Source: a virus
Strand: one strand, 5' to 3'
IMG/VR virus record: IMGVR_UViG_3300000553_000012
Location: 1 to 64,000 of that record
Length of the DNA: 64,000 nt
The notes beneath the pieces were generated by a model that saw only the letters and a list, made by a program, of their open reading frames with translations, was not told the DNA's origin and made no database searches. The number at the start of each line of letters is the position of its first letter. Within the stretch, counting starts at the first letter, position 1. This document shows positions 1 through 64,000 of this stretch, one piece after another. The translations under genes were made by a program, and so were the position numbers.

Positions 1-95
1 GGCGATATCGAGGATGTCGTGAGACAAACGGTCGTGGCCTGCGCTCCAAACGCCAGCGCCAGCCAAGCCGTTCCCGCGAAAAGTAAGCGCCTCAC
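1..95 (-). CDS. Partial exported protein, N-terminus only
   Basis: A reading frame begins at a GTG (95-93) that overlaps the TGA stop of the preceding gene (GTGA overlap) and stays open to the window edge. The 31 visible residues begin (M)RRLLFAGTAWLALAFGAQA, a typical Sec signal peptide with an AQA cleavage site, then TTVCL. It lies in the GC-rich left end and is the third consecutive gene here with a signal peptide. The rest is outside the window, so no function can be given. Confidence 0.5.
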   Translation of the reverse strand, partial: MRRLLFAGTAWLALAFGAQATTVCLTTSSIS

Positions 96-742
96 GGTCC
101 CTGATACCCCTGCATGTTGCAATAGACCGTCGTGAGCGACGTTGAGACAGTGAACTGCGCGGTTGTCTTGGATGAAACCGCCGCCGTCACTACCAGCGGC
201 GAACGAAGGTTGCCGACGATGAAGCCGCCGCCTGCGGTGATCGGCGGCAGGGGGAACACCGATGACGCCGTATCGTTGATCGTGATATAGGCCATGGATG
301 TTCCCGCGTCCGTGCGAAAACACTGAATGCCTGTAAGGTAGATTTTATAAGTGACGGCGGACAACTGAAGAACCGTCACCGCCGATCCCCCCGTCGTGCT
401 CGCTGTGCCCGACAGACGCAGGCCCGATGGTGCGACGGTTTCAGTGATGGCGCCCGTAGGATCGCACTCGGTCGGGCCTGGCTGACCATCCGCCGTCGAT
501 GACGGTGGATTAGTAGCGGCCCGGCAGGGCATGGGAGCCGCGCCTAGACCGTATAGGGCCTTGTCGAGACCAACCAGGGTGCCTGCGCCAGAGCCCCCCC
601 ACGCACTATCTGTCGTGGCTCCCTGCGACACGTTCGCGCCATCGGCGACCGTATTGGATAGAGGACCAGAAATGGTGCTCTGCGCGAACGAGGGCGACGC
701 AAGCGCGAGCAATGCGCCAAGAGTGCGAAGGAAGCGGCGCAT
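92..742 (-). CDS. Exported hypothetical protein, GC-rich block
   Basis: This is a 216-residue protein with a clear signal peptide (MRRFLRTLGALLALASPSFAQ, cleavage after FAQ) followed by a Ser/Thr/Gly-rich, probably beta-structured body. Three to four cysteines suggest a disulfide-stabilised extracellular fold. Base composition is far richer in G+C than the rest of the window. It follows a chain of tail-associated genes in the same direction, with its start abutting the previous stop at 742. Function is unrecognised; an accessory secreted or virion-surface protein acquired with the GC-rich block is possible. Confidence 0.6.
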   Translation of the reverse strand: MRRFLRTLGALLALASPSFAQSTISGPLSNTVADGANVSQGATTDSAWGGSGAGTLVGLDKALYGLGAAPMPCRAATNPPSSTADGQPGPTECDPTGAITETVAPSGLRLSGTASTTGGSAVTVLQLSAVTYKIYLTGIQCFRTDAGTSMAYITINDTASSVFPLPPITAGGGFIVGNLRSPLVVTAAVSSKTTAQFTVSTSLTTVYCNMQGYQGP

Positions 743-1284
743 TATTCGATACCCCAGTTAAACAGACAGTGGGCCGTGTCCAGCGTCAACGTGGGCCAAT
801 CAGTGGATGAGCACATGATCACGATCCCCGCGCTCGCCGGTATCGGAATGTCGCCGCCGGGCGTCCATGACCATGTTTGCGTCGGCGAAAGGGCCGCGCT
901 CGACAAGATCCTTGTGCCCGCTGACAGCGTCCCATTCGATGGGCAAGCCGTGGCGTTGACCACGAACACATAATCCGTCGCGGCGCCTGCGGCGATTTCA
1001 TGGGCGTCCATGTAGTAGATGTTGCCGGGGTTGGCCTTGATGACGTGGCAGGCTTCCGCCGCCTGAGATCCAAGGTTCCCCGAGCCGTCAAGATTATTAA
1101 AAGCGTATGGGAGTAATGAAGTCGGAACAACGATTGGTGTAGTATTTGGAGGAAAATTAGTGACTGTGACAGATTGTGTTGACGGAAAATTAGTGACTGT
1201 GACGGGCTGACCAGCAGAATATGCTAAAGTACTAAACATTATTCCTAATAATAGTGTTATATTTCTTATGAATTTATGTATCAT
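742..1284 (-). CDS. Exported protein with VTVTNFP repeats; mosaic gene
   Basis: This 180-residue protein starts with a signal peptide (MIHKFIRNITLLLGIMFSTLAYSAG). Two tandem copies of a VTVTNFP motif follow (residues ~28-45), a motif common in phage adhesin and tail-associated proteins. The C-terminal ~110 residues contain four cysteines. The coding DNA changes character inside the gene: the start-proximal ~190 bases are AT-rich like the phage, and the remainder (below ~1090) is GC-rich. This looks like a recombination joint that kept the frame open. The start ATG overlaps the preceding TGA by 4 nt. Confidence 0.6.
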   Translation of the reverse strand: MIHKFIRNITLLLGIMFSTLAYSAGQPVTVTNFPSTQSVTVTNFPPNTTPIVVPTSLLPYAFNNLDGSGNLGSQAAEACHVIKANPGNIYYMDAHEIAAGAATDYVFVVNATACPSNGTLSAGTRILSSAALSPTQTWSWTPGGDIPIPASAGIVIMCSSTDWPTLTLDTAHCLFNWGIE

Positions 1285-1655
1285 TTGTAAAAACTCACAT
1301 TGAGTACCGCGCCAGTGGTTTGTTGAATAAATTTTAAAGCTGAAAGATTTCCAGCAAATAACATTGTTTGACCAGACAAAAATGGAAATCCTACAGAAGC
1401 TGTAGGATTATTCCCATCGTCTCTCCATCTAATATCAGAATTTTCTACAGATATTATAGCATAAGTTGCTAATGATGGAATTACAGCTTGAAGATTTATT
1501 ACAGTAGACAAATTAGTAAATTGATGATATCCAAGTGGAGTAGCTTGATATGGACCTGAAGAAACTACAGTTCCAGAAGATGCTCCACCAGGTATGCCAT
1601 TTACTAAAATTGGTGTAGGGCTAGTCGCAAGCTGAATATTAATAACTTGGCTCAC
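1281..1655 (-). CDS. Hypothetical virion-associated protein
   Basis: A 124-residue protein without a signal peptide. It is rich in small and beta-forming residues (MSQVINIQLATSPTPILVNG), like head/tail surface proteins of T4-like aquatic phages. It overlaps the upstream gene by 17 nt and the downstream gene by 4 nt, so it belongs to the same translational chain as the tail genes. The DNA is AT-rich, so it lies on the ancestral side of the composition boundary. No family recognised; a structural role is inferred from context. Confidence 0.55.
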   Translation of the reverse strand: MSQVINIQLATSPTPILVNGIPGGASSGTVVSSGPYQATPLGYHQFTNLSTVINLQAVIPSLATYAIISVENSDIRWRDDGNNPTASVGFPFLSGQTMLFAGNLSALKFIQQTTGAVLNVSFYK

Positions 1656-2004
1656 TATAATTTACTCCTGTTATTTGTGTAGCTGCCGGATTTACAGTTA
1701 AAATGCCTTCAACAACACGAGTAATATTATTAGATGAATCTATAATAACCACATCGTAAACATATCTTTGATATAGCATACCTGCTGTAGTGTTAGCACT
1801 TAGAGAAAGAGTTATAGAACCGGCTGTAGGAGTTGAAATTGCGGTGGTGAAAGATACAGAATTTGAAGATGTATACCATTGGCGTATTTGACTTTGAGCG
1901 CTGTACCCAGTTAAATCAAATGGATCTCCTACGGTATCAGTCAAATTCAAAAGAGTATTAAATGTAGTTCCCTGATCAACCAATATGTTTGCTTTAGCTG
2001 CCAT
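1639..2004 (-). CDS. Small tail/virion beta-sandwich protein
   Basis: A 121-residue protein beginning MAAKANILVDQGTTFNTLLN with the signature QGTTF...L.L.D..G.P.DLTGYSA.SQIR. That pattern recurs in small virion proteins of T4-like cyanophages and in N-terminal domains of upper-baseplate proteins. The C-terminal part (YVYDVVIIDSSNNITRVVEGILTV) is a typical beta-hairpin ending. It probably forms a compact Ig-like domain attached to the baseplate or fibre. Family resemblance is from recalled motifs, so the exact role is uncertain. Confidence 0.55.
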   Translation of the reverse strand: MAAKANILVDQGTTFNTLLNLTDTVGDPFDLTGYSAQSQIRQWYTSSNSVSFTTAISTPTAGSITLSLSANTTAGMLYQRYVYDVVIIDSSNNITRVVEGILTVNPAATQITGVNYSEPSY

Positions 2005-2012
2005 ATCAATTC

Positions 2013-2660
2013 CTATACAGACAATGTAGTTCTTTGAAAGTAAACATTGCCCCCGTTTATTGCAGAGGGAGAAAACAAAAGATTTACAGAACCACCAGAT
2101 ATATTAGCTCCAAAAGTTCCTAAAGCCGTTCCTGTATTTGAAATCATAGCAAATTCTGTTAAAAATACATTTGTTCCGTCTTGAATAACCAAAATTTCAG
2201 AACATTGATGACCCGTAGTTCCATTTGAAACTTGAACTAAATATTTTGCTGTTCTATACGATGTAGTAGTAAAGGTATCAATACTTTGATTAGCCGAAGA
2301 TCCAGTTATAGCATATGTATTTGCCGTAAAAGATGCAGTATTTACATTTTGGCCAACATTAAGATTATTTGAAACTAATGTATTGGCCGTAAATACACCA
2401 TTTACGGATGCATTTGTTGTTATAACTAAATTTGTATTAGTACTATTATTACCACCACGTAAATATTGTGTTGCAGCAATAGTATTTGCCGAAAAAACAC
2501 CATTAATATAAGCATTGCCCGTAGTTACGCCAAAACCGCCAACACTGGTGTTGGTTGTAACAACAGTAGTATTAATAGCGTCTGCAATTGAATTAGTAAT
2601 AGTCACCCAATCATTAAATGTGGCTACACTAACATTTACACTATTCTGAGATTGAGCCAT
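2013..2660 (-). CDS. Putative fibre or virion structural protein
   Basis: A 215-residue Asn/Thr/Ser-rich protein with short internal repeats around TANT (SANTIAATQYL, TANTLVSNNL, TANTYAITG). These resemble beta-prism or beta-helical fibre shafts. The C-terminus (residues ~140-215: TAKYLVQVSNGTTGHQCSEILVIQDG...) forms a globular beta domain like the carboxy heads of virion-decorating proteins. Overlaps the coiled-coil gene upstream by 20 nt. Likely a short tail-fibre or surface protein; no T4 equivalent recognised. Confidence 0.55.
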   Translation of the reverse strand: MAQSQNSVNVSVATFNDWVTITNSIADAINTTVVTTNTSVGGFGVTTGNAYINGVFSANTIAATQYLRGGNNSTNTNLVITTNASVNGVFTANTLVSNNLNVGQNVNTASFTANTYAITGSSANQSIDTFTTTSYRTAKYLVQVSNGTTGHQCSEILVIQDGTNVFLTEFAMISNTGTALGTFGANISGGSVNLLFSPSAINGGNVYFQRTTLSV

Positions 2661-2874
2661 GAATATTTTTTGCCATTGATTTTACTAATTGTTTTAATTC
2701 TTCTACTGTATCTGTAAGCTCTTCTACTTGTTTATTTATAACTTCTTGTTTTAAAGCCCGCTCTCTTTCGGATTTAAATCTAGTAAGTTCAGTTATATTT
2801 TTATTTATTAATACACCAGAAGAAATATCTCTATATAATCCAGGAACTTCTGTTTGAATAAGTTGAGCGGCCAT
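2641..2874 (-). CDS. Small coiled-coil virion protein
   Basis: A 77-residue protein. The first ~30 residues (MAAQLIQTEVPGLYRDISSG) resemble a short attachment segment. Residues ~30-72 form a long amphipathic, charged helix with a coiled-coil pattern (EVINKQVEELTDTVEELKQLVKSM). It sits between two structural genes in the tail operon, starting one base into the previous stop. It may act as a trimeric linker or connector for a fibre. Function inferred from context only. Confidence 0.55.
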   Translation of the reverse strand: MAAQLIQTEVPGLYRDISSGVLINKNITELTRFKSERERALKQEVINKQVEELTDTVEELKQLVKSMAKNIHGSISE

Positions 2875-5291
2875 TATGCGCTAAGCCCCACTGCTGTTAG
2901 AGTTGCTACCTTTGGATATATACTAGAATTACTAGATAATAAATCTAGCTTTATTTGCATAGTATCATATGTTGAAAATTCTGCTAGAGTACTATTATAA
3001 TATGATGCATAGTTATTATTTTGTGGATCAGTAAATGCTTGGTGTTTATCTGATATTTTATCTATAAACAATGTAACACCGGTTATACTGACGTTTGAAG
3101 TTGAAATATTTAAATTTAAAGAGGAGGCATTTGTAACATTAGTTACAAGACCTACTATAAAATTATTAGGAACATTAGGATTCCATAATTTTATCAAATC
3201 ATTTACATATATTTCACCGCTTCCGGGCGTACTATTACCAAATTTTGTATTAGCTCCAGTAACAGTAGATCCAGATATTGTTGCTGTTCCATTTGCGGTG
3301 TAAAGGCTTGGAGGTGAATTTGGAAGTCCCCAAGTAAGAGTTACGTAATTATTGGCTTGAATTGTACTAACAAGATTTTGTGTATTTCCAGATGGATAAA
3401 GCCGAGTCCATTCTTTTGATACAAATGGATCAGAATCTTGTGAATTATAAAGTTTTGCCCAGGCGACAATAGAAGTATTTGCAGGAACAAATGCGGTGGC
3501 TTGAACCATAAGATCCTCAGCAGCATATGTAGGATCAAATTGAATTTGAGTTGTAATGTGTTTTGCTAAAGAATTTCCGTAATTTGTATTTTCATTTGTC
3601 GTATCATTGTTGATTAGAACAGAAGATGAAAATATATCTAGCTTTTCACTAGTGATAACTGGGCTATCATATAAAGCACCAGCAATTCCTGCTTGATTTA
3701 ACTGAATTTTTATAACACCAGATTTATTATTTGAGTATGATAAGTCTGAGCCGCCATTTACAGCTTCTAAAGACCTAGAAAGAATATATCCAGAATAACC
3801 ATTTACAATATTAATTGTTCCATTTAAAGCCGGTAAAAATGTAGAAGATGAATTCAGTATTGGATTTCCAGAAGAATTAATTTGTGCAAATGCATATGTT
3901 ATACTTGAATTTCCACCAGTAGATGCACTAATGCCAACTTCTGGTTCAAAATTTGTTACAGGAACAGCATATATTGAAGAAACATATGCATATGTTTGCG
4001 CGCTAAACGACGTGTTAGTGATAATAACATTACCACTAGACATTGAACCTACAATAGGAGTTTGAAAAAATAAATTAGCACCGCCAGCGGACGTGTTGGT
4101 TCCTGTGAATTTTGTAGAAACATTAACTGCTGTAGAATTTACAATTGCAGTGATAGTAGACCCATTTGTAAAACCAGTTATACCGGCTGAAGAATTTGAA
4201 CTATTACTACAATACACCGGCTGACCGACAAACAATCCTGTAGTGCTTGATATAGCATTTATTGTAATATTGCCACTTTTCAGTGTTCCATTAAGATTAG
4301 TGTTGCTGGTAAAATATAATGTATTGTTTGCATTAGAATTTGTTAAAATCATTGTATTACTAGACTGAATACTATTATACACGGTTCCTACCGGAACAAA
4401 GAAAAACTTAGCAGCGCTATTTGATACTGGAAGTACTGGATTAATTGTTGCGGAAGTATTATTAGATACATTAACAATTTGAGTAACATATAATGATAAA
4501 TTAGCGCTAACTACACCAGATGCAGATACAGTATTTGCGTATAAAGCAATATAACTGCCTTGTTGGGTACTTGATTGAAAAGTTGTGCCGTTTCCTGTAA
4601 GTGTAGAACTATTAGCCGTAATTGCTACAGTTTGGGCTGATACATTGGCCAAAAGTGGAAATACGGTCTCGCCGCCCAGAAAAGAACCGACTTGTCCTTG
4701 AACTATCATAAACTCGTAAGGATTGTTTACAAGTTCATATGTGGCATTATTTGCAGTAAATTGAGCTACTTTAATTGCATATTTTAATTGTGTATTCTTG
4801 ATGGGTGTCAATGTTCCATCGGTTCCATAATCAAATAATTGTCCGTGATTTCCTCCGCTAAATCCTGGAAATACTGCATTTGATGAACCGAGTAGCGCCT
4901 GGCCGGCCGAAGCAGTCCATAAAGTATAACCGCCATCTGCTGCTTGAATGTTTATTGAATACGTTTTACCAGTTTTAAGTGGAACAGGTTGATTAAATTC
5001 AAATGTGGTGATAGATGATGCATCAGAAGATACATTAATAGAAGAATAAGGCAAACTTGCAATAGAATATGTATATGCAGATGAATAATTTGGAGCTCCA
5101 TTTATATCAGTATCAGAAATACTAATAGTAACTCCAGGATTAGTAGAACCACTAAGATTATAAACACCATTTACTTGTGAAGTTTGAGCGGGTATTCCAC
5201 TAAAATATAAGTCTATACTTGTTATAAAAGCTCTTGCAGAATTATTTACTGCATTTGGATCAAGATAAAATGTTTGTGATTGAATATACAT
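2874..5291 (-). CDS. Large virion structural protein (805 aa)
   Basis: The protein begins MYIQSQTFYLDPNAVNNSARAFITSIDLYFSG, an arrangement I associate with large structural proteins found beside DUF4815 proteins in T4-like cyanophages. The N-terminal ~200 residues look like a jelly-roll or carbohydrate-binding-type domain. The middle is Asn/Ser-rich with a module of the type G..VGQPVY...G.TITAIVNSTAVNVS, also seen in neighbouring tail genes. The C-terminal ~250 residues (YAAEDLMVQATAFVPANTSIVAWAKLYNSQDSDPF) resemble a baseplate-associated domain. Part of the baseplate operon. Confidence 0.6.
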   Translation of the reverse strand: MYIQSQTFYLDPNAVNNSARAFITSIDLYFSGIPAQTSQVNGVYNLSGSTNPGVTISISDTDINGAPNYSSAYTYSIASLPYSSINVSSDASSITTFEFNQPVPLKTGKTYSINIQAADGGYTLWTASAGQALLGSSNAVFPGFSGGNHGQLFDYGTDGTLTPIKNTQLKYAIKVAQFTANNATYELVNNPYEFMIVQGQVGSFLGGETVFPLLANVSAQTVAITANSSTLTGNGTTFQSSTQQGSYIALYANTVSASGVVSANLSLYVTQIVNVSNNTSATINPVLPVSNSAAKFFFVPVGTVYNSIQSSNTMILTNSNANNTLYFTSNTNLNGTLKSGNITINAISSTTGLFVGQPVYCSNSSNSSAGITGFTNGSTITAIVNSTAVNVSTKFTGTNTSAGGANLFFQTPIVGSMSSGNVIITNTSFSAQTYAYVSSIYAVPVTNFEPEVGISASTGGNSSITYAFAQINSSGNPILNSSSTFLPALNGTINIVNGYSGYILSRSLEAVNGGSDLSYSNNKSGVIKIQLNQAGIAGALYDSPVITSEKLDIFSSSVLINNDTTNENTNYGNSLAKHITTQIQFDPTYAAEDLMVQATAFVPANTSIVAWAKLYNSQDSDPFVSKEWTRLYPSGNTQNLVSTIQANNYVTLTWGLPNSPPSLYTANGTATISGSTVTGANTKFGNSTPGSGEIYVNDLIKLWNPNVPNNFIVGLVTNVTNASSLNLNISTSNVSITGVTLFIDKISDKHQAFTDPQNNNYASYYNSTLAEFSTYDTMQIKLDLLSSNSSIYPKVATLTAVGLSA

Positions 5292-5878
5292 TATAAATTT
5301 AAACCTATTCCTATATAACCATTTTCAGCTCCACCAAGTTGAGCTAAATTAATATAATTTGTAGAATTAGCAGAATAATAAGATATAGTAACATTTGCAA
5401 TTGAAGTATTATCAATATTAGCCAATGTTCCTACTACAGTACCTGCCATTCTATTAATTAAATCTTGAGCCGCACTCAATGAACTAGCTGTAGAAGAAAG
5501 TCCAGAATTATAATAAAATGTGAAAGAAGTATTTCCATTTGAATCAGTTATTATTGGTGCTCCTAATATTCCTCCAGTCGGTTGGCATTGGCTAGAAGCA
5601 TTTACACCATTAAATGTAAAAGTATGAACCGTAGATGGTTTTAATCTTGAAGCATTCATTGCAAAAGCCTGAGCCGCGGCAATATACGTAGTAGATTGTG
5701 GATTACTTGTAGATGAATTTGGTATTGATATTTGAGTTCCACTAGGAGTCGTAATAGTAGAGCCACTGCTTCCTAAAGACTGTGTAGCAGAAATTGCGCC
5801 AGAAAGAGCCGTGCCTATTCCAGGTATGACTAAATTAGTCCCTATATAATTTGTTATTATTGGAGGTAAAGTAGCCAT
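5291..5878 (-). CDS. Hypothetical virion structural protein
   Basis: A 195-residue Ser/Thr/Asn-rich protein. The core reads AAAQAFAMNASRLKPSTVHTFTFNGVNASSQCQPTG and FYYNSGLSSTASSLSAAQDLINRMAG, which looks like a beta-rich domain followed by a helix. It lies between two very large virion genes, with an exact T4-type late box (TATAAATA, minus strand) 24 bases before its start and the RBS AGGGAT. Likely a minor structural protein. No family assigned. Confidence 0.55.
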   Translation of the reverse strand: MATLPPIITNYIGTNLVIPGIGTALSGAISATQSLGSSGSTITTPSGTQISIPNSSTSNPQSTTYIAAAQAFAMNASRLKPSTVHTFTFNGVNASSQCQPTGGILGAPIITDSNGNTSFTFYYNSGLSSTASSLSAAQDLINRMAGTVVGTLANIDNTSIANVTISYYSANSTNYINLAQLGGAENGYIGIGLNL

Positions 5879-5901
5879 TTATTATCCCTTAATATTTCAA
5901 T

Positions 5902-5909
5902 ATTTATAC
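5902..5909 (-). promoter_or_regulatory. T4-type late promoter box TATAAATA
   Basis: An exact match to the T4 late promoter -10 consensus on the minus strand. It overlaps the stop codon of the upstream giant virion gene and lies 24 bases before the ATG at 5878. This provides a late start for the distal virion genes. The phage encodes a gp33 homologue, which fits use of this promoter class. Confidence 0.6.
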
Positions 5910-8900
5910 TTGCTCAGCCAAAGTAGAAACAGCCCGGCCATCGCCGTGGGCGCTAACAGCTCCTAAACCAAATCCTGCACCACCAGTAGCTGTTGGAGTA
6001 GATTGAGGAATTTTTGTAGTTAGGCCAAATGTTGTAGGATTACTTGTCAATACACCATTATAAATTATGGGTTGAGAAGAACTATTTGTAGTTGGAGTAG
6101 TATTAGAAGTAACACTAAGTTGACTGATTATTGCTGTTTCTGAATATGGTAAAGTTAAAAATAGACCAGTTGTATTACCAGAAGTATTAGTATTTGCTCC
6201 ATTAAATTGAAATTCGATATTATTTTGATAATTTATAGGAACCACTTGATCATTTATGATCATTGCGTTGTATTCTGGATTTTGAAGATCAGAATATGCT
6301 GTACTATTAAAATTATCGGTAAATATTCCATACTTAAATCTATTAATTGAACTATTCAAAGTCGATGGAATTGTAAGATTATTAATATTAGTTTCAAGTT
6401 GGCTTAGAGTTGTATAATATTCTAAAGCTTGAATTCTTCTATCAAGAGCAGCAATATCTTCCATAGTATACGCTGAGGGCTGATAAAGAGAAATTTGACT
6501 ATTATTTGCAGCAATTTCTGATATAATATGATTATTTGCTCTTTGCACAGTATAATTTTTACTAGCAATACCTTTATCAAGTATGGCCGTATAATTTGAA
6601 TCTAATTGTTGAGAAACTGACGGATATGGTGGAATATTTAATAAATTCAACGTCATAGAATTTTCTGGCTGCAGCGGTGGACTAAGTGTTCCCGATCCAG
6701 GAACACCAGGAATTGCGGTTATATTTCCTGTTTTGTCTATGACTACTCTATCAACGCGGCCTTGATAATTTGTAATAGTCGAACTGTATGTAGAACCATC
6801 TATGGGTGTAAATTGAAATGAACTTTGATACTTTACAGTTCCTCCAGTAAATACCAAATTTGCAGTGCCACTGGTTGTAGCATTAGTGCTTAAACTAACG
6901 GATGAAGAATTAAGTACAGCAATAACTCTTGTATTTCCAGGTAAACCCGCGATATCAGCAATAACTGATACATTTGAAATAATTACAGCTTGACAATTTA
7001 CAGAAGTGATTCCAGTAATTGTTGAATTACTATTAAGAGTTCCTGTAGCAATTACTGACTGAAAAGCACCATAATCTACTGGATTTACAGTAGATAATGA
7101 AGTATTTCCATTAGTATTTGCATATGTATTGGCTTGAAGAGCTACTCTAGGTCTGAAATCTACACAATCTATAAGATCATAATAATTTCCTTGAGAAGTA
7201 TAAAATTCCGGAATTTCTTGTGTATTAATAGAAGAATTGTTACTTGCTACACTTAGATTAGCAAATCCTAAATTATCATTTGTAGAATATGAACTTACTG
7301 TAAATAATGGATATGTTGTAGTAAATGCAAAATGATCAAAAACTGTTATAAGTGAATTATTACTTGTTATATTTAATGTTGATGCTGGGTTTAAATACAA
7401 ATATCCTTGATCATAAAAATCTGCATTTTGGTTACTATCAATATAAAATTGATTTGTAACATCTACCCATGCTGATGGAATAGTAGATGAATTTTGCAAA
7501 TTTGCAGATATATTAAGTGTATTTGCTGAAAAGTATACTTTTTTTAATCTAAAAATATCTGGAATACCTAATGCCCATGGCCCAGTATTTCCCGAAACAT
7601 TATTTGATGTATTAATTATTACAGAACTATCTCTAATGGCCGGTTTAGATATAGACCCCGATGTAATATTTACCGGTACAGTAATAAAAGCATTTGAAGT
7701 ACCATTAATTGTAATTGGAAGAGCTGTGCTAAAAAGATTTATAGTTAATATTGTTCCAGTAGAATCTGTACTTACAGAATTGGGAAGAAGTGATACTGGA
7801 ACATATTTAGGGAAATAATAAACCACATTTGCAGAAGTATTGGTATTTAATAAATTAGAATCTAATTGAATAGCAGTAGCATTAATGCCAGTAATTCTTC
7901 TAATTTCTCCAGTAGTATTACTGAAAATTTTAAGGTATCTTCCAGTATTAAATGTAGATAATAGTGTTCCAGTACCACTGAGTGTCATAACATTAGAAGA
8001 AGCTGTGGTAACAAATCCAATAGAAGATACATTAGAAGTTGCATATACATTGCTTGCTTGAAAGATTAAATTTACATTAGAAATTTGATTTGCATTTAAT
8101 GTTACATTATTTCCAAATGCAAAAGTTCCGCTTGGTAGTGTTAGTATTACACTACCATTACTACTACTTAAAGCAACACCAGTAGGTCCAGTATATTGAC
8201 CCATATAGGTATATGATATATTTGAAACGCTTTTTGTTGAATTTGCTCCGCCATAAAAAACAGCAGTGGAATTTGCTGCATTTTGTAATACTATATTATT
8301 TGTATTAACAATATCAGCAATTGCAAATGGTGCGGCAGTATCATATTGAGAACCTAAATATACACTTTTTGCATTTTGAATATTTTTTCCTGGGAACATA
8401 TTAATATCATAGATATATAATCTATTTTGAGCCGCATTTGTTCCTGGAATTCCGGATACTGGAACAACAGTTCTAACTCTTGCTGTACCCATAGGTTCTC
8501 CAGCCGGAGTAGTATTACTAGTATAATAATTTTGTGCATTTGTGATAAACTGCTTGGCAGTATCATAAAAAGTTATATATCTGGTTGTTGAAAAATCAAA
8601 TATACCACCAATTTCATTAATATTTAAATAGCTACCATAATTAGTATTAATTGAAATATTGGCTGTAGCAGTATCAGTGCCCTGTTTATCTGTCAAATAA
8701 TAATTTGTATATGTTTTTGTTCTATAACCAGAAATATAAGCTTCACCAGGATCCACAACTATTGTAAATGTATTAGCTTGTGCCGATGAATTTATAGAAC
8801 CATCATTATTAACTATTACTGGTGTTACTGATGTGGTAATATTAAATGGATCTGTTACGAAATTTCCACTAGTCTCATAAGTTCTTTGCGCAAGAGCATT

Positions 8901-10340
8901 TCCTAAAGCACTATAAGAAGTTTGTTGATTTTGAAGATAAGGATTTCCATTAGAAAACGCGGTAATGGGAAAAAAGGCGCTATTTCCAGTAGCACTTGAC
9001 GTATTGATAACGACCAATCCTGGAGTTAATTGCAATCTATCGGCGCCTGGTGCAAGTGAATTATAAGTTCCTGTGGCGTTATCAAGTAATGATGGATCAA
9101 TGTTGCTGTTTATTAAAGCTTCAGTAGTACTAAATCCTACTGATACTTGATCCGGGGTATTAGAATATTGACTAATTACGGTTACTTCTGGAGCTACATA
9201 TAAAAAATAACCTTTTTGATATATAATTCCTTCTGATATTCCAAAAGCATACCCAAATCCAGTCGGATTACTACTTCCTGAATTAGCACTACTAGCTACA
9301 GTTACTTTAGCTAAATAATTTTGTGCTATTAAATGCTGTGGCGTTGAATATGTGACGGCTGAAATATTTGCACTAGTAGAAAGAGTTTTTACTGTAACAT
9401 ATGGAGCTATACTATATCCAGATCCAGCTTCAGTCATTACAACATTAATAATACTACCATTATTATTTGTAATAACATTGGCAGACGCCCCACCGCCAAT
9501 TATATTATTAATATTAACATCAACGACGTGTGTAGCTCCGTTGTAAATACTAATTGGAGATGATGTGCTAAATGTCCAATTATTGTTTCCAGTAAGATTA
9601 GTATTTGCTAAATCTGTACTATTTGGACACAATTTTAAAACAAGAGAACCAGAAATAGCTGTCGTATTAACTTCAGTAATTACGGCCTGAGCCGGTAAAC
9701 TTGTGCTGTTGATTGTATAACCCGCACTAATTTGTGCCGCTAAAACAGTATTAGTTCCATATGCGCTGTTTGAAATGACTATTGCTGGCATAAAGACTGT
9801 TGAATCAGCATTTGTAAATCCTGTTCCAACACCAGCGGTTGTAAGATTCACTTTATATATACTATTATTTGAATTATAAAGTGTTAATGTATCACCGGGA
9901 TTATATGCAGTTTGAGTTCCTGTATTACCAGAATTTAAGTAACGAACAAATAATGTATTAAGATTTGGAGCTTGTGATACATACCCAGAATTTGCCTGTA
10001 ATACATAAGAGACTAAATTAGAATATCCTGAACCCGAACCTACGGCATATAATCCGACATAATTTGCGGGTGAAACCGATGTGCCATCTGATTGTAAATC
10101 TTCTAATTTTATATATGGATAATTTGGATAATATTGAAAATTACATCCACTAATAATCGTTCCTTTGGTAAAAATATTATCACCAAATTGTTCAATTTGA
10201 TTTTGAAGTATAGATTGTAAAACGTTGAGTTCTCGTGTTTGAAGAGCTACACCCGGCTTGAAGAGAACTTGATAGTAATCTTTGGAAATATTAAAATCAT
10301 CAAAATATGGAGATACAGAAAGATTTGTTGATATTGGCAT
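5904..10340 (-). CDS. Giant DUF4815-type virion structural protein
   Basis: This 1478-residue protein has the characteristic N-terminus of the DUF4815 family (residues ~10-60: PYFDDFNISKDYYQVLF, PGVALQTRELNVLQSILQNQ, EQFGDNIFTKGTIISGCNF). The family is found in baseplate-distal structural proteins of T4-like cyanophages. A long Asn/Thr-rich middle contains several beta modules. Residues ~1290-1370 form a helical segment (SAYTMEDIAALDRRIQALEYYTTLSQLE) typical of the C-terminal core. It follows gp8 in the baseplate operon. It probably contributes to the baseplate periphery or fibre attachment. Confidence 0.8.
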   Translation of the reverse strand: MPISTNLSVSPYFDDFNISKDYYQVLFKPGVALQTRELNVLQSILQNQIEQFGDNIFTKGTIISGCNFQYYPNYPYIKLEDLQSDGTSVSPANYVGLYAVGSGSGYSNLVSYVLQANSGYVSQAPNLNTLFVRYLNSGNTGTQTAYNPGDTLTLYNSNNSIYKVNLTTAGVGTGFTNADSTVFMPAIVISNSAYGTNTVLAAQISAGYTINSTSLPAQAVITEVNTTAISGSLVLKLCPNSTDLANTNLTGNNNWTFSTSSPISIYNGATHVVDVNINNIIGGGASANVITNNNGSIINVVMTEAGSGYSIAPYVTVKTLSTSANISAVTYSTPQHLIAQNYLAKVTVASSANSGSSNPTGFGYAFGISEGIIYQKGYFLYVAPEVTVISQYSNTPDQVSVGFSTTEALINSNIDPSLLDNATGTYNSLAPGADRLQLTPGLVVINTSSATGNSAFFPITAFSNGNPYLQNQQTSYSALGNALAQRTYETSGNFVTDPFNITTSVTPVIVNNDGSINSSAQANTFTIVVDPGEAYISGYRTKTYTNYYLTDKQGTDTATANISINTNYGSYLNINEIGGIFDFSTTRYITFYDTAKQFITNAQNYYTSNTTPAGEPMGTARVRTVVPVSGIPGTNAAQNRLYIYDINMFPGKNIQNAKSVYLGSQYDTAAPFAIADIVNTNNIVLQNAANSTAVFYGGANSTKSVSNISYTYMGQYTGPTGVALSSSNGSVILTLPSGTFAFGNNVTLNANQISNVNLIFQASNVYATSNVSSIGFVTTASSNVMTLSGTGTLLSTFNTGRYLKIFSNTTGEIRRITGINATAIQLDSNLLNTNTSANVVYYFPKYVPVSLLPNSVSTDSTGTILTINLFSTALPITINGTSNAFITVPVNITSGSISKPAIRDSSVIINTSNNVSGNTGPWALGIPDIFRLKKVYFSANTLNISANLQNSSTIPSAWVDVTNQFYIDSNQNADFYDQGYLYLNPASTLNITSNNSLITVFDHFAFTTTYPLFTVSSYSTNDNLGFANLSVASNNSSINTQEIPEFYTSQGNYYDLIDCVDFRPRVALQANTYANTNGNTSLSTVNPVDYGAFQSVIATGTLNSNSTITGITSVNCQAVIISNVSVIADIAGLPGNTRVIAVLNSSSVSLSTNATTSGTANLVFTGGTVKYQSSFQFTPIDGSTYSSTITNYQGRVDRVVIDKTGNITAIPGVPGSGTLSPPLQPENSMTLNLLNIPPYPSVSQQLDSNYTAILDKGIASKNYTVQRANNHIISEIAANNSQISLYQPSAYTMEDIAALDRRIQALEYYTTLSQLETNINNLTIPSTLNSSINRFKYGIFTDNFNSTAYSDLQNPEYNAMIINDQVVPINYQNNIEFQFNGANTNTSGNTTGLFLTLPYSETAIISQLSVTSNTTPTTNSSSQPIIYNGVLTSNPTTFGLTTKIPQSTPTATGGAGFGLGAVSAHGDGRAVSTLAEQV

Positions 10341-10349
10341 ACTAATCCT

Positions 10350-12413
10350 CTAGAACGAAAATAGAAGTTTTACAGTTTCAGACTGTGTATTAGACCTAGC
10401 AATTGCATTAAAATTCTCAATGTATATCACATCGCCGCTTTCTGGAATAAGATCAGGATTGTTTATTGTATTTATATTAAAAATTGTGCCGCTATTTCCA
10501 ATAATATTACCAGTAGTTATAGGTCCTAATTTAGAAGTTAAATATACAATAGTTCCTGTGGAATTATTTGAATGAAAAACGGCAGTTGATGTTCCTTGTG
10601 TAACAGTTTCATTGGTATTAAAAGTAATTCCACTTGTATATGTTCCATTATATGAATATAATTGATTAAATGTTTTAAATCCCTTTACTACACCATTATT
10701 TTGAATACCGGTGATTTGTGCTGTAGTTCCGGAAGAAGAACCTGTAACTAATGCTGTATTAGAAATTACAAAAGTTCCTGTAGCATTTGTTATTTGTAAA
10801 TTAGAGTTAAAAACTGCTGAAGTTACTATTCCACTAGAATTAATATTTCCTATTGATTGTGTTACAGTTTCTCCTACATTAAAATTTCCAGTTTGAGAAC
10901 TAACATTAAAAACAACATTAGAAAATAAAGGATTACTGAGTATTCCAACAGATTGATATTGATTTACTGCTGGAATAGTATTACTTTCAGAATTTGCAAA
11001 AGTCACACTTATACATACAGTATTGCTGTATAATTCAGAGGCAACATTGGCGCCATGCCCTCTTTTGGGACTTCCTATTACTCTAAGAGTGGCTACATTT
11101 GATATAGATGAAGAATAACCACCATATACATAAACATTGGCTGTAGCTGAATATACATTAATTCCTGTATTAAGAATTTGCACTCCATATATACTATTGC
11201 CAGATCCAGGAGTTGAATTTACTAAAGCCATGGCTGCGGCATTTGTCACGTAATCTCCATTGCTATATATATTGACCGCTGGAGCAATCATATACGTTGA
11301 CGTTCCATCTGGAGTTATAGCAAAATTTGATGCTAAATTAATATATGTTCCGGTTGCATATGTAAGATGTGAAGTAATTGTACTATATTGGCCTTGACCA
11401 GTGCCTCCCGTTATATAAAAATAACAGCCATTATATAAATTTGGTTGAGTCGATGCTCCAATATCTAAATGAACTCGAGGAGTTAATGTATTATTAAATC
11501 CACCAATTCCACTAGTAGTTCCACTTAATATACCAGAATAATAATTTATATATCCTTGACCGGTATAAGGAACAATGTTATTATTAGAATCTACAGGAGC
11601 AATAACATCGATAGTACCAGAAACAGCATTTGAAGTTACATTTGAATCAGGAACTACTGGAATATAAAGATTTGTAGCAAACTTATTATATAAAGAAGAA
11701 GGAAAACTATACATATACTTCCATTGATAACCATCTGCTGTTTGAAAGAAATTATCTATAGCAGACGTATCGTTATAATTTGGAGCATATGTTGATGGTG
11801 TTTCACCATTGTTGTTAAGACATTTAAATACATAATAATATGTTGATGGAACATTATCTGTAGTATATACATAAAAATTTTCATTAGATAAATTTGGATT
11901 GGCGTCATCGTACATAGAATATGTTATTCCAGATTGCCACTGGACAGCAGGAATCATCAAAGAAACATCTGAAGAAGTTATTGATTTACCAAATAGCATA
12001 TTATCATATGCATTAAATAAAAGAGTGGACGGATTATCATAATATTGCGGAACTACTCCAGCCGCCCAAGAACTCGATTGTCCTGCAAATATATAATATC
12101 CAGAAGTAGTTGTTTGATATGTATTTACAATTGCTGTAGAAGTAGAACCAGTAAATGCAGCAGACATAGTAATATTACTTGATCCTACCGCAACAACAGT
12201 TGTTCCAGTAGGAATACCAGTAACATTTGCTGTTATTATTTGACCTACTGAAATTCCAGAATTACTTGTTATTGACGAAATATTTGCATCATTATTGTTT
12301 ACTGTACCGGTTATTGAAGCCGATAACACATTTAAAACGGGACTAAAAGAATTTACAAAAGAAATTGCGTTCTTTAATCTATAATCGTTGGGTATTAATT
12401 GAGTCGTCGTCAT
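10350..12413 (-). CDS. gp8: Baseplate wedge protein gp8
   Basis: A 687-residue homologue of the T4 gp8 baseplate wedge subunit, about twice the length of T4 gp8 (334 aa). Recognisable elements are YYIFAGQSSSWAAGVVPQYYDNP (~110-135), YYVFKCLNNNGETPSTYAP (~195-215) and FFQTADGYQWKYMYSFPSSLYNKF (~225-250), a gp8 hallmark. Extra length comes from an N-terminal insertion of the I.VGQ.I...IP.GT.V type and two C-terminal GE.VTQ modules. The gene order gp25-gp6-(gp7 position)-gp8 matches T4-like baseplate clusters. Confidence 0.85.
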   Translation of the reverse strand: MTTTQLIPNDYRLKNAISFVNSFSPVLNVLSASITGTVNNNDANISSITSNSGISVGQIITANVTGIPTGTTVVAVGSSNITMSAAFTGSTSTAIVNTYQTTTSGYYIFAGQSSSWAAGVVPQYYDNPSTLLFNAYDNMLFGKSITSSDVSLMIPAVQWQSGITYSMYDDANPNLSNENFYVYTTDNVPSTYYYVFKCLNNNGETPSTYAPNYNDTSAIDNFFQTADGYQWKYMYSFPSSLYNKFATNLYIPVVPDSNVTSNAVSGTIDVIAPVDSNNNIVPYTGQGYINYYSGILSGTTSGIGGFNNTLTPRVHLDIGASTQPNLYNGCYFYITGGTGQGQYSTITSHLTYATGTYINLASNFAITPDGTSTYMIAPAVNIYSNGDYVTNAAAMALVNSTPGSGNSIYGVQILNTGINVYSATANVYVYGGYSSSISNVATLRVIGSPKRGHGANVASELYSNTVCISVTFANSESNTIPAVNQYQSVGILSNPLFSNVVFNVSSQTGNFNVGETVTQSIGNINSSGIVTSAVFNSNLQITNATGTFVISNTALVTGSSSGTTAQITGIQNNGVVKGFKTFNQLYSYNGTYTSGITFNTNETVTQGTSTAVFHSNNSTGTIVYLTSKLGPITTGNIIGNSGTIFNINTINNPDLIPESGDVIYIENFNAIARSNTQSETVKLLFSF

Positions 12414-12427
12414 ATTTTATCCTATAA

Positions 12428-15400
12428 TCAACTAGATTGTACTATTTGTATAGTACTAGTTATATTTAATGGAGTAGATATATATTCTTTTTTTACTACA
12501 GCACCATATAAAGCAGTTCCCGCAGTATGAACTACTTGTTTAACCATATCATAATATTTATCAACGGACTGAGAAGACTTTATTTCATAAGAAAAGTTTT
12601 GATAAAAATACCCATCTTGAATATACTTGTCGGCCGATAAAAATCCTTTTGTGGTGTCATAATATCCTGTGCCATATCCTTGTTTACCTAGAATTGCTAT
12701 TGCATTTCCCGATGCTAAAGAATTTGTTTGAGATTGAAAAATCAAACTGCTATTATTAATATATCCAATACCAGAATCAATAACCGATAAACTAGTAACA
12801 ACACCATTAGATGATATTACATTAGCTGATATGTTTGCATTATCTCCAGAATAATTAGCTAAGGTATTTGCAGTAATTAATGTAATATTGGCAGAAGCAC
12901 TACTAGTACTGCCAATTAGTCTCATTGCAGTATTAGAACCACTAACTTGAAATCCGGACGAAATTGACATTCTTTTTACTGACATTGTCGTCGATGTCAA
13001 AGAATTAATTCTACCAATAGCATTTGAAGAATTGACATTTTGCGTTACTATTTCACCATTAGAAAATGTACCATTAATATTATCAATCGTAAAATAATAA
13101 TCTTGATATTGTAAATCTGCTACTCCGGGTTGATATATTTCAATAAAAGGAGAATAATTATAATTATTTCCCGGATTTGTAATCGTTATATTTGGTATTT
13201 CGCCAAGATTTATTGTTTGAGTGGTAAAAATAGAAGCCAGTGTGCCATTAGCCAAATTTGCTGTTGGTTTAGCGGGAAATCCATATGCAGTACCAGGGTT
13301 CCCAGATAATGTAATAGAAAGATATGATTCATTTCCAACATTATTTCCACCTATAATATCAGTATATGCGGTTATTGTATCTGTGGTGTTATTACCAATA
13401 GTACCTAATAATATACTTGCGCCATTTCCACTTGAAAAGCCAATAAGATTGGCGCTTACATTTTGTGCTGGTGTATATGAAAGTATACTTGTTGCTGAAT
13501 TAGCAATATTAGTTGCTGTAAAAGACATTTTAGCGCCTGAAATACTTCCAATAATGGGATAACTAATATTTGGACTTCCATAAAAAATACTAGCAAAAAA
13601 ATTAGTCGTAAATTTATTAGTAATTTTACCATATAATATATTTGCCGTGCCGTTGGTTTGATATACTGGTTCACCGGGAATAAATCCGGTAGTGACTGAT
13701 CCGGCAATATTACTGAATCTAGTCAAATATGAAGTAAGAGCAGAGTTGCTTCCTGTAGTTGTAGTAAATGTACCACTTAATGGTTGTACTATTAATGCTG
13801 TACTAGTAGAATCTTTTCCTATAATAATACCAGTAGCAATATTTGCAGTACCATTTGTTTGATATACTACTTCGCCGGTATACCATGTATTTCCAGTAGC
13901 TAAAGTTATTGTTCCAGGATATATTACACCAATAGTATTATATCCTATAATTGGATTTGTATTGGTTAATGGTGCACTTAATCCGATAATACCAATATTT
14001 GTATTAAAAGATGATACTAAAGCAAAAGCTCCACTCGTTTGTCCTATAATAAGATTACTACTAGAAAAATAAGAGTTATAAACATTAGATACTGATAGTG
14101 TAACATTTGAGCCTGATTGTGAAAAAGCAGTAAGAACGCCACTTGCATTTCCATCTTGTGATAATAATGTTTCGCCTATACTAAATTTGCCCGATAATCC
14201 ATTAGCAAATACTGTGACATTACTCGAATAAGCAAATGCATTAGCATATACATTGGCCACCGAAGAATTGGTGCTATTATAAATTACTATATTGGCGAAT
14301 TTTGATATAGCATTTTGACTTGTGGGTAAAGTGCTTTGAACGTTTGATAAGTATAATACTGTATTAGATATTAATAGTTGTGGAGGAAGAATAGTAGTAC
14401 TATTGCTATATCCCCAACCACCATCATTAAAAGTAAATGATACTGTTCCATTTACTTTTGCCGTCGACGTAACTCTAGCTGTTCCTTCTATACCGTATGA
14501 AGATAATAAATTAACTATATCTCCAACATTAAACCCGCTTCCGCCATTAGTTATTATAAGATTTGAAAGAGACCCAACTACAATCGGAGCATTGGTTATA
14601 TTATTGTTTACACTTAATACTTCGCCGGTTATAAATGATTTTTCTGATGCATTTGTCAAATAAAACAAATTGACTAATTTTGATCCTGAAGGTCTGGTAA
14701 TAATTCTATCAACATAAGCTGTGGCGCCGGAAGTAACTCCCGTAACAGTTTGACCAACATAACTAGAAAGTATTGGAGAATTACTAACTTCTAAATATTG
14801 TGGTATAGTCCATATGCCATCTGATGGTTTTAGTATATCATTTCCGGGAATATAGAGATCAATATCTTCAGCAAATACTAATTGAAACAACAATTTAATT
14901 GCTCGACTTGTTCCTTTTGCTCTATATAAATCTAATATTCTTTTTACTGCTAATTTAGGATCTGCTAAAATATCATATTGAATTCCTTGCAAATAGGTAT
15001 TAGTAAAATACACTATAAATTCATTTAATGTATTATCAATATCAATATAACTTAAAAGATTTCTAGTTTGATATGTAGGATTGCCTAAAGTAATAATATC
15101 TGAAACAGCGGCTACGTTAGCAACAGCCAATGATGTTGCGCCATTAAGAGAAAGATTGCTTGTAAATGTTCCAGTAAAATTATTAATAGTCAATGTGCTG
15201 CCAGAAACACCTATTAAAGTTCCTGTAGCTACATTTGTAGAATTTAATGCTTGATAAACAATTTCACCATTTGAAAAGTTCTTTGTAGAATCATATAATG
15301 TTAAGTTAATAACGCCATAAGATTGTTCAAGCCATTCATAATAAGCTTGAACAAAGGCTATGAATAATGGGCCGTCTTCATTATAAAATGCCGGGAATTG

Positions 15401-15439
15401 ATTTTGTATAAGATTGGAAACGGTTTGTTCTTGACTCAT
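12428..15439 (-). CDS. Large baseplate wedge protein in the gp7 position
   Basis: A 1003-residue protein between gp6 and gp8, close in position and size to T4 gp7 (1032 aa), though sequence identity to gp7 is not evident. The N-terminus (NLIQNQFPAFYNEDGPLFIA, then AYYEWLE) and residues ~130-215 (YFTNTYLQGIQYDILAD, AVKRILDLYRAKGTSRAIKL) match a virion protein common in T4-like cyanophages. The rest is built of at least six repeated beta modules around GE.VYQ...A.G.I. The C-terminus returns to a helical tail. Likely the wedge scaffold. Confidence 0.7.
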   Translation of the reverse strand: MSQEQTVSNLIQNQFPAFYNEDGPLFIAFVQAYYEWLEQSYGVINLTLYDSTKNFSNGEIVYQALNSTNVATGTLIGVSGSTLTINNFTGTFTSNLSLNGATSLAVANVAAVSDIITLGNPTYQTRNLLSYIDIDNTLNEFIVYFTNTYLQGIQYDILADPKLAVKRILDLYRAKGTSRAIKLLFQLVFAEDIDLYIPGNDILKPSDGIWTIPQYLEVSNSPILSSYVGQTVTGVTSGATAYVDRIITRPSGSKLVNLFYLTNASEKSFITGEVLSVNNNITNAPIVVGSLSNLIITNGGSGFNVGDIVNLLSSYGIEGTARVTSTAKVNGTVSFTFNDGGWGYSNSTTILPPQLLISNTVLYLSNVQSTLPTSQNAISKFANIVIYNSTNSSVANVYANAFAYSSNVTVFANGLSGKFSIGETLLSQDGNASGVLTAFSQSGSNVTLSVSNVYNSYFSSSNLIIGQTSGAFALVSSFNTNIGIIGLSAPLTNTNPIIGYNTIGVIYPGTITLATGNTWYTGEVVYQTNGTANIATGIIIGKDSTSTALIVQPLSGTFTTTTGSNSALTSYLTRFSNIAGSVTTGFIPGEPVYQTNGTANILYGKITNKFTTNFFASIFYGSPNISYPIIGSISGAKMSFTATNIANSATSILSYTPAQNVSANLIGFSSGNGASILLGTIGNNTTDTITAYTDIIGGNNVGNESYLSITLSGNPGTAYGFPAKPTANLANGTLASIFTTQTINLGEIPNITITNPGNNYNYSPFIEIYQPGVADLQYQDYYFTIDNINGTFSNGEIVTQNVNSSNAIGRINSLTSTTMSVKRMSISSGFQVSGSNTAMRLIGSTSSASANITLITANTLANYSGDNANISANVISSNGVVTSLSVIDSGIGYINNSSLIFQSQTNSLASGNAIAILGKQGYGTGYYDTTKGFLSADKYIQDGYFYQNFSYEIKSSQSVDKYYDMVKQVVHTAGTALYGAVVKKEYISTPLNITSTIQIVQSS

Positions 15440-17247
15440 TATTGTCTTACTATTTGAACCGATACATTGATTTCATCATTTGGTATTTCATAAATTATAT
15501 GTTGAGATACTGAAGTATCTTTTGTAGCAGGAATAATATAAAATCTAATAGAATCTCCAAAATATTCTGAAGTATAAAAATTTATCAAATTAATAGTTCC
15601 AGTAGAATAGTCTATATTTCCTACTCCAGAACTTACTATAGAAGTATGATAACCATTAGCATTAGTTTCAACTATACGAAGATTTCCTAAACCATCATCT
15701 TCAATATTAGATATAATTCCATTATATAAGAATTGTGTACTACTAACAGCATGTTTATTTGGGGCGGGGTGTATTAATGGCTCTGGAGGAAATGTATTAT
15801 CTACAGCCATATTAAAATTAATTTGATAATTTTGAGAAATTGTTGTAGATGGAATTAATTTCTTCATGACTGTATAATCAGTTTCATTGCTTATTATACT
15901 AGGATGAGCAGCATCAATTGCTTCTACAAGTCTAGAATATAAAAGAGATGATCCAAAATTATCTAGATTTTGCATACCATAACTTTGAATTGCTGATGTA
16001 ACAAATGCTGATATATCGGATGGTTGAAGTATTGTTTGATTAATATTATATTTAACTGTTGTGGTTATACTTGCATATGTGTAATCTGGTTCAACAAACA
16101 CATGATCTATAGCCAAAGGAGAACGAGTCGATAAAAATGCATTATATTCTGTGATTTTATTGGTGGGAATTATATCAAAGTTAAAAAGTTTTAAAGCAAT
16201 GAATACTTTTCCATATTGTGGTGGAGTTACATCTTCTCCTCCATATACAGAAATAGCTTCGATTTCAGGATATTGAACAGTCAATAATGTTTTATAATCA
16301 TTGGTTGTTACTGCTCTTTCTTGTGTTGCATAATATCTAGGAGCATTATATCGAATAGTATTAATGTCCTCAGCAATATCACCTCCAGTGGCTGAAGATA
16401 CAGTAGTGACAGATATATTTGAAGAACCACCTATAGTACCGTTTGGAGTAAATACAGAAATTCCATTTGGAAGCTGACCATTAGTTACTAGATATGTTGT
16501 TACAACAACCGAGTTATCTGCTGGTCTTCTACCTACTATATTATCACCAAATATAATCTCATATTGACTATTTTCTGATCCTTGAAGAAAATATACAGTA
16601 GAAGATTCTGTTAAATCTAATAAAGATGTAGATAAAAAATATGGAATAACATTTGCACCATTATTTTCTACACTTACAACAGTCAACGAAGTTGTATCAA
16701 TTGTTGGATTAGATAAAATAAATCTTTGGTTATCTGTATTTGATATTGGATTAACAACAAAAGTATCTGTAATGGAAGTTCCTTCATATATTTCTACATT
16801 GCTGGCATAAAAATTGCCATCAGTATTAGCTCCAATAACTATATTTTGATTTGTGGAAAAAGTATAATTATTAGATCCGGCTTTACCTGTAAAAGAAGTT
16901 CCGGCCGGAATCGTAAGAATAATTGGATTATTTGGAACATTAGATACAACAAGATTTATTACACCATAAGAGGATTTAAATGATCTTGGAGTATAATTAA
17001 GCTCTTTGGCCCTTAGTACAACAGAATCCCTTAATTGTGCTGTATCTAAAAACATTTCAGAACCAATCATGTTCATATAAAATGCATTAAGATATGTATT
17101 ATATGAAAGAATATCTAACAAAACACTAATATTACTGGCGTCAAAATTATAATCTTTGAATTGAGTCTGCGATTGAAGATACGTCTTCAATGAATTTTTG
17201 TAATCAGCAAAGTCTAATGATGTCAGTGATATACTAGAAGGGGTCAT
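15439..17247 (-). CDS. gp6: Baseplate wedge protein gp6
   Basis: A 602-residue homologue of T4 gp6 (660 aa), the wedge subunit whose dimers form the inner baseplate ring. The gp6 N-terminal signature is clear: LDFADYKNSLKTYLQSQTQF, then YNTYLNAFYMNMIGSEMFLD and DSVVLRAKELNYTPRSFKSS. A Gp6/J-like region follows around residues 290-350 (INTIRYNAPRYYATQERAVT). Start and stop overlap neighbours by one base, indicating coupled translation with gp25 and the gp7-position gene. Confidence 0.9.
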   Translation of the reverse strand: MTPSSISLTSLDFADYKNSLKTYLQSQTQFKDYNFDASNISVLLDILSYNTYLNAFYMNMIGSEMFLDTAQLRDSVVLRAKELNYTPRSFKSSYGVINLVVSNVPNNPIILTIPAGTSFTGKAGSNNYTFSTNQNIVIGANTDGNFYASNVEIYEGTSITDTFVVNPISNTDNQRFILSNPTIDTTSLTVVSVENNGANVIPYFLSTSLLDLTESSTVYFLQGSENSQYEIIFGDNIVGRRPADNSVVVTTYLVTNGQLPNGISVFTPNGTIGGSSNISVTTVSSATGGDIAEDINTIRYNAPRYYATQERAVTTNDYKTLLTVQYPEIEAISVYGGEDVTPPQYGKVFIALKLFNFDIIPTNKITEYNAFLSTRSPLAIDHVFVEPDYTYASITTTVKYNINQTILQPSDISAFVTSAIQSYGMQNLDNFGSSLLYSRLVEAIDAAHPSIISNETDYTVMKKLIPSTTISQNYQINFNMAVDNTFPPEPLIHPAPNKHAVSSTQFLYNGIISNIEDDGLGNLRIVETNANGYHTSIVSSGVGNIDYSTGTINLINFYTSEYFGDSIRFYIIPATKDTSVSQHIIYEIPNDEINVSVQIVRQ

Positions 17248-17675
17248 TAACGAACTCTATAAAGTATTGTTGAAAGTGTAATCGGCGTCGTTATATTTAT
17301 AACATAAAAAGTAATAGTTATAGCATATGCATTTTCATCGATATATGGAGTTACTACGACACTAATTAATTTTACTCTAGGTTCATAGTTTTCTATAGTA
17401 TTTGTTATTTCAAGCTGTATATTAGTTTGAGTAACGGGAGTTATTGGTTCAAAGAGATAATTTCTAAGATTACAACCAAATGTTGGAGAAAATGGTCTTT
17501 CATATTTATTGGTATGTATTAAATTTAAAATAGCCTGTTTGACTGATTCTTCATTTTTTTTAATAACTAAATCATGAAGTTCAGGATGTACAACAAAGTT
17601 ATCAAAAAAATCACTGTATAATAATGGCTGTGCTGATAAAGGCGTAAATTTATCTTGATTAAATGTTTGAGCCAT
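17247..17675 (-). CDS. gp25: Baseplate wedge protein gp25
   Basis: A 142-residue gp25 homologue (T4 132 aa), the lysozyme-fold-like wedge protein that contacts the sheath. The conserved EPR-type core is present: QAILNLIHTNKYERPFSPTFGC (~52-73), LRNYLFEPITP and NYEPRVKLISVVV. The ATG at 17675 is preferred because it follows GCAGGAAC at proper spacing; a longer frame would need an upstream TTG at 17690. Next to gp6, as in many contractile injection systems. Confidence 0.9.
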   Translation of the reverse strand: MAQTFNQDKFTPLSAQPLLYSDFFDNFVVHPELHDLVIKKNEESVKQAILNLIHTNKYERPFSPTFGCNLRNYLFEPITPVTQTNIQLEITNTIENYEPRVKLISVVVTPYIDENAYAITITFYVINITTPITLSTILYRVR

Positions 17676-17676
17676 T

Positions 17677-18822
17677 TTATGTTCCTGCAATCGTTATAGG
17701 CGGTATATTGAGAGTTATACTTGCATTACTATTAGAACTTGTTGCCTTACTTGACATAACAATTGAATTAACATTATAATTTACATTAAAAGTAGCGGGT
17801 GAACTTCCAAGATACGGAGCAGATATAGCTACAGCATTACCAAGTACATTTGTCACATAACAACCATTAGCAAATCCGGGTTGTGTTGATGTCAATGTCA
17901 TACCAATAACAATATTACTATCTGGCGCAGATAAAGTTAAAACTGAAGCTCCTGTAGTATAAATTTGCAATCCAACTGTAGCCGAAAATGAACACGGCAC
18001 AGTATTTATACTTAAAACCGTTGTGTTTATTGGAATAGAATTGTCCGATGCAATTATTGTTTGTCCGACGGTAATAATAGCATTAGCTGGATAATTCTTT
18101 ACATAATTATTGCCGGAAGTGACTGTTGCAGTAAATGGAGCTCCGGATATATTAGTATTTGCTATATAATCTGTAATACTAGAATTAAAAGTATCTCCTA
18201 TAGCCGTATATGAAGCAACAAAATTAGTTCCATTTGACGTATCCAATAGTGGTATATTATTTCCAGCTATTGAAGATACTATTGATTGACTTTGTTGAAC
18301 TCTTTGTAAAGCAGGACCTATTGCGCCATTTACTATATTCTGAGCAGATTGTATATTTGAATTTATATTAGAAATGGTAGAAGATACATTACTTACAGAA
18401 CCGCTAATGCCACCTGTAACTTGATTTTCTAAATTATTATTAGAACTAAGAAGTCCTCTTTCTAATCTAGGTATGGCATTTTGTACAGCAGAGGCCAATT
18501 GCTCTATAGATATTCCCAATTGAACAAGTTGCATAGCATATTTTATTTGAGCCTGTAATTGTGGAAATATTGGACCAAGAATCAATTTTGGTATCCAACT
18601 TATTATTGCAAAAGGATCTGTGGGTAAACTTAATATCGGCAAATAACTTTTAATTATTTGCAATTCTCTTTGTTCAATATCACTTACTAAATCTTGTACT
18701 GATTGTAAATTTTCATGAATTAAGTATTTTAATGATTCTGCATCTTGAGTAAAATTTATCTGTTGCACCAATGAATTGATGTGTAAAGTATTAACTATTT
18801 TTGATCCTGATAATACACTCAT
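17677..18822 (-). CDS. Baseplate-operon protein of unknown function
   Basis: A 381-residue protein between gp5 and gp25. Residues 1-140 are helical (SLVQQINFTQDAESLKYLIH, YAMQLVQLGISIEQLASAVQ) with a central hydrophobic stretch (FAIISWIPKLILGPIFPQLQ). The C-terminal ~170 residues carry two beta modules of the type ITVGQTI...IP.NTTVLSI. I do not recognise a T4 counterpart. Position implies an inner-baseplate or hub-associated role. Confidence 0.6.
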   Translation of the reverse strand: MSVLSGSKIVNTLHINSLVQQINFTQDAESLKYLIHENLQSVQDLVSDIEQRELQIIKSYLPILSLPTDPFAIISWIPKLILGPIFPQLQAQIKYAMQLVQLGISIEQLASAVQNAIPRLERGLLSSNNNLENQVTGGISGSVSNVSSTISNINSNIQSAQNIVNGAIGPALQRVQQSQSIVSSIAGNNIPLLDTSNGTNFVASYTAIGDTFNSSITDYIANTNISGAPFTATVTSGNNYVKNYPANAIITVGQTIIASDNSIPINTTVLSINTVPCSFSATVGLQIYTTGASVLTLSAPDSNIVIGMTLTSTQPGFANGCYVTNVLGNAVAISAPYLGSSPATFNVNYNVNSIVMSSKATSSNSNASITLNIPPITIAGT

Positions 18823-18833
18823 TTTTAATGCCG

Positions 18834-19646
18834 CTAATTTATATTAACGATTATACCATCTACAACATGAACTGTTTGACCAGTAGGTGTAGAAAATGTA
18901 CCAGAAGCACCAACACTCGTTCCTATTGCTCCAGGACTATTTAAACCCGCGCCGGCCACATAAGTTCCACCCGGTGCACTTAATTTTATATTATTGTTTC
19001 CAACTATATTAGTATTACCTCCAGATTGAACATTATAACTTCCGGACACATAAATTGTTTTATCTTTTACAACTATATCAAAATCATTACCAATAACTTT
19101 AGTGACTTGCTGTCCTGTATGATCTATTTCAATATAATTTCCAACTTTATGATATATTCTTATTCTTTCATTAGATGGAGTGTCGTCTAGTTCTATTACA
19201 TGCCCAGATTGAGTTTGCCTTACATTATTATATGGATATTTTGCGGCGTACGGAGACGCTGGTTCTGGACCTACTTGATTAACAGTTATTGTATTTTTTC
19301 CACGAGCCAGATTTGAAACATCATTTGTATTTTGAGTACCATCTGGAAGTTTAGCATATGAACCCCAGATTAAAGGTAGTTGCTTTTCATGCCCGTCTAA
19401 ATAAAAGCCAAACACGTGAGAACCCACTAAAAGTCCAGTAGGAGATTCTCCCACTTGATTATATGCCGCTGATGTTATTGATTGTATTGGAGTAGCCCAT
19501 AATAATTCATCAGTTGTTATAGATGGATGGTCATTTTCATTAATAACTCTAATTTGTACACGACCGAGTTGCTGTGGATCATTTACATTTTCTACAATGG
19601 CGATAAACCACCTTAGTCCTTCTTCTCCTAATCTTTGAGTTGTCAT
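18834..19646 (-). CDS. gp5: Baseplate spike/hub protein gp5 (no lysozyme domain)
   Basis: This is a gp5-like central spike protein. An N-terminal OB-fold domain (RWFIAIVENVNDPQQLGRVQ to LLVGSHVFGFYLDG, PLIWGSY) is followed by a VgrG/gp5-like beta-helix tail (HTGQQVTKVIGNDFDIVVKD). At 270 residues it is about half of T4 gp5 (575 aa), and the internal lysozyme domain is absent. The ATG at 19646 is chosen over 19691: it sits in a TAATG overlap with the hub gene and has GAGGA nine bases upstream. Cell-wall hydrolysis is probably assigned to the two plus-strand tail hydrolases. Confidence 0.85.
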   Translation of the reverse strand: MTTQRLGEEGLRWFIAIVENVNDPQQLGRVQIRVINENDHPSITTDELLWATPIQSITSAAYNQVGESPTGLLVGSHVFGFYLDGHEKQLPLIWGSYAKLPDGTQNTNDVSNLARGKNTITVNQVGPEPASPYAAKYPYNNVRQTQSGHVIELDDTPSNERIRIYHKVGNYIEIDHTGQQVTKVIGNDFDIVVKDKTIYVSGSYNVQSGGNTNIVGNNNIKLSAPGGTYVAGAGLNSPGAIGTSVGASGTFSTPTGQTVHVVDGIIVNIN

Positions 19647-20917
19647 TATGAAAAATCCTCTTGGAAACCTTTTATAAGTTCCATAGAACAAGTATAAGAT
19701 TTTGGATTTGGCACATTATTTAATATAATGTGTCTTAATTTAGATATCAAATAATTACCAGCATATAATCTATTATCATAAGGAGCTCCAGTAGAACCTT
19801 GAGAGCTAGGAACGTTAACGGTTATAATATCACCCGCAGTCAATGCCGGATCACCATTAACATACATTCTGTATATGTTTTGTCCCATTTTTGTTACAAA
19901 TGCTCGTCTAAATCCCAACATACTATCTATAAAATTTTCAGGAAGATCGCTGGAATGTGGTATTAATAATGCCGTTGATATAGTGTTACCATATTTGTTA
20001 TTATAAGATAAAGTATTAAGGGATAATGGTTTAGGCGAAGCATATTTAAAATTTTGTTCTTGTTCTGAATTTACATATTGAGTTGTACTCACTTTGCCGG
20101 TCAATAGATCAAACCGTTTTACAGTATTATTTAATGCGCCTTGAGCTAATTTTTTGGTGTTATCTGTTTGAGACATTTGTAATAATGATATGATGCTACG
20201 AGTATTCATATTTTTAGCATCAGTTTGTTGTGTAGTATCATAAAAGAATACTTTATCACCAGTGTTATTTTGTAATTGATTTAAAAGATATTCAATCGTA
20301 CAAAAATTAAATCCTCTTTTATTTTCAAAAAATACATATGATGATGAATTATAATTTTGAGAAACCGCTCGTTTTCTTACCATGTCAATAGCCTGAAATG
20401 GCCTAAGCCGACTAAACATAAGACTTTGAACCCCTTTGGTCGGTTCAGCTATATTGATATTTTTTTGTGTATTGAGATATTGATTACACAAAGCTCTTAT
20501 CAAATCTTCGGTATTTCCCGTCATTTTGTGTGTAATAAATTGATTGGAATTTGTAATAAATTCTTCACTGACACACCTTAACAAATAAGTTCTAAATTTA
20601 CTTTGAGGCGAAATTTTTTGATCTTCTATAGATTTTACATGAAATTTATATGAATTTGTAAGATCGTTTCCTGGTTGTGAAAATTCTATTTCTATTAATT
20701 CTTCACCTATAATTGGAAATTGTGTTAAAATATCTACAGCATCAGTTATATTAAAATCCGCGCGTATAACAGGAAACATTATATCTTCATAAATACTGAT
20801 TTGTGTGACTTGATTTATTAAATTGAAACTTTTATTACTGTTGGATAATGATGTCAATGTAATTGAATTAATATCAATGCCATCTGATTTTGCATATGAA
20901 GCATTTATTGCTGTCAT
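19646..20917 (-). CDS. gp27: Baseplate hub protein gp27-like
   Basis: A 423-residue protein just upstream of gp5 and translationally coupled to it by TAATG. Residues 25-130 (INQVTQISIYEDIMFPVIRA, DILTQFPIIGEELIEIEF, FRTYLLRCVSEEFITNSNQ) follow the tube-like domain pattern of gp27/gpD-type hubs. A central RPFQAIDMVRKRAVSQNYNS segment and a C-terminal MYVNGDPALTAGDIITVNVP segment are typical of hub proteins. It would form the trimeric platform between gp5 spike and tail tube. Confidence 0.75.
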   Translation of the reverse strand: MTAINASYAKSDGIDINSITLTSLSNSNKSFNLINQVTQISIYEDIMFPVIRADFNITDAVDILTQFPIIGEELIEIEFSQPGNDLTNSYKFHVKSIEDQKISPQSKFRTYLLRCVSEEFITNSNQFITHKMTGNTEDLIRALCNQYLNTQKNINIAEPTKGVQSLMFSRLRPFQAIDMVRKRAVSQNYNSSSYVFFENKRGFNFCTIEYLLNQLQNNTGDKVFFYDTTQQTDAKNMNTRSIISLLQMSQTDNTKKLAQGALNNTVKRFDLLTGKVSTTQYVNSEQEQNFKYASPKPLSLNTLSYNNKYGNTISTALLIPHSSDLPENFIDSMLGFRRAFVTKMGQNIYRMYVNGDPALTAGDIITVNVPSSQGSTGAPYDNRLYAGNYLISKLRHIILNNVPNPKSYTCSMELIKGFQEDFS

Positions 20918-20918
20918 G

Positions 20919-21887
20919 TTATACCGTTGTCAATAATAAATTCTTGAGTTCTTTTGTAGCTTGAGCCGCAAAATTATTATCAAGTAATTGAATGTTTTTA
21001 TTAAAAGCATTTTTTTCCACTTCATATTGATATGCTGTTACAATTGTCCAATATGAAAATTCTGCTTGTGGAATATTTTGACTAAGAGTGGTCACAGATG
21101 TAACTAATGTACTTGCACCTGAAGTAAGACCAGTTATATATCCAGCTAATCCGCCAATAGTTGATATTCCATTTACAACCTGACCAGATATATGCTGAAT
21201 TATTATAAAGTCACTATTAACAGATACTATAGTTCCAATTGTATATCCGTTTTGAGATACTTGTTCACCGACAATAAATGCTGAAGTTGTACTTACATTT
21301 GGTGCAAGTAAATCATATCCCTCTTCAGTTTCAAGAGTATATACTCCATCTTCTGTTAATAATTCTGTTCCATTAACTATATTTAGCTGCTGTACTTGAT
21401 TTGTGGTTGAAATCCAATCTTCTTGTTTACGAACATATGCATATATGTTATTATTATTATCTATTTGAGGCGCCCAATACTTTTGTAAATTTTCAGTTGC
21501 ACTCACTGGCAAAGCAGCATATGCCGCTGGAGATATTATAGAATCATCAGATATCCAGTTTGTTGTAAAATATAATATAGTAGATTGTGCATTAGATATA
21601 CTTCCATATTTTTGAGCTATCAAAGAATTTAGATCAGAATCAGAAAGAGGATAATCATAATAAGGATCAATTATTTTATTTGAAAGATTAATAAGCCAAA
21701 TATAATCAGGATTAGAATAATAGTTATAAGAAAGATGCTCTGGCTTCATTCCTTCTGGAATAACATATGTATAAAAAGCAGATTTATTTGTAAGAGCCAA
21801 TTTTGACATATTGACTCGTGCAAATATATTCACTGCGGAAGTATTTGAATAATTTATTACAGGAAATTTTTTAAAAAACTGAGTCAT
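20919..21887 (-). CDS. gp53: Baseplate wedge protein gp53
   Basis: A 322-residue gp53 homologue (T4 196 aa). The N-terminal half is diagnostic: FFKKFPVINYSNTSAVNIFA, YVIPEGMKPEHLSYNYYSNP, DYIWLINLSNKIIDPYYDYP. Extra length is an inserted beta module at residues ~185-285 (FIVGEQVSQNGYTIGTIVSV ... LAGYITGLTSGASTLVTSV) of the kind repeated in the gp7-position and gp8 proteins. gp53 clamps wedges into the hub. Its stop lies 1-2 bases from the next start. Confidence 0.85.
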   Translation of the reverse strand: MTQFFKKFPVINYSNTSAVNIFARVNMSKLALTNKSAFYTYVIPEGMKPEHLSYNYYSNPDYIWLINLSNKIIDPYYDYPLSDSDLNSLIAQKYGSISNAQSTILYFTTNWISDDSIISPAAYAALPVSATENLQKYWAPQIDNNNNIYAYVRKQEDWISTTNQVQQLNIVNGTELLTEDGVYTLETEEGYDLLAPNVSTTSAFIVGEQVSQNGYTIGTIVSVNSDFIIIQHISGQVVNGISTIGGLAGYITGLTSGASTLVTSVTTLSQNIPQAEFSYWTIVTAYQYEVEKNAFNKNIQLLDNNFAAQATKELKNLLLTTV

Positions 21888-23131
21888 TAACCACCTCCCG
21901 TCGATGGTGGTGGTGAAGTACCGGTAATAAAACTAGCTGCGCCTTGAACCAAAGCACCTGCTAAATTTCCAATTTTACCGAGAGCATCAGTATTACCAAT
22001 TAAAGCTCCACCATAAGCTGGAGGTAATCTATATTCCATTTCTTCTAATACTAACGATAGTCTAATCATTACGGGTGCTTGTGTAGCAGAATAAAATGAT
22101 GGAGCATCTCCCATTGGAGAATAACTTACATTGACTGCTTTTATAACACACCATTGAAAAGTTGTCATAAAATCTTGAGCGGTTTGTGGATTAATATATG
22201 GTTTTACGAGTGATGGATAATTAAATAAAAGACTTGTACCACCAGAAGAATATGTAGGTAAATGCGCAGCTTTAATTTGGTTAATAATTTGTTTTAAAGT
22301 ATTACTTTCATCCGAAGTTTTTGGCGCAAATAACCAATTAAACGTAAAAGTTCTAAAATCTAATCCACTAAAAATCATAGCTGTAGCAGGATTTAAAGCA
22401 AGACCTGTGCCTACACTAACAGTTTGAACAACATCATTCAGACCTGTTGCATTTCCAACCGTTCCAAGCGCAAAAGCGGCAACGTCTCCAGTAACAGATA
22501 CAATATTGTTAGATACCTTATTATCTGCATTAAGTACATTTTGTAATACATTTCCCGCTAAACCTAGATCGGTCGATGACCATCTTGGAGATGTCTCATC
22601 AATTAATCCACCGCCGTCCGGTAAAGGAAGAGTTATTTTAAATGTAGCGTTTATTGCTGTATTTGAAAATGGATCGGGCCTATTATAATCTCCAAACTGT
22701 AATGTCATATAATAAGGAGGCATATCCGGTGGATAACTTAAATCCGGATCTGTACCATTAGTAGTATTTTGTGTTCCTGGAATCTGAGTTTCTGGATTAG
22801 ACTGAATTTGACTAGCCAAATTTCTATTTGCAAGAGCACTAGATGATATTCTGGTAGGAGAACCAGAAGTAAAGAAAGAACTTGATCCGGATATCAAAGT
22901 ATCAAGTTCAGAAGCAATAATGTCTCCAGCCGAAGATGAAGTTATTCCAGTAGATGCTAAAACAGATGCTAAAGCAGATGTTATACTTCCGGCGCCGCCT
23001 AAAGCCCCATTCACATTATTCAAAATATTATTTACTGCACCGGTGGCGGTCTGTGTTATATTACTGACAACAGTTTGATTTACTGATTGAACATATGGAT
23101 TATTTGTTATATTTGAAAGGAGTGAACCCAT
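21887..23131 (-). CDS. gp48: Baseplate tail-tube cap protein gp48
   Basis: A 414-residue protein at the head of the baseplate operon. The C-terminal half carries a gp48-type pattern (LNPATAMIFSGLDFRTFTFN, WLFAPKTSDESNTLKQIINQ, IKAAHLPTYS, FQWCVIKAVNVSYSPMGDAP). Together with PYYMTLQFGDYNR this indicates the baseplate-tube junction protein that initiates tube and sheath growth. The first ~120 residues are low-complexity Asn/Ser/Gly. A consensus late promoter box lies 31 bases upstream, with RBS GGAAAAG. Confidence 0.75.
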   Translation of the reverse strand: MGSLLSNITNNPYVQSVNQTVVSNITQTATGAVNNILNNVNGALGGAGSITSALASVLASTGITSSSAGDIIASELDTLISGSSSFFTSGSPTRISSSALANRNLASQIQSNPETQIPGTQNTTNGTDPDLSYPPDMPPYYMTLQFGDYNRPDPFSNTAINATFKITLPLPDGGGLIDETSPRWSSTDLGLAGNVLQNVLNADNKVSNNIVSVTGDVAAFALGTVGNATGLNDVVQTVSVGTGLALNPATAMIFSGLDFRTFTFNWLFAPKTSDESNTLKQIINQIKAAHLPTYSSGGTSLLFNYPSLVKPYINPQTAQDFMTTFQWCVIKAVNVSYSPMGDAPSFYSATQAPVMIRLSLVLEEMEYRLPPAYGGALIGNTDALGKIGNLAGALVQGAASFITGTSPPPSTGGG

Positions 23132-23161
23132 TTCTTTTCCTATAAGTAAAAAGTCATTAAT

Positions 23162-23169
23162 TATTTATA
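23162..23169 (-). promoter_or_regulatory. T4-type late promoter box TATAAATA
   Basis: An exact TATAAATA on the minus strand, 31 bases before the gp48 ATG, in the short divergent gap between gp48 and gp4. It is well placed to drive the whole minus-strand baseplate operon late in infection. On the plus strand, a variant TATAAGTA at 23141-23148 could serve gp4. Confidence 0.65.
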
Positions 23170-23177
23170 GAGATAAT

Positions 23178-23597
23178 ATGAAGGGTAAATTTCGTCCAAA
23201 AAATCCTCAAAAATATATGGGAAATCCCACAAATATAATTTTTAGAAGTAAGTGGGAAGCCGATTTCATGAGATATTTAGATATGAATGAAGACGTCCTT
23301 GCCTGGGGGTCAGAAGAATTAGTTATTCCATATAAATCACCAATAGATGGTAGATATCATAGATATTTTCCAGATATGATTATAAAAAATAAAAAGAATG
23401 AAGTAATTGTAGTTGAAATTAAACCCTATAAACAAACGCTCCAGCCTTCTATACCAAAAATGAAGACTAGAGCGTTTTTAAATGAAGCCGCAACATATGC
23501 TGTAAATCAAGCAAAATGGAAAGCAGCAGAAGAATACTGTAAAGATAGAAAATGGAGATTTCAAATTATTACTGAAAATGAAATCTATAGAAAATAG
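23178..23597 (+). CDS. gp4: Head completion protein gp4 (nuclease-like)
   Basis: A 139-residue homologue of T4 gp4 (150 aa), the head completion protein that has a TnsA/PD-(D/E)XK-like nuclease fold. Visible motifs are IIFRSKWEADFMRYLDMNED (~17-36) and RYHRYFPDMIIKNKKN with PDM supplying the acidic residue (~60-75). IVVEIKPYKQT gives the E-x-K motif (~80-90). It opens the plus-strand island and diverges from gp48. Family assignment is firm; whether it still cuts DNA is not visible. Confidence 0.9.
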   Translation: MKGKFRPKNPQKYMGNPTNIIFRSKWEADFMRYLDMNEDVLAWGSEELVIPYKSPIDGRYHRYFPDMIIKNKKNEVIVVEIKPYKQTLQPSIPKMKTRAFLNEAATYAVNQAKWKAAEEYCKDRKWRFQIITENEIYRK

Positions 23598-23603
23598 TTA
23601 TTT

Positions 23604-23963
23604 TTATTTAGCTACTGAATTTGCAGAATTTGGAACTGAAGAAGGAACATGAGTAATACTGGCCGTAACTAAAGCAATTATAGCCTGAAGCATTGTAGAA
23701 CCTAAATTTTTAACCCAATCTAATTCTTGAACTACGGCAAGATTTAAAATTGCGGTTTCAATATCTGCAATATTTCCGGTAGAAATTTCAGGAAGAACTT
23801 GAAGAACAAAGTTTCTTAAAATTATATATTGAGAAGGTAAAGTAGAATTTAGAATAGCTTTAAAATCATCCCAAAGAATTTCTGCTTCACCCACGACAAA
23901 ATGTTCTGCATCAACCCAAATAGTCTTTAAATCATTTTCGATTGTCTGTAGTAAATTGCTCAT
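23604..23963 (-). CDS. Hypothetical late protein, single gene on opposite strand
   Basis: A 119-residue, largely helical acidic protein (TIENDLKTIWVDAEHFVVGE, AEILWDDFKAILNSTLPSQY) with a hydrophobic helix near the C-terminus (MLQAIIALVTASITHV). It is a lone minus-strand gene inside the plus-strand island, but with its own exact TATAAATA box 46 bases upstream and an AAAGGAAA ribosome site, so it is likely expressed late. No family recognised. The terminal helix might associate with membrane, or this may be a capsid or tail accessory protein. Confidence 0.55.
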   Translation of the reverse strand: MSNLLQTIENDLKTIWVDAEHFVVGEAEILWDDFKAILNSTLPSQYIILRNFVLQVLPEISTGNIADIETAILNLAVVQELDWVKNLGSTMLQAIIALVTASITHVPSSVPNSANSVAK

Positions 23964-24008
23964 TATATTTTCCTTTGATAAATAGAATAGCCATAATACT
24001 ATTCAAGT

Positions 24009-24016
24009 TATTTATA
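24009..24016 (-). promoter_or_regulatory. T4-type late promoter box TATAAATA
   Basis: An exact match on the minus strand, upstream of the 119-residue gene starting at 23963. A near-match GATAAATA on the plus strand (~23975-23982) faces the gene beginning at 24031, so this gap may hold divergent late promoters. Confidence 0.6.
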
Positions 24017-24030
24017 AAAGGAGATATACT

Positions 24031-24624
24031 ATAGCTGTTCAGTTATTTGATCAGATATTAGCACAAGGTCTTAGAGCGGGTCAAGTTCCTGGTAGAACAC
24101 AGGAAGCTCGTAATTGGTATCGCGATACTGCATTAAAAGTTAAAAACATAAATGAAGGAAAACTTCTTCGTTCACGAGAAGCATTAGTGAATAGAATAGA
24201 AGTTGGAAAGATGTATCTATTTTCATATGATCCAAAATTAAAAAAAGAACTACCATATTATGATAGATTTCCTTTAATATTTCCATTTAAAAAAGTACCA
24301 AATGGATTTTTAGGAATAAATCTACACTATTTACCATATATTTTAAGAGCAAAATTGATGGATCTTTTATATCCTAAAGTAAATGATCCTAAACTAAGTG
24401 ATGCCGCAAGATTAAAAATAAGCTATAATATATTGAATGCTGCTGCAACAAATAAATATATAAAACCTTGCATAAAAATGTATCTTAATAATCATGTGCG
24501 GTCTAAATTTATTATGATAGTGCCGACAGAATGGGATATTGCGCTTTGGCTTCCAGTAGAAAATTTTGCAAAGGCTTCAAACCAAAAGGTCTGGGCAGAT
24601 AGCAGAAAAATGATAGGTAAATAA
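24031..24624 (+). CDS. Conserved myovirus protein with apparent AUA start
   Basis: The frame runs from 24031 to 24624 (197 aa). It opens with (M)AVQLFDQILAQGLRAGQVPG, continuing RTQEARNWYRDTALKVKNIN. The codon at the expected start is ATA, seven bases after a strong AAGGAG. The first ATG (24187) would delete 52 well-formed residues and lacks an RBS. The core YDRFPLIFPFKKVPNGFLGI, NLHYLPYILRAKLMDLL matches a virion or tail-morphogenesis protein I associate with T4-like cyanophages. It is directly followed by the tube-fold gene. Exact role unknown. Confidence 0.65.
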   Translation: MAVQLFDQILAQGLRAGQVPGRTQEARNWYRDTALKVKNINEGKLLRSREALVNRIEVGKMYLFSYDPKLKKELPYYDRFPLIFPFKKVPNGFLGINLHYLPYILRAKLMDLLYPKVNDPKLSDAARLKISYNILNAAATNKYIKPCIKMYLNNHVRSKFIMIVPTEWDIALWLPVENFAKASNQKVWADSRKMIGK

Positions 24625-25434
24625 ATGGCGTTAAATGGATTTAATATTGCCGAATTTAAAGCCAATGCTTTAAGAAATGGCTTACTTAAGGACAATCTAT
24701 ATCTGGTAAACTTTCAACAATCTGGATTTTTATCAAATAGCTTAATGTTTTTTACTGAAAATGTATCTATACCAGCAACAGATTTAGATACACAAATGAT
24801 AAGAAGATATGGCTATGGTCCTATAGAAAATGTTCCATTTCGTCCTGTTTTTCAACCATTACGAATGACATTTATAGTAGAAGCTTCTCAACAAAACGTA
24901 CTCATTAATGTTTTAAAAAATATATCTGCTACAACATCATTCATGAATTATAATAATATGAGCACTCAGGGTGAAACTTTGTTGGGCGGAAGAACAACAG
25001 CATATCCTTATGAGGTAGCATATAAAGGTGATTTAGAATTTGATCTTACTGTATATGTTTACAATGATCATCAAGATACAATAATGACTTATACATTTAA
25101 ACAATGTTATGCTAAACAGGTTGGTGATATTTCTCTCGGTTGGGCGACAAATGATCAATATATGAAAGTAGACGTTGTTTTTATGTATACAGATTACAGT
25201 ATTAATTCTGAAACAACTACTCAAATCGACGACTTGAGTAGTTTAAGTAATATACAATCTCAATTAGGATTTTCATCACCTTCACAAACTATAAGCGCAC
25301 TACAATATCCGGTGGGAGTTTCAGATGCTATTAATTTAGCAAATGCTAGAACTTTAGTTGGACTTCAAAATAACCCGGCTGGAAATTATGTTTCACCTTC
25401 AAATAGTTCTTTAACAAATCAAATACAATTATAA
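24625..25434 (+). CDS. Tail-tube-fold protein, probable tube initiator gp54
   Basis: A 269-residue protein of the gp19/gp54 tail-tube fold. Residues 20-85 (NLYLVNFQQSGFLSNSLMFF, ENVSIPATDLDTQMIRRYGY, PIENVPFRPVFQPLRMTFIV) and 170-195 (VGDISLGWATNDQYMKVDVV, FMYTDY) align with the VGELQLDWDSNNEIQTFEV segment of T4 gp19. The ~70 extra C-terminal residues and location beside gp4/gp26/gp48 favour the tube initiator gp54 rather than the main tube. Both readings remain possible. Confidence 0.7.
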   Translation: MALNGFNIAEFKANALRNGLLKDNLYLVNFQQSGFLSNSLMFFTENVSIPATDLDTQMIRRYGYGPIENVPFRPVFQPLRMTFIVEASQQNVLINVLKNISATTSFMNYNNMSTQGETLLGGRTTAYPYEVAYKGDLEFDLTVYVYNDHQDTIMTYTFKQCYAKQVGDISLGWATNDQYMKVDVVFMYTDYSINSETTTQIDDLSSLSNIQSQLGFSSPSQTISALQYPVGVSDAINLANARTLVGLQNNPAGNYVSPSNSSLTNQIQL

Positions 25435-25467
25435 ATCATAATTTGAATAATATAATAGGAGTTTATT

Positions 25468-26187
25468 ATGCCATTACCTAAATTAAAAGTACCTCTTTTC
25501 GATGTGACTATACCATCTACAAATAAAGACGCTAAATACAGACCTTTTCTTGTAAAAGAAGAAAAAATTCTTTTAATTGCTCAACAGGGTGGCACAAAAA
25601 AAGAAATGATTAATGCCCTAAAACAAGTCATTAATAATTGTATGACTTTGATTGATGGAACAGATGTTGATGTAGACTCATTAACAACATTTGATTTAGA
25701 ATATCTTTTTTTAAAGATAAGATCAAAATCTGTTGATAATGTCGTAGAATTAAAATACATTGATCATGAAGATGAAAAAACTTATGAATTTAAAGTATCT
25801 TTGGACGATATAGAAATTCAACATACTCCAGAACATACAAATAAAATTAAAATAGATAATGACGTTGGAATTATTATGAAATATCCCACGGCAACAATGA
25901 TAGATAATGTTCCTGAAGATATTAGTGATGCTGATATGTCTGTGTATATGATCAAAGAATGCCTTGATAAAATTTATGATGCTGAAGAAGTTTATCTTGC
26001 AAAAGAATGTAATAAACAAGAATTAGAAGAATTTGTCGATTCATTAAATGTAAAAACATTTGAAAATATTCAAAAATTCTTTGAAACTATGCCTAGACTA
26101 TATCATAAGATTGAATATACTAATTCAAAAGGAACGGCTCGAACAATTGAGTTGACTACGTTAGATGATTTTTTTACATTGGCCTAG
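25468..26187 (+). CDS. gp26: Baseplate hub assembly protein gp26 (tail chaperone)
   Basis: A 239-residue member of the T4 gp26 baseplate family (T4 208 aa). Typical features are the N-terminal LPKLKVPLFDVTIPSTNKDA, KYRPFLVKEEKILLIAQQGG (~1-45), NCMTLIDGTDVDVDSLTTFD, LEYLFLKIRSKSVDN (~70-105) and a cysteine pair later. It acts in baseplate hub assembly and occupies the tail-chaperone position just before the long tail genes. RBS TAGGAG is eight bases before ATG. Its last codons carry a seven-T slippery run, and the -1 frame stays open to the next gene. Confidence 0.85.
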   Translation: MPLPKLKVPLFDVTIPSTNKDAKYRPFLVKEEKILLIAQQGGTKKEMINALKQVINNCMTLIDGTDVDVDSLTTFDLEYLFLKIRSKSVDNVVELKYIDHEDEKTYEFKVSLDDIEIQHTPEHTNKIKIDNDVGIIMKYPTATMIDNVPEDISDADMSVYMIKECLDKIYDAEEVYLAKECNKQELEEFVDSLNVKTFENIQKFFETMPRLYHKIEYTNSKGTARTIELTTLDDFFTLA

Positions 26188-26345
26188 TTCACAATGATTT
26201 AAATAATTATTATTCTACATTATTTTCTATGGTTCATCATCATCATTATTCCATAGACGAATTGGAAAATTTGATTCCTTTTGAAAGAGATTTATATGTC
26301 GGTATGATTAAAGATATTATAGAAGAAGAAAATAGAGTTAATTAA
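25468..26345 (+). CDS. Predicted gp26 -1 frameshift fusion product (292 aa)
   Basis: At 26169-26175 the zero frame reads GA T-TTT-TTT-ACA, a U UUU UUU slippery heptamer. A -1 slip avoids the TAG at 26185 and gives 56 more residues from TAC (26175), beginning YIGLVHNDLNNYYSTLFSMV. The extension includes HHHHYSIDELENLIPFERDL and ends RVN-TAA, immediately before the next ATG. It has normal amphipathic composition. The only in-frame ATG (26229) would discard the first third and has no RBS. This parallels the G/GT chaperone frameshift of other tailed phages. Confidence 0.65.
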
Positions 26346-28532
26346 ATGGCATTTTTACTACCATTATTAGAAGGTGGCGCGGCGATCGGTGCAGAAGCAG
26401 GGGCTGTCGGTGAAGCGGGGGCTGCCGCTGAAGGCACTGCTGCTAAAGGTGCTATAAAAGATATAAAAAAATTAGAAAAAGATACAAATGAAAAAACAGA
26501 TAAATTAGAAAAAACTACAAAAAAAGTAAAACAGTCTGATACATATAATCCTTTAGAACAAGCAATATTAAAACAAGAAGGTATTAAACCGCGCGGCTTT
26601 TGGTTTGCTCGTGATAATGAAATGGTCAAAAAAGAAGAGATTACAAGAACTTTAGAATCAAATCCTACTATAATAATTGTCAAAAAATTAGATATTATTG
26701 ATAATAAAATAACAACGCTTATTGATATATCTAAAAATGTTTTAAAAAATACAACAGAACAATTGGATTTTTTAAAACGAACTGTTGAAGATATGGAAAT
26801 TGAAAAAGAAGAAGCTTCTCTTAAAGGTAAAAAAAATAATCGTGATGTAGAACCCGTTGACAATTCTGATAAAGAAAAAACCAAAATGAGTGGTTCTTTA
26901 ATGTTATTGCTAGGCGCCGGCTTTTTATTATTTGCTAGATGGTTAGGTAATCTTAAAACCGCTTTTGGTGCTTGGATGGTAGTTAGTTTGAGTAAAATAG
27001 GAAAAACTATAGATAATGCTATAAAAAGTATTATAGGAGCTTTTAAAAAAAGATCAACTGTTCCTAAAAATATAGGTAAAGATGAAAAGGCTTTAATAAA
27101 TTCTGAGGAAGAAGCAAAAGAAGCAAGAGCCGCATATGAAGAAGCAAAAAATCTTTCTAGTTCTAAAGGAAAATCTATAGTTAAAAAAACATTGAGTTTT
27201 GTTGAAAAGAAAACTCTTCAATTTTTCAAATTATTTAAACCTCTTCTAGAGAAAGGCAAATCTCTTTTAAAATTTTTAGGAAAATTTGTTGGTATAATTG
27301 GTACTCTATTGGTATTTTCAGATGCTATAATTGATTTTCTTAGTAATGGATTTAAATTAGATGATAAAGTTAAATCAGATTTTTTAAAAGCATTTGGAGC
27401 TCTTATAGGAGCAATTGTGGGTGAAGCTGGCGGGACCGCCATTGGTGCTTTTTTTGGATCAATAGTACCAATAATAGGAACAGCGATTGGAGGAGTTATC
27501 GGAGGATTAGTTGGTTCATTTGTGGGTGCAAATGTAGGAGAATACATAGCAAAAAAAGTTGGTGAATGGATATTTGATGGAAAAGATATAGGAGCTATAC
27601 TAAAAGAATTTGTCGATGATACATTTAATTTTATAAAAACTCCTATATCAAATATAGGTTCTTTCTTTGGATTTGGTCCAAAAAAGAAAGATCCAGGAGC
27701 TACCGCTAGCAGCAAGCCTACTCCCACAACAACAAATGTTCCCAGACAAATGAATAATGCTCAAATGGCTGGAATTAAAGGACTAGGCGGAAATGGAAGC
27801 ACTGCTGAAGCCATGAATTATTTAACCAAACAAGGATGGACCAAAGAGCAGGCCGCCGGAATAATAGGAAATCTACAGGTAGAAAGTGGAATAAATCTTA
27901 AAATAAATGCGCTTGGTGATAATGGCCGTGCATATGGAATTGCGCAATGGCATCCGGACAGACAAAATAAATTTTCACAATTATATAATAAAGATATTAG
28001 AGAATCTAATTTTAAAGAACAATTAGCATTTCTTAATTGGGAATTAAACAATAGTGAAAAAAGAGCGGGTAATATTATAAGAGGAGCGACCTCGGCGGCA
28101 GATGCGGCTGCTTTATTTGATATTCATTATGAAAGATCAAGTGGAACAGCAAGACAGCAAAGAATTGCAAATGCTGCGGCTATAATCGGTGGAAAAAACA
28201 ATGGAATTCCAACATCTACATCATTTTCTACCGTAAATCCAGTATCTTTTGCTAAATCATTTAACGGCGGTGGAGGAAGTGGTGGTGGAGGTGGATCTAC
28301 TGCTCAATCGAGTAGTGCGCCAAAAGCTTCAACTAATCCTTCGGCAGGAAAACAATCATTAACTAATCAACCTACACAAACTTCTCAAACTCCACTTACT
28401 CCAAGAAAACCAGTATCTCCGGGTATACAATATGGCATACCAAATCCAGTATACACAATGATAAAAGAAGATTGTGCTGCTGTATTTTTTAATTCTGGTG
28501 AACCGCTGTTTGGTGTTGCCGGATTAACCTAA
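26346..28532 (+). CDS. Tail protein with phage-tail lysozyme domain
   Basis: A 728-residue protein directly after the gp26 pair, in the tape-measure/hub position. Order: Ala/Gly start, charged coiled coil, a YNPLEQAILKQEGIKPRGFWFARD module (~55-85) shared with the next gene, and a hydrophobic helix (SGSLMLLLGAGFLLFARWLG, ~180-200). A long glycine-zipper segment follows (~348-405: FGALIGAIVGEAGGTAIGAF, GTAIGGVIGGLVGSFVGANV). A phage-tail-lysozyme domain lies at ~475-620 (GWTKEQAAGIIGNLQVESGI, RAYGIAQWHPDRQNKFSQLY) with the likely catalytic Glu in QVESG. The zipper suits insertion into the inner membrane during DNA delivery. Confidence 0.75.
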   Translation: MAFLLPLLEGGAAIGAEAGAVGEAGAAAEGTAAKGAIKDIKKLEKDTNEKTDKLEKTTKKVKQSDTYNPLEQAILKQEGIKPRGFWFARDNEMVKKEEITRTLESNPTIIIVKKLDIIDNKITTLIDISKNVLKNTTEQLDFLKRTVEDMEIEKEEASLKGKKNNRDVEPVDNSDKEKTKMSGSLMLLLGAGFLLFARWLGNLKTAFGAWMVVSLSKIGKTIDNAIKSIIGAFKKRSTVPKNIGKDEKALINSEEEAKEARAAYEEAKNLSSSKGKSIVKKTLSFVEKKTLQFFKLFKPLLEKGKSLLKFLGKFVGIIGTLLVFSDAIIDFLSNGFKLDDKVKSDFLKAFGALIGAIVGEAGGTAIGAFFGSIVPIIGTAIGGVIGGLVGSFVGANVGEYIAKKVGEWIFDGKDIGAILKEFVDDTFNFIKTPISNIGSFFGFGPKKKDPGATASSKPTPTTTNVPRQMNNAQMAGIKGLGGNGSTAEAMNYLTKQGWTKEQAAGIIGNLQVESGINLKINALGDNGRAYGIAQWHPDRQNKFSQLYNKDIRESNFKEQLAFLNWELNNSEKRAGNIIRGATSAADAAALFDIHYERSSGTARQQRIANAAAIIGGKNNGIPTSTSFSTVNPVSFAKSFNGGGGSGGGGGSTAQSSSAPKASTNPSAGKQSLTNQPTQTSQTPLTPRKPVSPGIQYGIPNPVYTMIKEDCAAVFFNSGEPLFGVAGLT

Positions 28533-28533
28533 A

Positions 28534-30120
28534 ATGGCAAAATTAGAAAATGTCTCAAAAAAAATAAAAAATACTGACTATAGCCCATTAGAAATACAGA
28601 TTTTAAGAAGTAAAGGTATTACCACAAAAGGTTGGTGGTTTTCAAAAAACAATAAAATGATAAAAAAAGATGAAATAGACAATACTATCAATACAAGTGG
28701 AATTCTTGTTGTAATAGATAAATTAGATTTAATTAATAAAAAAATTAATAAAACACGAAAAAATTTGTTTAAAGCCATGGATGCAAATGAAGAATCTATG
28801 GACTATGCTATACGAATATTTAATCTTAATAAACCTGAAAGTTCTCCAAAACCTGTTCCTAACAAACAAAAAAGAAAAAAGAAAAAATCTGATAATTTAG
28901 GTAATTTTTTACTTTTTGCTGGAATAGAATTATCAGTATTAATCCGTGGCGCTATAGGATGGGCAACTACTGGTATACAAAAAATATTTGACACATTAAA
29001 ATCAGGATTTAGTAAGGTAATAGCTATACTATATGATGGCTTGTCCAGTTTTATGAACTTTATAGGACAAAAAGATGCTGCAAAAGAGTTTAGTGATAAA
29101 GCTAAAGCACTTAGATTACCGCCCGCGCCTTCTATACCCAAAACTAAAAAGAATGAAGTGGGTGCACCGTCTACTGGAGGTTCTGAAGTTTCTCCACAGA
29201 AAGAAGTAACACCAGAGCTTCAATCTACAAATGCTCAACTTGCAACTAACAAACCAAATGATATAATTTCATCAAGTCCAAGTCCGAGTATACAGTCTAC
29301 TACCGGTGGAAGTGGAACTGGTGGTTCAGTCTCTCCAGCACCGCCTACTACCGGTGGAGGTGGAACTGGTGGTTCAGTCTCTCCAGCACCGCCTACTACC
29401 GGTGGAAGTGGAACTGGTGGTTCAGTCTCTCCAGCACCGCCTACTACCGGTGGAGGTGGGCCACCCGCTACTGGGGATAAAATACAAACAAATACGGGGA
29501 AAAAACCAAATAATGTAACTTTAGGCCCAAAAGCAGATATATCAAAAGTAGAACCCGAATTACTATCTAGATTTTATGCAGCCGCAGTAGAATATGGCAA
29601 ACCATTAAAAATTGAAACAGGATATCGAGGAGACGAATATCAAGCAGAACTTTGGGTAAGAGCTAATATATTTCATGAACCGAGAATTTTTAGTCCAGCA
29701 TCACCAAAAAACGATACTACAATTATATATAAAGGAAAAACTTTTACCGTCAAAGGTGGTGGTAAAGGAAGCGCCCATGCTTTAGGGCAAGCAATAGATG
29801 TGAGTCCGACTGCTCCACAAGGACAACAATCACCACTGGATCCATTTTTAAAGAAACATGGGCTGTGGAGACCTTTTATTAATGGCGTAGGCAGAACTAA
29901 AGCAGACGCTCCACACATTCAATATGCTGGTAAAATGGGAGCAGATATACAAGAAGGACAAAGATTTATGAATAATAAATCTTCCACTACTTCTGCGCCA
30001 AAAACAAATCCACCGACTTCTACTAATTCTAAAAATAATATAAATAATAATGGATATTCATTAGAACAGCATTTTGGCGTAAATGAACCGACATACACTT
30101 CACATAATCAAGGAACTTAA
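28534..30120 (+). CDS. Tail protein with M15 peptidase domain
   Basis: A 528-residue companion of the preceding gene. Residues ~10-60 (YSPLEIQILRSKGITTKGWW, FSKNNKMIKKDEI) parallel that gene's N-terminal module, then a short hydrophobic helix (FLLFAGIELSVLIRGAIGW). A Gly/Ser/Pro linker with three 48-bp repeats leads to a C-terminal M15/VanY-type zinc peptidase (~335-490). Its SxHxxGxAxD motif is SAHALGQAID (~411-420) and the late ligand His is in APHIQY. It would cut peptide cross-links as the lysozyme partner cuts glycan. One base separates the genes. Confidence 0.8.
   Translation: MAKLENVSKKIKNTDYSPLEIQILRSKGITTKGWWFSKNNKMIKKDEIDNTINTSGILVVIDKLDLINKKINKTRKNLFKAMDANEESMDYAIRIFNLNKPESSPKPVPNKQKRKKKKSDNLGNFLLFAGIELSVLIRGAIGWATTGIQKIFDTLKSGFSKVIAILYDGLSSFMNFIGQKDAAKEFSDKAKALRLPPAPSIPKTKKNEVGAPSTGGSEVSPQKEVTPELQSTNAQLATNKPNDIISSSPSPSIQSTTGGSGTGGSVSPAPPTTGGGGTGGSVSPAPPTTGGSGTGGSVSPAPPTTGGGGPPATGDKIQTNTGKKPNNVTLGPKADISKVEPELLSRFYAAAVEYGKPLKIETGYRGDEYQAELWVRANIFHEPRIFSPASPKNDTTIIYKGKTFTVKGGGKGSAHALGQAIDVSPTAPQGQQSPLDPFLKKHGLWRPFINGVGRTKADAPHIQYAGKMGADIQEGQRFMNNKSSTTSAPKTNPPTSTNSKNNINNNGYSLEQHFGVNEPTYTSHNQGT
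29299..29460 (+). repeat. Three 48-bp tandem repeats plus partial copy
   Basis: In-frame units at 29299-29346, 29347-29394 and 29395-29442 and an 18-bp partial copy encode TTGG(S/G)GTGGSVSPAPP. Units are identical except at an AGT/GGT codon. They form the flexible linker before the M15 domain and could change length by slippage. Confidence 0.9.
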
Positions 30121-30121
30121 A

Positions 30122-30373
30122 ATGAGTACAACAGATGTAACTCCTGCCGCGCCACCAAATTGGATAGCTAAAGTATTACAAGATGTTGATGGAAATCCAT
30201 CTTCAAAACGAGTTATTGTATTAGGATCAATGGTATTTCTTTCAATATATGGTATTGCTAACATTTTTTATAATGTTAAAGTCGATCCCATGGTTATAGA
30301 TGCCTTAAAATATACAATTATTACCGGCATTGGCGCTATTGGTGCAGAAAAATTTACCAATAGACCAAAATAA
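30122..30373 (+). CDS. Small two-helix membrane protein, holin candidate
   Basis: An 83-residue protein, with ATG at 30122 one base after the previous stop; a longer frame from 30083 would lie inside the M15 gene. The N-terminal ~25 residues are soluble, followed by two hydrophobic helices (RVIVLGSMVFLSIYGIANIF and ALKYTIITGIGAIGAEKF) separated by a short KVDP turn. Size and topology fit a class II holin, but no catalytic neighbours are adjacent and the endolysin and spanins lie elsewhere. It ends the plus-strand tail island. Confidence 0.5.
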   Translation: MSTTDVTPAAPPNWIAKVLQDVDGNPSSKRVIVLGSMVFLSIYGIANIFYNVKVDPMVIDALKYTIITGIGAIGAEKFTNRPK

Positions 30374-30377
30374 AAAA

Positions 30378-30398
30378 AGAGGGAGAGAATCTCCCTCT
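30378..30398 (-). terminator. Rho-independent terminator
   Basis: A perfect 9-bp stem (AGAGGGAGA/TCTCCCTCT) with a 3-base loop. Read on the minus strand it is followed by seven T, ending transcription from gp32 and the structured RNA. It may also stop plus-strand transcription from the tail island, but the T run is poor that way. Confidence 0.85.
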
Positions 30399-30407
30399 TG
30401 TATCTCA

Positions 30408-30524
30408 ACGAAATGGTCGGGCTTATTTTGAGACGTTCGCCCGTATTTCGTCTGGTCCCGGTCGCTATCCGATCTCGCCTATAGCTACTCGTGGTATTTT
30501 AAGTCTCCACGACCGACGTCTCAA
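30408..30524. ncRNA. Predicted pseudoknotted structured RNA
   Basis: A 117-base gap between the convergent holin-like gene and gp32 is dense with complementary segments. Helix 1: 30408-30414 with 30445-30451. Helix 2: 30418-30422 with 30439-30443. Helix 3: 30428-30436, inside the helix-2 loop, with 30516-30524 (9 bp), giving a pseudoknot. Helix 4: 30459-30464 with 30510-30515, stacked next to helix 3. Two small hairpins lie inside (30464-30468/30481-30485 and 30490-30494/30507-30511, which share end bases with helix 4). The minus-strand terminator follows at once, so minus-strand transcription as a gp32 3' UTR or separate RNA is favoured. No known class recognised. Confidence 0.55.
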
Positions 30525-31439
30525 TTATTCCGAAGCGAGCTTGCGAAAATATGCCATGTCATCGTCATCATCTTCAGTTTGCCAAGGAACGTCATCTTCC
30601 TCGACAACGGGAGACTTAGACCGAGATTCTCGCAATGGAATGGCCTCTGCGCGAGGAAGATCATCTTCATCTCGTCTATTGGCTGACTCTAGTCCTAATA
30701 CCGCATAAAGCTTCTTCTTTAGAGTATCATAATCCTTAAAATTCTTGACATCAAGAAACTCTTGAAGAGGATATTCAGACTTCCAAATCTTTTCTAGTTC
30801 ATCATCATCCTTTAATAAAGGACTCCTAGAATCAAATACGGACTTATCATAGTTTCGATAACCTTCAACATTTCGAATCTTAATCTTAAAGTTTGCGCCT
30901 TCCCAAAGATCAAATGGGTTTAAAGGATTTTCATCGGCAAATTGAGGATTCATTGCTTCATTAATCTTATCAAAAATCTTCTTACCATACTTAAAGATTT
31001 TTACCTTTCCTTCATTTTGAGGATTGGCTGGATCACTAATAACATAGATATTAGAAAAATAACTTAGCTTTCGCTTTTGATCTCTAGCCTGCTTACGCGC
31101 GGGAGAGTTATCATCTGTCGTAGAATTCCAAAGTTGTGAATTATATTCACTACAAGGATCTGGCTGATTAAGAGTTGTAAGTGAATTTTCAATATACCAA
31201 AGCCCTGTAGGACCCTTGAATCCATGATTCCATACTCGAACAAATGGCATATCTTCATTTGGAGGAGGCGGAAGGAATCTAATTACAGCATAACCATTTC
31301 CCGTCTTATCTACATCGGGATACCACATTCTTTCGTCTGTTGATGCTGGGGACTCATTGCTAGTGATCTTTTTAATTTGATCAGCAAGCTTATTTAGTTC
31401 ATTTGTACGATTGCGCTTTAATGTTGCAAAATCTACCAT
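30525..31439 (-). CDS. gp32: Single-stranded DNA-binding protein gp32
   Basis: A 304-residue homologue of T4 gp32 (301 aa). It has the basic N-terminal LAST-like segment (FATLKRNRTNELNKLADQIK), an OB-fold core (YAVIRFLPPPPNEDMPFVRV, LWYIENSLTTLN, YFSNIYVISDPANPQNEGKV) and an acidic C-terminal tail (VEEDDVPWQTEDDDDDMAYF) for partner binding. The core zinc-binding region retains only one cysteine (PDPCSEYN) where T4 has three Cys and one His, so zinc coordination seems lost. Codon use is less AT-biased than in neighbours, consistent with high expression. Followed by gp59 and gp33 in T4 order. Confidence 0.95.
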   Translation of the reverse strand: MVDFATLKRNRTNELNKLADQIKKITSNESPASTDERMWYPDVDKTGNGYAVIRFLPPPPNEDMPFVRVWNHGFKGPTGLWYIENSLTTLNQPDPCSEYNSQLWNSTTDDNSPARKQARDQKRKLSYFSNIYVISDPANPQNEGKVKIFKYGKKIFDKINEAMNPQFADENPLNPFDLWEGANFKIKIRNVEGYRNYDKSVFDSRSPLLKDDDELEKIWKSEYPLQEFLDVKNFKDYDTLKKKLYAVLGLESANRRDEDDLPRAEAIPLRESRSKSPVVEEDDVPWQTEDDDDDMAYFRKLASE

Positions 31440-31491
31440 GTATTTTCTCCATATATTTGTGTGTATTGTCCTGTATAAGCGGACATATTAT

Positions 31492-32088
31492 TTATGCATT
31501 CTCATAGGATGCTTCAAAATGCTTTAAAGCAATTTTACGCATTTTAGAAATATCATAATCTAGAAATGAACGATACTTTTTAAAGATAATAAAAATATCT
31601 TTCCACAATGGATCGTCCTTCAATTTTTTATTCCATAGATCAAAATAATTTAAAAGATCATCTAATATAATGATGGTCTCTATTGATATCTTTTTTCTTA
31701 GAAATAACTTTAGCAGATGTGGATGCTGATTATTTTTAATATTAACATTATCGGAAATATTTGTCAATAGATTATTAAGGTCTTCTTGAAAATAATAACT
31801 AAGAGCTTGTCTTCTTTTATTCCATTCTATATATACTTTTTCGGTAGTAGAATTATTAATTAAATCACCTATCCAAATATTTGTTCCATTCTCTACAAAA
31901 TTAGCAATAAGAAAATCTTTTGGATTTTTATGTTTGGCTAATTTAGCAAAGAAAAACTTATCTTTACGAATCTCAAAGGCTTCTACATTAAGTTTCATTT
32001 TACCTTGATATTTTATGAAGTCATATTGTTCACGAGAAAAGTGTGCTTTGAGAGCAGAATATAATACATATGCTTCAAATGGAGTCAA
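31492..32088 (-). CDS. gp59: Helicase loader gp59
   Basis: A 198-residue protein matching T4 gp59 (217 aa), which loads the replicative helicase onto gp32-coated forked DNA. The N-terminus MTPFEAYVLYSALKAHFSRE, YDFIKYQGKMK is diagnostic. The rest is helical with a basic surface (LLKLFLRKKISIETIIILDD, KLKDDPLWKDIFIIFKKYRS). It overlaps gp33 by 4 nt and lies upstream of gp32 in the transcript. The helicase gp41 is outside the window. Confidence 0.9.
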   Translation of the reverse strand: MTPFEAYVLYSALKAHFSREQYDFIKYQGKMKLNVEAFEIRKDKFFFAKLAKHKNPKDFLIANFVENGTNIWIGDLINNSTTEKVYIEWNKRRQALSYYFQEDLNNLLTNISDNVNIKNNQHPHLLKLFLRKKISIETIIILDDLLNYFDLWNKKLKDDPLWKDIFIIFKKYRSFLDYDISKMRKIALKHFEASYENA

Positions 32089-32318
32089 ATTGGTAACCTT
32101 GAAACCTTTGGAATAAAATTTAAAACTTCTGCTTCAGATTGAACTTTTGATTTTAATTCGGCATTCATTTTAATTAATGATGCCGCAGTTTCAACTTCTA
32201 AATTATTTTTTTCACAATAAAGAATAACTGCATCAATATATTCAATATCATGTTTCCAAATCAATTCTTCAATTTCTGCCGCAAATTCTTTTGGCGATTT
32301 AATATTTAATTCTTTCAT
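32085..32318 (-). CDS. gp33: Late-transcription coactivator gp33
   Basis: A 77-residue gp33 homologue (T4 112 aa). In the T4 system gp33 links RNA polymerase to the sliding clamp at TATAAATA promoters. Here the pattern IEELIWKHDIEYIDAVILYC, EKNNLEVETAASLIKMNAEL matches the helical core of the cyanophage gp33 family. Position (gp33-gp59-gp32) is as in T4. Its presence agrees with the late promoter boxes seen across the window; the late sigma gp55 is not in this window. Confidence 0.8.
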   Translation of the reverse strand: MKELNIKSPKEFAAEIEELIWKHDIEYIDAVILYCEKNNLEVETAASLIKMNAELKSKVQSEAEVLNFIPKVSRLPI

Positions 32319-32500
32319 TGTGTATTCTTTTTACAACAAAAAAGATCACATTGATTGGTAGATTTTACCTTATTACATATAGAGCAAATTTCTGACTCTA
32401 AAGCAACATGAAAATTATTTTTATATCGCCTGACGCCAAATCCATCATATTCCCAGTCACGTTTATCTGGATCGGGATGAAGTTCTGTATTGCTATGCAT
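32315..32500 (-). CDS. Small cysteine-rich protein, possible zinc ribbon
   Basis: A 61-residue protein ending in ICSICNKVKSTNQCDLFCCK, which supplies five cysteines in a CxxC...C..CC arrangement suitable for one zinc site. The N-terminal half (HPDPDKRDWEYDGFGVRRYK) is charged. It overlaps both neighbours by 4-8 nt, so it is translated with gp33. No known family. Confidence 0.5.
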   Translation of the reverse strand: MHSNTELHPDPDKRDWEYDGFGVRRYKNNFHVALESEICSICNKVKSTNQCDLFCCKKNTQ

Positions 32501-32933
32501 CTGTTAATTCCTTAAGAATAAAATTGCCATTTTCTATAGTTATACCAATACGAGGATGATTTGCAGAACAACGAACATAATCTCGGCCACCATCAATCAT
32601 ATGACCATCCTTTTCAACATAATCATGCCGATAACGAGATACAAGCACTTCACCGTCTTCACAAAGAATCCCGGCAATAGGCTCTTCAAAACAAGATTCC
32701 GCGTTTGTGATCATGACAGAATTATTTTGAATAAACATTCCAAAATAATTTGAATGACCTTTAGAACGATCCGGATTTTCTACATAAAAAACATCCACAG
32801 GAGTTTCATTCCATCCTCCTGAAGGACGCTTAGTACACCAATATCCAACATATTTTGCATCATATTTGTCTTCAATAATTTTAATACCCTTTTCATCAAA
32901 GAAATATCCATGCGGATCAATTTTTACAAACAT
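32493..32933 (-). CDS. Conserved hypothetical phage protein
   Basis: A 146-residue predicted beta-rich soluble protein (FVKIDPHGYFFDEKGIKIIE, VGYWCTKRPSGGWNETPVDV, YFGMFIQNNSVMITNAESCF). GRDYVRCSANHPRIGITIEN forms the C-terminal part. It overlaps the small cysteine-rich gene by 8 nt at its end. The RBS TGGAG lies upstream. Function is unknown; the early-region location next to gp33/gp59 suggests a host-takeover or regulatory role, which is inference. Confidence 0.55.
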   Translation of the reverse strand: MFVKIDPHGYFFDEKGIKIIEDKYDAKYVGYWCTKRPSGGWNETPVDVFYVENPDRSKGHSNYFGMFIQNNSVMITNAESCFEEPIAGILCEDGEVLVSRYRHDYVEKDGHMIDGGRDYVRCSANHPRIGITIENGNFILKELTDA

Positions 32934-32966
32934 TGATTTTATTCTACTCCAATTCCATAATTAAAT

Positions 32967-32994
32967 GCAACCTGTTTGGATATAGGCCGGTTGC
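32967..32994 (-). other. Intergenic hairpin
   Basis: A 6-bp inverted repeat (GCAACC/GGTTGC, 16-base loop) between two minus-strand genes. It lies upstream of the 146-residue gene and could be a weak terminator, RNase processing site or leader structure. There is no strong T run. Confidence 0.35.
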
Positions 32995-33007
32995 CCACCT
33001 ATTTTAA

Positions 33008-33232
33008 TTACCCGTTAGAAATAAAATTATTAAGACCAAGCGCCTTATTAATAATATCATGTTCTGTTGGATATCGAGGAAGTTTAGGCGCTTCTATAGA
33101 TGTATGATCTTGAACCACCGATATCTTATAACTCCATTCTTGTTCAATTAAACTTCTCTTTGAATGGTATTCTTCCATAAGAAGATCCTTGGCCATCTTA
33201 AGAAGTTCTAGTCTAATTAGATATGCATTCAT
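33008..33232 (-). CDS. Small conserved phage protein
   Basis: A 74-residue helical protein starting MNAYLIRLELLKMAKDLLME. I associate this N-terminus with a short protein common in T4-like phages of aquatic bacteria. The body continues KRSLIEQEWSYKISV and PRYPTEHDIINKALGLNNF. It starts just downstream of the tmRNA coding piece, with AGGA before the ATG. Function unknown. Confidence 0.6.
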   Translation of the reverse strand: MNAYLIRLELLKMAKDLLMEEYHSKRSLIEQEWSYKISVVQDHTSIEAPKLPRYPTEHDIINKALGLNNFISNG

Positions 33233-33259
33233 TTTTTTATTCCTGTGTTTGTGTGTGTT

Positions 33260-33556
33260 AAATTGGGTCCGTTCTGGTGCTAGGTGGAACCCATACCCCG
33301 GAAAACTTACGCGGCTAAGCGGGTCTCCATAATACCATTATCGTTGGCATTTACACGTTTCTTGCGGTTAAGGTCGCTCGCTCACCTATTCTCCACGCTT
33401 CTACTCATCGGCAATCGATACTAGTCGCCCCCGTCATGACTACACATAGCTGATAACTTTTGTACCCTCAGCCGCTGGCGCTTTATATGTAGTCATGGTG
33501 GAGGCGGGGAGATTTGCACTCCCGTGTTACCAAACTTTTGTTACGCTTCAACGAAT
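33260..33556 (-). ncRNA. ssrA: Circularly permuted two-piece tmRNA
   Basis: On the minus strand an acceptor piece comes first. Its T stem GGGAG/CTCCC (33523-33519/33511-33507) has a TGCAAAT loop. The 3' acceptor strand CGCCTCC (33506-33500), discriminator A and encoded CCA end at 33496. A linker closed by a 9-bp stem (33488-33496 with 33436-33444) leads to the coding piece, whose 5' strand GGGGGCG (33432-33426) pairs fully with CGCCTCC. The third pair is G-U, the alanine identity element. The tag frame 33348-33307 reads ANDNGIMETRLAA then TAA. Pseudoknot-like repeats follow. The outer ends given are estimates. Confidence 0.9.
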
Positions 33557-33561
33557 ATTTT

Positions 33562-33569
33562 TATTTATA
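33562..33569 (-). promoter_or_regulatory. T4-type late promoter box before the tmRNA
   Basis: An exact TATAAATA on the minus strand, starting at the base after the preceding gene's stop codon. A start about six bases downstream (~33556) would place the tmRNA acceptor piece at the very 5' end of the transcript. This suggests the tmRNA is made late, by phage-modified polymerase. Confidence 0.6.
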
Positions 33570-34100
33570 TTATTTTCTTTCGAAATGATAGATATTATAG
33601 TGATTAACTCTGTTTGAAAATTTATTTTTTTTCGAAATCGTTTCTGTTTTATGATTCCATCCTTTATCTCTCATAGATTTTTGAAAGTGCTTGTTGTCCA
33701 TAAGCCTATCATACATAGTTCCCAATCTTGGATCTGCTCCGGTAAAATGTATTTTATTAATACCATGTTTATCAACAAGATGATGTATAACATGCATCGA
33801 TTTACCAAATGCACCTATAGGCCCACCATGAGGCTGTCTTTTATCACTATATGACGATATATCGGTTGATGGGTCTTGGCTTGTTCCCATACCAACCTCT
33901 CCATCATTTGAGAGATAAACACAATGGTGTAAACCTTTATGCTTAAAGAAGGTATGATGAACACCCAATTCGGTCTTTGTTTCACCATTATCCATTTCAG
34001 CATTTGTGCCAAACTTTGTAGGAGTGTCAACGATTGATTCAGATAAACACCACTGATCAAAAGATAACAATATATTTTTATCTAAAAAAATGCTACTCAT
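33570..34100 (-). CDS. Hypothetical protein, GNAT-like C-terminal pattern
   Basis: A 176-residue soluble protein. The first half (MSSIFLDKNILLSFDQWCLS, VHHTFFKHKGLHHCVYLSND, GEVGMGTSQDPS) is beta-rich. The second half has FGKSMHVIHHLVDKHGINKI, HFTGADPRLGTMYDRLMDNK, which resembles the end of GNAT-type or other alpha/beta enzymes (I.F.A..P....LYDRL). Eight or more histidines are present. It lies between two non-coding structured regions. Assignment as an acetyltransferase-like protein is tentative. Confidence 0.55.
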   Translation of the reverse strand: MSSIFLDKNILLSFDQWCLSESIVDTPTKFGTNAEMDNGETKTELGVHHTFFKHKGLHHCVYLSNDGEVGMGTSQDPSTDISSYSDKRQPHGGPIGAFGKSMHVIHHLVDKHGINKIHFTGADPRLGTMYDRLMDNKHFQKSMRDKGWNHKTETISKKNKFSNRVNHYNIYHFERK

Positions 34101-34116
34101 ATTTCATTTTCATATA

Positions 34117-34140
34117 AATTGCTGGGTCGACCCAGCAATT
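34117..34140. repeat. Perfect 24-bp palindrome
   Basis: AATTGCTGGGTC/GACCCAGCAATT is perfectly symmetric around a GTCGAC centre. It sits just before the 176-residue gene and just after the structured gap. As RNA it makes a strong hairpin that could end transcription of the upstream RNA; as DNA it is a possible operator. Confidence 0.7.
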
Positions 34141-34149
34141 CTATTTATG

Positions 34150-34395
34150 GCCCGCCCTATGCATCCGGATACCAGACACATTAATTTCTCGTCTGACCGA
34201 CGGGCAATCAGACAATATTCTATCTACTAACAATATATTCCACGATAGAATATGGAATATAAAGATTGTCGTTAAGCAGTTTGGGAATAACCCCTCATAG
34301 TGTGCATTCGACAATATCATTGGCTGCTGCTAACGCCATTTAACTCACTATCATCATCGCCGAGTTCAAAGCTACGGGCTGACTGTGTTGCACCA
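34150..34395. ncRNA. Structured non-coding region, possible RNA gene
   Basis: A ~300-base gap with no convincing frame but many paired segments. GCCCG (34151-) pairs with CGGGC (~34200), enclosing CAGAC/GTCTG. ATATTCTATC pairs with GATAGAATAT (10 bp, ~34215-34255). GATTGTCG (~34264) pairs with CGACAAT (~34309). GTTAAGCAG pairs with CTGCTAAC (~34271/~34325). Several of these pairings compete. Base composition is richer in G+C than flanking DNA, as for the tmRNA. No tRNA cloverleaf, CCA acceptor or group I intron core could be found. Probable ncRNA on the minus strand, class unknown. Confidence 0.45.
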
Positions 34396-34415
34396 TTAAT
34401 ATTAATATAAGCTTA

Positions 34416-34604
34416 TTATGATTTATTGTCAATATTTAAAATGCCATTTTTCCAATTTTCAGCAGCGGATTCTACATATTCAAGACTTTTCCTAGGAAAA
34501 TATACGGTATCAGTTACATTTTCGTTTTCAATTAAATCCATAGCCCATATAGAAAAATGGTCATCTTTATAATGAATTTGAAATATCCTAGTCGTTCTAG
34601 ACAT
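34416..34604 (-). CDS. Small hypothetical protein
   Basis: A 62-residue protein (MSRTTRIFQIHYKDDHFSIW, AMDLIENENVTDTVYFPRKS), mixed alpha/beta and soluble. A GGAGA ribosome site precedes the ATG, and a hairpin (34624-34649) lies in the leader. Flanked by a structured RNA downstream and the DUF932 gene upstream. No family assigned. Confidence 0.5.
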   Translation of the reverse strand: MSRTTRIFQIHYKDDHFSIWAMDLIENENVTDTVYFPRKSLEYVESAAENWKNGILNIDNKS

Positions 34605-34623
34605 ATAATTTCTCCAATATATT

Positions 34624-34649
34624 GTCGGTCGCGATTAACATCCACCGAC
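34624..34649 (-). other. Leader hairpin before 62-residue gene
   Basis: A 6-bp perfect stem GTCGGT/ACCGAC with a 14-base loop, just upstream of the GGAGA ribosome site on the minus strand. A further imperfect palindrome (TAACC-GTGG-CTA) lies next to it. It could be a processing site or a translational control element. Confidence 0.4.
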
Positions 34650-34689
34650 TCTAGCCACGGTTAGACCTGCGCCAGCTTTGTCGTATATA

Positions 34690-35664
34690 TTATGCCGCTT
34701 CAGCCATCTCTACAGCGAGATTGAGAGCTTGAACCTTCTTTGCTTGATTAGAACCAAACCAGGCACTAGTCATACGGGTATCAGCAGACCTACCAAGCAG
34801 GTGATCGGTAAGATACGTGACACCGTTATAGGCCTGCCACCAGCTACCCTCAGCATACTTAGCCCCCGGCTGAGTTTGAAGAACATCTATTGCTAGTTGT
34901 GCAGCCCGGCTGTTTGGCATATTTACGCGCTTAGACTCTTCCTTTTTATCGGAGGTCTTGGGAAAGACTCGGTTAAAATATTCGACAATGGTTTCATTGG
35001 TATATCGCTTAGAACCAAGATAAGCCGCCATCTCCTTGTACTTGACCAACTTTTCACTGGCGACACCCAAAGTTTCCTTTACCGCATCACCATCAAAGGC
35101 TCGGCGGTGATTAATCTTAACCATGCGCTGAGCAGTTGCACCAAGAGAAAGAGTTAGCGTATTGTTGCAAACCACTCGGATTGGAGTGAATCGCACATCA
35201 ATCGACTTACCAAATTGGTGAGGATTTGAAAAAAGAAGATAACCATCGACCTTATCACCACCAAAGAGTTCAAAAGAATCCTTGATCTTAGCCAGACCCC
35301 AAACATGGGTGCCACCCTTAAGTGATCCCGCCGTATGCATTTCCATATCACCTGCGGCCACAAAGTCATTGAAAAATTCAAAGGCTTCACGATTTTGACA
35401 TGGATTCCAACTATCCGTTACAATAGTTAGAACCGATCCGTCGGTTTCACGCACAAGCGCTTCGACTCCAGTGGCCACTTGGCGGCCCTTAAATTCGCCG
35501 TAAAGTGGAATCTTTTTAACTTCCCAATCGAGTCCAGCAGCTTCAAGCATTTGCTGAGGAGTCAAATCGGGAAGAACCTTTGTTCCTAAACCATGCCAAG
35601 GTACTTCACCCACGTAAGCATGTGAATAATCACCATTGGATAGTTGTTCAAGCATATGCGCCAT
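34690..35664 (-). CDS. DUF932 phage/plasmid-like protein
   Basis: A 324-residue member of the DUF932 (TIGR03299-like) family, widespread in phages and plasmids and of unknown biochemistry. Characteristic segments are YVGEVPWHGLGTKVLPDLTP (~17-36), LTIVTDSWNPCQNREAFEFF (~80-99), VDGYLLFSNPHQFGKSIDVR, VVCNNTLTLSLG (~140-180) and GSWWQAYNGVTYLTDHLLGR (~275-294). Full length. Base composition is richer in G+C than neighbours, as for gp32, suggesting strong expression. A TATAAT-like -10 (35711-35706) lies upstream on the minus strand. Confidence 0.85.
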   Translation of the reverse strand: MAHMLEQLSNGDYSHAYVGEVPWHGLGTKVLPDLTPQQMLEAAGLDWEVKKIPLYGEFKGRQVATGVEALVRETDGSVLTIVTDSWNPCQNREAFEFFNDFVAAGDMEMHTAGSLKGGTHVWGLAKIKDSFELFGGDKVDGYLLFSNPHQFGKSIDVRFTPIRVVCNNTLTLSLGATAQRMVKINHRRAFDGDAVKETLGVASEKLVKYKEMAAYLGSKRYTNETIVEYFNRVFPKTSDKKEESKRVNMPNSRAAQLAIDVLQTQPGAKYAEGSWWQAYNGVTYLTDHLLGRSADTRMTSAWFGSNQAKKVQALNLAVEMAEAA

Positions 35665-35759
35665 AATTTAGTCCTTTCAGTTGGTTGGTTTGTTTGATTA
35701 ATAAGATTATAATATCATATTTTTATTTTATGTAAATATGTATTTTGAAAAAAATGCAA

Positions 35760-35798
35760 TTGACATAAAATTATTTTGTGATAAGATACATATAAATA
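35760..35798 (+). promoter_or_regulatory. Sigma70-type promoter overlapping late box
   Basis: TTGACA (35760-35765), a 16-base spacer and TAAGAT (35782-35787) form a strong host-type promoter. An exact TATAAATA late box follows at 35791-35798. Both face the beta-barrel gene at 35877, leaving a ~75-base leader with a small TGAG/CTCA hairpin. This is the best promoter region in the window and implies early and late expression. Confidence 0.75.
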
Positions 35799-35876
35799 AG
35801 AGATAGGGTTGCTACTTAATAAGCACGTGGTGAGTTACGGTTAGCTCATCTTCTTTCAACAACATGGAGTTATAAT

Positions 35877-36437
35877 ATGAAGTCACTATTTTTTAGTGTA
35901 GCCGCGGCGGCTATTTTAGTTGCAGCAACAGCATCGGTGGCCGGTACTCTTACTGGCGAAGTTCGCATTGGCGATATTGATGGTAATCCCGGATCGACAG
36001 AATATCGCGTCGATTATGGAGATACGTATCATAATGTAGTAATGTATGGCGGAGAAATCGCCGTAAAGCAAAACCAAAATGAAGGCGGTCTTAGTTCTAA
36101 GATTGTTGGTCGTGTCGGGCCAGTTCTTCCAGTAGTACTTGGCTTTGAACCAAAGGTCTATGGTGAATTTGGTGAATCTGTTTCTCAAGGTAATAATACC
36201 GAGTTTTGGGGTACATATGCTGGAGTAAGTCATCCGGTCTATGGTCCAGTTTCGGTAAACGTTGGATACCGACATCGTGAAGGCCTGCGACAAGATGTTT
36301 CTTTTAACGAAAATCGTCTAAGTACAGGTCTTACATATAATCTAGGTAAGAGCAACACTCTTGGTGTAGAGTATTATCGAACGAGTGGTACTACAACATC
36401 GGATGTCATTGGTATTTCCGCATCGCATAGTTTCTAA
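35877..36437 (+). CDS. Exported outer-membrane-type beta-barrel protein
   Basis: A 186-residue protein with a clean signal peptide (MKSLFFSVAAAAILVAATAS, cleavage near VAG). Eight or so alternating strands follow (GEVRIGDIDG, EYRVDYGDTYHNVVMYGGEI, YGPVSVNVGYRHREG, NRLSTGLTYNLG, NTLGVEYYRTSG). It ends in SASHSF, the terminal Phe typical of outer-membrane proteins. It is a lone plus-strand gene with its own strong promoter and terminator. A role in altering the infected cell surface, such as superinfection exclusion, is plausible but unproven. Confidence 0.75.
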   Translation: MKSLFFSVAAAAILVAATASVAGTLTGEVRIGDIDGNPGSTEYRVDYGDTYHNVVMYGGEIAVKQNQNEGGLSSKIVGRVGPVLPVVLGFEPKVYGEFGESVSQGNNTEFWGTYAGVSHPVYGPVSVNVGYRHREGLRQDVSFNENRLSTGLTYNLGKSNTLGVEYYRTSGTTTSDVIGISASHSF

Positions 36438-36460
36438 TACTTTTAATAGTTAAAGATAAA

Positions 36461-36489
36461 GCCTCCGGAGAAATCTGGAGGCTTTTTTT
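36461..36489 (+). terminator. Rho-independent terminator between convergent genes
   Basis: The stem GCCTCC-GGA/TCT-GGAGGC (9 pairs with one G-U) is closed by a GAAA tetraloop and followed by seven T. It ends the beta-barrel gene. The reverse strand also forms the hairpin and lies just past the stop of the convergent barrel gene, so it may work in both directions. Confidence 0.9.
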
Positions 36490-36491
36490 AT

Positions 36492-37037
36492 TTAAAAATT
36501 CAACGATATACCGGGGCCAATAAGATCATTTGAATGATGTGAAAACTCATGAGAATATGAAAAATATAATGATATTTTATTGTTGATTTTATATGTAAAA
36601 TCGGTTGAGCATTGAATTGCTTGCATATCATATTTTTTATTAAATGCATTTTGATATGTAATGTTTATATCAGCTTGTAATTTAGTTGTTATATTTTTTT
36701 GATATCCGACAACTGTATTATAAAACAATGTATTGTTTTGATTTAATTTAAAATTAGTAAAAGCATCGCCAATAACACCAGATACATAAAATTCTTTAGA
36801 AAGATTATATGTTCCCGAAACAGAAATTTGTTGATTTAAATTCAAACCAACTTCAGTACTAATATCTATACTAAATACTAATGGTATTTTTTTAAAATAA
36901 AGATTATCGATAAACGTATCGATATAAAGATTTTTTTCTCCACCGTAATTATTTTTATATTCTAATGATTGTGTCAATGTCCCGGCATTGACAAATGAAC
37001 CATATAATACGGCTAAAATAAAAAAAAACTTATACAC
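36492..37037 (-). CDS. Second exported beta-barrel protein
   Basis: A 181-residue protein with a signal peptide (MYKFFFILAVLYGSFVNAG). Alternating strands follow (LEYKNNYGGEKNLYIDTFID, LVFSIDISTEVGLNLNQQIS, FYNTVVGYQKNITTKLQADI, KISLYFSYSHEFSHHSND), and it ends PGISLNF with terminal Phe. Same topology and size as the convergent 186-residue barrel but with strong AT bias and Lys/Asn richness, so they are analogues or distant paralogues. Located at the end of the 37 kb operon. Confidence 0.7.
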   Translation of the reverse strand: MYKFFFILAVLYGSFVNAGTLTQSLEYKNNYGGEKNLYIDTFIDNLYFKKIPLVFSIDISTEVGLNLNQQISVSGTYNLSKEFYVSGVIGDAFTNFKLNQNNTLFYNTVVGYQKNITTKLQADINITYQNAFNKKYDMQAIQCSTDFTYKINNKISLYFSYSHEFSHHSNDLIGPGISLNF

Positions 37038-37039
37038 GA

Positions 37040-37480
37040 CTACTCCTGTATTGAAAATAATGATACAGTTTTATTTTTCTTTCTATACCAACGTGAAAGA
37101 ATATTATCGTTATAATATTCTTCACTATTCAATACATCGCGTATAACTTGTTCTTTCATTTCATAATAATTTACATCGCCTCTGGAAACATGAAGAGAAA
37201 GGATCGTTCGGCTAAACGATCCTTTTCCATATAATTCTACGTCTTCTTTGAGAGACTTTGAACTTCCATAATATTTTTTCCAGTCGGAAAATTTACGAAT
37301 AACTTTTCTTCTAGTTTTACCTTTTTGAACTACTCTGTTAGTAGAATAGAAGAATTTTTTTCCGATATATTTTTTATTTGTAATTTTATTTTGTATAATA
37401 TATACAAAACCAAAAGAATTGCCGATATGCTCTTCTCTAAAAGGTGTTCCGTTCCAAAGCCAGGGATTTTCATAATCCAC
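37040..37480 (-). CDS. GIY-YIG-type endonuclease-like protein
   Basis: A 146-residue protein. After NSFGFVYIIQNKITNKKYIG (residues ~21-40), the canonical GIY-YIG beta hairpin in a YIG-containing variant, comes KKYYGSSKSLKEDVELYGKG and the later conserved ENDN-like region. No DNA-binding tail is visible. Similar short proteins are common in T4-like phages, either as free-standing homing-like nucleases or domesticated enzymes. The start is a GTG overlapping the preceding TAG by one base. Confidence 0.65.
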   Translation of the reverse strand: MDYENPWLWNGTPFREEHIGNSFGFVYIIQNKITNKKYIGKKFFYSTNRVVQKGKTRRKVIRKFSDWKKYYGSSKSLKEDVELYGKGSFSRTILSLHVSRGDVNYYEMKEQVIRDVLNSEEYYNDNILSRWYRKKNKTVSLFSIQE

Positions 37481-37635
37481 TAATCTTCTTCATCTTCTTC
37501 ATCTTCCTCATAATCTTCTTCTTTTAAATCGAGTTCTGATCCACAAAATGGACAATATTCTGGAGTAGTTTCTCCTACTAAAGCTAGAATTTTAAATTCT
37601 TCATCGCATACAGTACATGTAATCCAATCACTCAT
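37480..37635 (-). CDS. Small zinc-ribbon protein with acidic tail
   Basis: A 51-residue gene with GGAGCT before ATG (37635-37633). The protein has two CxxC pairs, TCTVC (~6-10) and YCPFCG (~27-32), the spacing of a zinc ribbon, then a tail of almost only Asp and Glu (~38-51). The stop shares one base with the GTG of the next gene. Small acidic zinc-ribbon proteins often bind RNA polymerase or other DNA-binding proteins, but no specific function is claimed. Confidence 0.65.
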   Translation of the reverse strand: MSDWITCTVCDEEFKILALVGETTPEYCPFCGSELDLKEEDYEEDEEDEED

Positions 37636-37745
37636 TTTAGCTCCTTTTGTTTATAAATTTAGAATAATCTTTTTCATCTTTATATGGCGTCAAGTCTAAA
37701 TTTGGTGGAGAATACTTCAAATTTTCATGACCCAAATTTTTTATA

Positions 37746-37822
37746 TTATATTAAATCAGAAACAAAAGAAGCATTTTCTATTTCAATAAGTCTAAAATAA
37801 TCTGCTTCAGTTGCTTTACGAA
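37746..37822 (-). pseudogene. Remnant of a GNAT acetyltransferase N-terminus
   Basis: Between nrdB and the zinc-ribbon gene, the minus strand encodes NIRKATEADYFRLIEIENAS followed by FVSDLI and a stop. IRKATEADY..L..IE..SF is the usual beta1-alpha1 start of GNAT acetyltransferases. There is no ATG or RBS and the rest of the domain is missing. A complete GNAT gene lies on the other side of nrdB, so this may be a decayed second copy. Confidence 0.4.
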
Positions 37823-37830
37823 TATTTATA
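37823..37830 (-). promoter_or_regulatory. T4-type late promoter box TATAAATA
   Basis: An exact match on the minus strand immediately after the nrdB stop codon. It could start late transcription of the zinc-ribbon, GIY-YIG-like and beta-barrel genes downstream. Confidence 0.5.
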
Positions 37831-38937
37831 TTAGAGTTTAAATCCAGAAAAAGTGTTTTCTGTAACATCTTGTTTAATTCCTCCAGAAACATATGAAACA
37901 ATATCTACTTCTTGCGGAGCCATTTGAACATCTGCTCCAGCAATCCATTTGGCAGTCCATGGAAGAGGATTTGATCCTGGGCGCCCATTTAATCCTATAG
38001 AGCCCATACGTTTTGCTGCAATATAATCTACATATTCACAAAGTAGTTGTTCATTTAATCCGATTATTGAACCGCCTTTAAAAAGATATTTTGCCCATAT
38101 TTTTTCTTGATTAATGACAGAATAAAACATATTAATACATTCATCTTTAGTTTCTTCTTTAATTTTTGCAAAGTCAGAATCTTCCTTTGGCAAAATCTTT
38201 ATTAAATTTTGTGTTGCGGCTAAATGAATGTTTTCATCACGAGCAATCAATTTAATAATCTTAGCATTACCTTCCATCTTTTTGACTTCAGCAAATGACC
38301 ATGAACAAGCAAATGATGTATAAAATCTAACGCCTTCTAGTGCATTGACTGCATTGAGACACAACCATAATGCTCTTTTATGATTATAGTTTCCTCCATA
38401 TTCTAATCCTGCCGCATTATAAGAACTAGACAAATGTAAAAAATTATTTTGATGAATTAACTCATCATAATATTTGCTAATATCTTTAGCACAATCTACA
38501 ATTTCAGAAATATTAAGCATTTCATCAAAAACTTTAGATGGATCTGAATAAACATTTCGAATAATGTGTGTATAAGAACGTGAATGAATTGTTTCAAAAT
38601 ATGCCCAAGTTTGAATAAACGTTTCAAGTTCAGGAAGTGAACATATTGGTAAAAAAGCAAGACTTGGCGCCCTGCCTTGAACAGAATCAAGTAAAATTTG
38701 TCTTTTTAAATTTGAAGTAAAAATGTGTTTTTCATGATCAGAAAGACCTTTAAAATCTTTACCATCACGAGAACAATCTATTTCAGTAGGTTGCCAAAAA
38801 AATCCATTTTGCTTTTCAGTCAATTTTTCAAAAATAGGATATCGCTGCTTATCATAACGAGCAATATTGACTGATTTACCAAAAAAACAATTTTGTTCAG
38901 TAGCATCAAATATATTATTATTAAAAATTGTAGTCAT
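37831..38937 (-). CDS. nrdB: Ribonucleotide reductase small subunit NrdB
   Basis: A 368-residue class Ia beta subunit that houses the diiron-tyrosyl radical cofactor. The ligand-radical motif ETIHSRSYTHI gives E-x2-H-x3-Y as in E. coli (E115, H118, Y122). The LLDSVQGRAP segment covers the first Asp region, and RDENIHLAATQ supplies the later E and H. The C-terminus (TFSGFKL) is the tail that docks on NrdA. Encoded with nrdA, separated by a GNAT gene. Confidence 0.95.
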   Translation of the reverse strand: MTTIFNNNIFDATEQNCFFGKSVNIARYDKQRYPIFEKLTEKQNGFFWQPTEIDCSRDGKDFKGLSDHEKHIFTSNLKRQILLDSVQGRAPSLAFLPICSLPELETFIQTWAYFETIHSRSYTHIIRNVYSDPSKVFDEMLNISEIVDCAKDISKYYDELIHQNNFLHLSSSYNAAGLEYGGNYNHKRALWLCLNAVNALEGVRFYTSFACSWSFAEVKKMEGNAKIIKLIARDENIHLAATQNLIKILPKEDSDFAKIKEETKDECINMFYSVINQEKIWAKYLFKGGSIIGLNEQLLCEYVDYIAAKRMGSIGLNGRPGSNPLPWTAKWIAGADVQMAPQEVDIVSYVSGGIKQDVTENTFSGFKL

Positions 38938-38938
38938 A

Positions 38939-39397
38939 TTATAATCTGATCTCCATTAGATAAGCATCTATAGAATTATTGTTATTGTCAATTCCATAAT
39001 GTTTATTGATATAATTAATTTTTTCAAATCCTAATTTCTTATACATATCAATAGCCATTTTATTTCGTGTATATACATGAAGATTACACGAAATTATGTT
39101 TTTTTGTTTAAGTATATCAATTATAAAATTCATTAAAGCTTTGGCATATCCTTTTTTACGAAAAGGTTGTCCTATAGCCAAACTATCTATATAGGCAGTA
39201 TTTTTTTTAGAATTAATTTTTATCAAAATATAACCGGTTATTTCAAAACCGACTGTATAAACATATATGTTTTTTTGTTTTAAGGCTATAAAAAGTGGTT
39301 TATTTCTATTTTCATTGCCAACATTAAAACTTTCTTTTTCGATTTTTATAATATCATATAAATCCAATGTGTCGCCAAGACGAATTAGATGTTCCAT
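38939..39397 (-). CDS. GNAT-family N-acetyltransferase
   Basis: A 152-residue GNAT enzyme inserted between nrdA and nrdB. The acetyl-CoA loop is visible as IDSLAIGQPFRKKGYAKALM (residues ~78-97; Q-x-x-x-(K/R)-x-G-x-A pattern), followed by LHVYTRNKMAIDMYKKLGFE, typical of RimI-like enzymes. The ATG at 39397 is preferred, with AAAGGAC upstream; the frame extends to 39439 only by overlapping nrdA. The substrate is unknown; modification of host protein N-termini is one possibility. Confidence 0.8.
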   Translation of the reverse strand: MEHLIRLGDTLDLYDIIKIEKESFNVGNENRNKPLFIALKQKNIYVYTVGFEITGYILIKINSKKNTAYIDSLAIGQPFRKKGYAKALMNFIIDILKQKNIISCNLHVYTRNKMAIDMYKKLGFEKINYINKHYGIDNNNNSIDAYLMEIRL

Positions 39398-39438
39398 TGC
39401 TATGTCCTTTATTATAGATATAACAACTGAGGACAGCA

Positions 39439-41709
39439 TTAAATTTTACAGCTATCACAATCCTCTTCTTCAATTTTTGTTGATGGCAAATCTTTTATTT
39501 CAATTTCACCAGATTGATCATTGGTATTGAAATAATATAAATTTTTACCACCATATTTATAATACATCAAAATATGCCCAATCATTTCACTTAAAGGAAT
39601 TTTTTCTTCAGGATAAAATTTAGGATTGTATGAAGTATTTGTTGAGATTGCTTGATCGATATATTTTTGAAGTACCGCACAGATTTTTAAATAACCTTCT
39701 GGTGATTTAATATTCCAAAGAAGTTCATACTTGTTTTTAAGTCTACGAATTTGAGGAACTACTTGTTTTAAAACTCCATCTTTAGATTGTTTAACAGTAA
39801 TCAATGATCTTGGCGGCTCAATACCGTTTGTTGAATTAGATATTAAAGCTGAAGTTTCTGCTGGCATTACAGCCATTAATGTGGCGTTACGAATACCATA
39901 TTGTAATAATTGATTACGAAGTTCATTCCACGGTAATCGTTCTTTATGTTCTACTAAATCATCAACATCTTTTTTATAGGTATCAATGGGTAATAGACCA
40001 TTACAATATTTAACACAATCAGAAAATTGTAAAGCGCCTTTTTCTTGTGCTAAATCTGCGGAAGCTTTGATAAGATAATATGACCAAGCTTCCGCAAATT
40101 CATCTATAAGTTCTAAATTTGGTTGACTATACGTCATGTTATTAATAGCCATCCAGTAAGCAAGATTAATAATACCTATACCAAGAGGCCTATAAGCCAT
40201 ACTATGTTTATGCGCTGCTTTTATTGGATATTCTTGATAATCTAGTAAAGCATCAAGAGCCCTGACTGCTAGAGTACAGGGCTTTTCAAAATCTGATGGA
40301 TTTTTAATCTTACCCCAGTTGATTGCCGAAAGTGTACACAGGGCAATCATACCGTTTTCATCATTTACATCATTTAAAGGAATGGTCCCAAGACATATTT
40401 CTTGACAAAGATTACTCATACGAATAGGAGCTTTTTCTTTTACAAATGATCCATGATCATTTACATGGTCTACATTTTGAAGATAAATTCTTCCCGTATC
40501 TTTTCTTTCTTGAATAAAAAGCGAAAAAAGGTCTCTAGCTGGAATTGTCTTTTTACGAATTTTTGAAGATCGCTCGTAATTATAATAAAGGGTTCTAAAT
40601 TTTTCTGTATCAATAAAAAATGCTTCATATAAGTCTGGAACATCATGCGGCGAAAAAAGAGTGATATTTCCGTCATTAATAAGTCTTTCATAGATAACTT
40701 TATTAAATTGAACAGAATAATCCATATGTCTAATACGATTTTCTTCTGTACCTTTATTGTTTTTTAATACTAAAAGATCCTCGATTTCATAGTGCCAAAT
40801 TGGGTAGTGAAGTGTCGCCGCGCCGGAACGAATAGAGCCTTGACTACAGGACTTAACAGCAGACTGAAAATACTTATAAAAAGGTATAACTCCAGTATGA
40901 CTAGCATCACCATTGCGAATGGGACTGCCAATAGCCCTAATACGCCCAGCGCCAATACCGATACCAGCTTTTTTAGAAACATATTTAACAATTGCTGAAG
41001 CTGTTGCATTTATAGAATCCAAAGAATCGTCGGTTTCAATAAGTACGCAAGAGGAATATTGCCGCTGAGGAGTTCGAACTCCAGCCATAATTGGCGTCGG
41101 AAGGCTGATATCAAAGAGAGAAATTGCGTCATAGTAGTCCTTTACCCATTTAAGTCTATCTTGTTTATATGAAGAAAATAAAACCATTGAAATAAGCATA
41201 AAAGTCATTTGTGGCGTTTCATATAAAGCGCCAGTTACACGGTTTTTTACTAAATATTTGCCTCTAAACTGCTCCATAGCAGCATATGTAAAAAGATCAT
41301 CACGATCATGATTTATATAATCGTTTAATTCATTCCATTCTTCTTTTGAATATAGTGAATCAAGTTCCGAATCATAATATCCATATGATTTTACTTTTAA
41401 ATAGTGTTTTAATAAATCGATCGGCTCGTACTGCCCATATACTTCTTTGCGAATATGATAACTTATAAGTCTACCAGCTACATATTGATAGTTTGGGGTT
41501 TCTTCTGTGATTAATTCTGAAGCTGCTTTGATAATTGTTTCTTGAATATCCGATGTTTTGATTTTATCATAAAATTGAATATGAGACTTTAGTGCAATTT
41601 CAGAAACAGAAACATTTGATATTCCTTCACACGCCCAAGCAATTACTTTATGAAATTTTTCAATGTTTAAAAGCTCTTTTTGACCGTTTCTTTTAATAAC
41701 ACTAATCAT
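39439..41709 (-). CDS. nrdA: Ribonucleotide reductase large subunit NrdA
   Basis: A 756-residue class Ia alpha subunit, close to the E. coli length (761). The N-terminal ATP-cone is complete (VIKRNGQKELLNIEKFHKVI, ETIIKAASELITEETPNYQY). The catalytic barrel shows SSCVLIETDDSLDSINATAS, SNLCQEICLGTIPLN (catalytic Cys with NxCxE-type motif) and AVMPAETSALISNSTNGIEP. The C-terminal CDSC pair is the redox shuttle. It supplies dNTPs for phage DNA. It starts inside the end of a small AbrB-like gene. Confidence 0.95.
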   Translation of the reverse strand: MISVIKRNGQKELLNIEKFHKVIAWACEGISNVSVSEIALKSHIQFYDKIKTSDIQETIIKAASELITEETPNYQYVAGRLISYHIRKEVYGQYEPIDLLKHYLKVKSYGYYDSELDSLYSKEEWNELNDYINHDRDDLFTYAAMEQFRGKYLVKNRVTGALYETPQMTFMLISMVLFSSYKQDRLKWVKDYYDAISLFDISLPTPIMAGVRTPQRQYSSCVLIETDDSLDSINATASAIVKYVSKKAGIGIGAGRIRAIGSPIRNGDASHTGVIPFYKYFQSAVKSCSQGSIRSGAATLHYPIWHYEIEDLLVLKNNKGTEENRIRHMDYSVQFNKVIYERLINDGNITLFSPHDVPDLYEAFFIDTEKFRTLYYNYERSSKIRKKTIPARDLFSLFIQERKDTGRIYLQNVDHVNDHGSFVKEKAPIRMSNLCQEICLGTIPLNDVNDENGMIALCTLSAINWGKIKNPSDFEKPCTLAVRALDALLDYQEYPIKAAHKHSMAYRPLGIGIINLAYWMAINNMTYSQPNLELIDEFAEAWSYYLIKASADLAQEKGALQFSDCVKYCNGLLPIDTYKKDVDDLVEHKERLPWNELRNQLLQYGIRNATLMAVMPAETSALISNSTNGIEPPRSLITVKQSKDGVLKQVVPQIRRLKNKYELLWNIKSPEGYLKICAVLQKYIDQAISTNTSYNPKFYPEEKIPLSEMIGHILMYYKYGGKNLYYFNTNDQSGEIEIKDLPSTKIEEEDCDSCKI

Positions 41710-41863
41710 ATATTTTCTCTTTTATTGTAAATGTACCGTCTTCATTATCAATCCATTCTATTTCCGTGCCTTCATTCCAACCAAGAGATTCAATAATATC
41801 ATTTGGTATTTCTATATATGCCAGGCCTGTCGCAGGATCTTCTTGTATTACCAGTTCAAGCAT
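41702..41863 (-). CDS. Small AbrB/MazE-like protein upstream of nrdA
   Basis: A 53-residue gene (ATG 41863-41861, stop 41704-41702, 8-nt overlap with nrdA). The sequence MLELVIQEDPATGLAYIEIP, NDIIESLGWNEGTEIEWIDN follows the swapped-hairpin AbrB pattern (IPxxIIexLGWxxGtxIew). Such proteins bind DNA as dimers or act as antitoxin-like regulators. Tight overlap with nrdA suggests co-regulation. Start overlaps the preceding stop as TAATG. Confidence 0.7.
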   Translation of the reverse strand: MLELVIQEDPATGLAYIEIPNDIIESLGWNEGTEIEWIDNEDGTFTIKEKIYD

Positions 41864-42030
41864 TAAGAAATTCTGCCAAGTCTATGATATAGTTTTGTCA
41901 TAGCCGCAAGCTTTTCAAATTCTACATCATTTTCTCTATTTTTTCTATCTTGAATATAAGATATAATTGCTTCTTTTATAAGAGAATAATCATTTTGACT
42001 AAACACTGCTCTGGGTCTTTCATCATTCAT
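41863..42030 (-). CDS. Small helical hypothetical protein
   Basis: A 55-residue gene (ATG 42030-42028) in a TAATG overlap with the AbrB-like gene. The product MNDERPRAVFSQNDYSLIKE, AIISYIQDRKNRENDVEFEK is charged and helical, and ends LYHRLGRIS. It lies directly after thyX. No family assigned; the compact coupling at both ends supports it being real. Confidence 0.55.
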   Translation of the reverse strand: MNDERPRAVFSQNDYSLIKEAIISYIQDRKNRENDVEFEKLAAMTKLYHRLGRIS

Positions 42031-42034
42031 TTTT

Positions 42035-42694
42035 TTATTCGTCCTTTAAAGCTTCAACTACACTAGGAAAATGATGACCAATAATGTCCCAACATAATAA
42101 AGCAATTTCTCTATGCTCTTTTTGTGTGGCTTTATCCATTCTTAATGTACAATAATGAATCCAGCTTCTAAGAGTACCAGCCATATATAATGTAGTCTCA
42201 GTCATTCCTTCAGGTAAAACTACTCTTGCTTGTTCTTTTGCAATGCCATTTTCTAAAGCCCATTTATATTGTGTGATTGCTTCAGATTTTACTTTATTTT
42301 GACGCATATTCCATGTTTCTTGAAGTCTATGATCATCATTTTCAATAGAATTTTGACGATTCTTTAAATCTTGTAATCGAGCTTCTCGTGTAATAAAGTT
42401 TTCTGATATAGCATATCTTTGGCTAAATTCTTGAAATGAAAATGACCTATGACGAAGAATTTGTCTAGAAATATCTCTAGTCGTTTTAATTTCCATTACG
42501 ATGTGTACTAGTTCAAATGGCGACCAGTGCTCATTGTTAATAAGATATTTGACTAACTTATTTGCGGTCTTAGTATTATTTTGATTACTAGGATTTGATA
42601 CTCTAGCTGCATATGCGACAAGATCATTTGCAGTCAAACAATCTGAATATGCTGTGGGTTTAGTAATTCCAATGAGATTGACTTTTGAATTCAT
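42035..42694 (-). CDS. thyX: Flavin-dependent thymidylate synthase ThyX
   Basis: A 219-residue ThyX converting dUMP to dTMP with FAD, NADPH and methylene-folate. The ThyX signature RHRSFSFQEFSQRY (R-H-R-x7-S-x-R-Y, ~80-93) is intact. HWSPFELVHIVMEIKT and TLYMAGTLRSWIHYCTLRMD mark the flanking FAD/dUMP-binding regions. Length is normal. It works with NrdAB and the dCMP deaminase-like protein in phage dNTP supply. Starts 4 nt inside the preceding gene. Confidence 0.95.
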   Translation of the reverse strand: MNSKVNLIGITKPTAYSDCLTANDLVAYAARVSNPSNQNNTKTANKLVKYLINNEHWSPFELVHIVMEIKTTRDISRQILRHRSFSFQEFSQRYAISENFITREARLQDLKNRQNSIENDDHRLQETWNMRQNKVKSEAITQYKWALENGIAKEQARVVLPEGMTETTLYMAGTLRSWIHYCTLRMDKATQKEHREIALLCWDIIGHHFPSVVEALKDE

Positions 42695-42888
42695 TCTTGA
42701 TTAACACTTTCAAATCGTGTATTAATATCAAAAACATAATCACAACTTTCTAGAAAAGTTTTAAAATGATATAATAGATTATCAACAGTAGCATCTACGG
42801 TATCGATATTATAACTTGTATGTTTTGTTGCAGCACCTTCATAATCTGCATTATCATCATCATACATCGAAAAACTAAAACGTCTCAT
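42691..42888 (-). CDS. Small conserved hypothetical protein
   Basis: A 65-residue acidic protein, MRRFSFSMYDDDNADYEGAA then VDATVDNLLYHFKTFLESCD, similar in style to a short protein found next to thyX or nrd genes in T4-like aquatic phages. 4-nt overlaps at both ends indicate co-translation. Function unknown. Confidence 0.55.
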   Translation of the reverse strand: MRRFSFSMYDDDNADYEGAATKHTSYNIDTVDATVDNLLYHFKTFLESCDYVFDINTRFESVNQE

Positions 42889-43076
42889 TTAAATCTCCAT
42901 TTTGAAAAATATTTGATAAACTCTTGAATAAAAATTTTAATTACTATTAATGGCCATATAATTGATAATACTGGATGAATAATATCAGTAGTATCTCCAT
43001 GCATCCATTTTGCAAGATACACTATAAATATACATATAACTACATATATATAAACAAATAAACCAAAATCCATCAT
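42885..43076 (-). CDS. Small two-helix membrane protein
   Basis: A 63-residue protein with two predicted membrane helices (FGLFVYIYVVICIFIVYLA and IIHPVLSIIWPLIVIKIFIQ) and a basic C-terminus. The ATG at 43076 follows GGAG at nine bases; the longer frame would start at a GTG inside the primase gene. Embedded in the primase-thyX operon. No known family. Confidence 0.5.
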   Translation of the reverse strand: MMDFGLFVYIYVVICIFIVYLAKWMHGDTTDIIHPVLSIIWPLIVIKIFIQEFIKYFSKWRFK

Positions 43077-44089
43077 CAGCACTTTCTCCACTTATTGAAT
43101 TCAAGCTTGGCTGACAAACCATTAAATGTTCTTTGATCAATAATATATTTAATATGTTCGATGTCAGCGCCATTGAGGATCATTTCATTAACATCTTTGC
43201 CTTTAAAGGTATTATCCCATATTACAACATTATAACCCTTTTCAATATAATTGTCAATTCGTTTGACTATTTCTTTATTTCTAGGTTCATTATCAAAAAC
43301 ATATACAGGATCGATAAAAGAATTGTCTAAATGTACATCTGCACCAGCCATTGCTATAGAATTATTAATAAACATACTATCAAATGGGCCTTCAAATACA
43401 TAGACTCTTTCTTTTTTATTTACAGAATCTAGACCAAAGATTTTAGGCCTATCTTCAAGCATAATAGTTATATATCTCATTTTGGATTTAGGATCAAGAG
43501 ATCGCCCCTGATATCCAAACATAGTTCCATCTTCTCTGAGAAATGGTATAATAATTCTAGAATGTTCATTATTGAGTTGTAACTTTTCTGGAATCATACT
43601 ATTAGTCCAAGCAGCAAATCTTTCACAAAAGAAAAGCTTGGCATGCCATGGAGTATCAATTTTTCTCGATACGATATATTGCTTTGCCGGATGATATGAT
43701 GGTAGTTGAGAAATCTTTTTTAATTTACGTAATGGAGAACCAGCAGCTAAAAATTTTGGTGGAGATGGATTAATAATACTCTTTTTTGTTTCTATAACAG
43801 TTTCTTTATTAATAAACGTTTCAACTGTATATTCTTCATATAATGATGGATCTAATTTTTGAATAAATTTAGGAAATGTACAAGCAATACCACAATTGTG
43901 GCACTTATAATACACATTTCCTTTATTTTGATAAATATAACCTCGGGCTTTAAATTTATTTTTTTCAGAATCACCACAAATTGGACATCTGAAATTAGCC
44001 ATATAGGGATTTGTTTTTTTAATTTTGTAAAGATTTAATCGACTAGAAAGTATTCCAGCATATTTAATATCTATCCACACATTATTCAT
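43076..44089 (-). CDS. gp61: DNA primase gp61
   Basis: A 337-residue homologue of T4 primase gp61 (342 aa). The N-terminal zinc ribbon reads CPICGDSEKNKF ... YYKCHNCGIACTF (two CxxC pairs, ~35-70). The TOPRIM core has YVFEGPFDSMFINNSIAMAG (E, then D) and VYVFDNEPRNKEI. It synthesises RNA primers with the gp41 helicase, which is outside the window. A TTTACA-16-TATAAT promoter lies directly upstream, so it heads the minus-strand nucleotide-metabolism transcript. Confidence 0.9.
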   Translation of the reverse strand: MNNVWIDIKYAGILSSRLNLYKIKKTNPYMANFRCPICGDSEKNKFKARGYIYQNKGNVYYKCHNCGIACTFPKFIQKLDPSLYEEYTVETFINKETVIETKKSIINPSPPKFLAAGSPLRKLKKISQLPSYHPAKQYIVSRKIDTPWHAKLFFCERFAAWTNSMIPEKLQLNNEHSRIIIPFLREDGTMFGYQGRSLDPKSKMRYITIMLEDRPKIFGLDSVNKKERVYVFEGPFDSMFINNSIAMAGADVHLDNSFIDPVYVFDNEPRNKEIVKRIDNYIEKGYNVVIWDNTFKGKDVNEMILNGADIEHIKYIIDQRTFNGLSAKLEFNKWRKC

Positions 44090-44122
44090 CTAGTATACCT
44101 TTATTATTGAGTCAGTATACTC

Positions 44123-44150
44123 ATTATAACTAATATCAATTTAATGTAAA
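44123..44150 (-). promoter_or_regulatory. Sigma70-type promoter for the primase operon
   Basis: On the minus strand TTTACA (44150-44145), a 16-base spacer and TATAAT (44128-44123) precede the gp61 ATG by ~35 bases. A host-polymerase (early) promoter is inferred. Confidence 0.65.
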
Positions 44151-44157
44151 TGGGTAT

Positions 44158-44514
44158 TTAATTTAAAAATGGCGGAATCCACGGAATTATTCCCATTTTA
44201 AAAAGAATAAATGCTATAAGCACTCCAATAATTAAAAATCCCATTTTATGTCGTGCTAAAGAATCTCTAATCAATATCATATCATCATGATGTTTTTTAT
44301 TTTCATCTTTAATTTCTTTTAATACATTATAAATATCAGATGTTATGTCATCTTGTTTAGTAAGTTTTACTTCATGAACAGCAAGTAATTCTTTGATAGA
44401 AGACGAAACGTCTGATAATTTATCCATAGTCGTGTCTAATTTTGTAAAAAAACCAGACATTTGATCGATATCACGCTCAAGTATTGCTACTCGTGTTTCT
44501 ATTTCCCCTGCCAT
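44158..44514 (-). CDS. XhlA/holin-like membrane-anchored coiled coil
   Basis: A 118-residue protein. It starts MAGEIETRVAILERDIDQMS, an XhlA-type N-terminus (E-R-V-A-x-L-E), continues as a coiled coil to ~residue 85, and ends with one membrane helix (MGFLIIGVLIAFILFKMGII) and a short PWIPPFLN tail. It is placed directly after the spanin genes, which supports a lysis-related or holin-accessory function. Confidence 0.6.
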   Translation of the reverse strand: MAGEIETRVAILERDIDQMSGFFTKLDTTMDKLSDVSSSIKELLAVHEVKLTKQDDITSDIYNVLKEIKDENKKHHDDMILIRDSLARHKMGFLIIGVLIAFILFKMGIIPWIPPFLN

Positions 44515-44522
44515 TTTTTCCT

Positions 44523-44789
44523 CTATTTACAAAACTTATTGATCCAAGCAATCACGCCATTATGATCGATGTTTAAATCATTATAAGATTTGATATCAAC
44601 AATCCATTGATCTAATATTTGTTTTTCAGTCATACTTCCATTTGGAAGTGGCTTTAGATCATTATGTTTGATCATGTATTCTTGCGGAGGAACACATGTT
44701 TTAGTTGTTACCGGTGGAGGCGCGTAAATTGTTGAGCACCCGAGTAACATCGGGGCCAACATCACAGCTAGAATTATCTTTAACTTCAT
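44523..44789 (-). CDS. Outer-membrane spanin, Rz1-like lipoprotein
   Basis: An 88-residue lipoprotein. The signal sequence MKLKIILAVMLAPMLLGCS has a lipobox LLGC with +2 Ser, which directs it to the outer membrane. A Pro-rich stretch (YAPPPVTTKTCVPP) as in Rz1 proteins follows, then a short helical domain. The first 89 bases overlap the end of the Rz-like gene in another frame, the classic embedded arrangement of spanin genes. Confidence 0.75.
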   Translation of the reverse strand: MKLKIILAVMLAPMLLGCSTIYAPPPVTTKTCVPPQEYMIKHNDLKPLPNGSMTEKQILDQWIVDIKSYNDLNIDHNGVIAWINKFCK

Positions 44790-45093
44790 TTGTAACTACC
44801 GTTGTTGCAACGTCAGCGGCATGCTGAACATTTTGTTTCTTTTTATTTATTACAACGACAGTTGGAACCGCTGCATTAATTTGATCCTGAAGATTCTTTT
44901 CTTTGATTATTTCTGCATCCAGTTGGCTCTGGATTGCGGCCTGGTGACATTTGTTAGATGCATTGGTATAACCTAAGTGATAGATGAAGAATCCCACAGA
45001 AAGGGCTCCAGCAAGCACCACACCCATGCCTATTAACTGACCGACAAAAGACTTGAAGACCAATCCAAGAATAAAATCAAATATCTTATCCAA
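44701..45093 (-). CDS. Inner-membrane spanin, Rz-like
   Basis: A 130-residue protein with an N-terminal membrane helix (GQLIGMGVVLAGALSVGFFI) and a periplasmic helical region (CHQAAIQSQLDAEIIKEKNL, HAADVATTVVTNEVKDNSS), the layout of Rz i-spanins. The 3' end overlaps the Rz1-like lipoprotein gene. Together they would bridge and fuse the inner and outer membranes at the end of lysis, implying a Gram-negative host. Confidence 0.75.
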   Translation of the reverse strand: MDKIFDFILGLVFKSFVGQLIGMGVVLAGALSVGFFIYHLGYTNASNKCHQAAIQSQLDAEIIKEKNLQDQINAAVPTVVVINKKKQNVQHAADVATTVVTNEVKDNSSCDVGPDVTRVLNNLRASTGNN

Positions 45094-45460
45094 GATTAAC
45101 TCCAGTCACCATTTTTCTTAAAGCATTAATATTGTCTTCAACACCTTTTTGATTTTCTTTTTTATATTTTGTTTTAAAAACTGGAGGATTATCTATACTG
45201 GGTTTAATTCCAGCCGTGCTATTTGTTGGAGCTCCAGAAGACATACCTGCGCCAGGCGCTCCAGCTGCCGGCGCCGCGCCATCTTCCTGAAGTCCGGCAT
45301 GTTTAAGTGCAGACTTCTTAAAATCTGCACCAAAAAACTTTAATTTTTTCCCATTAGATGCTTTCCAGCCTTGGTCACCATTTGGAGTAGTATATGGTTT
45401 TACGTAAGGTTTGCCTTGTACTTCTGTAATATAATTTTGAATTTCCTTAAACGTTTTCAT
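45086..45460 (-). CDS. Hypothetical virion-associated protein
   Basis: A 124-residue protein with ATG at 45460 in an ATGA overlap with the previous stop. MKTFKEIQNYITEVQGKPYV, TPNGDQGWKASNGKKLKFFG forms a small N-terminal domain. An Ala/Gly/Pro linker and a basic tail follow. The FKEIQNYI...E start is common in phage head-associated or prohead proteins. Overlaps the i-spanin start by 8 nt. Role unknown. Confidence 0.5.
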   Translation of the reverse strand: MKTFKEIQNYITEVQGKPYVKPYTTPNGDQGWKASNGKKLKFFGADFKKSALKHAGLQEDGAAPAAGAPGAGMSSGAPTNSTAGIKPSIDNPPVFKTKYKKENQKGVEDNINALRKMVTGVNLG

Positions 45461-45858
45461 CAGCAATGCCACCGGCGTAAAGACATCGCTTTGCGCGTTG
45501 GTCTACCCTTTTCATCTTTCATTGGGCCTGGCATACCACCCATTCTAGCACAAAATGATTTTCTACGTTTAGCTGCTTTACTGCCGGGTTTTAGTTTACT
45601 TGGAGGAGTAGTGACTGCCGTATGTATGCCAAAGTGTTTAGCACCTTTACGAGTAAGTCCAGCACCAGATTCAGTAGAACGATAGTATCCTTTAGAGTCT
45701 GCACCACGTTCAAGCAGAGCATCTTCTTTGACTGGTACACAATTCGGAACTTCTTTACCGTCTTTCTTTTTCTTACCAATCATTTTATACCCTTTCCAGC
45801 ATGGATCGGGCTCTTTCATTTTTTTGTTTTCATTTATAAAAGAAGAAAATCGTTTCAT
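45460..45858 (-). CDS. Conserved basic phage protein (DUF6321-like)
   Basis: A 132-residue basic protein. PCWKGYKMIGKKKKDGKEVP, SKGYYRSTESGAGLTRKGAK and PGSKAAKRRKSFCARMGGMP with a CT RPTRKAMSLRRWHC form the well-known DUF6321-type block present in many large phages. Conserved Cys and Arg/Lys residues suggest binding to nucleic acid in the capsid, but the function is not established. Confidence 0.75.
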   Translation of the reverse strand: MKRFSSFINENKKMKEPDPCWKGYKMIGKKKKDGKEVPNCVPVKEDALLERGADSKGYYRSTESGAGLTRKGAKHFGIHTAVTTPPSKLKPGSKAAKRRKSFCARMGGMPGPMKDEKGRPTRKAMSLRRWHC

Positions 45859-46115
45859 TATGACATTTCTGCTGCAATATAATTTGCTACAGTATCAATA
45901 TAATCTTGAGCCATTGTGATTTTTGCATGACACCATTCAGGTAATTCATCATCTGATTTAATCATACCAAGAATTTTTTCAGAATTCATAACAGTACTTT
46001 TTAGATAATTGATTGTCATATGTGTATCATGATCTGCTTTGACTTCTTCTTTCACACACTTGCAAGGAGAAGCATTGCATTCTGTACATTTTCTCATTTC
46101 TTTGAATTTTTTCAT
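45858..46115 (-). CDS. Small conserved phage protein with Cys cluster
   Basis: An 85-residue protein. The N-terminus RKCTECNASPCKCV carries four cysteines that could bind zinc. The C-terminus DDELPEWCHAKITMAQDYID, VANYIAAEM matches a helical hairpin found in small virion-associated proteins of large phages. One-base overlap with the downstream gene. Confidence 0.6.
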   Translation of the reverse strand: MKKFKEMRKCTECNASPCKCVKEEVKADHDTHMTINYLKSTVMNSEKILGMIKSDDELPEWCHAKITMAQDYIDTVANYIAAEMS

Positions 46116-46116
46116 T

Positions 46117-46509
46117 TTAGATTTTCCTCAGTTTTTCTAATATATTCTCATCGGAGATAATATCTTTACTATTTATATTTTCACCTGTTAATCCTATATT
46201 TAATACCTTATCTGGCATAAAATGAAGAAATTCTAAAAAAGGTTTTAGATATTCTTTATATTCATATAACTTAAAAAATAACATTCTTGTCGCTGGAATT
46301 AATCCAAATATATTATAAATTATTATAATATGATTGAGTATAAGTCGATCTTTTAAATCACCGGTTTCTGCATATATGTTAAATAATCGTTTTAAATATT
46401 TAAATCGTTTGAGATCATCATAAAACTCGATGGTGTCATAACATTGTGGATTTTCATAATGTTTTGCTGAATATAATAAAAAATTAGTTTCATCAAGCTT
46501 TTCATACAT
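46117..46509 (-). CDS. Conserved hypothetical myovirus protein
   Basis: A 130-residue helical protein: YSAKHYENPQCYDTIEFYDD, LKRFKYLKRLFNIYAETGDL, LILNHIIIIYNIFG, MLFFKLYEYKEYLKPFLEFL. I associate this block with a short protein conserved in many T4-like phages. A TATAAATA occurs inside this gene (~46172, minus strand), which may be a late start for the next gene. Function unknown. Confidence 0.65.
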   Translation of the reverse strand: MYEKLDETNFLLYSAKHYENPQCYDTIEFYDDLKRFKYLKRLFNIYAETGDLKDRLILNHIIIIYNIFGLIPATRMLFFKLYEYKEYLKPFLEFLHFMPDKVLNIGLTGENINSKDIISDENILEKLRKI

Positions 46510-46521
46510 TATAAAATAATA

Positions 46522-47790
46522 TTAAGAACCTATCGCCATCCAAAATACGTAATTATTTGTAGCAGAAGTTGTTCTGATAGTAAAAGTGGAGTTATTTACT
46601 GCAAATATATACGGAACATTGGCGGCCGCCGCTCCTGGTGTACTATTACTGGTAGCTGTTATACTATAAACATTTACAGAAAAAAGTGTAGTATTTGGAA
46701 AATTGATGGCGGCAGTAGATGAATTTGCGTTTGCCTGTCCCCACTGCATCTTTAGTCCATTTGACATCGTACTCCAACCATTTTGTGAAATAGATGATGA
46801 ACCTATAGAAATCGTTGTACTATTAATTACAACATTAGAAGTTGAATTGCCTATACTTAAATTAGAGGCACTTAATACAGCAGAAGTATTTGTGGTTGTA
46901 TTATATAATCCTTCAACAGTTGAATTTCCAAAACCATAAACAGTTGAATTTCCAACATTAGCCGAAGATGAAGTAATAATATATACACTTATATTACCAC
47001 TACTATTTGCGGTAACTAAAGCTTCTGCTGTTGAATTTCCAAAACCATAACTAGTTGAATTTCCACTGTAAAAATGAGTTGAATTAGAAAAAGTATTTAC
47101 TGTAGAATTTCCAACCGAGTATTGAATAGAATTTGCTGTAAACTTGGATCCAGCAGCCGAAGTATTACCGACTGTAAATGTGGCTGTGCTTGTCACATTA
47201 CCAATATTGACATTACCACCAGCATCTATACGCATTCTTTCATTTGTAGAAAGAGAGCCACCTGTAAAAAAATTAATATAATTGGTTCCGCCACCAACAG
47301 AAGCAACCCCGATAGAAAGATTTGTGTTGCCAGAATACAAATAAGCATCTGAAGGGTTACTTATGGTCCATAGTGTATTAGACCACCCAGAAGATAATAT
47401 TCCGATATCTACATAGTTATTTCCTATTGGGCCATTATTATCATAAACAGCAAAATCAGCGGAAGCAGAAGATTGATTGTTTGAATTCCAAATGATACCT
47501 TGAATATAATTGTTTTGATTCCCTACAAATTCAACAAGTGATAAATCTGTAGAATTCCAACCAATGACTGTATTGACTGTAGAATTGCCAACAGTTAATG
47601 TATTACTTACGGCTAAATTGCCTTGAAAAGTTGGAGAAGTATTATTAAAGACTCCAGCAAGTAAAGTACTCGGATTTATGGAAAAGGTATTAAGAGTAGT
47701 TCCAGTATTTTGAACAATTACTAAGAGGTCAGCATTTGAAAATGATGAAGTAAGCGTTAAATTGCTTATTTTAATTGGACCGTTGGACAT
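46522..47790 (-). CDS. Putative tail-fibre or virion protein with NST repeats
   Basis: A 422-residue Asn/Ser/Thr-rich protein. MSNGPIKISNLTLTSSFSNA forms an N-terminal attachment-like segment, followed by shaft repeats such as NSTVYGFGNSTVEGL and NSTSYGFGNSTAEAL. The DNA repeats nearly exactly (around 46916-46958 and 47030-47066). The C-terminus GWSTMSNGLKMQWGQANANS, AAINFPNTTLFSVNVYSITA is a fibre-head motif widespread in phage tail fibres. Probably a receptor-interacting or decoration fibre. Confidence 0.65.
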   Translation of the reverse strand: MSNGPIKISNLTLTSSFSNADLLVIVQNTGTTLNTFSINPSTLLAGVFNNTSPTFQGNLAVSNTLTVGNSTVNTVIGWNSTDLSLVEFVGNQNNYIQGIIWNSNNQSSASADFAVYDNNGPIGNNYVDIGILSSGWSNTLWTISNPSDAYLYSGNTNLSIGVASVGGGTNYINFFTGGSLSTNERMRIDAGGNVNIGNVTSTATFTVGNTSAAGSKFTANSIQYSVGNSTVNTFSNSTHFYSGNSTSYGFGNSTAEALVTANSSGNISVYIITSSSANVGNSTVYGFGNSTVEGLYNTTTNTSAVLSASNLSIGNSTSNVVINSTTISIGSSSISQNGWSTMSNGLKMQWGQANANSSTAAINFPNTTLFSVNVYSITATSNSTPGAAAANVPYIFAVNNSTFTIRTTSATNNYVFWMAIGS

Positions 47791-47813
47791 ACTGACCTCT
47801 TAGTATTATAATA

Positions 47814-50129
47814 TTATGAATTTGGTGTCGTTGAATTATCAGCCGCATTCTCAGTAACATATGGACTTGTACCAGCTAAAGCAACAATAGTTTCTGACAT
47901 TACTCGTCCAGATCGGCCGCCTAGTGTAACATTTACTGAATTACCAGAACTTGCACTAGCAAAAGATGCAGCAAAAGTAATACCAGAACCAGTACCAGTA
48001 CCGCCACTAGAATTAGAGTAAGTAAACACTAAATTAGCAGTGGTTAAACCGGAAGTAAATAGCCCCTGATTAGTAATTGTAATTGTTGAATTGCTAACAC
48101 TTGAGCTTGTAAGATTAGCCCTTCCTGCAACAATTTGGCCAGTAGAAGTCATTGATGTACTGGCGACGGTGGGATTGCCACTAACAGCATATGTTCCAGC
48201 ACCACCGGTCGTTCCGGATAATTGAGCTAAAATCTGTGTATTAGCTGCTACACCTGTACCAGCGATAATATTGCCCACAGAAATTGTGCCCGTTACTGAA
48301 GATGCTGTTAAAATATTACCAGTAATAACTCCGGTGAAACTTGCGAGATTATATGTACAAGTAACAGTAACAATATCACCAGCAACATAACTTGAAGGTG
48401 TACCAGTAGCTGTCACATTTGCAAGGTGTATTTGCCGTTGATAGGTATACGTTAATGAACCAGTATTAGTAAATCCATAACCAGGATAAGCTACTGCAAC
48501 TGAAGATATATTAGCTCCGGCCGTGCCGGATTGTGTATTTGTTGTAATTGTAAGAAGACCGTTTGCAGTACCTCCAGAAACAATAATTGTTTCGCCATTT
48601 GAATATCCTGAAGTAGAAGTACTATTAGGACTGGCTCCTGTAATTGGTCCAGTACCATATTTTAATTCTACCCAACCAGATGAAAGGCTGCGGCCATATA
48701 CTGTTTTTTCATAAGATGAGAAAGTTATCGTATTGCTTGTAGCACCTCCGGTAGCATAAGCATTACTAGAAAGAACAATTGTTGTGGCATTAACTGATAC
48801 TACTTTTGGTATCACCGTTGACATAGTAACTGTAGCACCAGATGCACCATTTGAAATTGAATTGGCGCTTACAACATAGTTTCCAATACCATTTGTTGCG
48901 GTAGTTGAAACTACATATGTGCCATTAGCGATAGCAAGAGTGCTATTAGCTAATATTTCTTGTCCAACAGCTAAAGGAGGACCGGTAAAAGCAGTGACAT
49001 TTAAAATATTACCATTTGATCCAATGGTGCCATTTGAAATTGTACCAGTAATAGTAGTAACGGTTGTTGATGTAGTGCCGTTTAATTGTGATAGACTTGG
49101 AATATTATTTCCAGAAATAATCATGCCTGGTGCAATATATGTAAAGGTGCATGTTGCACTAGCATTAGTAAGATTTGATGGTGCTGATAAAAGAACCGCA
49201 GACGAATTAATGACATTTGCAACAGCAATTGTATTGGCCCATACTGGAAGGGCGCCGGTTGTATTGGCAGCAGTAGAATAAATTGCCATGCCCGGAGCAA
49301 TATTTGCAGTTGAGGCAATTCCGGTTAAAATAGTATTACTTTGGCTAAATGCAGCAGTAGTACTATATGATGTAGCTACGTTGCCTCCCTGATAAGTGGC
49401 ATTTGCAGAATAATTAGTAAGAAAATTGTTTCCTGAAATTGTATTTGCTGTAATTGTAACAATATTTGGAATATTTAACATGTTCCAAATACCAACCGCA
49501 GCGCCATTTTGAATAGCACCAGTTGTTGTGTTTTGATACATATTTTGACCACGAACACCATCATTATAGAAATTTACATTAGCACTTGTTACATTTGCAT
49601 ATGCCCATTGTTGAGACATTGTAACCGCAGTACTATTAATTATTGAAGTAACAATAGCTCCGGAAGATAAATTACCAAAAACAGTATTTGAATTAATAAG
49701 CATATTCACATTTATGCCAGAAGTAGAGGTTAAATTTCCAATAATATTACTTGTGGTAAAAGTCATATTTGCAGTTTGATTACTAATAGGAGAAGGCGAA
49801 GATAAAGTAACTGCTGTGGTATTAATAATATTAAGCACTGTTATAGCGCCATTTGACCAACTTCCACTACCAGTAGCATTGGTAGCAGCAGAATATAGCA
49901 CTTGTCCCGGAAAAACATTTTGTGTAGATGGCAATCCAACCATAATTGAATTACCTTGAGCTACATTTGCAACAGATGTAGTTACAGTATATGCAGTTTG
50001 ATTTGATGTAAAAGTTGCATTAGAAATAGAAGTAACATTTGCTGTTTGTGCATATGCCTTATCTTTAGCTAATACACCAAGAAACTTGGGTGCACTATTG
50101 GCTTGGTCTGAGGCTCTCCATAATGGCAT
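47814..50129 (-). CDS. Large beta-repeat virion protein (771 aa)
   Basis: The N-terminus [20 protein letters not shown] is a recurrent start of virion proteins in T4-like phages. The body is built of modules such as [17 protein letters not shown]...[28 protein letters not shown]...[17 protein letters not shown] and [20 protein letters not shown]. These are variants of a phage beta module present also in the baseplate genes. A TATAAATA box 32 bases upstream and RBS AAGGAG support late expression. Confidence 0.65.
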
Positions 50130-50155
50130 TTTTTTTCTCCTTACGAGTGTTTATT

Positions 50156-50344
50156 CTATTTATTTATATGAAACATCTTAGAAACATACTCAGAGGGTTT
50201 CTCGACGACATCTGGGTTATGCACAACAGTAATATTTATAGTAGGATCATCTGATATTTTTAAATGAACAGAATCATTGTGTTTAATCTTTGGCACGGCT
50301 TCCTGTCTATTTAATATAGTAATATTTTTATGTATGACCGGCAA
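50156..50344 (-). CDS. Small hypothetical protein
   Basis: A 62-residue soluble protein (MPVIHKNITILNRQEAVPKI, HDSVHLKISDDPTINITVVH in outline), mainly beta with a short C-terminal helix (PSEYVSKMFHINK). It lies between two late genes. Its 3' end contains the late promoter of the next gene. No family assigned. Confidence 0.5.
   Translation of the reverse strand: MPVIHKNITILNRQEAVPKIKHNDSVHLKISDDPTINITVVHNPDVVEKPSEYVSKMFHINK
50161..50168 (-). promoter_or_regulatory. T4-type late promoter box TATAAATA
   Basis: An exact match on the minus strand, 32 bases before the ATG of the 771-residue virion gene and inside the end of the upstream small gene. Confidence 0.6.
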
Positions 50345-50347
50345 GTA

Positions 50348-51397
50348 TTAATCCTTAACCAAATTCGGATTATTTCGACGCCATTCAGCTTCTTTAGCTT
50401 CTTCACGAATATTACGATTTTGAGCTATAATTTCACGAACGGCAGATTCTACTGCACGATAGCGATTAGCTTCGACATAAACAGAAGCTTTGGGTTCGAC
50501 TTCTTCTTTCATAGGCTTCTTTTCTTGTCTGAGTAATTTAAAATCTTCTGAATCTAAATGGCCATTGTGATTTTTATCAAGTTTCTTTTGATTGCCTTTA
50601 AGTTCTTCTTCACCTACAATCTTAGCGGTTTTTGCTTTAATTTTTGCATCTGGATCATACGGTGCTTCTGGCGTAGGCATTTGTCCACCGCTTTTTCTTA
50701 CTTTATCAAAATTTTCTTTAGAAGCTCCCATATGCTTTCTCATTCTATCTTTATCTGCTGGCTTTTCTGGTTTACCAAGATGATAAAGTGCGGCTGTAGC
50801 ATGAGCCCTAGAAATATGATGAACATTATTATCATCAAATTTAACATGACCGCCTTCTCTACTATCAGCGGCCTTCCCTAATTGATCTGTGAATGAAGGT
50901 GGTTCAGATGGACCACCGGCTTCATCTGAAGTCATTCCAGCTCTTTTAGCAGCACCAAAAGATTTTGAACCTTTTGGTCGACCGCGGCCACGCTTTACTG
51001 GAGCATCCTCTTCTTCAATAAAAGAACGGAACTTGCTGATTCCTGTTCCCCAAAGAGGAGCGGTCATTTCTTCAATTTTTACTTCTTCATTTGCTTTTTC
51101 TTTTAATTCAGTCTCTTCTTTCTTTAATTCCGGGTGCATTCCATAATAAGCACCGAGAGCTATCTTCTTACGTTCTTCTTTTGACTTACCAGCAAACTTA
51201 GGATCATCAGAGTGAACAAAATCATCAATGACATTGCCGGCCGTCATTTTCTTTGTTAGTTTTTCTGAAAGTTCAACGCCAGACTCAATGCCGTGATCAA
51301 ACATAACATCGGCAGATAAAATATCACCATCTTCATCATATACTTCTGTTGAATTGATGATATGTCCTTCGCCGAATTCTTCGTGGTAAACTTTCAT
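50348..51397 (-). CDS. Head/virion-associated conserved phage protein
   Basis: A 349-residue charged protein. Residues 1-45 (MKVYHEEFGEGHIINSTEVY, ADVMFDHGIESGVEL) form a small Tudor-like barrel that often appears at the start of such proteins. DDFVHSDDPKFAGKSKEERK, KIALGAYYGMHPEL is a motif common to capsid-associated proteins of large phages. Basic AT-hook-like GRGRPKGSK follows (~135-145). The rest is disordered. Near the Dps/SOD genes. A DNA-binding internal head protein is a reasonable guess. Confidence 0.55.
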   Translation of the reverse strand: MKVYHEEFGEGHIINSTEVYDEDGDILSADVMFDHGIESGVELSEKLTKKMTAGNVIDDFVHSDDPKFAGKSKEERKKIALGAYYGMHPELKKEETELKEKANEEVKIEEMTAPLWGTGISKFRSFIEEEDAPVKRGRGRPKGSKSFGAAKRAGMTSDEAGGPSEPPSFTDQLGKAADSREGGHVKFDDNNVHHISRAHATAALYHLGKPEKPADKDRMRKHMGASKENFDKVRKSGGQMPTPEAPYDPDAKIKAKTAKIVGEEELKGNQKKLDKNHNGHLDSEDFKLLRQEKKPMKEEVEPKASVYVEANRYRAVESAVREIIAQNRNIREEAKEAEWRRNNPNLVKD

Positions 51398-51431
51398 TGA
51401 AATCTCCTAAAATTATACTTCTTATTATTTA

Positions 51432-51875
51432 TTAAATTTTATTTTTAATGGTGGATCTAAGCATCCAAGAATGTTTTTTGTGAATATCGGTTCTGTCTTG
51501 TAAAAAATTACTGACACCAATTTCACCAACTTTTTCTGCTTCATTATACGCTTTTCTTAAAGATATTATTACTTTTTCATTATCATCTAATAATTGACCG
51601 GCCATTGACACTCCATCGGGAATAGTTGTAGCATCTGAAATTGTAGTCAATTCGGAAAATCTACTAAATGATCCGGGAGCATATTCATCTAATGATCTAA
51701 TATGTTCTGCCACTGCATCTGTGGCTTCCCAAACTTCATCATAGATTTTATTAAATAGCTTATGATATTCGTAGAAGTCTGCACCCTCTACATTCCAGTG
51801 ATAATTATGAGTTTTTAAATAAAATGCAAATGTATCAGCCAAAACAACTTTTAATGCATCAGTTAGTTTGCTCAT
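51432..51875 (-). CDS. dps: Dps/ferritin-like DNA-protection protein
   Basis: A 147-residue Dps-family four-helix protein. ADTFAFYLKTHNYHWNVEGA, DFYEYHKLFNKIYDEVWEAT, DAVAEHIRSLDEYAPGSFSR is the classic helix A-B signature. Ferroxidase equivalents of E. coli H51, H63, D78 and E82 are H26, H38, D53 and E57, but the D67 position is Asn42, so iron oxidation may be weakened. There is no long Lys-rich DNA-binding tail. The gene overlaps the SOD gene by 17 nt with a strong AAAGGAG. It would store iron and reduce oxidative damage. Confidence 0.85.
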   Translation of the reverse strand: MSKLTDALKVVLADTFAFYLKTHNYHWNVEGADFYEYHKLFNKIYDEVWEATDAVAEHIRSLDEYAPGSFSRFSELTTISDATTIPDGVSMAGQLLDDNEKVIISLRKAYNEAEKVGEIGVSNFLQDRTDIHKKHSWMLRSTIKNKI

Positions 51876-52764
51876 TAGGATCTCCTTTTATATAATTTCC
51901 ACTCATATTACGAATAACAGAACCATCTTTTTGAGAAACCCAGCCAATGATAGTATATCCCCGTTCTTTCCAATCTGGAGCTTGTGATATCAAAGATTTA
52001 TTATATATTACAACAAATTGTTTTATACCACTTCTATGATAGTATTTATTTGATAAAATATAAGCACGATCATTTGGATCTTGTTGTTGAGAAGCCATAT
52101 GTTCTGCGGCTTTATATGCTTCTAATTTATTATTATGCATTAATCCCGGATTTTTCAAAATATCTTGTTCTTGGCCGGGGGAACCGGCAGGAATTGCATT
52201 AACCGAAGAATCTTCTTTTAATACGGAAATAAATCGAGAACTTATTACTGACCAATCTATAATTTTATAAATGTTTTTTAGATATTCTTTTTTATCGGCC
52301 CGATAATCTAAAGCCCAGGCGTGTTCCCACCAATCAATCAAAAGCATAATCTTCATGCCCGGATGATATTCGTGATTATGAATTACATGAATTTTACAAG
52401 AATCATCAAGATAAATCCAACCAGACCCTTGAATTTTCATAGCTTCTTCTTCAATTTTATCTTGAAGATTTGCAAAAGAACCATATATTGCTTCTATTTT
52501 ATTTTTTACAGTCCCTGTAAAGTTTGATTTATTCGGTTCACAGAATTGACTAAAATATAAATTATGAAGAATAGCCCCCCCAAAATTAAAGTCTTTATCG
52601 CCTTCATTTTTATTATACCTTTCAACATACTTAGATGCTAGACCACGATAATGATAATCTATGGTATCTTTACTCATAACGGGTTCCAAGTCAAAATCTT
52701 GATATCTCAATTTTTTTTGAACTAGTTTTATTTTTTGTTCTGTAAATGATCCAAAATTTTTCAT
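51859..52764 (-). CDS. Fe/Mn superoxide dismutase with C-terminal extension
   Basis: A 301-residue protein starting at ATG 52764 (TAATG overlap). The SOD domain covers ~20-185: LRYQDFDLEPVMSKDTIDYH (H38), FNFGGAILHNLYF (H67), GSGWIYLDDSCKIHVIHNHE, MLLIDWWEHAWALDYRADKK (D144, H148). All four metal ligands are thus present. About 115 further residues (NKLEAYKAAEHMASQQQDPN, YHRSGIKQFVVIYNKSLIS) form an extra domain not found in ordinary SODs. No signal peptide. It is followed at once by dps, suggesting joint handling of reactive oxygen. Confidence 0.85.
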   Translation of the reverse strand: MKNFGSFTEQKIKLVQKKLRYQDFDLEPVMSKDTIDYHYRGLASKYVERYNKNEGDKDFNFGGAILHNLYFSQFCEPNKSNFTGTVKNKIEAIYGSFANLQDKIEEEAMKIQGSGWIYLDDSCKIHVIHNHEYHPGMKIMLLIDWWEHAWALDYRADKKEYLKNIYKIIDWSVISSRFISVLKEDSSVNAIPAGSPGQEQDILKNPGLMHNNKLEAYKAAEHMASQQQDPNDRAYILSNKYYHRSGIKQFVVIYNKSLISQAPDWKERGYTIIGWVSQKDGSVIRNMSGNYIKGDPNEQTN

Positions 52765-54641
52765 TATAATTCTTCTATGAAATTCCAAGAACAAACAACG
52801 TTAGCGGTTCCTCCAATACTGCCCGGCAAGTTTTGAATACAAAGAGTTAATGTGGCAGGATTTCCATTTATATCAGAACCCAGATTGTATGTTCCGGGTA
52901 TACCATCAAATGTTGTTGATCCTGCGCCAGAAGCTGTTAATCCAGATAATATAGTCAATCCGCCGGTTATTGTAGCAGTATTACTCCAAGTCCAATATCG
53001 ACTAGACCTACCAGTATTTGCATTAATTAATGCAGAATTTCCATTATAGGCATAAGTTCCATTAACATTTGCATTATATACTATAGTGTATAAAAATGTA
53101 TCTGCTGTAGCATTTTTTCCTTGATTATTTTGATCTATAATTGTAAATTCTCCAGGAGAAATATCAGAACCTATCCAAGGAGAACCTGCTCTAAGCCCGA
53201 TAGTCAAAACAGGCGTTAATGTAGTACCAGGAATATATCCAGAAACATTGTATGCTGTTGTAGGAGAAGGATTACTTGACAATTCCGCGTCTGATTGAAA
53301 AGCAATTCCTGACATATTAAATACTGGTGTTGTTGTGGTAAATGAACCGGTAGATCCATTTAATATTTCACGTCTTAATGGAAGACTATTATCAGTAATA
53401 AATGTAGTATTACCTATAAGTGAAGGAGAAGAGTAACTTTGAATATGGACAATTTGTGGTCCAATTGGTGTTCCTAGACCAAATCTAACTCTTCCAGTTC
53501 TTCCTCCAATTAAATCAAACCAAAAAGTATAATATTTGTTCAATCCAGTAGTAAAGATATTCATACCAGATGGTCCTGTACCATCTAATTTATCTTGATT
53601 AAAGCTATTAGCATATACTCTATCTTCAACAATAGAACCATTTGCCACTTGACGCCTTACAACTACTGCTAAAGTATTTGCTGATGTGTTTCCTTGTTCC
53701 CAATATATTCCATTATTAATATCAAAAAGTCCAGTTCTACGAATAACACCAGATTCTCCAGCAGTAACTTCATAGTTTACTGTAGTATAAAGAGTATGTG
53801 ATGTTCCTGGTATAATTTTATATCTATTATATGTTTGTTTATATGCATACCCACCAGCAGTATTACCACTCGTCATTTGTATTTCTGATGTATTGGCAAG
53901 GAATATACTATTAGAATTAGTTCCATTCAGTATTTGTGACCACCTGTATAGTATATCATCATCAACTACAGGAACGAACCAATTCTGACTACTAGTAGTA
54001 GATATTCTTAATTTTGATAGCGCGTCTGTGGACCACGTAGGCGCCTGTTGAGTATATACATAGTTTGTTGTATTTGATATAACATCAACAGGTATTGGAG
54101 CCGAATTACTTACGGGTATTGTATTAGCAAAATACAATAAACTGTTTACTGAATTTGGAAAATTATTAATCGCAACAGGTAATGCTTCGGCAGCAGTTAT
54201 ACTATCGCCATTGCTTTGATATATTGATATTTGATTAGAAGTTTGTATAAAAACATTGCCTATAACTTCAGTAGTAAAAGGACTGAATGTAGTAAATAAA
54301 GGATTAACATTGTTAATAGATGAGCCATCACTATTAAAAATGAGAACATTAGATGTACTTGGAAAATTATTAATCGCAACAGGTAATGCTTCGGCAGCAG
54401 TTATATTATCGCCATTGCTTTGGTGTATACTTACATTAGATGCTGTGGTGACATTGACATTGCCACTGATAGAGATAGTATTATTACCAATATCTACAGG
54501 AAGTCTAGATGAAGCATTAATAGCTGAACCATTACTATTAAAAATAACAACATTACCAGTAATTGGAAGCGGTTCTGTATTGCTAATAGAATTTGTATTA
54601 CTATTAAAAATAGAAACAGAATTTGTAAATACATATGACAT
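52764..54641 (-). CDS. Putative tail-fibre/adhesin protein (625 aa)
   Basis: The N-terminal ~200 residues hold repeats of the type N.(L/V)FNSNGS.INAS..LPVDI and SNGD(N/S)ITAAEALPVAINNF. These resemble the VTVTNFP-type repeats of other phage adhesins and are partly encoded by a 60-bp direct DNA repeat. The following domain (YVYTQQAPTWSTDALSKLRI, STTSSQNWFVPVVDDDILYR, WSQILNGTNSNS) and a lectin-like region (YYTFWFDLIGGRTGRVRFGL) look like a binding head. Coupled to SOD by TAATG. Confidence 0.65.
   Translation of the reverse strand: MSYVFTNSVSIFNSNTNSISNTEPLPITGNVVIFNSNGSAINASSRLPVDIGNNTISISGNVNVTTASNVSIHQSNGDNITAAEALPVAINNFPSTSNVLIFNSDGSSINNVNPLFTTFSPFTTEVIGNVFIQTSNQISIYQSNGDSITAAEALPVAINNFPNSVNSLLYFANTIPVSNSAPIPVDVISNTTNYVYTQQAPTWSTDALSKLRISTTSSQNWFVPVVDDDILYRWSQILNGTNSNSIFLANTSEIQMTSGNTAGGYAYKQTYNRYKIIPGTSHTLYTTVNYEVTAGESGVIRRTGLFDINNGIYWEQGNTSANTLAVVVRRQVANGSIVEDRVYANSFNQDKLDGTGPSGMNIFTTGLNKYYTFWFDLIGGRTGRVRFGLGTPIGPQIVHIQSYSSPSLIGNTTFITDNSLPLRREILNGSTGSFTTTTPVFNMSGIAFQSDAELSSNPSPTTAYNVSGYIPGTTLTPVLTIGLRAGSPWIGSDISPGEFTIIDQNNQGKNATADTFLYTIVYNANVNGTYAYNGNSALINANTGRSSRYWTWSNTATITGGLTILSGLTASGAGSTTFDGIPGTYNLGSDINGNPATLTLCIQNLPGSIGGTANVVCSWNFIEEL
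54157..54216 (-). repeat. 60-bp direct repeat, copy 1
   Basis: 54157-54216 matches 54361-54420 with a single C/T difference (59 of 60). Both encode the same frame, ITAAEALPVAINNFP, in the fibre gene, 204 bases apart. Confidence 0.9.
54361..54420 (-). repeat. 60-bp direct repeat, copy 2
   Basis: Second copy of the in-frame repeat at 54157-54216. Recombination between them would remove or duplicate a 68-residue adhesin module. Confidence 0.9.
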
Positions 54642-55480
54642 TATATAATTCTCCAGCCACTACGATAGATAAATGTCAAACTCATATTATTGATACCCAT
54701 TATTACCGTTGTATTATTATCTATAGAGCCGCCCGCAGGAGCAGTTACAGTTATATTATTTATTGAACAATTTCCACTCTCATCTTTTATTATTATTTGT
54801 AAACCGTTTTTATTTGTTTTTGGTAATGTAATGGTACATGCTGTTGGACAATTAACTCCAATATAATAATCTTTTTTATTGGCTGTATAATCTGTAGTTA
54901 CTAAAACTGTTCTAAGCGTAAGTTCATCAATAGAGCCTGCTCCGCCGCCGCCCATTTGTGAAATGCGTGAAGCAAATTGATGTAAATCCAAAACTGATTT
55001 TTTAAGAAGATCCATTTCTTTGCGAAATGCTGGAGGAACTTCATCTTTTGGTAATTCATCTGCTGGAATTTTATCAATAGATTTACTGATAGCTTCTACT
55101 GATTTACTGACAAAATCATCTGGAAGTTGAGGTTGTTTTTCTACTGGTGTATTTACTGGTTGAGTTATTTGTCTTGTTGTAGAATTTCTTGCATCTACAA
55201 AAGACTCTTCTACAGGAGTATCTTCTTTTATTTCTTTTATTTCTTCTAAATCGAGTATTTCTTGAATAGCTGGTTGTTCAATTACCTTTATGGGTTCATG
55301 ATCAATAACTTTTACAGGTTTAATTCCAAGAAGAGCATTTTCAAAACTTTCTAGTAGTTTTCTTTCTCTTTCTTTTTTTTGTATATTTTTTTCAATTTTT
55401 TCAAATGTAGAATCAGAAACTTCCGGATTACCTAGAAGTCTAGACCAGCTATCTAGAAGTTTCTGTTCTTTTTCATTCAT
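54641..55480 (-). CDS. Coiled-coil virion protein with beta C-terminus
   Basis: A 279-residue protein. The first ~180 residues are charged and helical (LLDSWSRLLGNPEVSDSTFE, KNIQKKERERKLLESFENAL, AFRKEMDLLKKSVLDLHQFA). A SQMGGGGAGSIDELTLRTVL switch leads to a beta domain (DYYIGVNCPTACTITLPKTN, GLQIIIKDESGNCS, AGGSIDNNTTVIMG). That C-terminal beta domain is common in fibre/decoration proteins of large phages. It abuts its neighbours by 1 bp. Confidence 0.6.
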   Translation of the reverse strand: MNEKEQKLLDSWSRLLGNPEVSDSTFEKIEKNIQKKERERKLLESFENALLGIKPVKVIDHEPIKVIEQPAIQEILDLEEIKEIKEDTPVEESFVDARNSTTRQITQPVNTPVEKQPQLPDDFVSKSVEAISKSIDKIPADELPKDEVPPAFRKEMDLLKKSVLDLHQFASRISQMGGGGAGSIDELTLRTVLVTTDYTANKKDYYIGVNCPTACTITLPKTNKNGLQIIIKDESGNCSINNITVTAPAGGSIDNNTTVIMGINNMSLTFIYRSGWRII

Positions 55481-57141
55481 TAGTGGCCCGAACTTCCACT
55501 TTTACCTGGTGGTAACATATTAATTGTTCCATCTGCCATTCTAATAGGAACAAGAGATGAGAATACTTTTTTACGTTTACCAGACGTACCTTCTGGTACA
55601 GATAATTCAGTTACAACATTATCATCATATTCTATTTCATTATTCAAACGCATACCTGAACGAGCAGGCCCAAATAATGGTGAAGGTTCTTGAGAAGGTG
55701 GATTATTTTGAAATCTTTTTATAAGTTTATCTTTTAATCTTTGTCTCTGAGGAGACTTTGGATCTTTTGGTGAAGTACTAATAGCAGATGAATATGCAGA
55801 AAGCATTGTTCTTCGACTAAGTTCATCAATATTTTCAACTTCTTCTTTTACGATAGAAAGATATTTTAATCCACTGTGGGGTTCATTATGTAAGGATCTT
55901 TGAAGTTTAGCCAAAGCATCGTGTTTATTTGGTGATCTAATATAATGATGAACGGTTTCACGTTCTTCTGTTTCTGGATTATATGTATTAGATTTTAATT
56001 TATGAAGCGGCCATTGTAAGTTTGATCGGCGCTCATCTGTTCCAACTTTTTCTTTTTGTATTTTTTTTATAACTCTTTGCATGGCGCCCTTTGCTTTTGC
56101 TTTCATTGGACTGCCTTTGGCGCCTTCCTCAATATCGTGAGGCTTTACTATTTTAGAATTCATTTTCTTTTTTCCTTTTGCTTTTTCTGGAACAGTTATT
56201 AAATTATCCATTTTATCATATATTGGAAATCCATCTCCGGCAGCACCTCCGGTATCACCTCCACCAGTAGGTTCAGTGAACCCGCTCTCTCTGACATCTT
56301 TAAATTTCTTTTTTAATTTATAATTTTTAGAATCAGGATTTTTTGATAAAATATAATTTTTTCCTCCATCTTGGCGGCCGCCATCTACTAAATCTGCTCC
56401 ACCCCATCCGCCCGACGTACCTTCTCCGCCGATACCCTCTTCATCCACATAGGTTTTTACGATCTTCATGGCTTTACGTCTCTGAAGTTGTTTTTTATTA
56501 TCTTCGGGTTCTACAGTCTTATCATAACCGATTGGTTTATCTTTTGCGCTTTTTCTATCAAAAGGAACGTTGTAACGAACCGATTCATATGGATTATCTG
56601 TTACTTGAGTAGTATTGCCTGCGCCAGAACCCGATTTATTGCCAAATGTAGCATTCATTCCCATTATTTGCTTATCCTTAAAATTTGGCGCCTTTTTATA
56701 CTTCTTTGGTTTGGTCTCTTCAAACTGATTTTTAGATCCGGCATTTTGAGGATTTTGAGGTTGAGCGGGTCTCGTTCTAGCATTATTAGCGTACTGTATA
56801 CTCTGATTGTGTAGTTGACCAGCATGTATTTCTTGTTTATTATGCGCTGTTGTAATTTTTGCCCTTTGTGCTGCAGCTTCTGCTGTTCTCTTGGCTGAAG
56901 CTTGTACGGCTGCTGCTGCTAACTTAACGACCTTGGCGCTGTTTTTTGCCGCCTGTGATGCTTTCTGAATAGAAGCTTTTTGATAAGCTACCGCTTCTGG
57001 TGGAGTAGACACTTCTGGTTTACTTCTAAATCCAGGAGCATTTCCAGTCCTAAAACTCGTCTTAATGGGTTTATTAGTCTTAGGAATGCTAGTAATAGCG
57101 GCTGAAGTCTTAGAAGAAGTGGGTTTGCTTGAAGATTCCAT
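55480..57141 (-). CDS. Basic, disordered head-associated protein
   Basis: A 553-residue low-complexity Ala/Lys/Ser/Gly-rich protein. An Ala/Lys helix at ~50-125 (KASQAAKNSAKVVKLAAAAV, AKRTAEAAAQRAKITTAHNK) resembles histone-like or scaffold helices. A module EREYVHHYIRSPNKHDALAK in outline (WPLHKLKSN...ETVHHYIRSPNK) and a C-terminus with IEYDDNVVTELSVPEGT follow. Such proteins accompany the NMNAT/ligase-like genes in large phages, but no function is known. Possibly packaged with DNA. Confidence 0.5.
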   Translation of the reverse strand: MESSSKPTSSKTSAAITSIPKTNKPIKTSFRTGNAPGFRSKPEVSTPPEAVAYQKASIQKASQAAKNSAKVVKLAAAAVQASAKRTAEAAAQRAKITTAHNKQEIHAGQLHNQSIQYANNARTRPAQPQNPQNAGSKNQFEETKPKKYKKAPNFKDKQIMGMNATFGNKSGSGAGNTTQVTDNPYESVRYNVPFDRKSAKDKPIGYDKTVEPEDNKKQLQRRKAMKIVKTYVDEEGIGGEGTSGGWGGADLVDGGRQDGGKNYILSKNPDSKNYKLKKKFKDVRESGFTEPTGGGDTGGAAGDGFPIYDKMDNLITVPEKAKGKKKMNSKIVKPHDIEEGAKGSPMKAKAKGAMQRVIKKIQKEKVGTDERRSNLQWPLHKLKSNTYNPETEERETVHHYIRSPNKHDALAKLQRSLHNEPHSGLKYLSIVKEEVENIDELSRRTMLSAYSSAISTSPKDPKSPQRQRLKDKLIKRFQNNPPSQEPSPLFGPARSGMRLNNEIEYDDNVVTELSVPEGTSGKRKKVFSSLVPIRMADGTINMLPPGKSGSSGH

Positions 57142-57143
57142 GA

Positions 57144-58727
57144 TTAATCCTTATGTACTTTACATCCAACACGGCCACACTTATCGCAAGGTTTTTCTTT
57201 AGATGGTTTTGGAGGAGCTAATCCAGAACGAACATCATCATACATCTTCTTCACATCGTCTGGTTTCATAGTGCTGGGTGCACCCGCTGCAAAGTTTTCA
57301 TATTTACCGTTTTGTGCATGTAGTCTTTGATTTGAAGCAGATACTCCAGCAGTGCCTTCGGCATCCGGATCTCTTTCCCCTGCTGAATGTAGATTTACTG
57401 ATTTAAAATTATAATACCCATGTGTACCATGCTGGCCATTATATTGATTTATGAGTTTTTCATACTCTGGAATGCGATCAGATCCAGCAACCATATGTAA
57501 GTCTGTAACACCGTTTTCATGAAGTCTAGAAAGTTGATGTAATAGGGTTGGATGATCTTTGTCTGCTACCTGAGTAACGACATCTGGAAAAGCTTTCTTA
57601 GCGTGTTCTTCTTTTTGTTCTGGAGTAAGAGGATTCTTCTTGTTATCATGAGTCCTAGATAAAATCATACTAGAAGTACCGTTATATTTTTTAGCAAGTT
57701 TCTTGACTAGATTATACGCAACTTCATGCCCAGCGTGTGGTGGATTGACTCTACCAAAAAACATCACATGATGCCGACGATGCATATTTGTCGGATCAAC
57801 AGATTCGGCCCATTTTGTAGGAGCAGTAGAAGGAGGAGTAGCCGTTTGTGTGGTTTGATCAGTATGCCCCAAAGCTTTTTTGATAGAATTTCTATCTTCT
57901 TGGTTTTCAAGATTGATATTGGATGGATTTAATTGTGTTGGAGAAAACTGTACAGTCAAATTCCCCGATGAATGTTTTCCTCTAACACGAAAACGTCCCG
58001 TTCCAGTTGCAGGAGGAAGATTAGTTCCTGTTCTATCTTTTTCTTGGGATAATCCTGCTCTATATGTTCCATGTGTTCCAACATGAAGTACGTCTACACC
58101 ATGATCTTTCAAATAGGCATGCATGGGAGATAAATCTGTTTCTTGACTATAAACATTACTTTGCCCGCTCAATGATCTTGTGCCTCTAGTTGGAGGAGGA
58201 ACAGTTTCATTGATGTGGTCTAAAAAAGATTTTCCACTCTCATGATGCGAATTTTCTATTGCCCTAGCAAATTCTGGATGCTGTCTTCTAACATTATCAG
58301 AAATATGCCATTCGCCTTTTTCTGGATCATGGTTTAGCGTAAGTTGTCCAAATGCCGCTCTAGTGCCGCTGTGTTTAACTTCACCATGATACACATTTGG
58401 TTCGTCTTCACCTGCTTTTTCTCTTTTATTGAGAAGTGAAAAATCAATACCTTTGGTAGATCCGGGAGGCTTTTCATCTGAAGATATCATATTATCATTT
58501 TTTAAAACATCATGAAACTTCCCTTCATATGTAATTCCTCGATTTTCTTCATTAAGTATTTTATATGATATAAACTTTGCAAAACTTTCAGTTCTCATTT
58601 GAACGTCAGGATTAACTAGAATTTGATTGGGATGTTCACCAGTCATAGTTCTACCATTATTGATAGCATTACTTTGACCCTTAGCAGCGTTAAGTCGCTT
58701 CATAATTTTGTCGAGAAAATCTCCCAT
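57144..58727 (-). CDS. PD-(D/E)XK-like/nucleotidylyltransferase fusion
   Basis: A 527-residue two-domain protein. The N-terminal half has GIDFSLLN (D95), YHGEVKHSG (E116-x-K118) and AAFGQLTL (Q128), the spacing of a PD-(D/E)XK nuclease core. The C-terminal half (~310-480) is a HxGH nucleotidylyltransferase: HHVMFFGRVNPPHAGHEVAY, then DLHMVAGSDRIPEYEKL and TAGVSASNQRLHA, an SxSxxR-like site. This resembles NMNAT or cytidylyltransferase domains. A small CxxCGRVGC tail ends it. It could combine nucleic-acid cleavage with nucleotide transfer. It is coupled to the ligase-like gene. Confidence 0.65.
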   Translation of the reverse strand: MGDFLDKIMKRLNAAKGQSNAINNGRTMTGEHPNQILVNPDVQMRTESFAKFISYKILNEENRGITYEGKFHDVLKNDNMISSDEKPPGSTKGIDFSLLNKREKAGEDEPNVYHGEVKHSGTRAAFGQLTLNHDPEKGEWHISDNVRRQHPEFARAIENSHHESGKSFLDHINETVPPPTRGTRSLSGQSNVYSQETDLSPMHAYLKDHGVDVLHVGTHGTYRAGLSQEKDRTGTNLPPATGTGRFRVRGKHSSGNLTVQFSPTQLNPSNINLENQEDRNSIKKALGHTDQTTQTATPPSTAPTKWAESVDPTNMHRRHHVMFFGRVNPPHAGHEVAYNLVKKLAKKYNGTSSMILSRTHDNKKNPLTPEQKEEHAKKAFPDVVTQVADKDHPTLLHQLSRLHENGVTDLHMVAGSDRIPEYEKLINQYNGQHGTHGYYNFKSVNLHSAGERDPDAEGTAGVSASNQRLHAQNGKYENFAAGAPSTMKPDDVKKMYDDVRSGLAPPKPSKEKPCDKCGRVGCKVHKD

Positions 58728-59875
58728 TAGACTTTAGCTCCTAGTGTCTTTGATGCTCTAAGTACCGCTGAGCGGGCCCTATTTGCTGCCGAAAATCCCT
58801 TGCGATCTACAATCTTTAAACCACCCGCGACAAATCCTTCTGGGCCAGTTTCTTCTCCGTTAATCGCATGGCCATATCCACCATGGGCAGTCTTTGCTAA
58901 TGCTTTAGAAAGCAAATTGGTTGCTTCTTGAACATGACCATGGATTTTAAATGATTTGTCAAATGCCTTTTTATTTTTATTTACATGTGCTAAAGCAGCA
59001 TCTCTTTCAGCGGCTTTGACATCTTTTGTTTTTTGTGTTTTTACAGAATCGATTCGTTTTTGATGATGCTTATTTAAATGATTAATATATCCTTCAGTTG
59101 TTGGAGTTTCTCCACTAGTAACAGTAGAATTGATATATGATCTAAGAGTATCTTCGTGTCCTACATGATGATCATGAGTATGATTATTCATGAGTTTTTG
59201 AGCCTGATTCAAATGATTTAAAACCCGGCGTTTCATTACAGGATCAATATTATGCTGTTCATCATGAGATACTAGATGACTTACAAGATGAACATCAGGA
59301 TGCTCTCCAAACTCAGAAAGGTCCGTAACAGGATGAGCTTCCCTGTTCGGACCCGTAAGTTCTGAATGAATAACCGTACTGACTTTAGATTGTTGAAGTT
59401 TCTTACCCTCTTTGGTGTTAGTCGGTACAGAATATTCAATTGTATTTGGTGTATGACTTATTCTTCCATTAGAGATAGTCCTTGTAGATGGATCGCTCAT
59501 ATATCCGCCTTGCCATTCTCCTTCACGTTTAGGAAGAACTTTAGGAAGATGCTCTAGAAGAAGTTTTAATGGGTGTGCTAAGTAAGGTTTATGACCATGT
59601 TGTTTATCAATGTCTTCTGGACTAAAATTGTATTGAGCACCAGCGCCCTTATACTTTACACCAACTCTGCCATCTTTATCTCGCATGACTTGATAAGACA
59701 GCTTATCATCAATTTTACGCGAAATAGGAGTAGAACTTTCGGTTGCACCCTTAAGAGTATCTATAGCATGTTGAGCAGCATCGTGGCCATCAAATGTTCT
59801 ATCGGCCGGGTGTTCAATATGCTGTATGCCACCTGCGGGTGATCCTTCAATCAAAAAAAACTTGAATGTAAGCAT
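58727..59875 (-). CDS. Ligase-like nucleotidyltransferase (DUF6267-type)
   Basis: A 382-residue protein. GIQHIEHPADRTFDGHDAAQ is the usual N-terminus of DUF6267-type phage proteins. SRKIDDKLSYQVMRDKDGRV, GVKYKGAGAQYNFS resembles the K-x-D-G adenylylation motif of DNA/RNA ligases, here KIDD. DIDKQHGHKPYLAHPLKLLL, HLPKVLP and EGEWQGGYM follow, matching this family. The C-terminal half is helical and His/Lys-rich. Ligase activity is not certain because the motif glycine is replaced by Asp. Confidence 0.65.
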   Translation of the reverse strand: MLTFKFFLIEGSPAGGIQHIEHPADRTFDGHDAAQHAIDTLKGATESSTPISRKIDDKLSYQVMRDKDGRVGVKYKGAGAQYNFSPEDIDKQHGHKPYLAHPLKLLLEHLPKVLPKREGEWQGGYMSDPSTRTISNGRISHTPNTIEYSVPTNTKEGKKLQQSKVSTVIHSELTGPNREAHPVTDLSEFGEHPDVHLVSHLVSHDEQHNIDPVMKRRVLNHLNQAQKLMNNHTHDHHVGHEDTLRSYINSTVTSGETPTTEGYINHLNKHHQKRIDSVKTQKTKDVKAAERDAALAHVNKNKKAFDKSFKIHGHVQEATNLLSKALAKTAHGGYGHAINGEETGPEGFVAGGLKIVDRKGFSAANRARSAVLRASKTLGAKV

Positions 59876-59902
59876 GATTATACCTTATTTAAGAATATAA
59901 GG

Positions 59903-59910
59903 TATTTATA
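59903..59910 (-). promoter_or_regulatory. T4-type late promoter box with leader hairpin
   Basis: An exact TATAAATA on the minus strand, ~28 bases before the ligase-like gene. A hairpin TACCTTAT/ATAAGGTA lies in the short leader (59881-59904). It would start the late block running down to the fibre genes. Confidence 0.6.
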
Positions 59911-60447
59911 TTATAACCAATCTGGCTTTTCTCTTTTTTTCCAAGCATGAAGATGAATTTTTGCTCGTTTATAATATTGGCGATAATTTTCTATTGGATT
60001 ATCGCTGATAATATATTCTGGTGCCATAGCAGAAGGTGGAATAGTAAAGTCCCAATCTTTTAGATTATACGGTGGTGATTGTAAATGAAATCCTAATCCA
60101 CTAGATTTGACTTTATGAATTTTTTCATATCGATATTGATATTCATCCATAAGGGCAAACATATGATCTACAAGCCAAGAATAATTTTCAATCGATCGCC
60201 GACACCAAACGGCACTAGGATGATTGGTGTGTGTGGCCGAGTACATAATGTTTTCACGGGCATCATTTAATCTCCACCGCTTAACTTTACGTCCAGTCTG
60301 TGTTTGATCAACATATTGTTCACCATCAAGAACACGGTGTGCTGTTGACAATAATTGCGCCGACTCAAGAATCATTTTTACACAATGTTTATCAACTAGA
60401 CACTGTGCGGCAATATTAGGATTAGAATCTACATAAAAAATATTCAT
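59911..60447 (-). CDS. Conserved phage protein, Pyr_excise-like
   Basis: A 178-residue protein. MNIFYVDSNPNIAAQCLVDK, HCVKMILESAQLLSTAHRVL, THTNHPSAVWCRRSIENYSW, YRQYYKRAKIHLHAWKKREK is a family often labelled pyrimidine-dimer glycosylase-related in phage genomes (T4 DenV group). Conserved His/Asp/Arg residues at the N-terminus fit an enzyme. However, the T4 DenV catalytic N-terminal Thr is not evident, so repair activity is unproven. Confidence 0.6.
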   Translation of the reverse strand: MNIFYVDSNPNIAAQCLVDKHCVKMILESAQLLSTAHRVLDGEQYVDQTQTGRKVKRWRLNDARENIMYSATHTNHPSAVWCRRSIENYSWLVDHMFALMDEYQYRYEKIHKVKSSGLGFHLQSPPYNLKDWDFTIPPSAMAPEYIISDNPIENYRQYYKRAKIHLHAWKKREKPDWL

Positions 60448-60467
60448 AATTTATCTATTTGGATTAA

Positions 60468-60755
60468 TTAATCGTCATAATTAATTACATTAACAAATTG
60501 CCACTTTTTTTCGGTTGTCCAATCTTTAAGATACTCATTATCTCTATCAAAAAGTTTTAGATATTCATCATCAGCAATTTCACGAGAAGATGTAATCGTT
60601 TCTCCAATATGATATTGTGAAAATTCTTTAAAATTTTCATTATAATCGCCCAATATATTCATTGTAACTTCATCAAGAGCATGTTCTTCTTCTTTTGCTT
60701 CTATGACATATCGCTCACGAAACATAGAAATTGTTTCCACCAAATATCGCGGCAT
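60468..60755 (-). CDS. Small conserved phage protein
   Basis: A 95-residue protein: MPRYLVETISMFRERYVIEA, KEEEHALDEVTMNILGDYNE, FKEFSQYHIGETITSSREIA. The start pattern YLVETISMFR.RY.IEA is shared by a short protein in T4-like cyanophages. Ferredoxin-like fold suspected. Function unknown. Confidence 0.6.
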   Translation of the reverse strand: MPRYLVETISMFRERYVIEAKEEEHALDEVTMNILGDYNENFKEFSQYHIGETITSSREIADDEYLKLFDRDNEYLKDWTTEKKWQFVNVINYDD

Positions 60756-60758
60756 AAT

Positions 60759-60863
60759 TTATCTCCTAAAAAAATTTTTAAATATAATAAACAATATTAC
60801 AAAAGATACTAAAAATACTGTAATGTGTGGTTCAATATTAAGATTCGTTCTTTGTATATCCAT
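60759..60863 (-). CDS. Predicted 34-residue membrane protein
   Basis: From ATG at 60863 the frame gives MDIQRTNLNIEPHITVFLVS followed by a hydrophobic helix (FVILFIIFKNFF) and RR. It overlaps the end of the 120-residue gene by 26 nt and ends 4 bases before the next gene. The single helix with positive end suggests a small inner-membrane protein. There is no strong RBS, so the call is tentative. Confidence 0.35.
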   Translation of the reverse strand: MDIQRTNLNIEPHITVFLVSFVILFIIFKNFFRR

Positions 60864-61200
60864 TACTCTTAGCCCATAAATGTAAATCTTTTGAGGTATA
60901 AATTGCATTATGAAGTTCCATATATCCACAATCCATACCAATACCATATGACTCGGGTCCAAAATTAAATACATCATATAACACCCAACGATATGTTCCA
61001 TGATCTTTTAATTCACCCTGAACCAATCGCTTAATTACAGAATAAAATGCTTTAAGCTGATCATCATAAGATAAATTTTCCCAGAATTCATTGTTGGCTT
61101 TTTCTTCCTCAAGTGTTGCTTTTTTGATATTTTCAGTAAGTTCTTTATATTCTGGGCTACTAAAAAAATCTTTCATACTGGTTTTGTTTTCTTCAGACAC
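60838..61200 (-). CDS. Conserved phage hypothetical protein
   Basis: A 120-residue protein. NEFWENLSYDDQLKAFYSVI, KRLVQGELKDHGTYRWVLYD, VFNFGPESYGIGMDCGYMEL matches a short protein seen in T4-like aquatic phages. Acidic and helical. Overlaps the upstream gene by 8 nt. No function known. Confidence 0.6.
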   Translation of the reverse strand: MSEENKTSMKDFFSSPEYKELTENIKKATLEEEKANNEFWENLSYDDQLKAFYSVIKRLVQGELKDHGTYRWVLYDVFNFGPESYGIGMDCGYMELHNAIYTSKDLHLWAKSNGYTKNES

Positions 61201-61465
61201 GGGATTTCTTTCTTTTAGATTTAACTTTAGCTTGTTCTTCTTCGGCTCTTTGATATTTTTTTTCTAATTCTTCAGCCACTCTTTTTTTAATAGCACCCAT
61301 TATATCATCTTTATTATATTCTAACACATAAATCCACATATGTTTTTTTTCATCATATATTGGATTTTCTAATATTGGCCAACCTAATGCATCTCTACAC
61401 CATCTACAATGAATAAATGCTCCAGTTTTTGTATATGCTGAAAATGTAGATTTTACCAAATTCAT
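61193..61465 (-). CDS. Small hypothetical protein with basic tail
   Basis: A 90-residue protein. The N-terminus (MNLVKSTFSAYTKTGAFIHC, RWCRDALGWPILENPIYDEK) has a CRWC pair. Residues ~55-90 are a long charged helix ending KVKSKRKKSRV, suitable for nucleic acid contact. 4-nt overlap with the deaminase gene. Confidence 0.5.
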   Translation of the reverse strand: MNLVKSTFSAYTKTGAFIHCRWCRDALGWPILENPIYDEKKHMWIYVLEYNKDDIMGAIKKRVAEELEKKYQRAEEEQAKVKSKRKKSRV

Positions 61466-61869
61466 AGATAATCATATCCTTCTTCATCAAGAGAATAACA
61501 TACATTTTTAATGTTAAACGTAGCTATTGCCCTTTGGCAACCTACACACGGCTTTGCTAATCCCGATATAAGACGTCGTTTTTTCTCGTTTTCCCACTTA
61601 ATTCGATATACATACAACGTCGATTTCGATACGATTTCGGCGTCATATTTACGAATTGCATTATAAATTGCATCGGTTTCTGCATGAAGAAAAATGGCAT
61701 CAGAATTTGTGCCATATTTTTTTTGAAAAGGATGAGACTTGTTTTTGTTGGTTCCAATTGAGATAATGTCATTTTTATAAACTAAACCGGCGGCTAGCCG
61801 GGCCCTCGCAAAAGGTTCAACTGATTCCGCAACTTTCGAAAGTGCGTTCATTATATCTGTATCGTTCAT
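61462..61869 (-). CDS. dCMP deaminase-like protein
   Basis: A 135-residue cytidine-deaminase-fold protein. Zinc site: HAETDAIYNAI (H-A-E, ~60-70) and PCVGCQRAI (PCxxC, ~107-115). Like T4 cd, it would turn dCMP into dUMP for ThyX, but it is shorter than T4 dCMP deaminase (193 aa) and lacks the extra zinc/allosteric insert. It might therefore act on another nucleotide. The 3' end of a small upstream gene overlaps its first 53 nt. Confidence 0.8.
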   Translation of the reverse strand: MNDTDIMNALSKVAESVEPFARARLAAGLVYKNDIISIGTNKNKSHPFQKKYGTNSDAIFLHAETDAIYNAIRKYDAEIVSKSTLYVYRIKWENEKKRRLISGLAKPCVGCQRAIATFNIKNVCYSLDEEGYDYL

Positions 61870-61987
61870 TTAGATTCAAAATCCATCCTTTAGTCGGGTC
61901 AAAATATGTTACATAATCATCATATCTACAAGATGATAAAAAATCAACCATTTCTTTTTGTTGTTCAAATTTTACTTCATATTGCAT
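61817..61987 (-). CDS. Small protein overlapping deaminase start
   Basis: A 56-residue gene with the best RBS of the area (AGGAG seven bases before ATG at 61987) and a consensus promoter upstream. The product MQYEVKFEQQKEMVDFLSSC, RYDDYVTYFDPTKGWILNLN ends ERTFESCGIS. Its last 53 bases overlap the deaminase gene in another frame. Unknown function; probably translated first in this operon. Confidence 0.6.
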   Translation of the reverse strand: MQYEVKFEQQKEMVDFLSSCRYDDYVTYFDPTKGWILNLNERYRYNERTFESCGIS

Positions 61988-62010
61988 TTTGTACTCCTAT
62001 TCATAATCTC

Positions 62011-62039
62011 ATTATATTATATTTTAATATAAATGTCAA
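62011..62039 (-). promoter_or_regulatory. Consensus sigma70 promoter
   Basis: On the minus strand TTGACA (62039-62034), a 17-base spacer and TATAAT (62016-62011) are perfect consensus boxes. The -35 overlaps the end of the endolysin gene. It drives the small gene, the deaminase and following genes early. Confidence 0.8.
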
Positions 62040-62494
62040 CTAGGATACCATGTTCCGGCAAAAAGTTTATTTTGATCGGACACAGGAATAAATTGAATAT
62101 GATCCATATCTCTAAATGTGTGAGGCTTATTTGGTTCTCCCCAATCACCTCCCCATATTAAACCTTGATTTTTTGCTAACTTACCGAGAAATGAAAAGTC
62201 ACCAAAAAAGGAAGGTTCGCCATTGACTTTTTTTACAATATCAACAGCCAACCCGTAATGATGTACACCAACAGTTTTTAATTGTGTGGCTTTTGCCTCA
62301 TATAACTGAAGTTGTCTTTCACTGCTTCTAAAAGTTTCTAAAACCATAAGAGGCGCTTCATTCTTTTCAGATTCAATAAGCAATGCCTCTATTTTTGTTC
62401 TAAATGCAGGAAACAACATATTAAGATCATTGACTCTATTTGTAGTATGAAATAAAGGACTTTTTTGAATTACATCTATATAAAAATTACTCAT
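62036..62494 (-). CDS. M15-family endolysin
   Basis: A 152-residue single-domain peptidase of the VanY/M15 family, the size of L-alanyl-D-glutamate endolysins of T5/A118 type. LETFRSSERQLQLYEAKATQ and the motif GVHHYGLAVDIV (HxxGxAxD, zinc His and Asp) are followed by WGGDWGE and the final ligand in MDHIQF. There is no signal peptide, so it needs a holin to reach the wall. A second M15 domain is in the tail protein at 28.5-30.1 kb. Confidence 0.85.
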   Translation of the reverse strand: MSNFYIDVIQKSPLFHTTNRVNDLNMLFPAFRTKIEALLIESEKNEAPLMVLETFRSSERQLQLYEAKATQLKTVGVHHYGLAVDIVKKVNGEPSFFGDFSFLGKLAKNQGLIWGGDWGEPNKPHTFRDMDHIQFIPVSDQNKLFAGTWYPS

Positions 62495-62505
62495 TAATTA
62501 CTCCA

Positions 62506-62682
62506 TTAATATTTTTTATAATAAAGATGTCTAGGACCGGCTTCTCCAAATAAGCATTTAGATAAAAAAAGAGCATCTTTTAGAGTCGTAGAGTTTAATT
62601 CTAACATCTCTATTTTTTTATTATTAGGATTAACATATGCTATCATATATTTTTTTACGTATTTCTCAGATTGTTCTTCCAT
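62506..62682 (-). CDS. Small hypothetical protein
   Basis: A 58-residue gene (ATG 62682) that overlaps the exonuclease end by 17 nt. The product MEEQSEKYVKKYMIAYVNPN, NKKIEMLELNSTTLKDALFL ends GEAGPRHLYYKKY. A small alpha/beta protein seems likely. It lies right before the endolysin gene. No family known. Confidence 0.5.
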   Translation of the reverse strand: MEEQSEKYVKKYMIAYVNPNNKKIEMLELNSTTLKDALFLSKCLFGEAGPRHLYYKKY

Positions 62683-63358
62683 TGCGTTTTAATCCATGAT
62701 AGTCATAATAACTATTAATGATATTTATTGCTTTATCAATCCACCTATCACGCTTTTGCTGAAAAAATTGAGGACTATCATTGTCTACAGCTATTAAAAC
62801 GCCAAGATTAGTTATAGGATTGCCTGTACATTCTTCATACATAACTGCATAACACGCGGTTTGCATAAAATACCCATCAATCCATTCTATTTTTTTTGGA
62901 CGATTGGACGTTTTCCAATCTAAAATAAATCGCTTATTTCTAAACTTAGCTACACAATCTACCGTTCCCGCTACTCCAAGATGTTTTGAAAATAAAGGAA
63001 CTTCTATTCCATAAACTTCTTCAATATCATCTAAATATTCTTTAACAGAAGTAAAAAGATCAATTGTTCCTATATCTAATGATTTAAAATCAATTTGCTT
63101 ATTATTAAGATAATCTTCAATTATAGAATGAAGCTTTGTTCCTCGATTTGCCGCTTTAGTTGAAATTCTATTGGCTTCTTCTTCACCAACTCTTTTACGC
63201 CATTCTATTAAACCTTCTTTTTTTTCCCAACCAAGAACGGTAGTAACACTGGGCGCTTTAGTTCCATCAGGAAGAACATAAAAGCGCCCAGCATCAGTAT
63301 CTTCTCTATTGAGCAAAAGCGGGGTGTAAAGGTTGTGCGCGAATTGTTTTTGATTCAT
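62666..63358 (-). CDS. PD-(D/E)XK exonuclease (RecB/Cas4-like)
   Basis: A 230-residue nuclease. LPDGTKAPSVTTVLGWEKKE starts the family block. RGTKLHSIIEDYL gives the His motif (~73-85). GTVDCVAKFRNKRFILDWKT supplies D and D-x-K (~133-152), followed by the Q-x-x-(A)Y motif in MQTACYAVMYEE. Such exonucleases are common in T4-like aquatic phages and are linked to recombination or host DNA breakdown. Its start overlaps the phoH end by 53 nt. Confidence 0.8.
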   Translation of the reverse strand: MNQKQFAHNLYTPLLLNREDTDAGRFYVLPDGTKAPSVTTVLGWEKKEGLIEWRKRVGEEEANRISTKAANRGTKLHSIIEDYLNNKQIDFKSLDIGTIDLFTSVKEYLDDIEEVYGIEVPLFSKHLGVAGTVDCVAKFRNKRFILDWKTSNRPKKIEWIDGYFMQTACYAVMYEECTGNPITNLGVLIAVDNDSPQFFQQKRDRWIDKAINIINSYYDYHGLKRNGRTI

Positions 63359-64000
63359 ATTGTTCTTTTCTAATAATATATTCTTTTATCATTTTACTTC
63401 GGACTATGTCCTCAATATCAAATTCAACTATTCCAAAACTATTCATTCCCGAAAGAATTTTTACAAATTTATAAAATCCACTTTCTTCTCTTCGAAGGTC
63501 ATTTTGATTGCAATCGCCGGAAAAAATAATTTTACAGTTTTCTCCAACTCGTGTAATCACTGAATGAAGCTCTTCAAAATTCATATTTTGAAATTCATCT
63601 ACTATAACTATACAATCTTTTAATGTAATTCCTCTAACAAAAGAAGAAGTCATAAACTCTATGACGCCTTTTCTTTTGAGTAATTCATATGCATCTCCAC
63701 GCCCTAAAAGCTCGGTGCATATTGAATAATACGGTGATTCATATACTAAGGCTTTTTCTCTAGCACTCCCGGGTAAAAATCCCATATCTCTGGTTGGGAC
63801 TACCGATCTAACAATGACTACTTTATTGTATTCTGATTGTTTTGATAATAATTCTTCAAGTGCAAGATAAAGCGCACAAAACGTTTTACCCGTACCTGCT
63901 GTTCCATATAATAACAAATTTTTATCATCATCATATAAATCAAAGGTTCGTCTTTGATTTTCTGTTATTGGTGTTATTCTGGCTAATTTCAAATTGTTTT
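63306..64000 (-). CDS. phoH: PhoH-like P-loop ATPase, 5' end beyond window
   Basis: At least 231 residues of a PhoH-family protein. Walker A is LLLYGTAGTGKTF, Walker B is IVIVDEFQNM, and VVPTRDMGFLPGSAREK and FSGDCNQNDLRREESGFY are family-typical. The frame remains open to base 64000; the first ATG-like start inside (TTG 63992) lacks an RBS, so the true start lies outside. Many marine phages carry phoH, but its exact role is unsettled. Confidence 0.85.
   Translation of the reverse strand, partial: NNLKLARITPITENQRRTFDLYDDDKNLLLYGTAGTGKTFCALYLALEELLSKQSEYNKVVIVRSVVPTRDMGFLPGSAREKALVYESPYYSICTELLGRGDAYELLKRKGVIEFMTSSFVRGITLKDCIVIVDEFQNMNFEELHSVITRVGENCKIIFSGDCNQNDLRREESGFYKFVKILSGMNSFGIVEFDIEDIVRSKMIKEYIIRKEQYESKTIRAQPLHPAFAQ

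Follow-up and report, generated by a model that had tools for sequence, protein, structure and literature searches.

Organization of the gp26 locus

The window that we analyzed was a 64,000-nucleotide stretch of viral DNA (IMG/VR record IMGVR_UViG_3300000553_000012, positions 1 to 64,000). The region of interest contained the following features.

24625..25434, + strand: upstream neighbor, tail-tube-family protein (phrog_45 tail tube, 1.2e-19)
25468..26187, + strand: gp26 zero frame, 239 aa, putative short tail assembly chaperone (TAC-N-like; PF12322, phrog_150, AlphaFold model)
26169..26175, + strand: slippery heptamer T TTT TTT in zero-frame phase (codon reading; homologous sites)
26175..26345, + strand: -1 frame extension of 56 codons plus TAA, matching the C-terminal part of T4 gp51, the long-form chaperone (phrog_634, tblastn, aligned relatives)
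26183..26191, + strand: position of the 5' arm of a sister-phage stem, eroded in the window (5 of 9 pairs left with 26230-26238)
26185..26187, + strand: zero-frame TAG, 3 sense codons past the heptamer (codon reading)
26230..26238, + strand: position of the 3' arm of the sister-phage stem, eroded in the window (pairs with 26183-26191)
26346..28532, + strand: downstream neighbor, tape-measure-like protein with a tail lysozyme domain (phrog_9570 tail length tape measure, 1.2e-34; PF18013 Phage tail lysozyme, 6e-32)

The zero-frame codons starting at positions 26167, 26170, 26173, 26176, 26179, 26182, and 26185 were GAT, TTT, TTT, ACA, TTG, GCC, and TAG, respectively. T TTT TTT at 26169-26175 was an X-XXY-YYZ heptamer in the phase needed for a tandem -1 slip, and the TAG was the fourth codon after it, as an initial annotation of this DNA had stated. 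The -1 frame was open from 26175 to 26342 (56 codons), and its TAA at 26343-26345 abutted the ATG of the next gene at 26346. The earlier claims of a 56-codon frame ending exactly at the next gene and of a 292-residue fusion were both confirmed, the latter recomputed as 236 + 56. The junction in the predicted long product reads LDDFFYIGLVHNDL. The window's -1 frame had only two ATGs, at 26229 and at a site deeper in the frame; both fell within the conserved core and had no Shine-Dalgarno match, which agrees with the claim that the extension has no usable start. Two more IMG/VR contigs (L092 and L093) were identical to the window sequence over 3,171 nt, so the signature does not stem from an assembly error.

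Identity of the two predicted products

The 25468-26187 product matched PF12322 (T4_baseplate) at 1.6e-58 and 198 bits, with residues 12-236 aligned to positions 5-218 of the 219-position profile, and it matched phrog_150 at 2.9e-64. On the strength of these profile matches, the gene is identified as T4 gp26. The extension alone matched phrog_634, "baseplate hub assembly catalyst" (T4 gp51), at 2.8e-21, and was matched by tblastn in 564 phage records. The 96-kb record, which may be a fragment of the genome, held one PF12322 match and one phrog_634 match.

T4 gp26 and T4 gp51 matched one another in blastp searches (4e-6), and both belonged to PF12322. By these sequence matches they are paralogues and the counterparts of the short product and the fused long product, respectively. 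Specifically, T4 gp51 matched phrog_150 end to end (13-280 of 282) and phrog_634 at 1.2e-23, and it represented a one-piece version spanning both parts of the window fusion. The C terminus of T4 gp26 (..GLKEFFELL) fell where the slip would be, and that end of the gene had neither a slippery heptamer nor an open -1 frame.

The AlphaFold model of window gp26 had a pLDDT of 88.8. When residues 1-89 of the model were compared with the HK97 tail assembly chaperone (PDB 2OB9), the Z score was 8.4 (next best, 2.5), and the superposition had an rmsd of 3.5 over 87 residues with 9% identity. Foldseek also ranked the HK97 chaperone at the top for the gp26 model, as a weak match (E 0.4, prob 0.90). In the case of a T4-type gp51 model, whose last 50 residues were of low confidence, Foldseek returned no clear PDB match. 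The gene order was tail tube (phrog_45), gp26, and tape-measure-like protein (phrog_9570). The HK97-like predicted fold and this gene order support the reading of gp26 as a tail chaperone, and they agree with the earlier proposal of a chaperone pair that precedes the long tail gene, as G/GT do. A review of T4 counts gp26 and gp51 among the hub assembly chaperones and describes gp51 as needed for assembly and absent from the particle (PMC3004832).

Conservation of the heptamer and the -1 frame

Our first alignment contained 87 sequences, drawn from the window, from IMG/VR loci, and from annotated phages that included cyanophages, the KVP40-type vibriophage phi-pp2, Sinorhizobium phage phiN3, and Stenotrophomonas phage YB07. 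In this set, T-TTT-TT[T/C] was in phase, 0 to 8 codons ahead of the stop, and the -1 frame was open. The extension was present and open in all aligned relatives and was conserved from the heptamer onward. An enlarged set, found by a profile of the extension, comprised 205 distinct homologous sites, 200 of which had an in-phase T-TTT-TT[T/C/A] (86 TTT, 110 TTC, 4 TTA, and 0 TTG). The number of sense codons between the heptamer and the stop was 0 to 8 in 201 sites, mostly 1 or 3. When distinct gp26 loci were instead located through an N-terminal motif, a search that made no use of the slip site, all 78 had a heptamer no more than 8 codons from the stop. As background, 60 kb of gp26 gene bodies contained four in-phase T6Y heptamers; because 200 of the 205 homologous sites had one, the heptamer is not a chance occurrence.

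The choice of nucleotides was also informative. Frame 0 reads Phe-Leu, not Phe-Phe, at the four TTTTTTA sites, and the loss of the Phe pair therefore points to selection on the nucleotides of the slippery sequence. In 87 of 87 sequences, the codon before the heptamer's Phe pair ended in T and the first Phe codon was TTT. For 56 representatives that were less than 70% identical, these two preferences had log10 P values of about -9.5 and -10.5, calculated from each locus's own codon use with shared ancestry ignored. The T TTT TTA sites, which carry a canonical strong slippery heptamer, were L135, L175, L178, and L190. In L135, the sequence immediately 3' of the heptamer was GGGCTCTC-TCAC-GAGAGCC.

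The five sites that lacked the heptamer were T4-type fused gp51 genes (Aeromonas phage 31 and L285), Campylobacter phages CP21 and CP220, and Pseudomonas phage Cygsa01. The initial annotation had proposed an alignment of homologues as a check, and about 200 relatives kept the -1 frame and a slippery run in the required phase. It had also named relatives with an own-start extension, or without the slippery run, as evidence against frameshifting. Such cases were confined to distant side branches and included no close relative: Cygsa01 had no heptamer and its stop overlapped an ATG, and two full genes were present in the T4, RB43, and Aeromonas 31 lineages.

In CP21 (L086 2440-2540), the gp51-like extension was offset by +1 from its gene. 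We rejected a +1 frameshift for this phage because the corresponding region of CP220 is a single open frame; the offset more likely reflects an indel, either in the CP21 record or in the strain itself.

The extension has been annotated as a separate small gene, gp51, in many database records, those of S-RSM4 (g51) and Sinorhizobium phage phiN3 among them, and such a gene would have its own start and be translated independently or by re-initiation. The arrangement in Cygsa01 and the ATG present at the stop in 9 of 135 representatives are in keeping with this idea. The remaining 126 representatives, however, had no ATG at the zero-frame stop. No start position was conserved, and the starts that were present usually lacked a Shine-Dalgarno sequence and often lay inside the conserved core. 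Moreover, the -1 frame was conserved from the heptamer, which is upstream of the annotated starts, and an in-phase slippery run would be unneeded. A separate gene is thus very unlikely, and independent re-initiation was rejected because conserved starts were missing.

RNA elements flanking the heptamer

In 135 representatives, the RNA a few bases 3' of the heptamer had a mean z of -2.52 versus synonymous recodings, and the control regions had mean z values of -0.40 (distal extension) and -0.29 (gene body); the stimulator tests counted related sequences separately, which makes their P values optimistic and affects the slid and synonymous controls less. In the U UUU UUU lineage, we identified a 9-bp stem in which offsets 7-15 pair with offsets 54-62 after the heptamer. 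Across 39 relatives, 89.5% of the cells in this stem were paired, compared to 20-36% in slid controls, and double changes were present in six of the nine pairs. Part of the U UUU UUC lineage had a different, local 11-bp hairpin at the same place, also with double changes; compensatory changes were thus found in two different stems.

Upstream of the heptamer, the U UUU UUC/A lineages usually had Glu-Gly codons that gave a Shine-Dalgarno-like GAGG about nine bases away. The Glu codon of this motif was GAG rather than GAA by 42 to 22 in 64 cases, versus 20.4 GAG expected. The spacing of GAGG resembles that of the stimulatory Shine-Dalgarno sequence of Escherichia coli dnaX. Neither the stems nor the Shine-Dalgarno-like motif is mentioned in the literature passages on T4-like chaperone frameshifting that we examined, and these downstream stem-loops and upstream motif may be undescribed so far.

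The subclade of the window consisted of the window, the identical L092 and L093, and L001, L002, and L094. This subclade has lost the 9-bp stem, and the window keeps five of the nine pairs. The downstream structure of the window had a z of +1.54 versus synonymous recodings, and at lengths of 48 to 159 nt none of the window RNAs folded significantly better than synonymous recodings. Downstream structure was weak or absent in L001, L002, and L094, and no well-paired helix containing G-C pairs was common to these three and the window. A Shine-Dalgarno-like motif was not found upstream of the window heptamer. Stimulators are not obligatory at strong slippery runs. The window has a slippery run and a nearby stop without a detected stimulator, and its slip efficiency could be lower or set in some other way.

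One plausible but tentative reading is that exchangeable cis-elements govern the chaperone frameshift of T4-type phages. One lineage would combine U UUU UUU with a long-range stem, another would combine U UUU UUC/A with a local hairpin and a Shine-Dalgarno-like GAGG located nine bases ahead of the heptamer, and the window's subclade would have a bare U7 that lacks both kinds of element. If this were true, the phages would form a natural series of stimulator gain and loss while the short:long ratio was held. The gp26 family offers a compact system for examining how downstream stems and upstream Shine-Dalgarno-like motifs tune slippage.

Proposed expression of gene 26

The same fused protein might also arise if RNA polymerase slipped on the T7 run and added a base to the mRNA. 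The window does have seven consecutive T's, and the frames of the product would match. However, 110 of 200 sites had only six T's (TTTTTTC), and polymerase slippage would not require a codon phase, yet the phase was fixed everywhere. Selection on the RNA structure downstream and the Shine-Dalgarno-like motif upstream instead implicate the ribosome, and we regard polymerase slippage as highly improbable. A further alternative, that protein conservation in an A+T-rich genome incidentally gave rise to the Phe-Phe pair and the open -1 frame and that the extension is a relic, has a negligible probability. The window is indeed A+T-rich, with 83 T6Y runs on the + strand. However, Phe-Phe is broken at the TTTTTTA sites, all relatives keep the extension open and conserved, T4 gp51 contains a homologous part, and the RNA folding goes beyond that of synonymous recodings.

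The sequence signature was in phase and conserved, the two predicted products are homologous to T4 gp26 and gp51, and the predicted fold and the gene order both match those of tail chaperones. From these observations, we infer that gene 26 of this uncultured T4-like phage very probably yields two proteins by -1 programmed ribosomal frameshifting. The initial reading of a -1 frameshift in gp26 that makes a tail-chaperone fusion is supported by the conservation, by the gp26 and gp51 counterparts, and by the lack of a conserved start for the extension. Under ribosomal frameshifting, most ribosomes would terminate at 26185 and produce the 239-aa short chaperone (gp26, TAC-N). A fraction of the ribosomes would slip at U UUU UUU (26169-26175), where both tRNA-Phe would re-pair one base back. 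The slipped ribosomes would bypass the stop and produce the long form (TAC-NC) of 292 aa, which would end in 56 residues that correspond to the gp51 C-terminal domain. If the two products act like lambda gpG and gpGT, the tape-measure protein (26346-28532) is probably coated by the short form and tail-tube subunits are probably brought in by the long form; neither form would be expected in the virion.

Comparison with two-gene phages and other known systems

Two full genes (gp26 and gp51) were found in the T4, RB43, and Aeromonas 31 lineages, and the frameshift form was found in KVP40-type and phiAS5 phages, which are in the same family (Straboviridae) as T4. In a tree of the short, long, and frameshift forms, the short forms grouped together, as did the long forms of T4, 31, and RB43; many branches were weak or long, and the tree did not settle the order of events. 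T4 gp26 and gp51 are the same kind of short and long chaperone pair as that predicted for the window, as assigned via PF12322 and phrog_150 matches. The difference is that T4, Aeromonas phage 31, and RB43 have two paralogous genes, whereas the window has one gene with a slippery run.

Vladimirov, Gautam, and Davidson (Virology 2022;566:9-15) reportedly described tail assembly chaperone genes and poly-T -1 signals of T4-like phages. According to a passage in a later paper, the TAC-N genes of T4-like phages are known to carry poly-T -1 signals (PMC12846349, citing Vladimirov et al. 2022), and a passage in another states that some T4-like phages have separate short and long chaperone genes instead of frameshifting (PMC10885494, citing Vladimirov et al. 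2022). Judging from these passages, a frameshifted chaperone gene in T4-like phages has already been reported in outline, and the mechanism is known in kind. A 2016 recoding review describes the tail frameshift as conserved in long-tailed phages "except T4" (PMC5009743). Our results, drawn from about 200 relatives, indicated that the sampled T4-type phages that do not belong to the T4 lineage proper usually have a single frameshifted gene. T4 genes 26 and 51 are the two-gene version of this gene in a phage that reviews list as the exception (PMC5009743).

The gp26 system resembles lambda gpG and gpGT in that a -1 slip, here a predicted one, falls close to the 3' terminus of a chaperone gene located between the tail-tube and tape-measure genes, and neither lambda protein is present in the virion (Xu, Hendrix, and Duda 2004; reviewed in PMC5009743). 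It differs from lambda G in its all-U slippery run and in the stimulators found in part of the family, and the two were likened by slip position and gene order. In the case of the HK97 tail assembly chaperone (2OB9), the predicted fold of gp26 residues 1-89 is alike, but identity is 9% and gp26 has a further ~150 residues. According to the passage on Vandenendeviridae and Andersonviridae, these phages have a GTTTTT poly-T motif, and a -1 extension precedes their tape measure gene (PMC12846349); they belong to other phage families with another motif and were likened by description.

Annotation of the extension and neighboring genes

In the frameshift-type regions that we examined, the fusion was missing or was split into a "baseplate hub assembly catalyst" or a hypothetical gene. 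Cyanophage records L081, L082, and similar records left the conserved extension unannotated between "baseplate hub" and "endolysin," and other cyanophage-type records split it off as "baseplate hub assembly catalyst" with an internal start. Joining gp26 and the extension would correct many records.

Downstream of the extension, the 26346-28532 and 28534-30120 products had similar N-terminal regions (32% identity over 180 residues, E 3e-19). Their cell-wall enzymes differed: the former had the tail lysozyme domain (PF18013), and the latter had a weak VanY carboxypeptidase match. Within 28534-30120, the segment at 29306-29518 encoded a Gly/Ser/Pro-rich tandem repeat of about three SPAPPTTGGSGTGG-like copies, which lies in the linker of the VanY-like protein.

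Follow-up and report, generated by a model that had tools for sequence, protein, structure and literature searches.

The gp32 protein of phage T4 represses its own translation from the 5′ leader of its message, where UUAAA/UAAA repeats and the ribosome-binding site come after a pseudoknot of about 28 nt (PMC535899). In its passages on gene 32, the review PMC3014915 describes the gene 32 transcripts as the most stable of the T4 mRNAs, all of them processed by RNase E, and places near the stop codon a conserved RNase E site that affects chemical decay and that ribosomes have been proposed to mask; it also calls for work on how gp32 is controlled across the diversity of T4-related phages. For autoregulation at the RNA level and for unusual stability the T4 gp32 mRNA is a classical example, and in the open-licence PMC literature we found no report of a pseudoknot in a gp32 3′ UTR. 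The RNA described here resembles the gene 32 leader pseudoknots of T4, T2 and RB69, with which it shares the gene whose mRNA is knotted and, broadly, the phage group, but it lies 3′ of the gp32 stop codon whereas the T4 pseudoknot lies 5′ of the start. It is also 118 nt long, with a three-way junction and a terminator at its end, and unlike the T4 operator it is not trailed by UUAAA/UAAA repeats and a ribosome-binding site. With bacterial 3′-UTR-derived small RNAs, which act in trans, it shares a stable fold and the use of the mRNA’s intrinsic terminator, but it differs from them in its pseudoknotted tertiary fold and in being known here from sequence alone. Like the type III antitoxin RNAs (ToxI and its kin) and phage pseudo-ToxI it is a pseudoknotted, phage-encoded RNA; it differs in lacking tandem repeats of a pseudoknot unit, in having as neighbours gp32 and an 83-aa ORF that no PHROG matches, and in being unlike ToxI, whose unit is about 36 nt, in size and topology.

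The window that we analysed comprises the first 64,000 of the 96,389 bases of virus record IMGVR_UViG_3300000553_000012. Searches with blastn and tblastn assigned the phage to the T4-like viruses; its neighbours there are marine cyanophages and phages that infect Pelagibacter and Methylophilales, and no close cultured relative was found. In the ORF list gp32, a single-stranded-DNA-binding protein of 304 aa (PHROG 224, E 7.4e-111), occupies 30525–31439 on the minus strand; a gp59-like helicase loader and a late-promoter regulator lie upstream on the same strand. The 5′ leader of gp32 (31440–31491, minus) holds a simple hairpin, TGTCC-GCTTATACA-GGACA, which is also present, with one loop change, in L002, the locus of a relative whose gp32 is 81% identical. 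At the other end of the gene the RNA follows the stop codon with zero bases between, and the gp32 transcript runs into an intrinsic terminator (30399–30377, minus) formed by a 10-bp stem and then TTTTTATTTT; no plus-strand terminator-like site was listed within 30000–31600. The first-pass annotation had called the convergent neighbour holin-like, but this 83-aa plus-strand ORF (30122–30373 in the ORF list) has no PHROG match; a related counterpart stands at the same place beside the L002 gp32. The annotation had given a gap of 117 bases; the structured part measures 118 nt, and the full distance between the gp32 stop codon and the point where the convergent ORF ends is 151 nt (30374–30524).

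The fold (minus strand, 30524–30407) consists of a three-way-junction domain and a 13-bp hairpin, the loop of which pairs over 9 bp with the extreme 5′ end. This pairing, helix A (30524–30516/30436–30428), is perfect and corresponds to inverted repeat I2. Its 5′ strand, TTGAGACGT (30516–30524), begins on the first base past the gp32 stop codon, and its 3′ strand, ACGTCTCAA (30428–30436), makes the pseudoknot from inside the loop of hairpin C/D, where it takes up 9 of the 16 bases. Domain B (30459–30515) is closed by helix B (CGGTC/GACCG, 30515–30511/30463–30459) and carries hairpins B1 (GTGG/CCAC, 30510–30507/30494–30491) and B2 (GCTAT/ATAGC, 30485–30481/30468–30464), both with loops of 12 nt. 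A linker of 6 nt, GGACCA (30453–30458 in the segment table), leads to hairpin C/D (30407–30452; inverted repeat I3), built from the 8 bp of helix C (30452–30445/30414–30407; seven Watson–Crick pairs and one G·U) and the 5 bp of helix D (30443–30439/30422–30418), with an internal loop A/ACC between them and a 16-nt terminal loop. Read by eye, GAGATAC and then the terminator follow on the 3′ side. The topology is thus that of an H-type pseudoknot whose first loop is itself a folded domain, and when helix A was masked, domain B and hairpin C/D kept their predicted folds. All helices named in the first-pass annotation, including the 9-bp pairing of a hairpin loop with a distant segment, are present in the sequence, as is the strong minus-strand terminator beside them. 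The RNA is 50.8% G+C, whereas the window has 33.8% and gp32 37.8%; some 2.5% of 118-nt windows reach this G+C content. Several further ideas about the locus were rejected. Stop-codon readthrough into the fold would meet a frame that shuts after 19 codons (by eye); an insertion with target-site duplication, suggested by TTGAGA at both ends, showed no terminal inverted repeats by eye and no second copy; and a switch in which the helix A partner pairs with the 3′ tail TTGAGA had a pairing probability of 0.0 with the helix A 5′ strand removed.

The fold is real and unusual. Its best pseudoknotted energy, computed as the nested part plus the crossing stem with no pseudoknot penalty and with controls scored identically, was −46.9 kcal/mol, whereas the shuffles averaged −32.8 (sd 5.9), and only 1 of 500 dinucleotide shuffles did as well; in a rerun with a laxer search that allowed shorter helices, none of 300 did. 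Nested-only folding was ordinary (49/500 shuffles as good; z −2.27 when the terminator was included), and the signal therefore resides in the pseudoknot. When 118-nt windows were taken along both strands of the 64 kb, 33 of 3,196 matched the raw pseudoknotted energy, most of the 15 matches listed lying in G+C-rich stretches near 1–900 and 29.3 kb. The gain of pseudoknotted over nested folding (−14.9) was the largest of the 3,196, the next best being −13.1, a comparison that slightly favours the target because it was placed exactly on the feature and the other windows at 40-nt steps. The energies of the two strands were near-equal (plus −45.9, minus −46.2), so that energy cannot tell the strand and the strand call rests on co-transcription with gp32 and on the terminator. 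Together with the stop-to-terminator position, the fold supports the earlier proposal of a structured RNA at the 3′ end of the gp32 transcript, of which it is very likely part.

The RNA is known from a single lineage. We compared the gp32 loci of the best 80 of 308 confirmed IMG/VR relatives, and the sole other copy found was on one identical contig (the gp32-locus twin L001, also the pattern-search match L081), which matches the window over 11,401 bases and, being identical, offers no compensatory changes by which covariation of the helices could be judged. Model R1, which was built from this single sequence and so has limited reach, matched none of the other 79 of these best 80 loci, 0 of 24 other records and 0 of 13 further gp32 loci, and 0 of 50 records in a search where an empty answer carries no weight. 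No match was found by blastn of 30401–30530 against phages and plasmids. Two exact or gapped DNA patterns returned only L081 from IMG/VR, and three others returned L081 plus 1, 9 and 7 contigs, none with a model match better than E 0.2; the Bacteroidales contig L100, which matched the gapped pattern when genome_contigs was searched, had neither an R1 match nor an Rfam family at gathering score and was treated as chance. In Rfam 15 no family reached its gathering score for the RNA, only tmRNA being matched in the window, and the best local match on either strand was STnc180 (24.5 bits against a gathering score of 50).

Among the best 80 loci, 75 were usable, with at least 100 nt past the gp32 stop codon (L008, L017 and L059 were too short, and L016 and L072 had no stop), although many are near-duplicates and the 75 are therefore not independent cases. 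A terminator was found in 68 of them and none in 7, and 64 of the 68 lay within 58 nt of the stop codon, which suggests that most relatives manage without such a domain. The L002 locus, for example, has a short, plain, A+T-rich spacer before its terminator. The four distant terminators belong to L001 (125 nt), L018 (147 nt), L076 (85 nt) and L077 (83 nt); the stretch in L018 resembles coding sequence of the convergent gene. As separate observations, L020 and L030, whose gp32 is 57% identical to that of the window, have GAATAGCAGGCGAGCG in common between stop codon and terminator, and in Methylophilales phage Melnitz-3 (MZ577098.1; L103 4889–4974) about 90 nt of unannotated folded sequence run from the gp32 stop codon to the terminator. 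This Melnitz 3′ UTR folds with z −3.77, terminator included, but has no significant pseudoknot (84/300 shuffles as good), and blastn in the phage collection matched nothing beyond the four Melnitz isolates.

L076 and L077 hold a different structured stretch between gp32 stop codon and terminator. When 16 bases of this stretch were searched against IMG/VR, 16 contigs matched. In five of these the match sits between a gp32 stop codon, which it closely follows, and a terminator-like hairpin; in the remaining 11 it looks like coding sequence or chance. The five sequences (minus strand: L121 4676–4732, L122 5279–5335, L130 3228–3284, L120 2717–2778 and L129 2348–2408), L121 being the record of L076 and L122 that of L077, form three sequence clusters, and tblastn confirmed gp32 in all five contigs, 50–54% identical to that of the window. 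GTCGCAGAGTAAGCCTCGGAC is common to all five, in part because of how they were searched for; the identity of the 16-base core is wholly due to this, the core having been the search key. Their hairpin S1 has differing stems (TAGGC/GCCTA, AGGT/ACCT or AAGGTC/GGCCTT), and its loop pairs downstream through GTCTGA/TCAGAC, TCTGA/TCAGA or ACCAAC/GTTGGT, crossing a conserved GUCGCAGAGUAAGCCUCGGAC hairpin. Between clusters, five of the six pairs of the crossing helix are changed on both sides, all to standard pairs except one G·A in L130; the helices were hand-picked in three clusters, so this count leans towards structure, and MAFFT did not align the S1 and S2 helices. Trained on three of the sequences, model R2 recovered the other two (L120, E 0.0008; L129, core alone, E 0.001) and had no match in the window. 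Shuffled singly, only L076 beat its controls (3/300 as good; L130 71/300, L120 156/300, L129 87/300), and in L130 and L129 the crude folding method preferred another knot. No Rfam family reached gathering level at these gp32 loci. Readthrough was rejected in L130 as well, where by eye the extra frame soon ends and is not the one that holds the conserved core.

The second family shares with the window RNA the slot between stop codon and terminator and a pseudoknot that joins a loop to a distant strand, but it pairs a 5′ hairpin loop downstream across GUCGCAGAGUAAGCCUCGGAC, whereas the window RNA pairs its 5′ end with a 3′ hairpin loop. Homology between the two was not supported, the similarity of their GTCTCAAAATAAGCC and GTCGCAGAGTAAGCC cores being within chance (102/2,000 shuffles as good). 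A pseudoknotted RNA between gp32 stop codon and terminator is therefore not unique to the window, and structured gp32 3′ ends recur; this recurrence is the wider finding and the one that deserves follow-up, as these unrelated-looking pseudoknots are short, concrete RNAs that can be tested for protection, processing and gp32 binding. Separately, the gp32 5′ leaders of L076 and L130 have GTGGATACGAAATCTGATACAACG in common upstream of the start codon; pairing of the TCTGA within it to TCAGA of the 3′ UTR is conceivable, though a five-base match of this kind is well within chance.

By computation the locus has the helices, the exceptional pseudoknot, the G+C island and the stop-to-terminator position, and the explanation that we favour, with somewhat less than even confidence, is a folded, pseudoknotted domain at the 3′ end of the gp32 mRNA, closed by the terminator and acting in cis on the fate of that mRNA. 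Among the three roles suggested in the first-pass annotation, protection of the gp32 mRNA is the most likely. Such a domain would block 3′–5′ exonucleases and access of endonucleases near the gp32 stop codon, and by slowing or gating decay it might keep this replication message long-lived or set the timing of its decay. Helix A starts on the first base past the stop codon, so a ribosome that is finishing gp32 would hold it open; domain B and hairpin C/D, which keep their folds with helix A open, could form meanwhile, so that helix A would close last, once translation slackens and the terminating ribosome has left. By analogy with T4, a fold that spans stop codon to terminator appears well placed to control the end of the message at which RNase E and decay act. 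In favour of the cis-acting domain are the pseudoknot beyond chance, the G+C island, the position, the second family in the same slot and the stability of the T4 message. Against it, the terminator hairpin alone would already protect the 3′ end, no diverged homologue was found, most relatives are without the domain, and the plus-strand energy is near-equal. A bolder proposal, which we advance as an improbable speculation, is that T4-like aquatic phages repeatedly fit their gp32 mRNA with interchangeable pseudoknots, at the stop codon or just past it, that serve as translation gauges: the terminating ribosome would keep the first strand single, and upon repression of gp32 translation the knot would close and switch the message between protection and decay. 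If true, such gauges would be the 3′-end counterpart of the classical T4 5′ operator.

The main rival of this cis-acting domain is a separate stable RNA that acts in trans on RNAs or proteins of host or phage, released by cleavage from the 3′ part of the gp32 mRNA or transcribed from a promoter of its own. We regard such a free-standing small RNA as possible though doubtful. A compact, stable fold that ends in a Rho-independent terminator would suit it, as would presence in one lineage, which is what an accessory gene might show. A promoter-like TTGAGA-17-TAAAAT does occur at 30524–30496, but it lies inside the fold, and promoter-like sites are no commoner here than in shuffles (3 found against 6.0 expected). 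No homologue was found at an independent genomic placement.

That the RNA is a product of chance or a by-product, an inserted G+C-rich piece with a fortuitous fold, is unlikely. Its presence in a single lineage, the absence of diverged copies in which covariation could show and its having been picked by a reader from the whole window would all fit this reading, as would the 33 windows with a raw energy at least as good, but the scarcity of equally good shuffles (1/500 and 0/300), the largest pseudoknot gain in the window and the exact fit from stop codon to terminator argue against it. A second gp32 operator, in which gp32 would bind the 3′ pseudoknot and repress or stabilise its own message, is quite improbable. 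The gp32 messages of T4, T2 and RB69 do carry a pseudoknot that is the gp32 operator (PMC535899, PMC3014915), but the T4 site lies 5′ of the start and seeds the spread of gp32 across A+U-rich sequence and the ribosome-binding site, from which repression follows (PMC3014915). The window fold is 3′ of the gene and runs into a terminator, so repression by T4-style spreading could not work here in the same way. The gp32-binding role that had been suggested is further disfavoured by the other gp32 loci examined, where the fold was not found; these include L002, whose short spacer indicates that conserved gp32 binding needs no such fold. Least probable by our reckoning, and far-fetched, is a decoy against host defence such as a mimic of a pseudoknotted type III toxin–antitoxin antitoxin RNA: phage phiTE escapes ToxIN through an expressed pseudo-ToxI RNA (PMC5449768) and one-lineage presence would suit an arms-race gene, but 30370–30530 contains one 9-nt direct pair and no tandem repeats, PHROG matching of the neighbours recognised no toxin gene beside the RNA, and the RNA is far larger than a ToxI unit.

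Other features were seen in this record and its relatives. In Pelagibacter phage Mosig, a manA RNA motif (RF01745, 64 bits; L110 64–271) lies near gp32, upstream of a putative rubrerythrin gene. In the window, a G+C-rich stretch within a 528-aa plus-strand gene holds 48-base repeats (29297–29459) with GGSGTGGSVSPAPPTT-like units, and positions 1–1152 form another such stretch, the rest of the phage being 34% G+C, with two ORFs of 216 and 180 aa that by eye start with signal-peptide-like segments. Five tRNA genes (Met, Ile, Gly, Thr and Arg) lie outside the window in the same virus record (L101 9040–13346). A phage-encoded permuted tmRNA (33262–33623, minus; RF04321 85.8 bits, RF01849 59.1 bits), missed by ARAGORN, has by eye the tag reading frame ANDNGIMETRLAA. 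It stands upstream of the late regulator, the helicase loader and gp32, the same order as in Methylophilales phage Melnitz, whose tmRNA has already been published (PMC9004378).

Follow-up and report, generated by a model that had tools for sequence, protein, structure and literature searches.

A circularly permuted alpha-type tmRNA gene upstream of gp33-gp59-gp32 in a T4-like phage, and its probable modularity among relatives

The locus described here raises the question of whether a T4-like phage carries a complete and working tmRNA gene of its own, split into two permuted pieces, and what such a gene would contribute to infection. The DNA analyzed is a stretch of 64,000 nucleotides (the window), which belongs to a 96,389-bp linear IMG/VR virus record. 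A preliminary description had read a complete permuted tmRNA here, with the acceptor piece 5' of the coding piece, without giving the strand. The minus strand of the window, at positions 33557-33262, holds a complete circularly permuted (two-piece) tmRNA gene (ssrA).

Identity and anatomy of the gene

Covariance searches with Infernal and Rfam 15 gave two matches at the locus, to permuted tmRNA models, and these are the sole Rfam matches across the 64-kb window. RF04321 (tmRNA_permuted) matches positions 33557-33307(-) with 85.8 bits (gathering threshold 47, E 5e-15), a score below those of most relatives, and RF01849 (alpha_tmRNA) matches 33623-33262(-) with 59.1 bits (gathering threshold 50). 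Both matches span the full models, which bears out the permuted order, the completeness and, through RF01849, the alpha type that had been proposed. The covariance model E-value, the folding z-score of −2.5 and the covariation among relatives place the locus beyond chance. An ARAGORN scan of the window reported no gene and thus missed the tmRNA; we reject this as a sign of absence. The non-canonical G at position 55 of the T loop may help explain the miss, although some relatives with G55 were found by ARAGORN. A blastn search against phage records returned only a 58-bp match, in the Sinorhizobium phage Phosso, as the RNA is too diverged for a DNA-level search. The features of the gene and its surroundings, all on the minus strand, are as follows, with their basis in brackets.

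33562..33569, minus strand: T4-type late promoter consensus TATAAATA, adjoining the stop codon that ends the upstream ORF (motif, offset in L102 and L104)
33263..33557, minus strand: permuted tmRNA precursor, comprising acceptor piece, intervening loop and coding piece (RF04321, RF01849, fold)
33496..33557, minus strand: acceptor piece (sequence, covariance model alignment, T stem and acceptor covariation in 24 relatives)
33433..33495, minus strand: intervening segment of 63 nt, expected to be removed by tRNA-type processing (fold)
33402..33432, minus strand: 5' end of the coding piece, with acceptor GGGGGCG, D loop and P2 3' strand (sequence, fold)
33307..33348, minus strand: tag reading frame ANDNGIMETRLAA, resume codon GCC, stop TAA (translation)
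33262..33306, minus strand: 3' end of the coding piece, with alpha-type element GGGTTCCACCTAGCACCAGAACGGACCC and a predicted 7-bp hairpin (RF01849 match to model end, fold)
33008..33232, minus strand: 74-aa ORF directly downstream of the tmRNA, without family match
32085..32318, minus strand: gp33-like late-transcription coactivator (PF16805 7.8e-16, phrog_254 1.6e-14)
31492..32088, minus strand: gp59-like DNA helicase loader (phrog_269 5.1e-51)
30525..31439, minus strand: gp32-like single-strand DNA binding protein (phrog_224 7.4e-111)

The acceptor piece consists, in order, of the 5' P2 strand UAUUCGUUG, the T arm GGGAG-UGCAAAU-CUCCC, the 3' acceptor CGCCUCC, A73 and an encoded CCA. The acceptor strands GGGGGCG and CGCCTCC form 7 bp with a G-U at the third position (G3.U70), followed by the discriminator A73 and CCA, just as the preliminary description had stated. 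Its claim of an intact T arm stands for the stem (GGGAG/CTCCC) and not for the loop, which is TGCAAAT and departs from the canonical TTCRANY in having G at position 55. The D loop, ACTAGTATCGA (A18-G19), written ACUAGUAUCGA in strand reading, is followed by the P2 partner CGAUGAGUA, which the minimum free energy fold pairs with UAUUCGUUG. Unconstrained folding yields P2 (9 pairs), the T stem, the 7-bp acceptor stem, a 14-bp intervening stem and the 7-bp 3' hairpin, with a z-score of −2.5, and for the pseudoknot 5' of the tag there are candidate pairings, AGGU/ACCU and GCG/CGC, assigned by eye.

The stem of 9 bp that had been thought to close the precursor loop was an underestimate, since in the unconstrained fold the ends of the intervening segment form a 14-bp stem (CAUGACUACAUAUA/UAUGUGUAGUCAUG) with one G-U, which includes the last two bases (CA) of the CCA. 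According to a study of RNase P, the catalytic complex is inhibited from forming when the leader pairs with the 3' RCCA (PMC9433436), so a stem that takes in part of the CCA could slow or order the processing of this precursor.

The tag frame, GCC AAC GAT AAT GGT ATT ATG GAG ACC CGC TTA GCC GCG TAA, translates as ANDNGIMETRLAA followed by the stop, which agrees with the 13 codons, ANDN start and LAA end noted earlier, and both an alanine resume codon and a hydrophobic AA end are present. A pattern of the first ten residues was absent from the bacterial genomes of an 84,980-species collection and was found in only one other viral contig, whose gp32 is identical. The tags of relatives vary strongly; they are open frames and most end in LAA, with some ending in MAA, VAA, IAA or MVA. 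A pattern for the acceptor piece occurred in three metagenome-assembled genomes of the collection, each with a one-piece RF00023 tmRNA; because these are one-piece, the likeness in T arm and acceptor is shared or convergent, and we reject them as the donor. A pattern for the precursor loop itself was found in none of the viral contigs searched.

Carrier phage, conserved position and known relatives

The tmRNA gene lies upstream of gp33-gp59-gp32 on the same strand, and the phrog and PF16805 matches of these three genes uphold the assignment of the carrier to the T4-like phages. Further T4-like genes include ribonucleotide reductase, thymidylate synthase, primase, baseplate and tail genes, and the record beyond the window holds DNA polymerase, sliding clamp, clamp loader, SbcCD-like gp46/47 and UvsX families. 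The phage also carries five tRNAs. No integrase was found among the genes scanned, and no SmpB gene in the 96-kb record, which is possibly a fragment, or in nine tmRNA-bearing relatives, all of them possibly partial. The closest cultured relatives by gp32, at about 50-55% identity, are Stenotrophomonas phage DLP_6, cyanophages, Melnitz, HTVC008M and Sinorhizobium phage phiN3. As a separate observation, an ORF at window positions 35877-36437(+) is porin-like (PF13609, barely over the cut-off) with a signal-peptide-like start, an unusual cargo for a phage, and has TATAAATA 86 nt upstream.

The position of the gene is conserved. When 80 IMG/VR contigs with gp32 relatives were taken, among the matches listed, RF04321 matched above its cut-off in 48, and in the 47 loci where the cassette was located it lies upstream of gp32 and on its strand, at a distance of 1.25-4.0 kb with a median of 2.4 kb. 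Loci of this kind (here numbered with the prefix L) include L084-L134, which like Pelagibacter phage HTVC008M have the tmRNA near gp33/gp32 as in the window; these loci, HTVC008M and DLP_6 all match RF04321 as the window does but have other acceptor, T-loop/D-loop and tag modules. One contig of the numbered set, L137, encodes a glucosyltransferase of the HMC-glucosyltransferase family and a methyltransferase (L137:5583-6533(+) and L137:11115-11789(+)), which may point to modified phage DNA.

The tmRNAs of mycobacteriophages (the Bxz1 group and Wildcat) and of Bacillus phage G are one-piece molecules, and they belong to phage groups other than the T4-like phages. That these phages encode tmRNA has been described (PMC4131195). 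Among 18,146 phage genomes surveyed in 2022 there were 53 two-piece tmRNAs, of which aquatic phages account for 50, and in Melnitz ssrA lies directly upstream of the late-transcription coactivator (PMC9004378); RF04321 itself was published in 2025 with a database of 79 phage tmRNA sequences (PMC11915505). Two-piece tmRNAs of aquatic phages and the same synteny have thus been known since 2022 (PMC9004378), so that the present gene adds to a known kind and its novelty had been overrated. Melnitz (MZ577097) is like the window in having an alpha-type permuted ssrA that matches RF04321 and RF01849, in being T4-like, in its G55/A18 class and in the order ssrA-gp33-gp59-gp32. It is unlike the window in its tag, ANDNYVPVDYALAA, in a glutamine riboswitch (RF01739) beside ssrA, of which Rfam found none in the window, and in a promoter inferred by its authors to be early (PMC9004378), where the window has a late-promoter consensus. 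The alphaproteobacterial tmRNAs of RF01849 share with the window the gene order, acceptor, A18/G55 loops, resume region and 3' ACCUgGCAaCAGAA element, whereas the window's gene is phage-borne and has a shorter 3' region and a tag absent from the bacterial genomes scanned.

Several further permuted tmRNAs came to light that are unannotated in phage isolates. Jumbo Sinorhizobium phage Phosso has an alpha-type gene at PV764938.1 349596-350198(-) (L083:2407-3009) with a 410-nt intervening segment and the tag ANDNVSTKVALAA, DLP_6 has one at KU682439.2 102838-103059(+) (136.8 bits, tag ANDDSFAPMAIAA) beside tRNA genes, and HTVC008M has a match at KC465899.1 145161-145370(+) (90.6 bits) upstream of the late promoter transcription factor gene. 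A 177-kb IMG/VR contig carries a beta-type permuted tmRNA (L151:10442-10817, RF01850, 132.7 bits), which means that alpha and beta types both occur in phages.

Covariation, coupled loops and cassette swaps

The T stem and acceptor stem of 24 distinct cassettes from relatives could be aligned without gaps. All 288 helix cells are paired, a percentage that is partly by construction because the cassettes, whose sequences are related, were chosen by best stem pairing. The double changes at fixed positions, by which 7 of the 12 pairs are altered on both sides, are not by construction, nor is the invariance of G3.U70 and CCA; G1-C72, G2-C71 and the discriminator A are likewise invariant in the 24 relatives. 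The covariation score is 0.539, as compared with a shuffled mean of 0.117 and with 0.03-0.13 when the partners are slid by 1-3 columns. Covariation of the GGGGGCG/CGCCTCC pairing in related phages, on which the preliminary description had let its reading depend, is thus present, and it extends to the T stem.

The unusual T loop of the window (33512-33518) has a counterpart in the D loop (33415-33425), G55 occurring there together with A18. Across 33 distinct cassettes, U55 goes with GG in 10 of 10 and G55 with AG in 23 of 23, a count of 33/33 that ignores shared ancestry; 21 of the G55/AG cassettes have the AG at a fixed distance from TCGA, and the other two, shifted by insertions, were assigned by eye. 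The isolates are consistent with this coupling (DLP_6 is U55/GG, Melnitz and Phosso are G55/AG), and the consensus of RF01849 has the G55/AG form and that of RF04321 the U55/GG form. This pattern suggests that G55 is a compensated variant and that the elbow would be able to form. In a limited search of the literature we found no mention of the coupling.

The T arm, 3' acceptor, intervening loop, 5' acceptor and D loop together make up a tRNA-like cassette, and relatives that are otherwise alike can differ in it. In L093 and L092 the coding side is identical over more than 150 nt and the upstream region is 96-100% identical, and yet the whole cassette differs, from a border shortly 5' of the T stem to a point midway through the D loop, with CGCCTCC/GGGGGCG and a 4-nt intervening segment (TTGC) in the one and CATCTCC/GGGGATG and 94 nt in the other. 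A scan for a coding 38-mer common to both found 12 contigs, ten with one cassette and two with the other. A second shared coding 26-mer recovered 14 contigs (L147-L159 and L071) with a near-identical 30-nt P2 strand and coding-piece start; their cassettes are of nine or ten kinds and their tags of six. The intervening segment in other cassettes ranges from 4 to 410 nt. A sharp-bordered difference in the cassette, with the coding piece and flanks alike, was noted not only for L092 and L093 (tmRNA from 1501 onwards) but also for L139 and L015 versus L004, L138 and L140-L146.

Since several cassettes recur across metagenomes, chimeric assembly is unlikely to lie behind the swaps. The permuted order makes the tRNA-like domain contiguous, so homologous recombination within the flanking P2 and TCGACAGG sequences, which are conserved, could exchange it whole. 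We consider it probable that the permuted ssrA of T4-like phages is modular, with the tRNA-like cassette swapped independently of the tag and the elbow existing in two compensated forms. Either recombination alone or selection, for escape from a host nuclease or for fit to the host SmpB, may account for the swaps. The gene in the window resembles L104 (gp32 81% identical) in its upstream region and promoter and L102 in its 3' element, which is near-identical there (GGACCC to GGGCCC), and it may be part of the same mosaic, on weaker evidence than L092 and L093 provide.

Expression, proposed function and biological meaning

The late-promoter consensus TATAAATA lies 12 nt before the start of the covariance model match, and it has the same offset (−12) in L102 and L104. 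By the T4 convention transcription would start at about 33556, which we take to be the 5' end of the tmRNA. The count of TATAAATA in the window is not above Markov background, with about ten per strand expected by chance in such AT-rich DNA, so it is position and conservation that speak for the promoter, and the tmRNA is perhaps transcribed late from it. Some other T4-like phage tmRNAs have a sigma70-type TTGACA/TATAAT promoter in place of TATAAATA; a clear or near match to it stands at the same place in L117, L120, L121, L126, L128, L129 and L131, and hence timing may differ between phages.

In the course of events that we propose, established tmRNA biology serves as the model for processing, for charging, for the need of SmpB, for tagging, for timing and for what the phage gains. 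The minus-strand transcript, probably made from the late promoter, would fold so that the acceptor and P2 helices unite both halves, and host RNase P and 3' tRNA processing would excise the 63-nt segment, so that an acceptor RNA and a coding RNA remain, joined through the acceptor stem and P2. The molecule would be charged by host AlaRS by way of G3.U70, and with host SmpB and EF-Tu it would enter ribosomes stuck on broken or nonstop mRNAs, whose build-up is to be expected in lytic infection. ANDNGIMETRLAA would then be added, the ribosome freed for phage translation and the fragment marked for ClpXP-type proteolysis. The phage would likely benefit because ribosomes that stall on broken mRNA while infection proceeds are rescued and the fragments degraded, and viral control of rescue and tagging, as first suggested, is plausible. 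The anatomy of the RNA makes it hard to doubt that it would act as a tmRNA if transcribed, and we hold it very probable that the locus is a functional phage-encoded alpha-type permuted (two-piece) tmRNA.

Two other roles have been weighed against this. The RNA might be a decoy that ties up SmpB or the charging machinery and thereby weakens trans-translation in the host, for which mycobacteriophage DS6A offers a parallel, as it has little beyond the tRNA-like domain and a molecule of that sort is a strong inhibitor of tmRNA (PMC4131195, PMC11915505); the predicted intervening stem, which pairs part of the CCA and could slow processing, would fit as well. A decoy needs no tag, however, and here as in the relatives the tag frame, the resume region and the LAA end are intact and G3.U70 is invariant. 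With the tag kept, a decoy role becomes less likely, and we judge it improbable. Alternatively, phage-specific tagging could be the main function and rescue secondary, the tag altering how the host protease handles its substrates through changed degradation or selective recycling of host proteins. The strong differences between tags of relatives and their endings other than LAA would accord with this, and selective tagging of host proteins has been proposed for Melnitz (PMC9004378), but the window's own tag keeps ANDN and LAA like ordinary bacterial tags and variation of tags is usual among bacteria too, and we judge it improbable that tagging is the chief role.

It could also be argued that the gene is a passenger without function, a fragment of host ssrA captured through transduction or imprecise excision, or that the contig is contaminated with bacterial DNA, because ssrA is a known integration site and fragments of it occur in prophages (PMC9004378). 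We give this very little credence, as the position is conserved in tens of related phages, the helices carry compensatory changes, the promoter motif is shared, T4-like genes lie on both sides, the scanned genes include no integrase and none of the bacterial genomes scanned has this tag. The reading we prefer, a working tmRNA of the phage itself, is built on what was observed here, namely sequence, structure, covariation, conserved position and a promoter motif common to two relatives.

The example described here was missed by a standard gene finder, and surveys that rely on ARAGORN will undercount permuted tmRNA genes. The natural cassette swaps are ready-made pairs for asking which half of a tmRNA fits which host. 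Permuted tmRNA genes are common in T4-like phages and conserved in position, and hence controlling ribosome rescue probably belongs to the regular course of infection by these phages.
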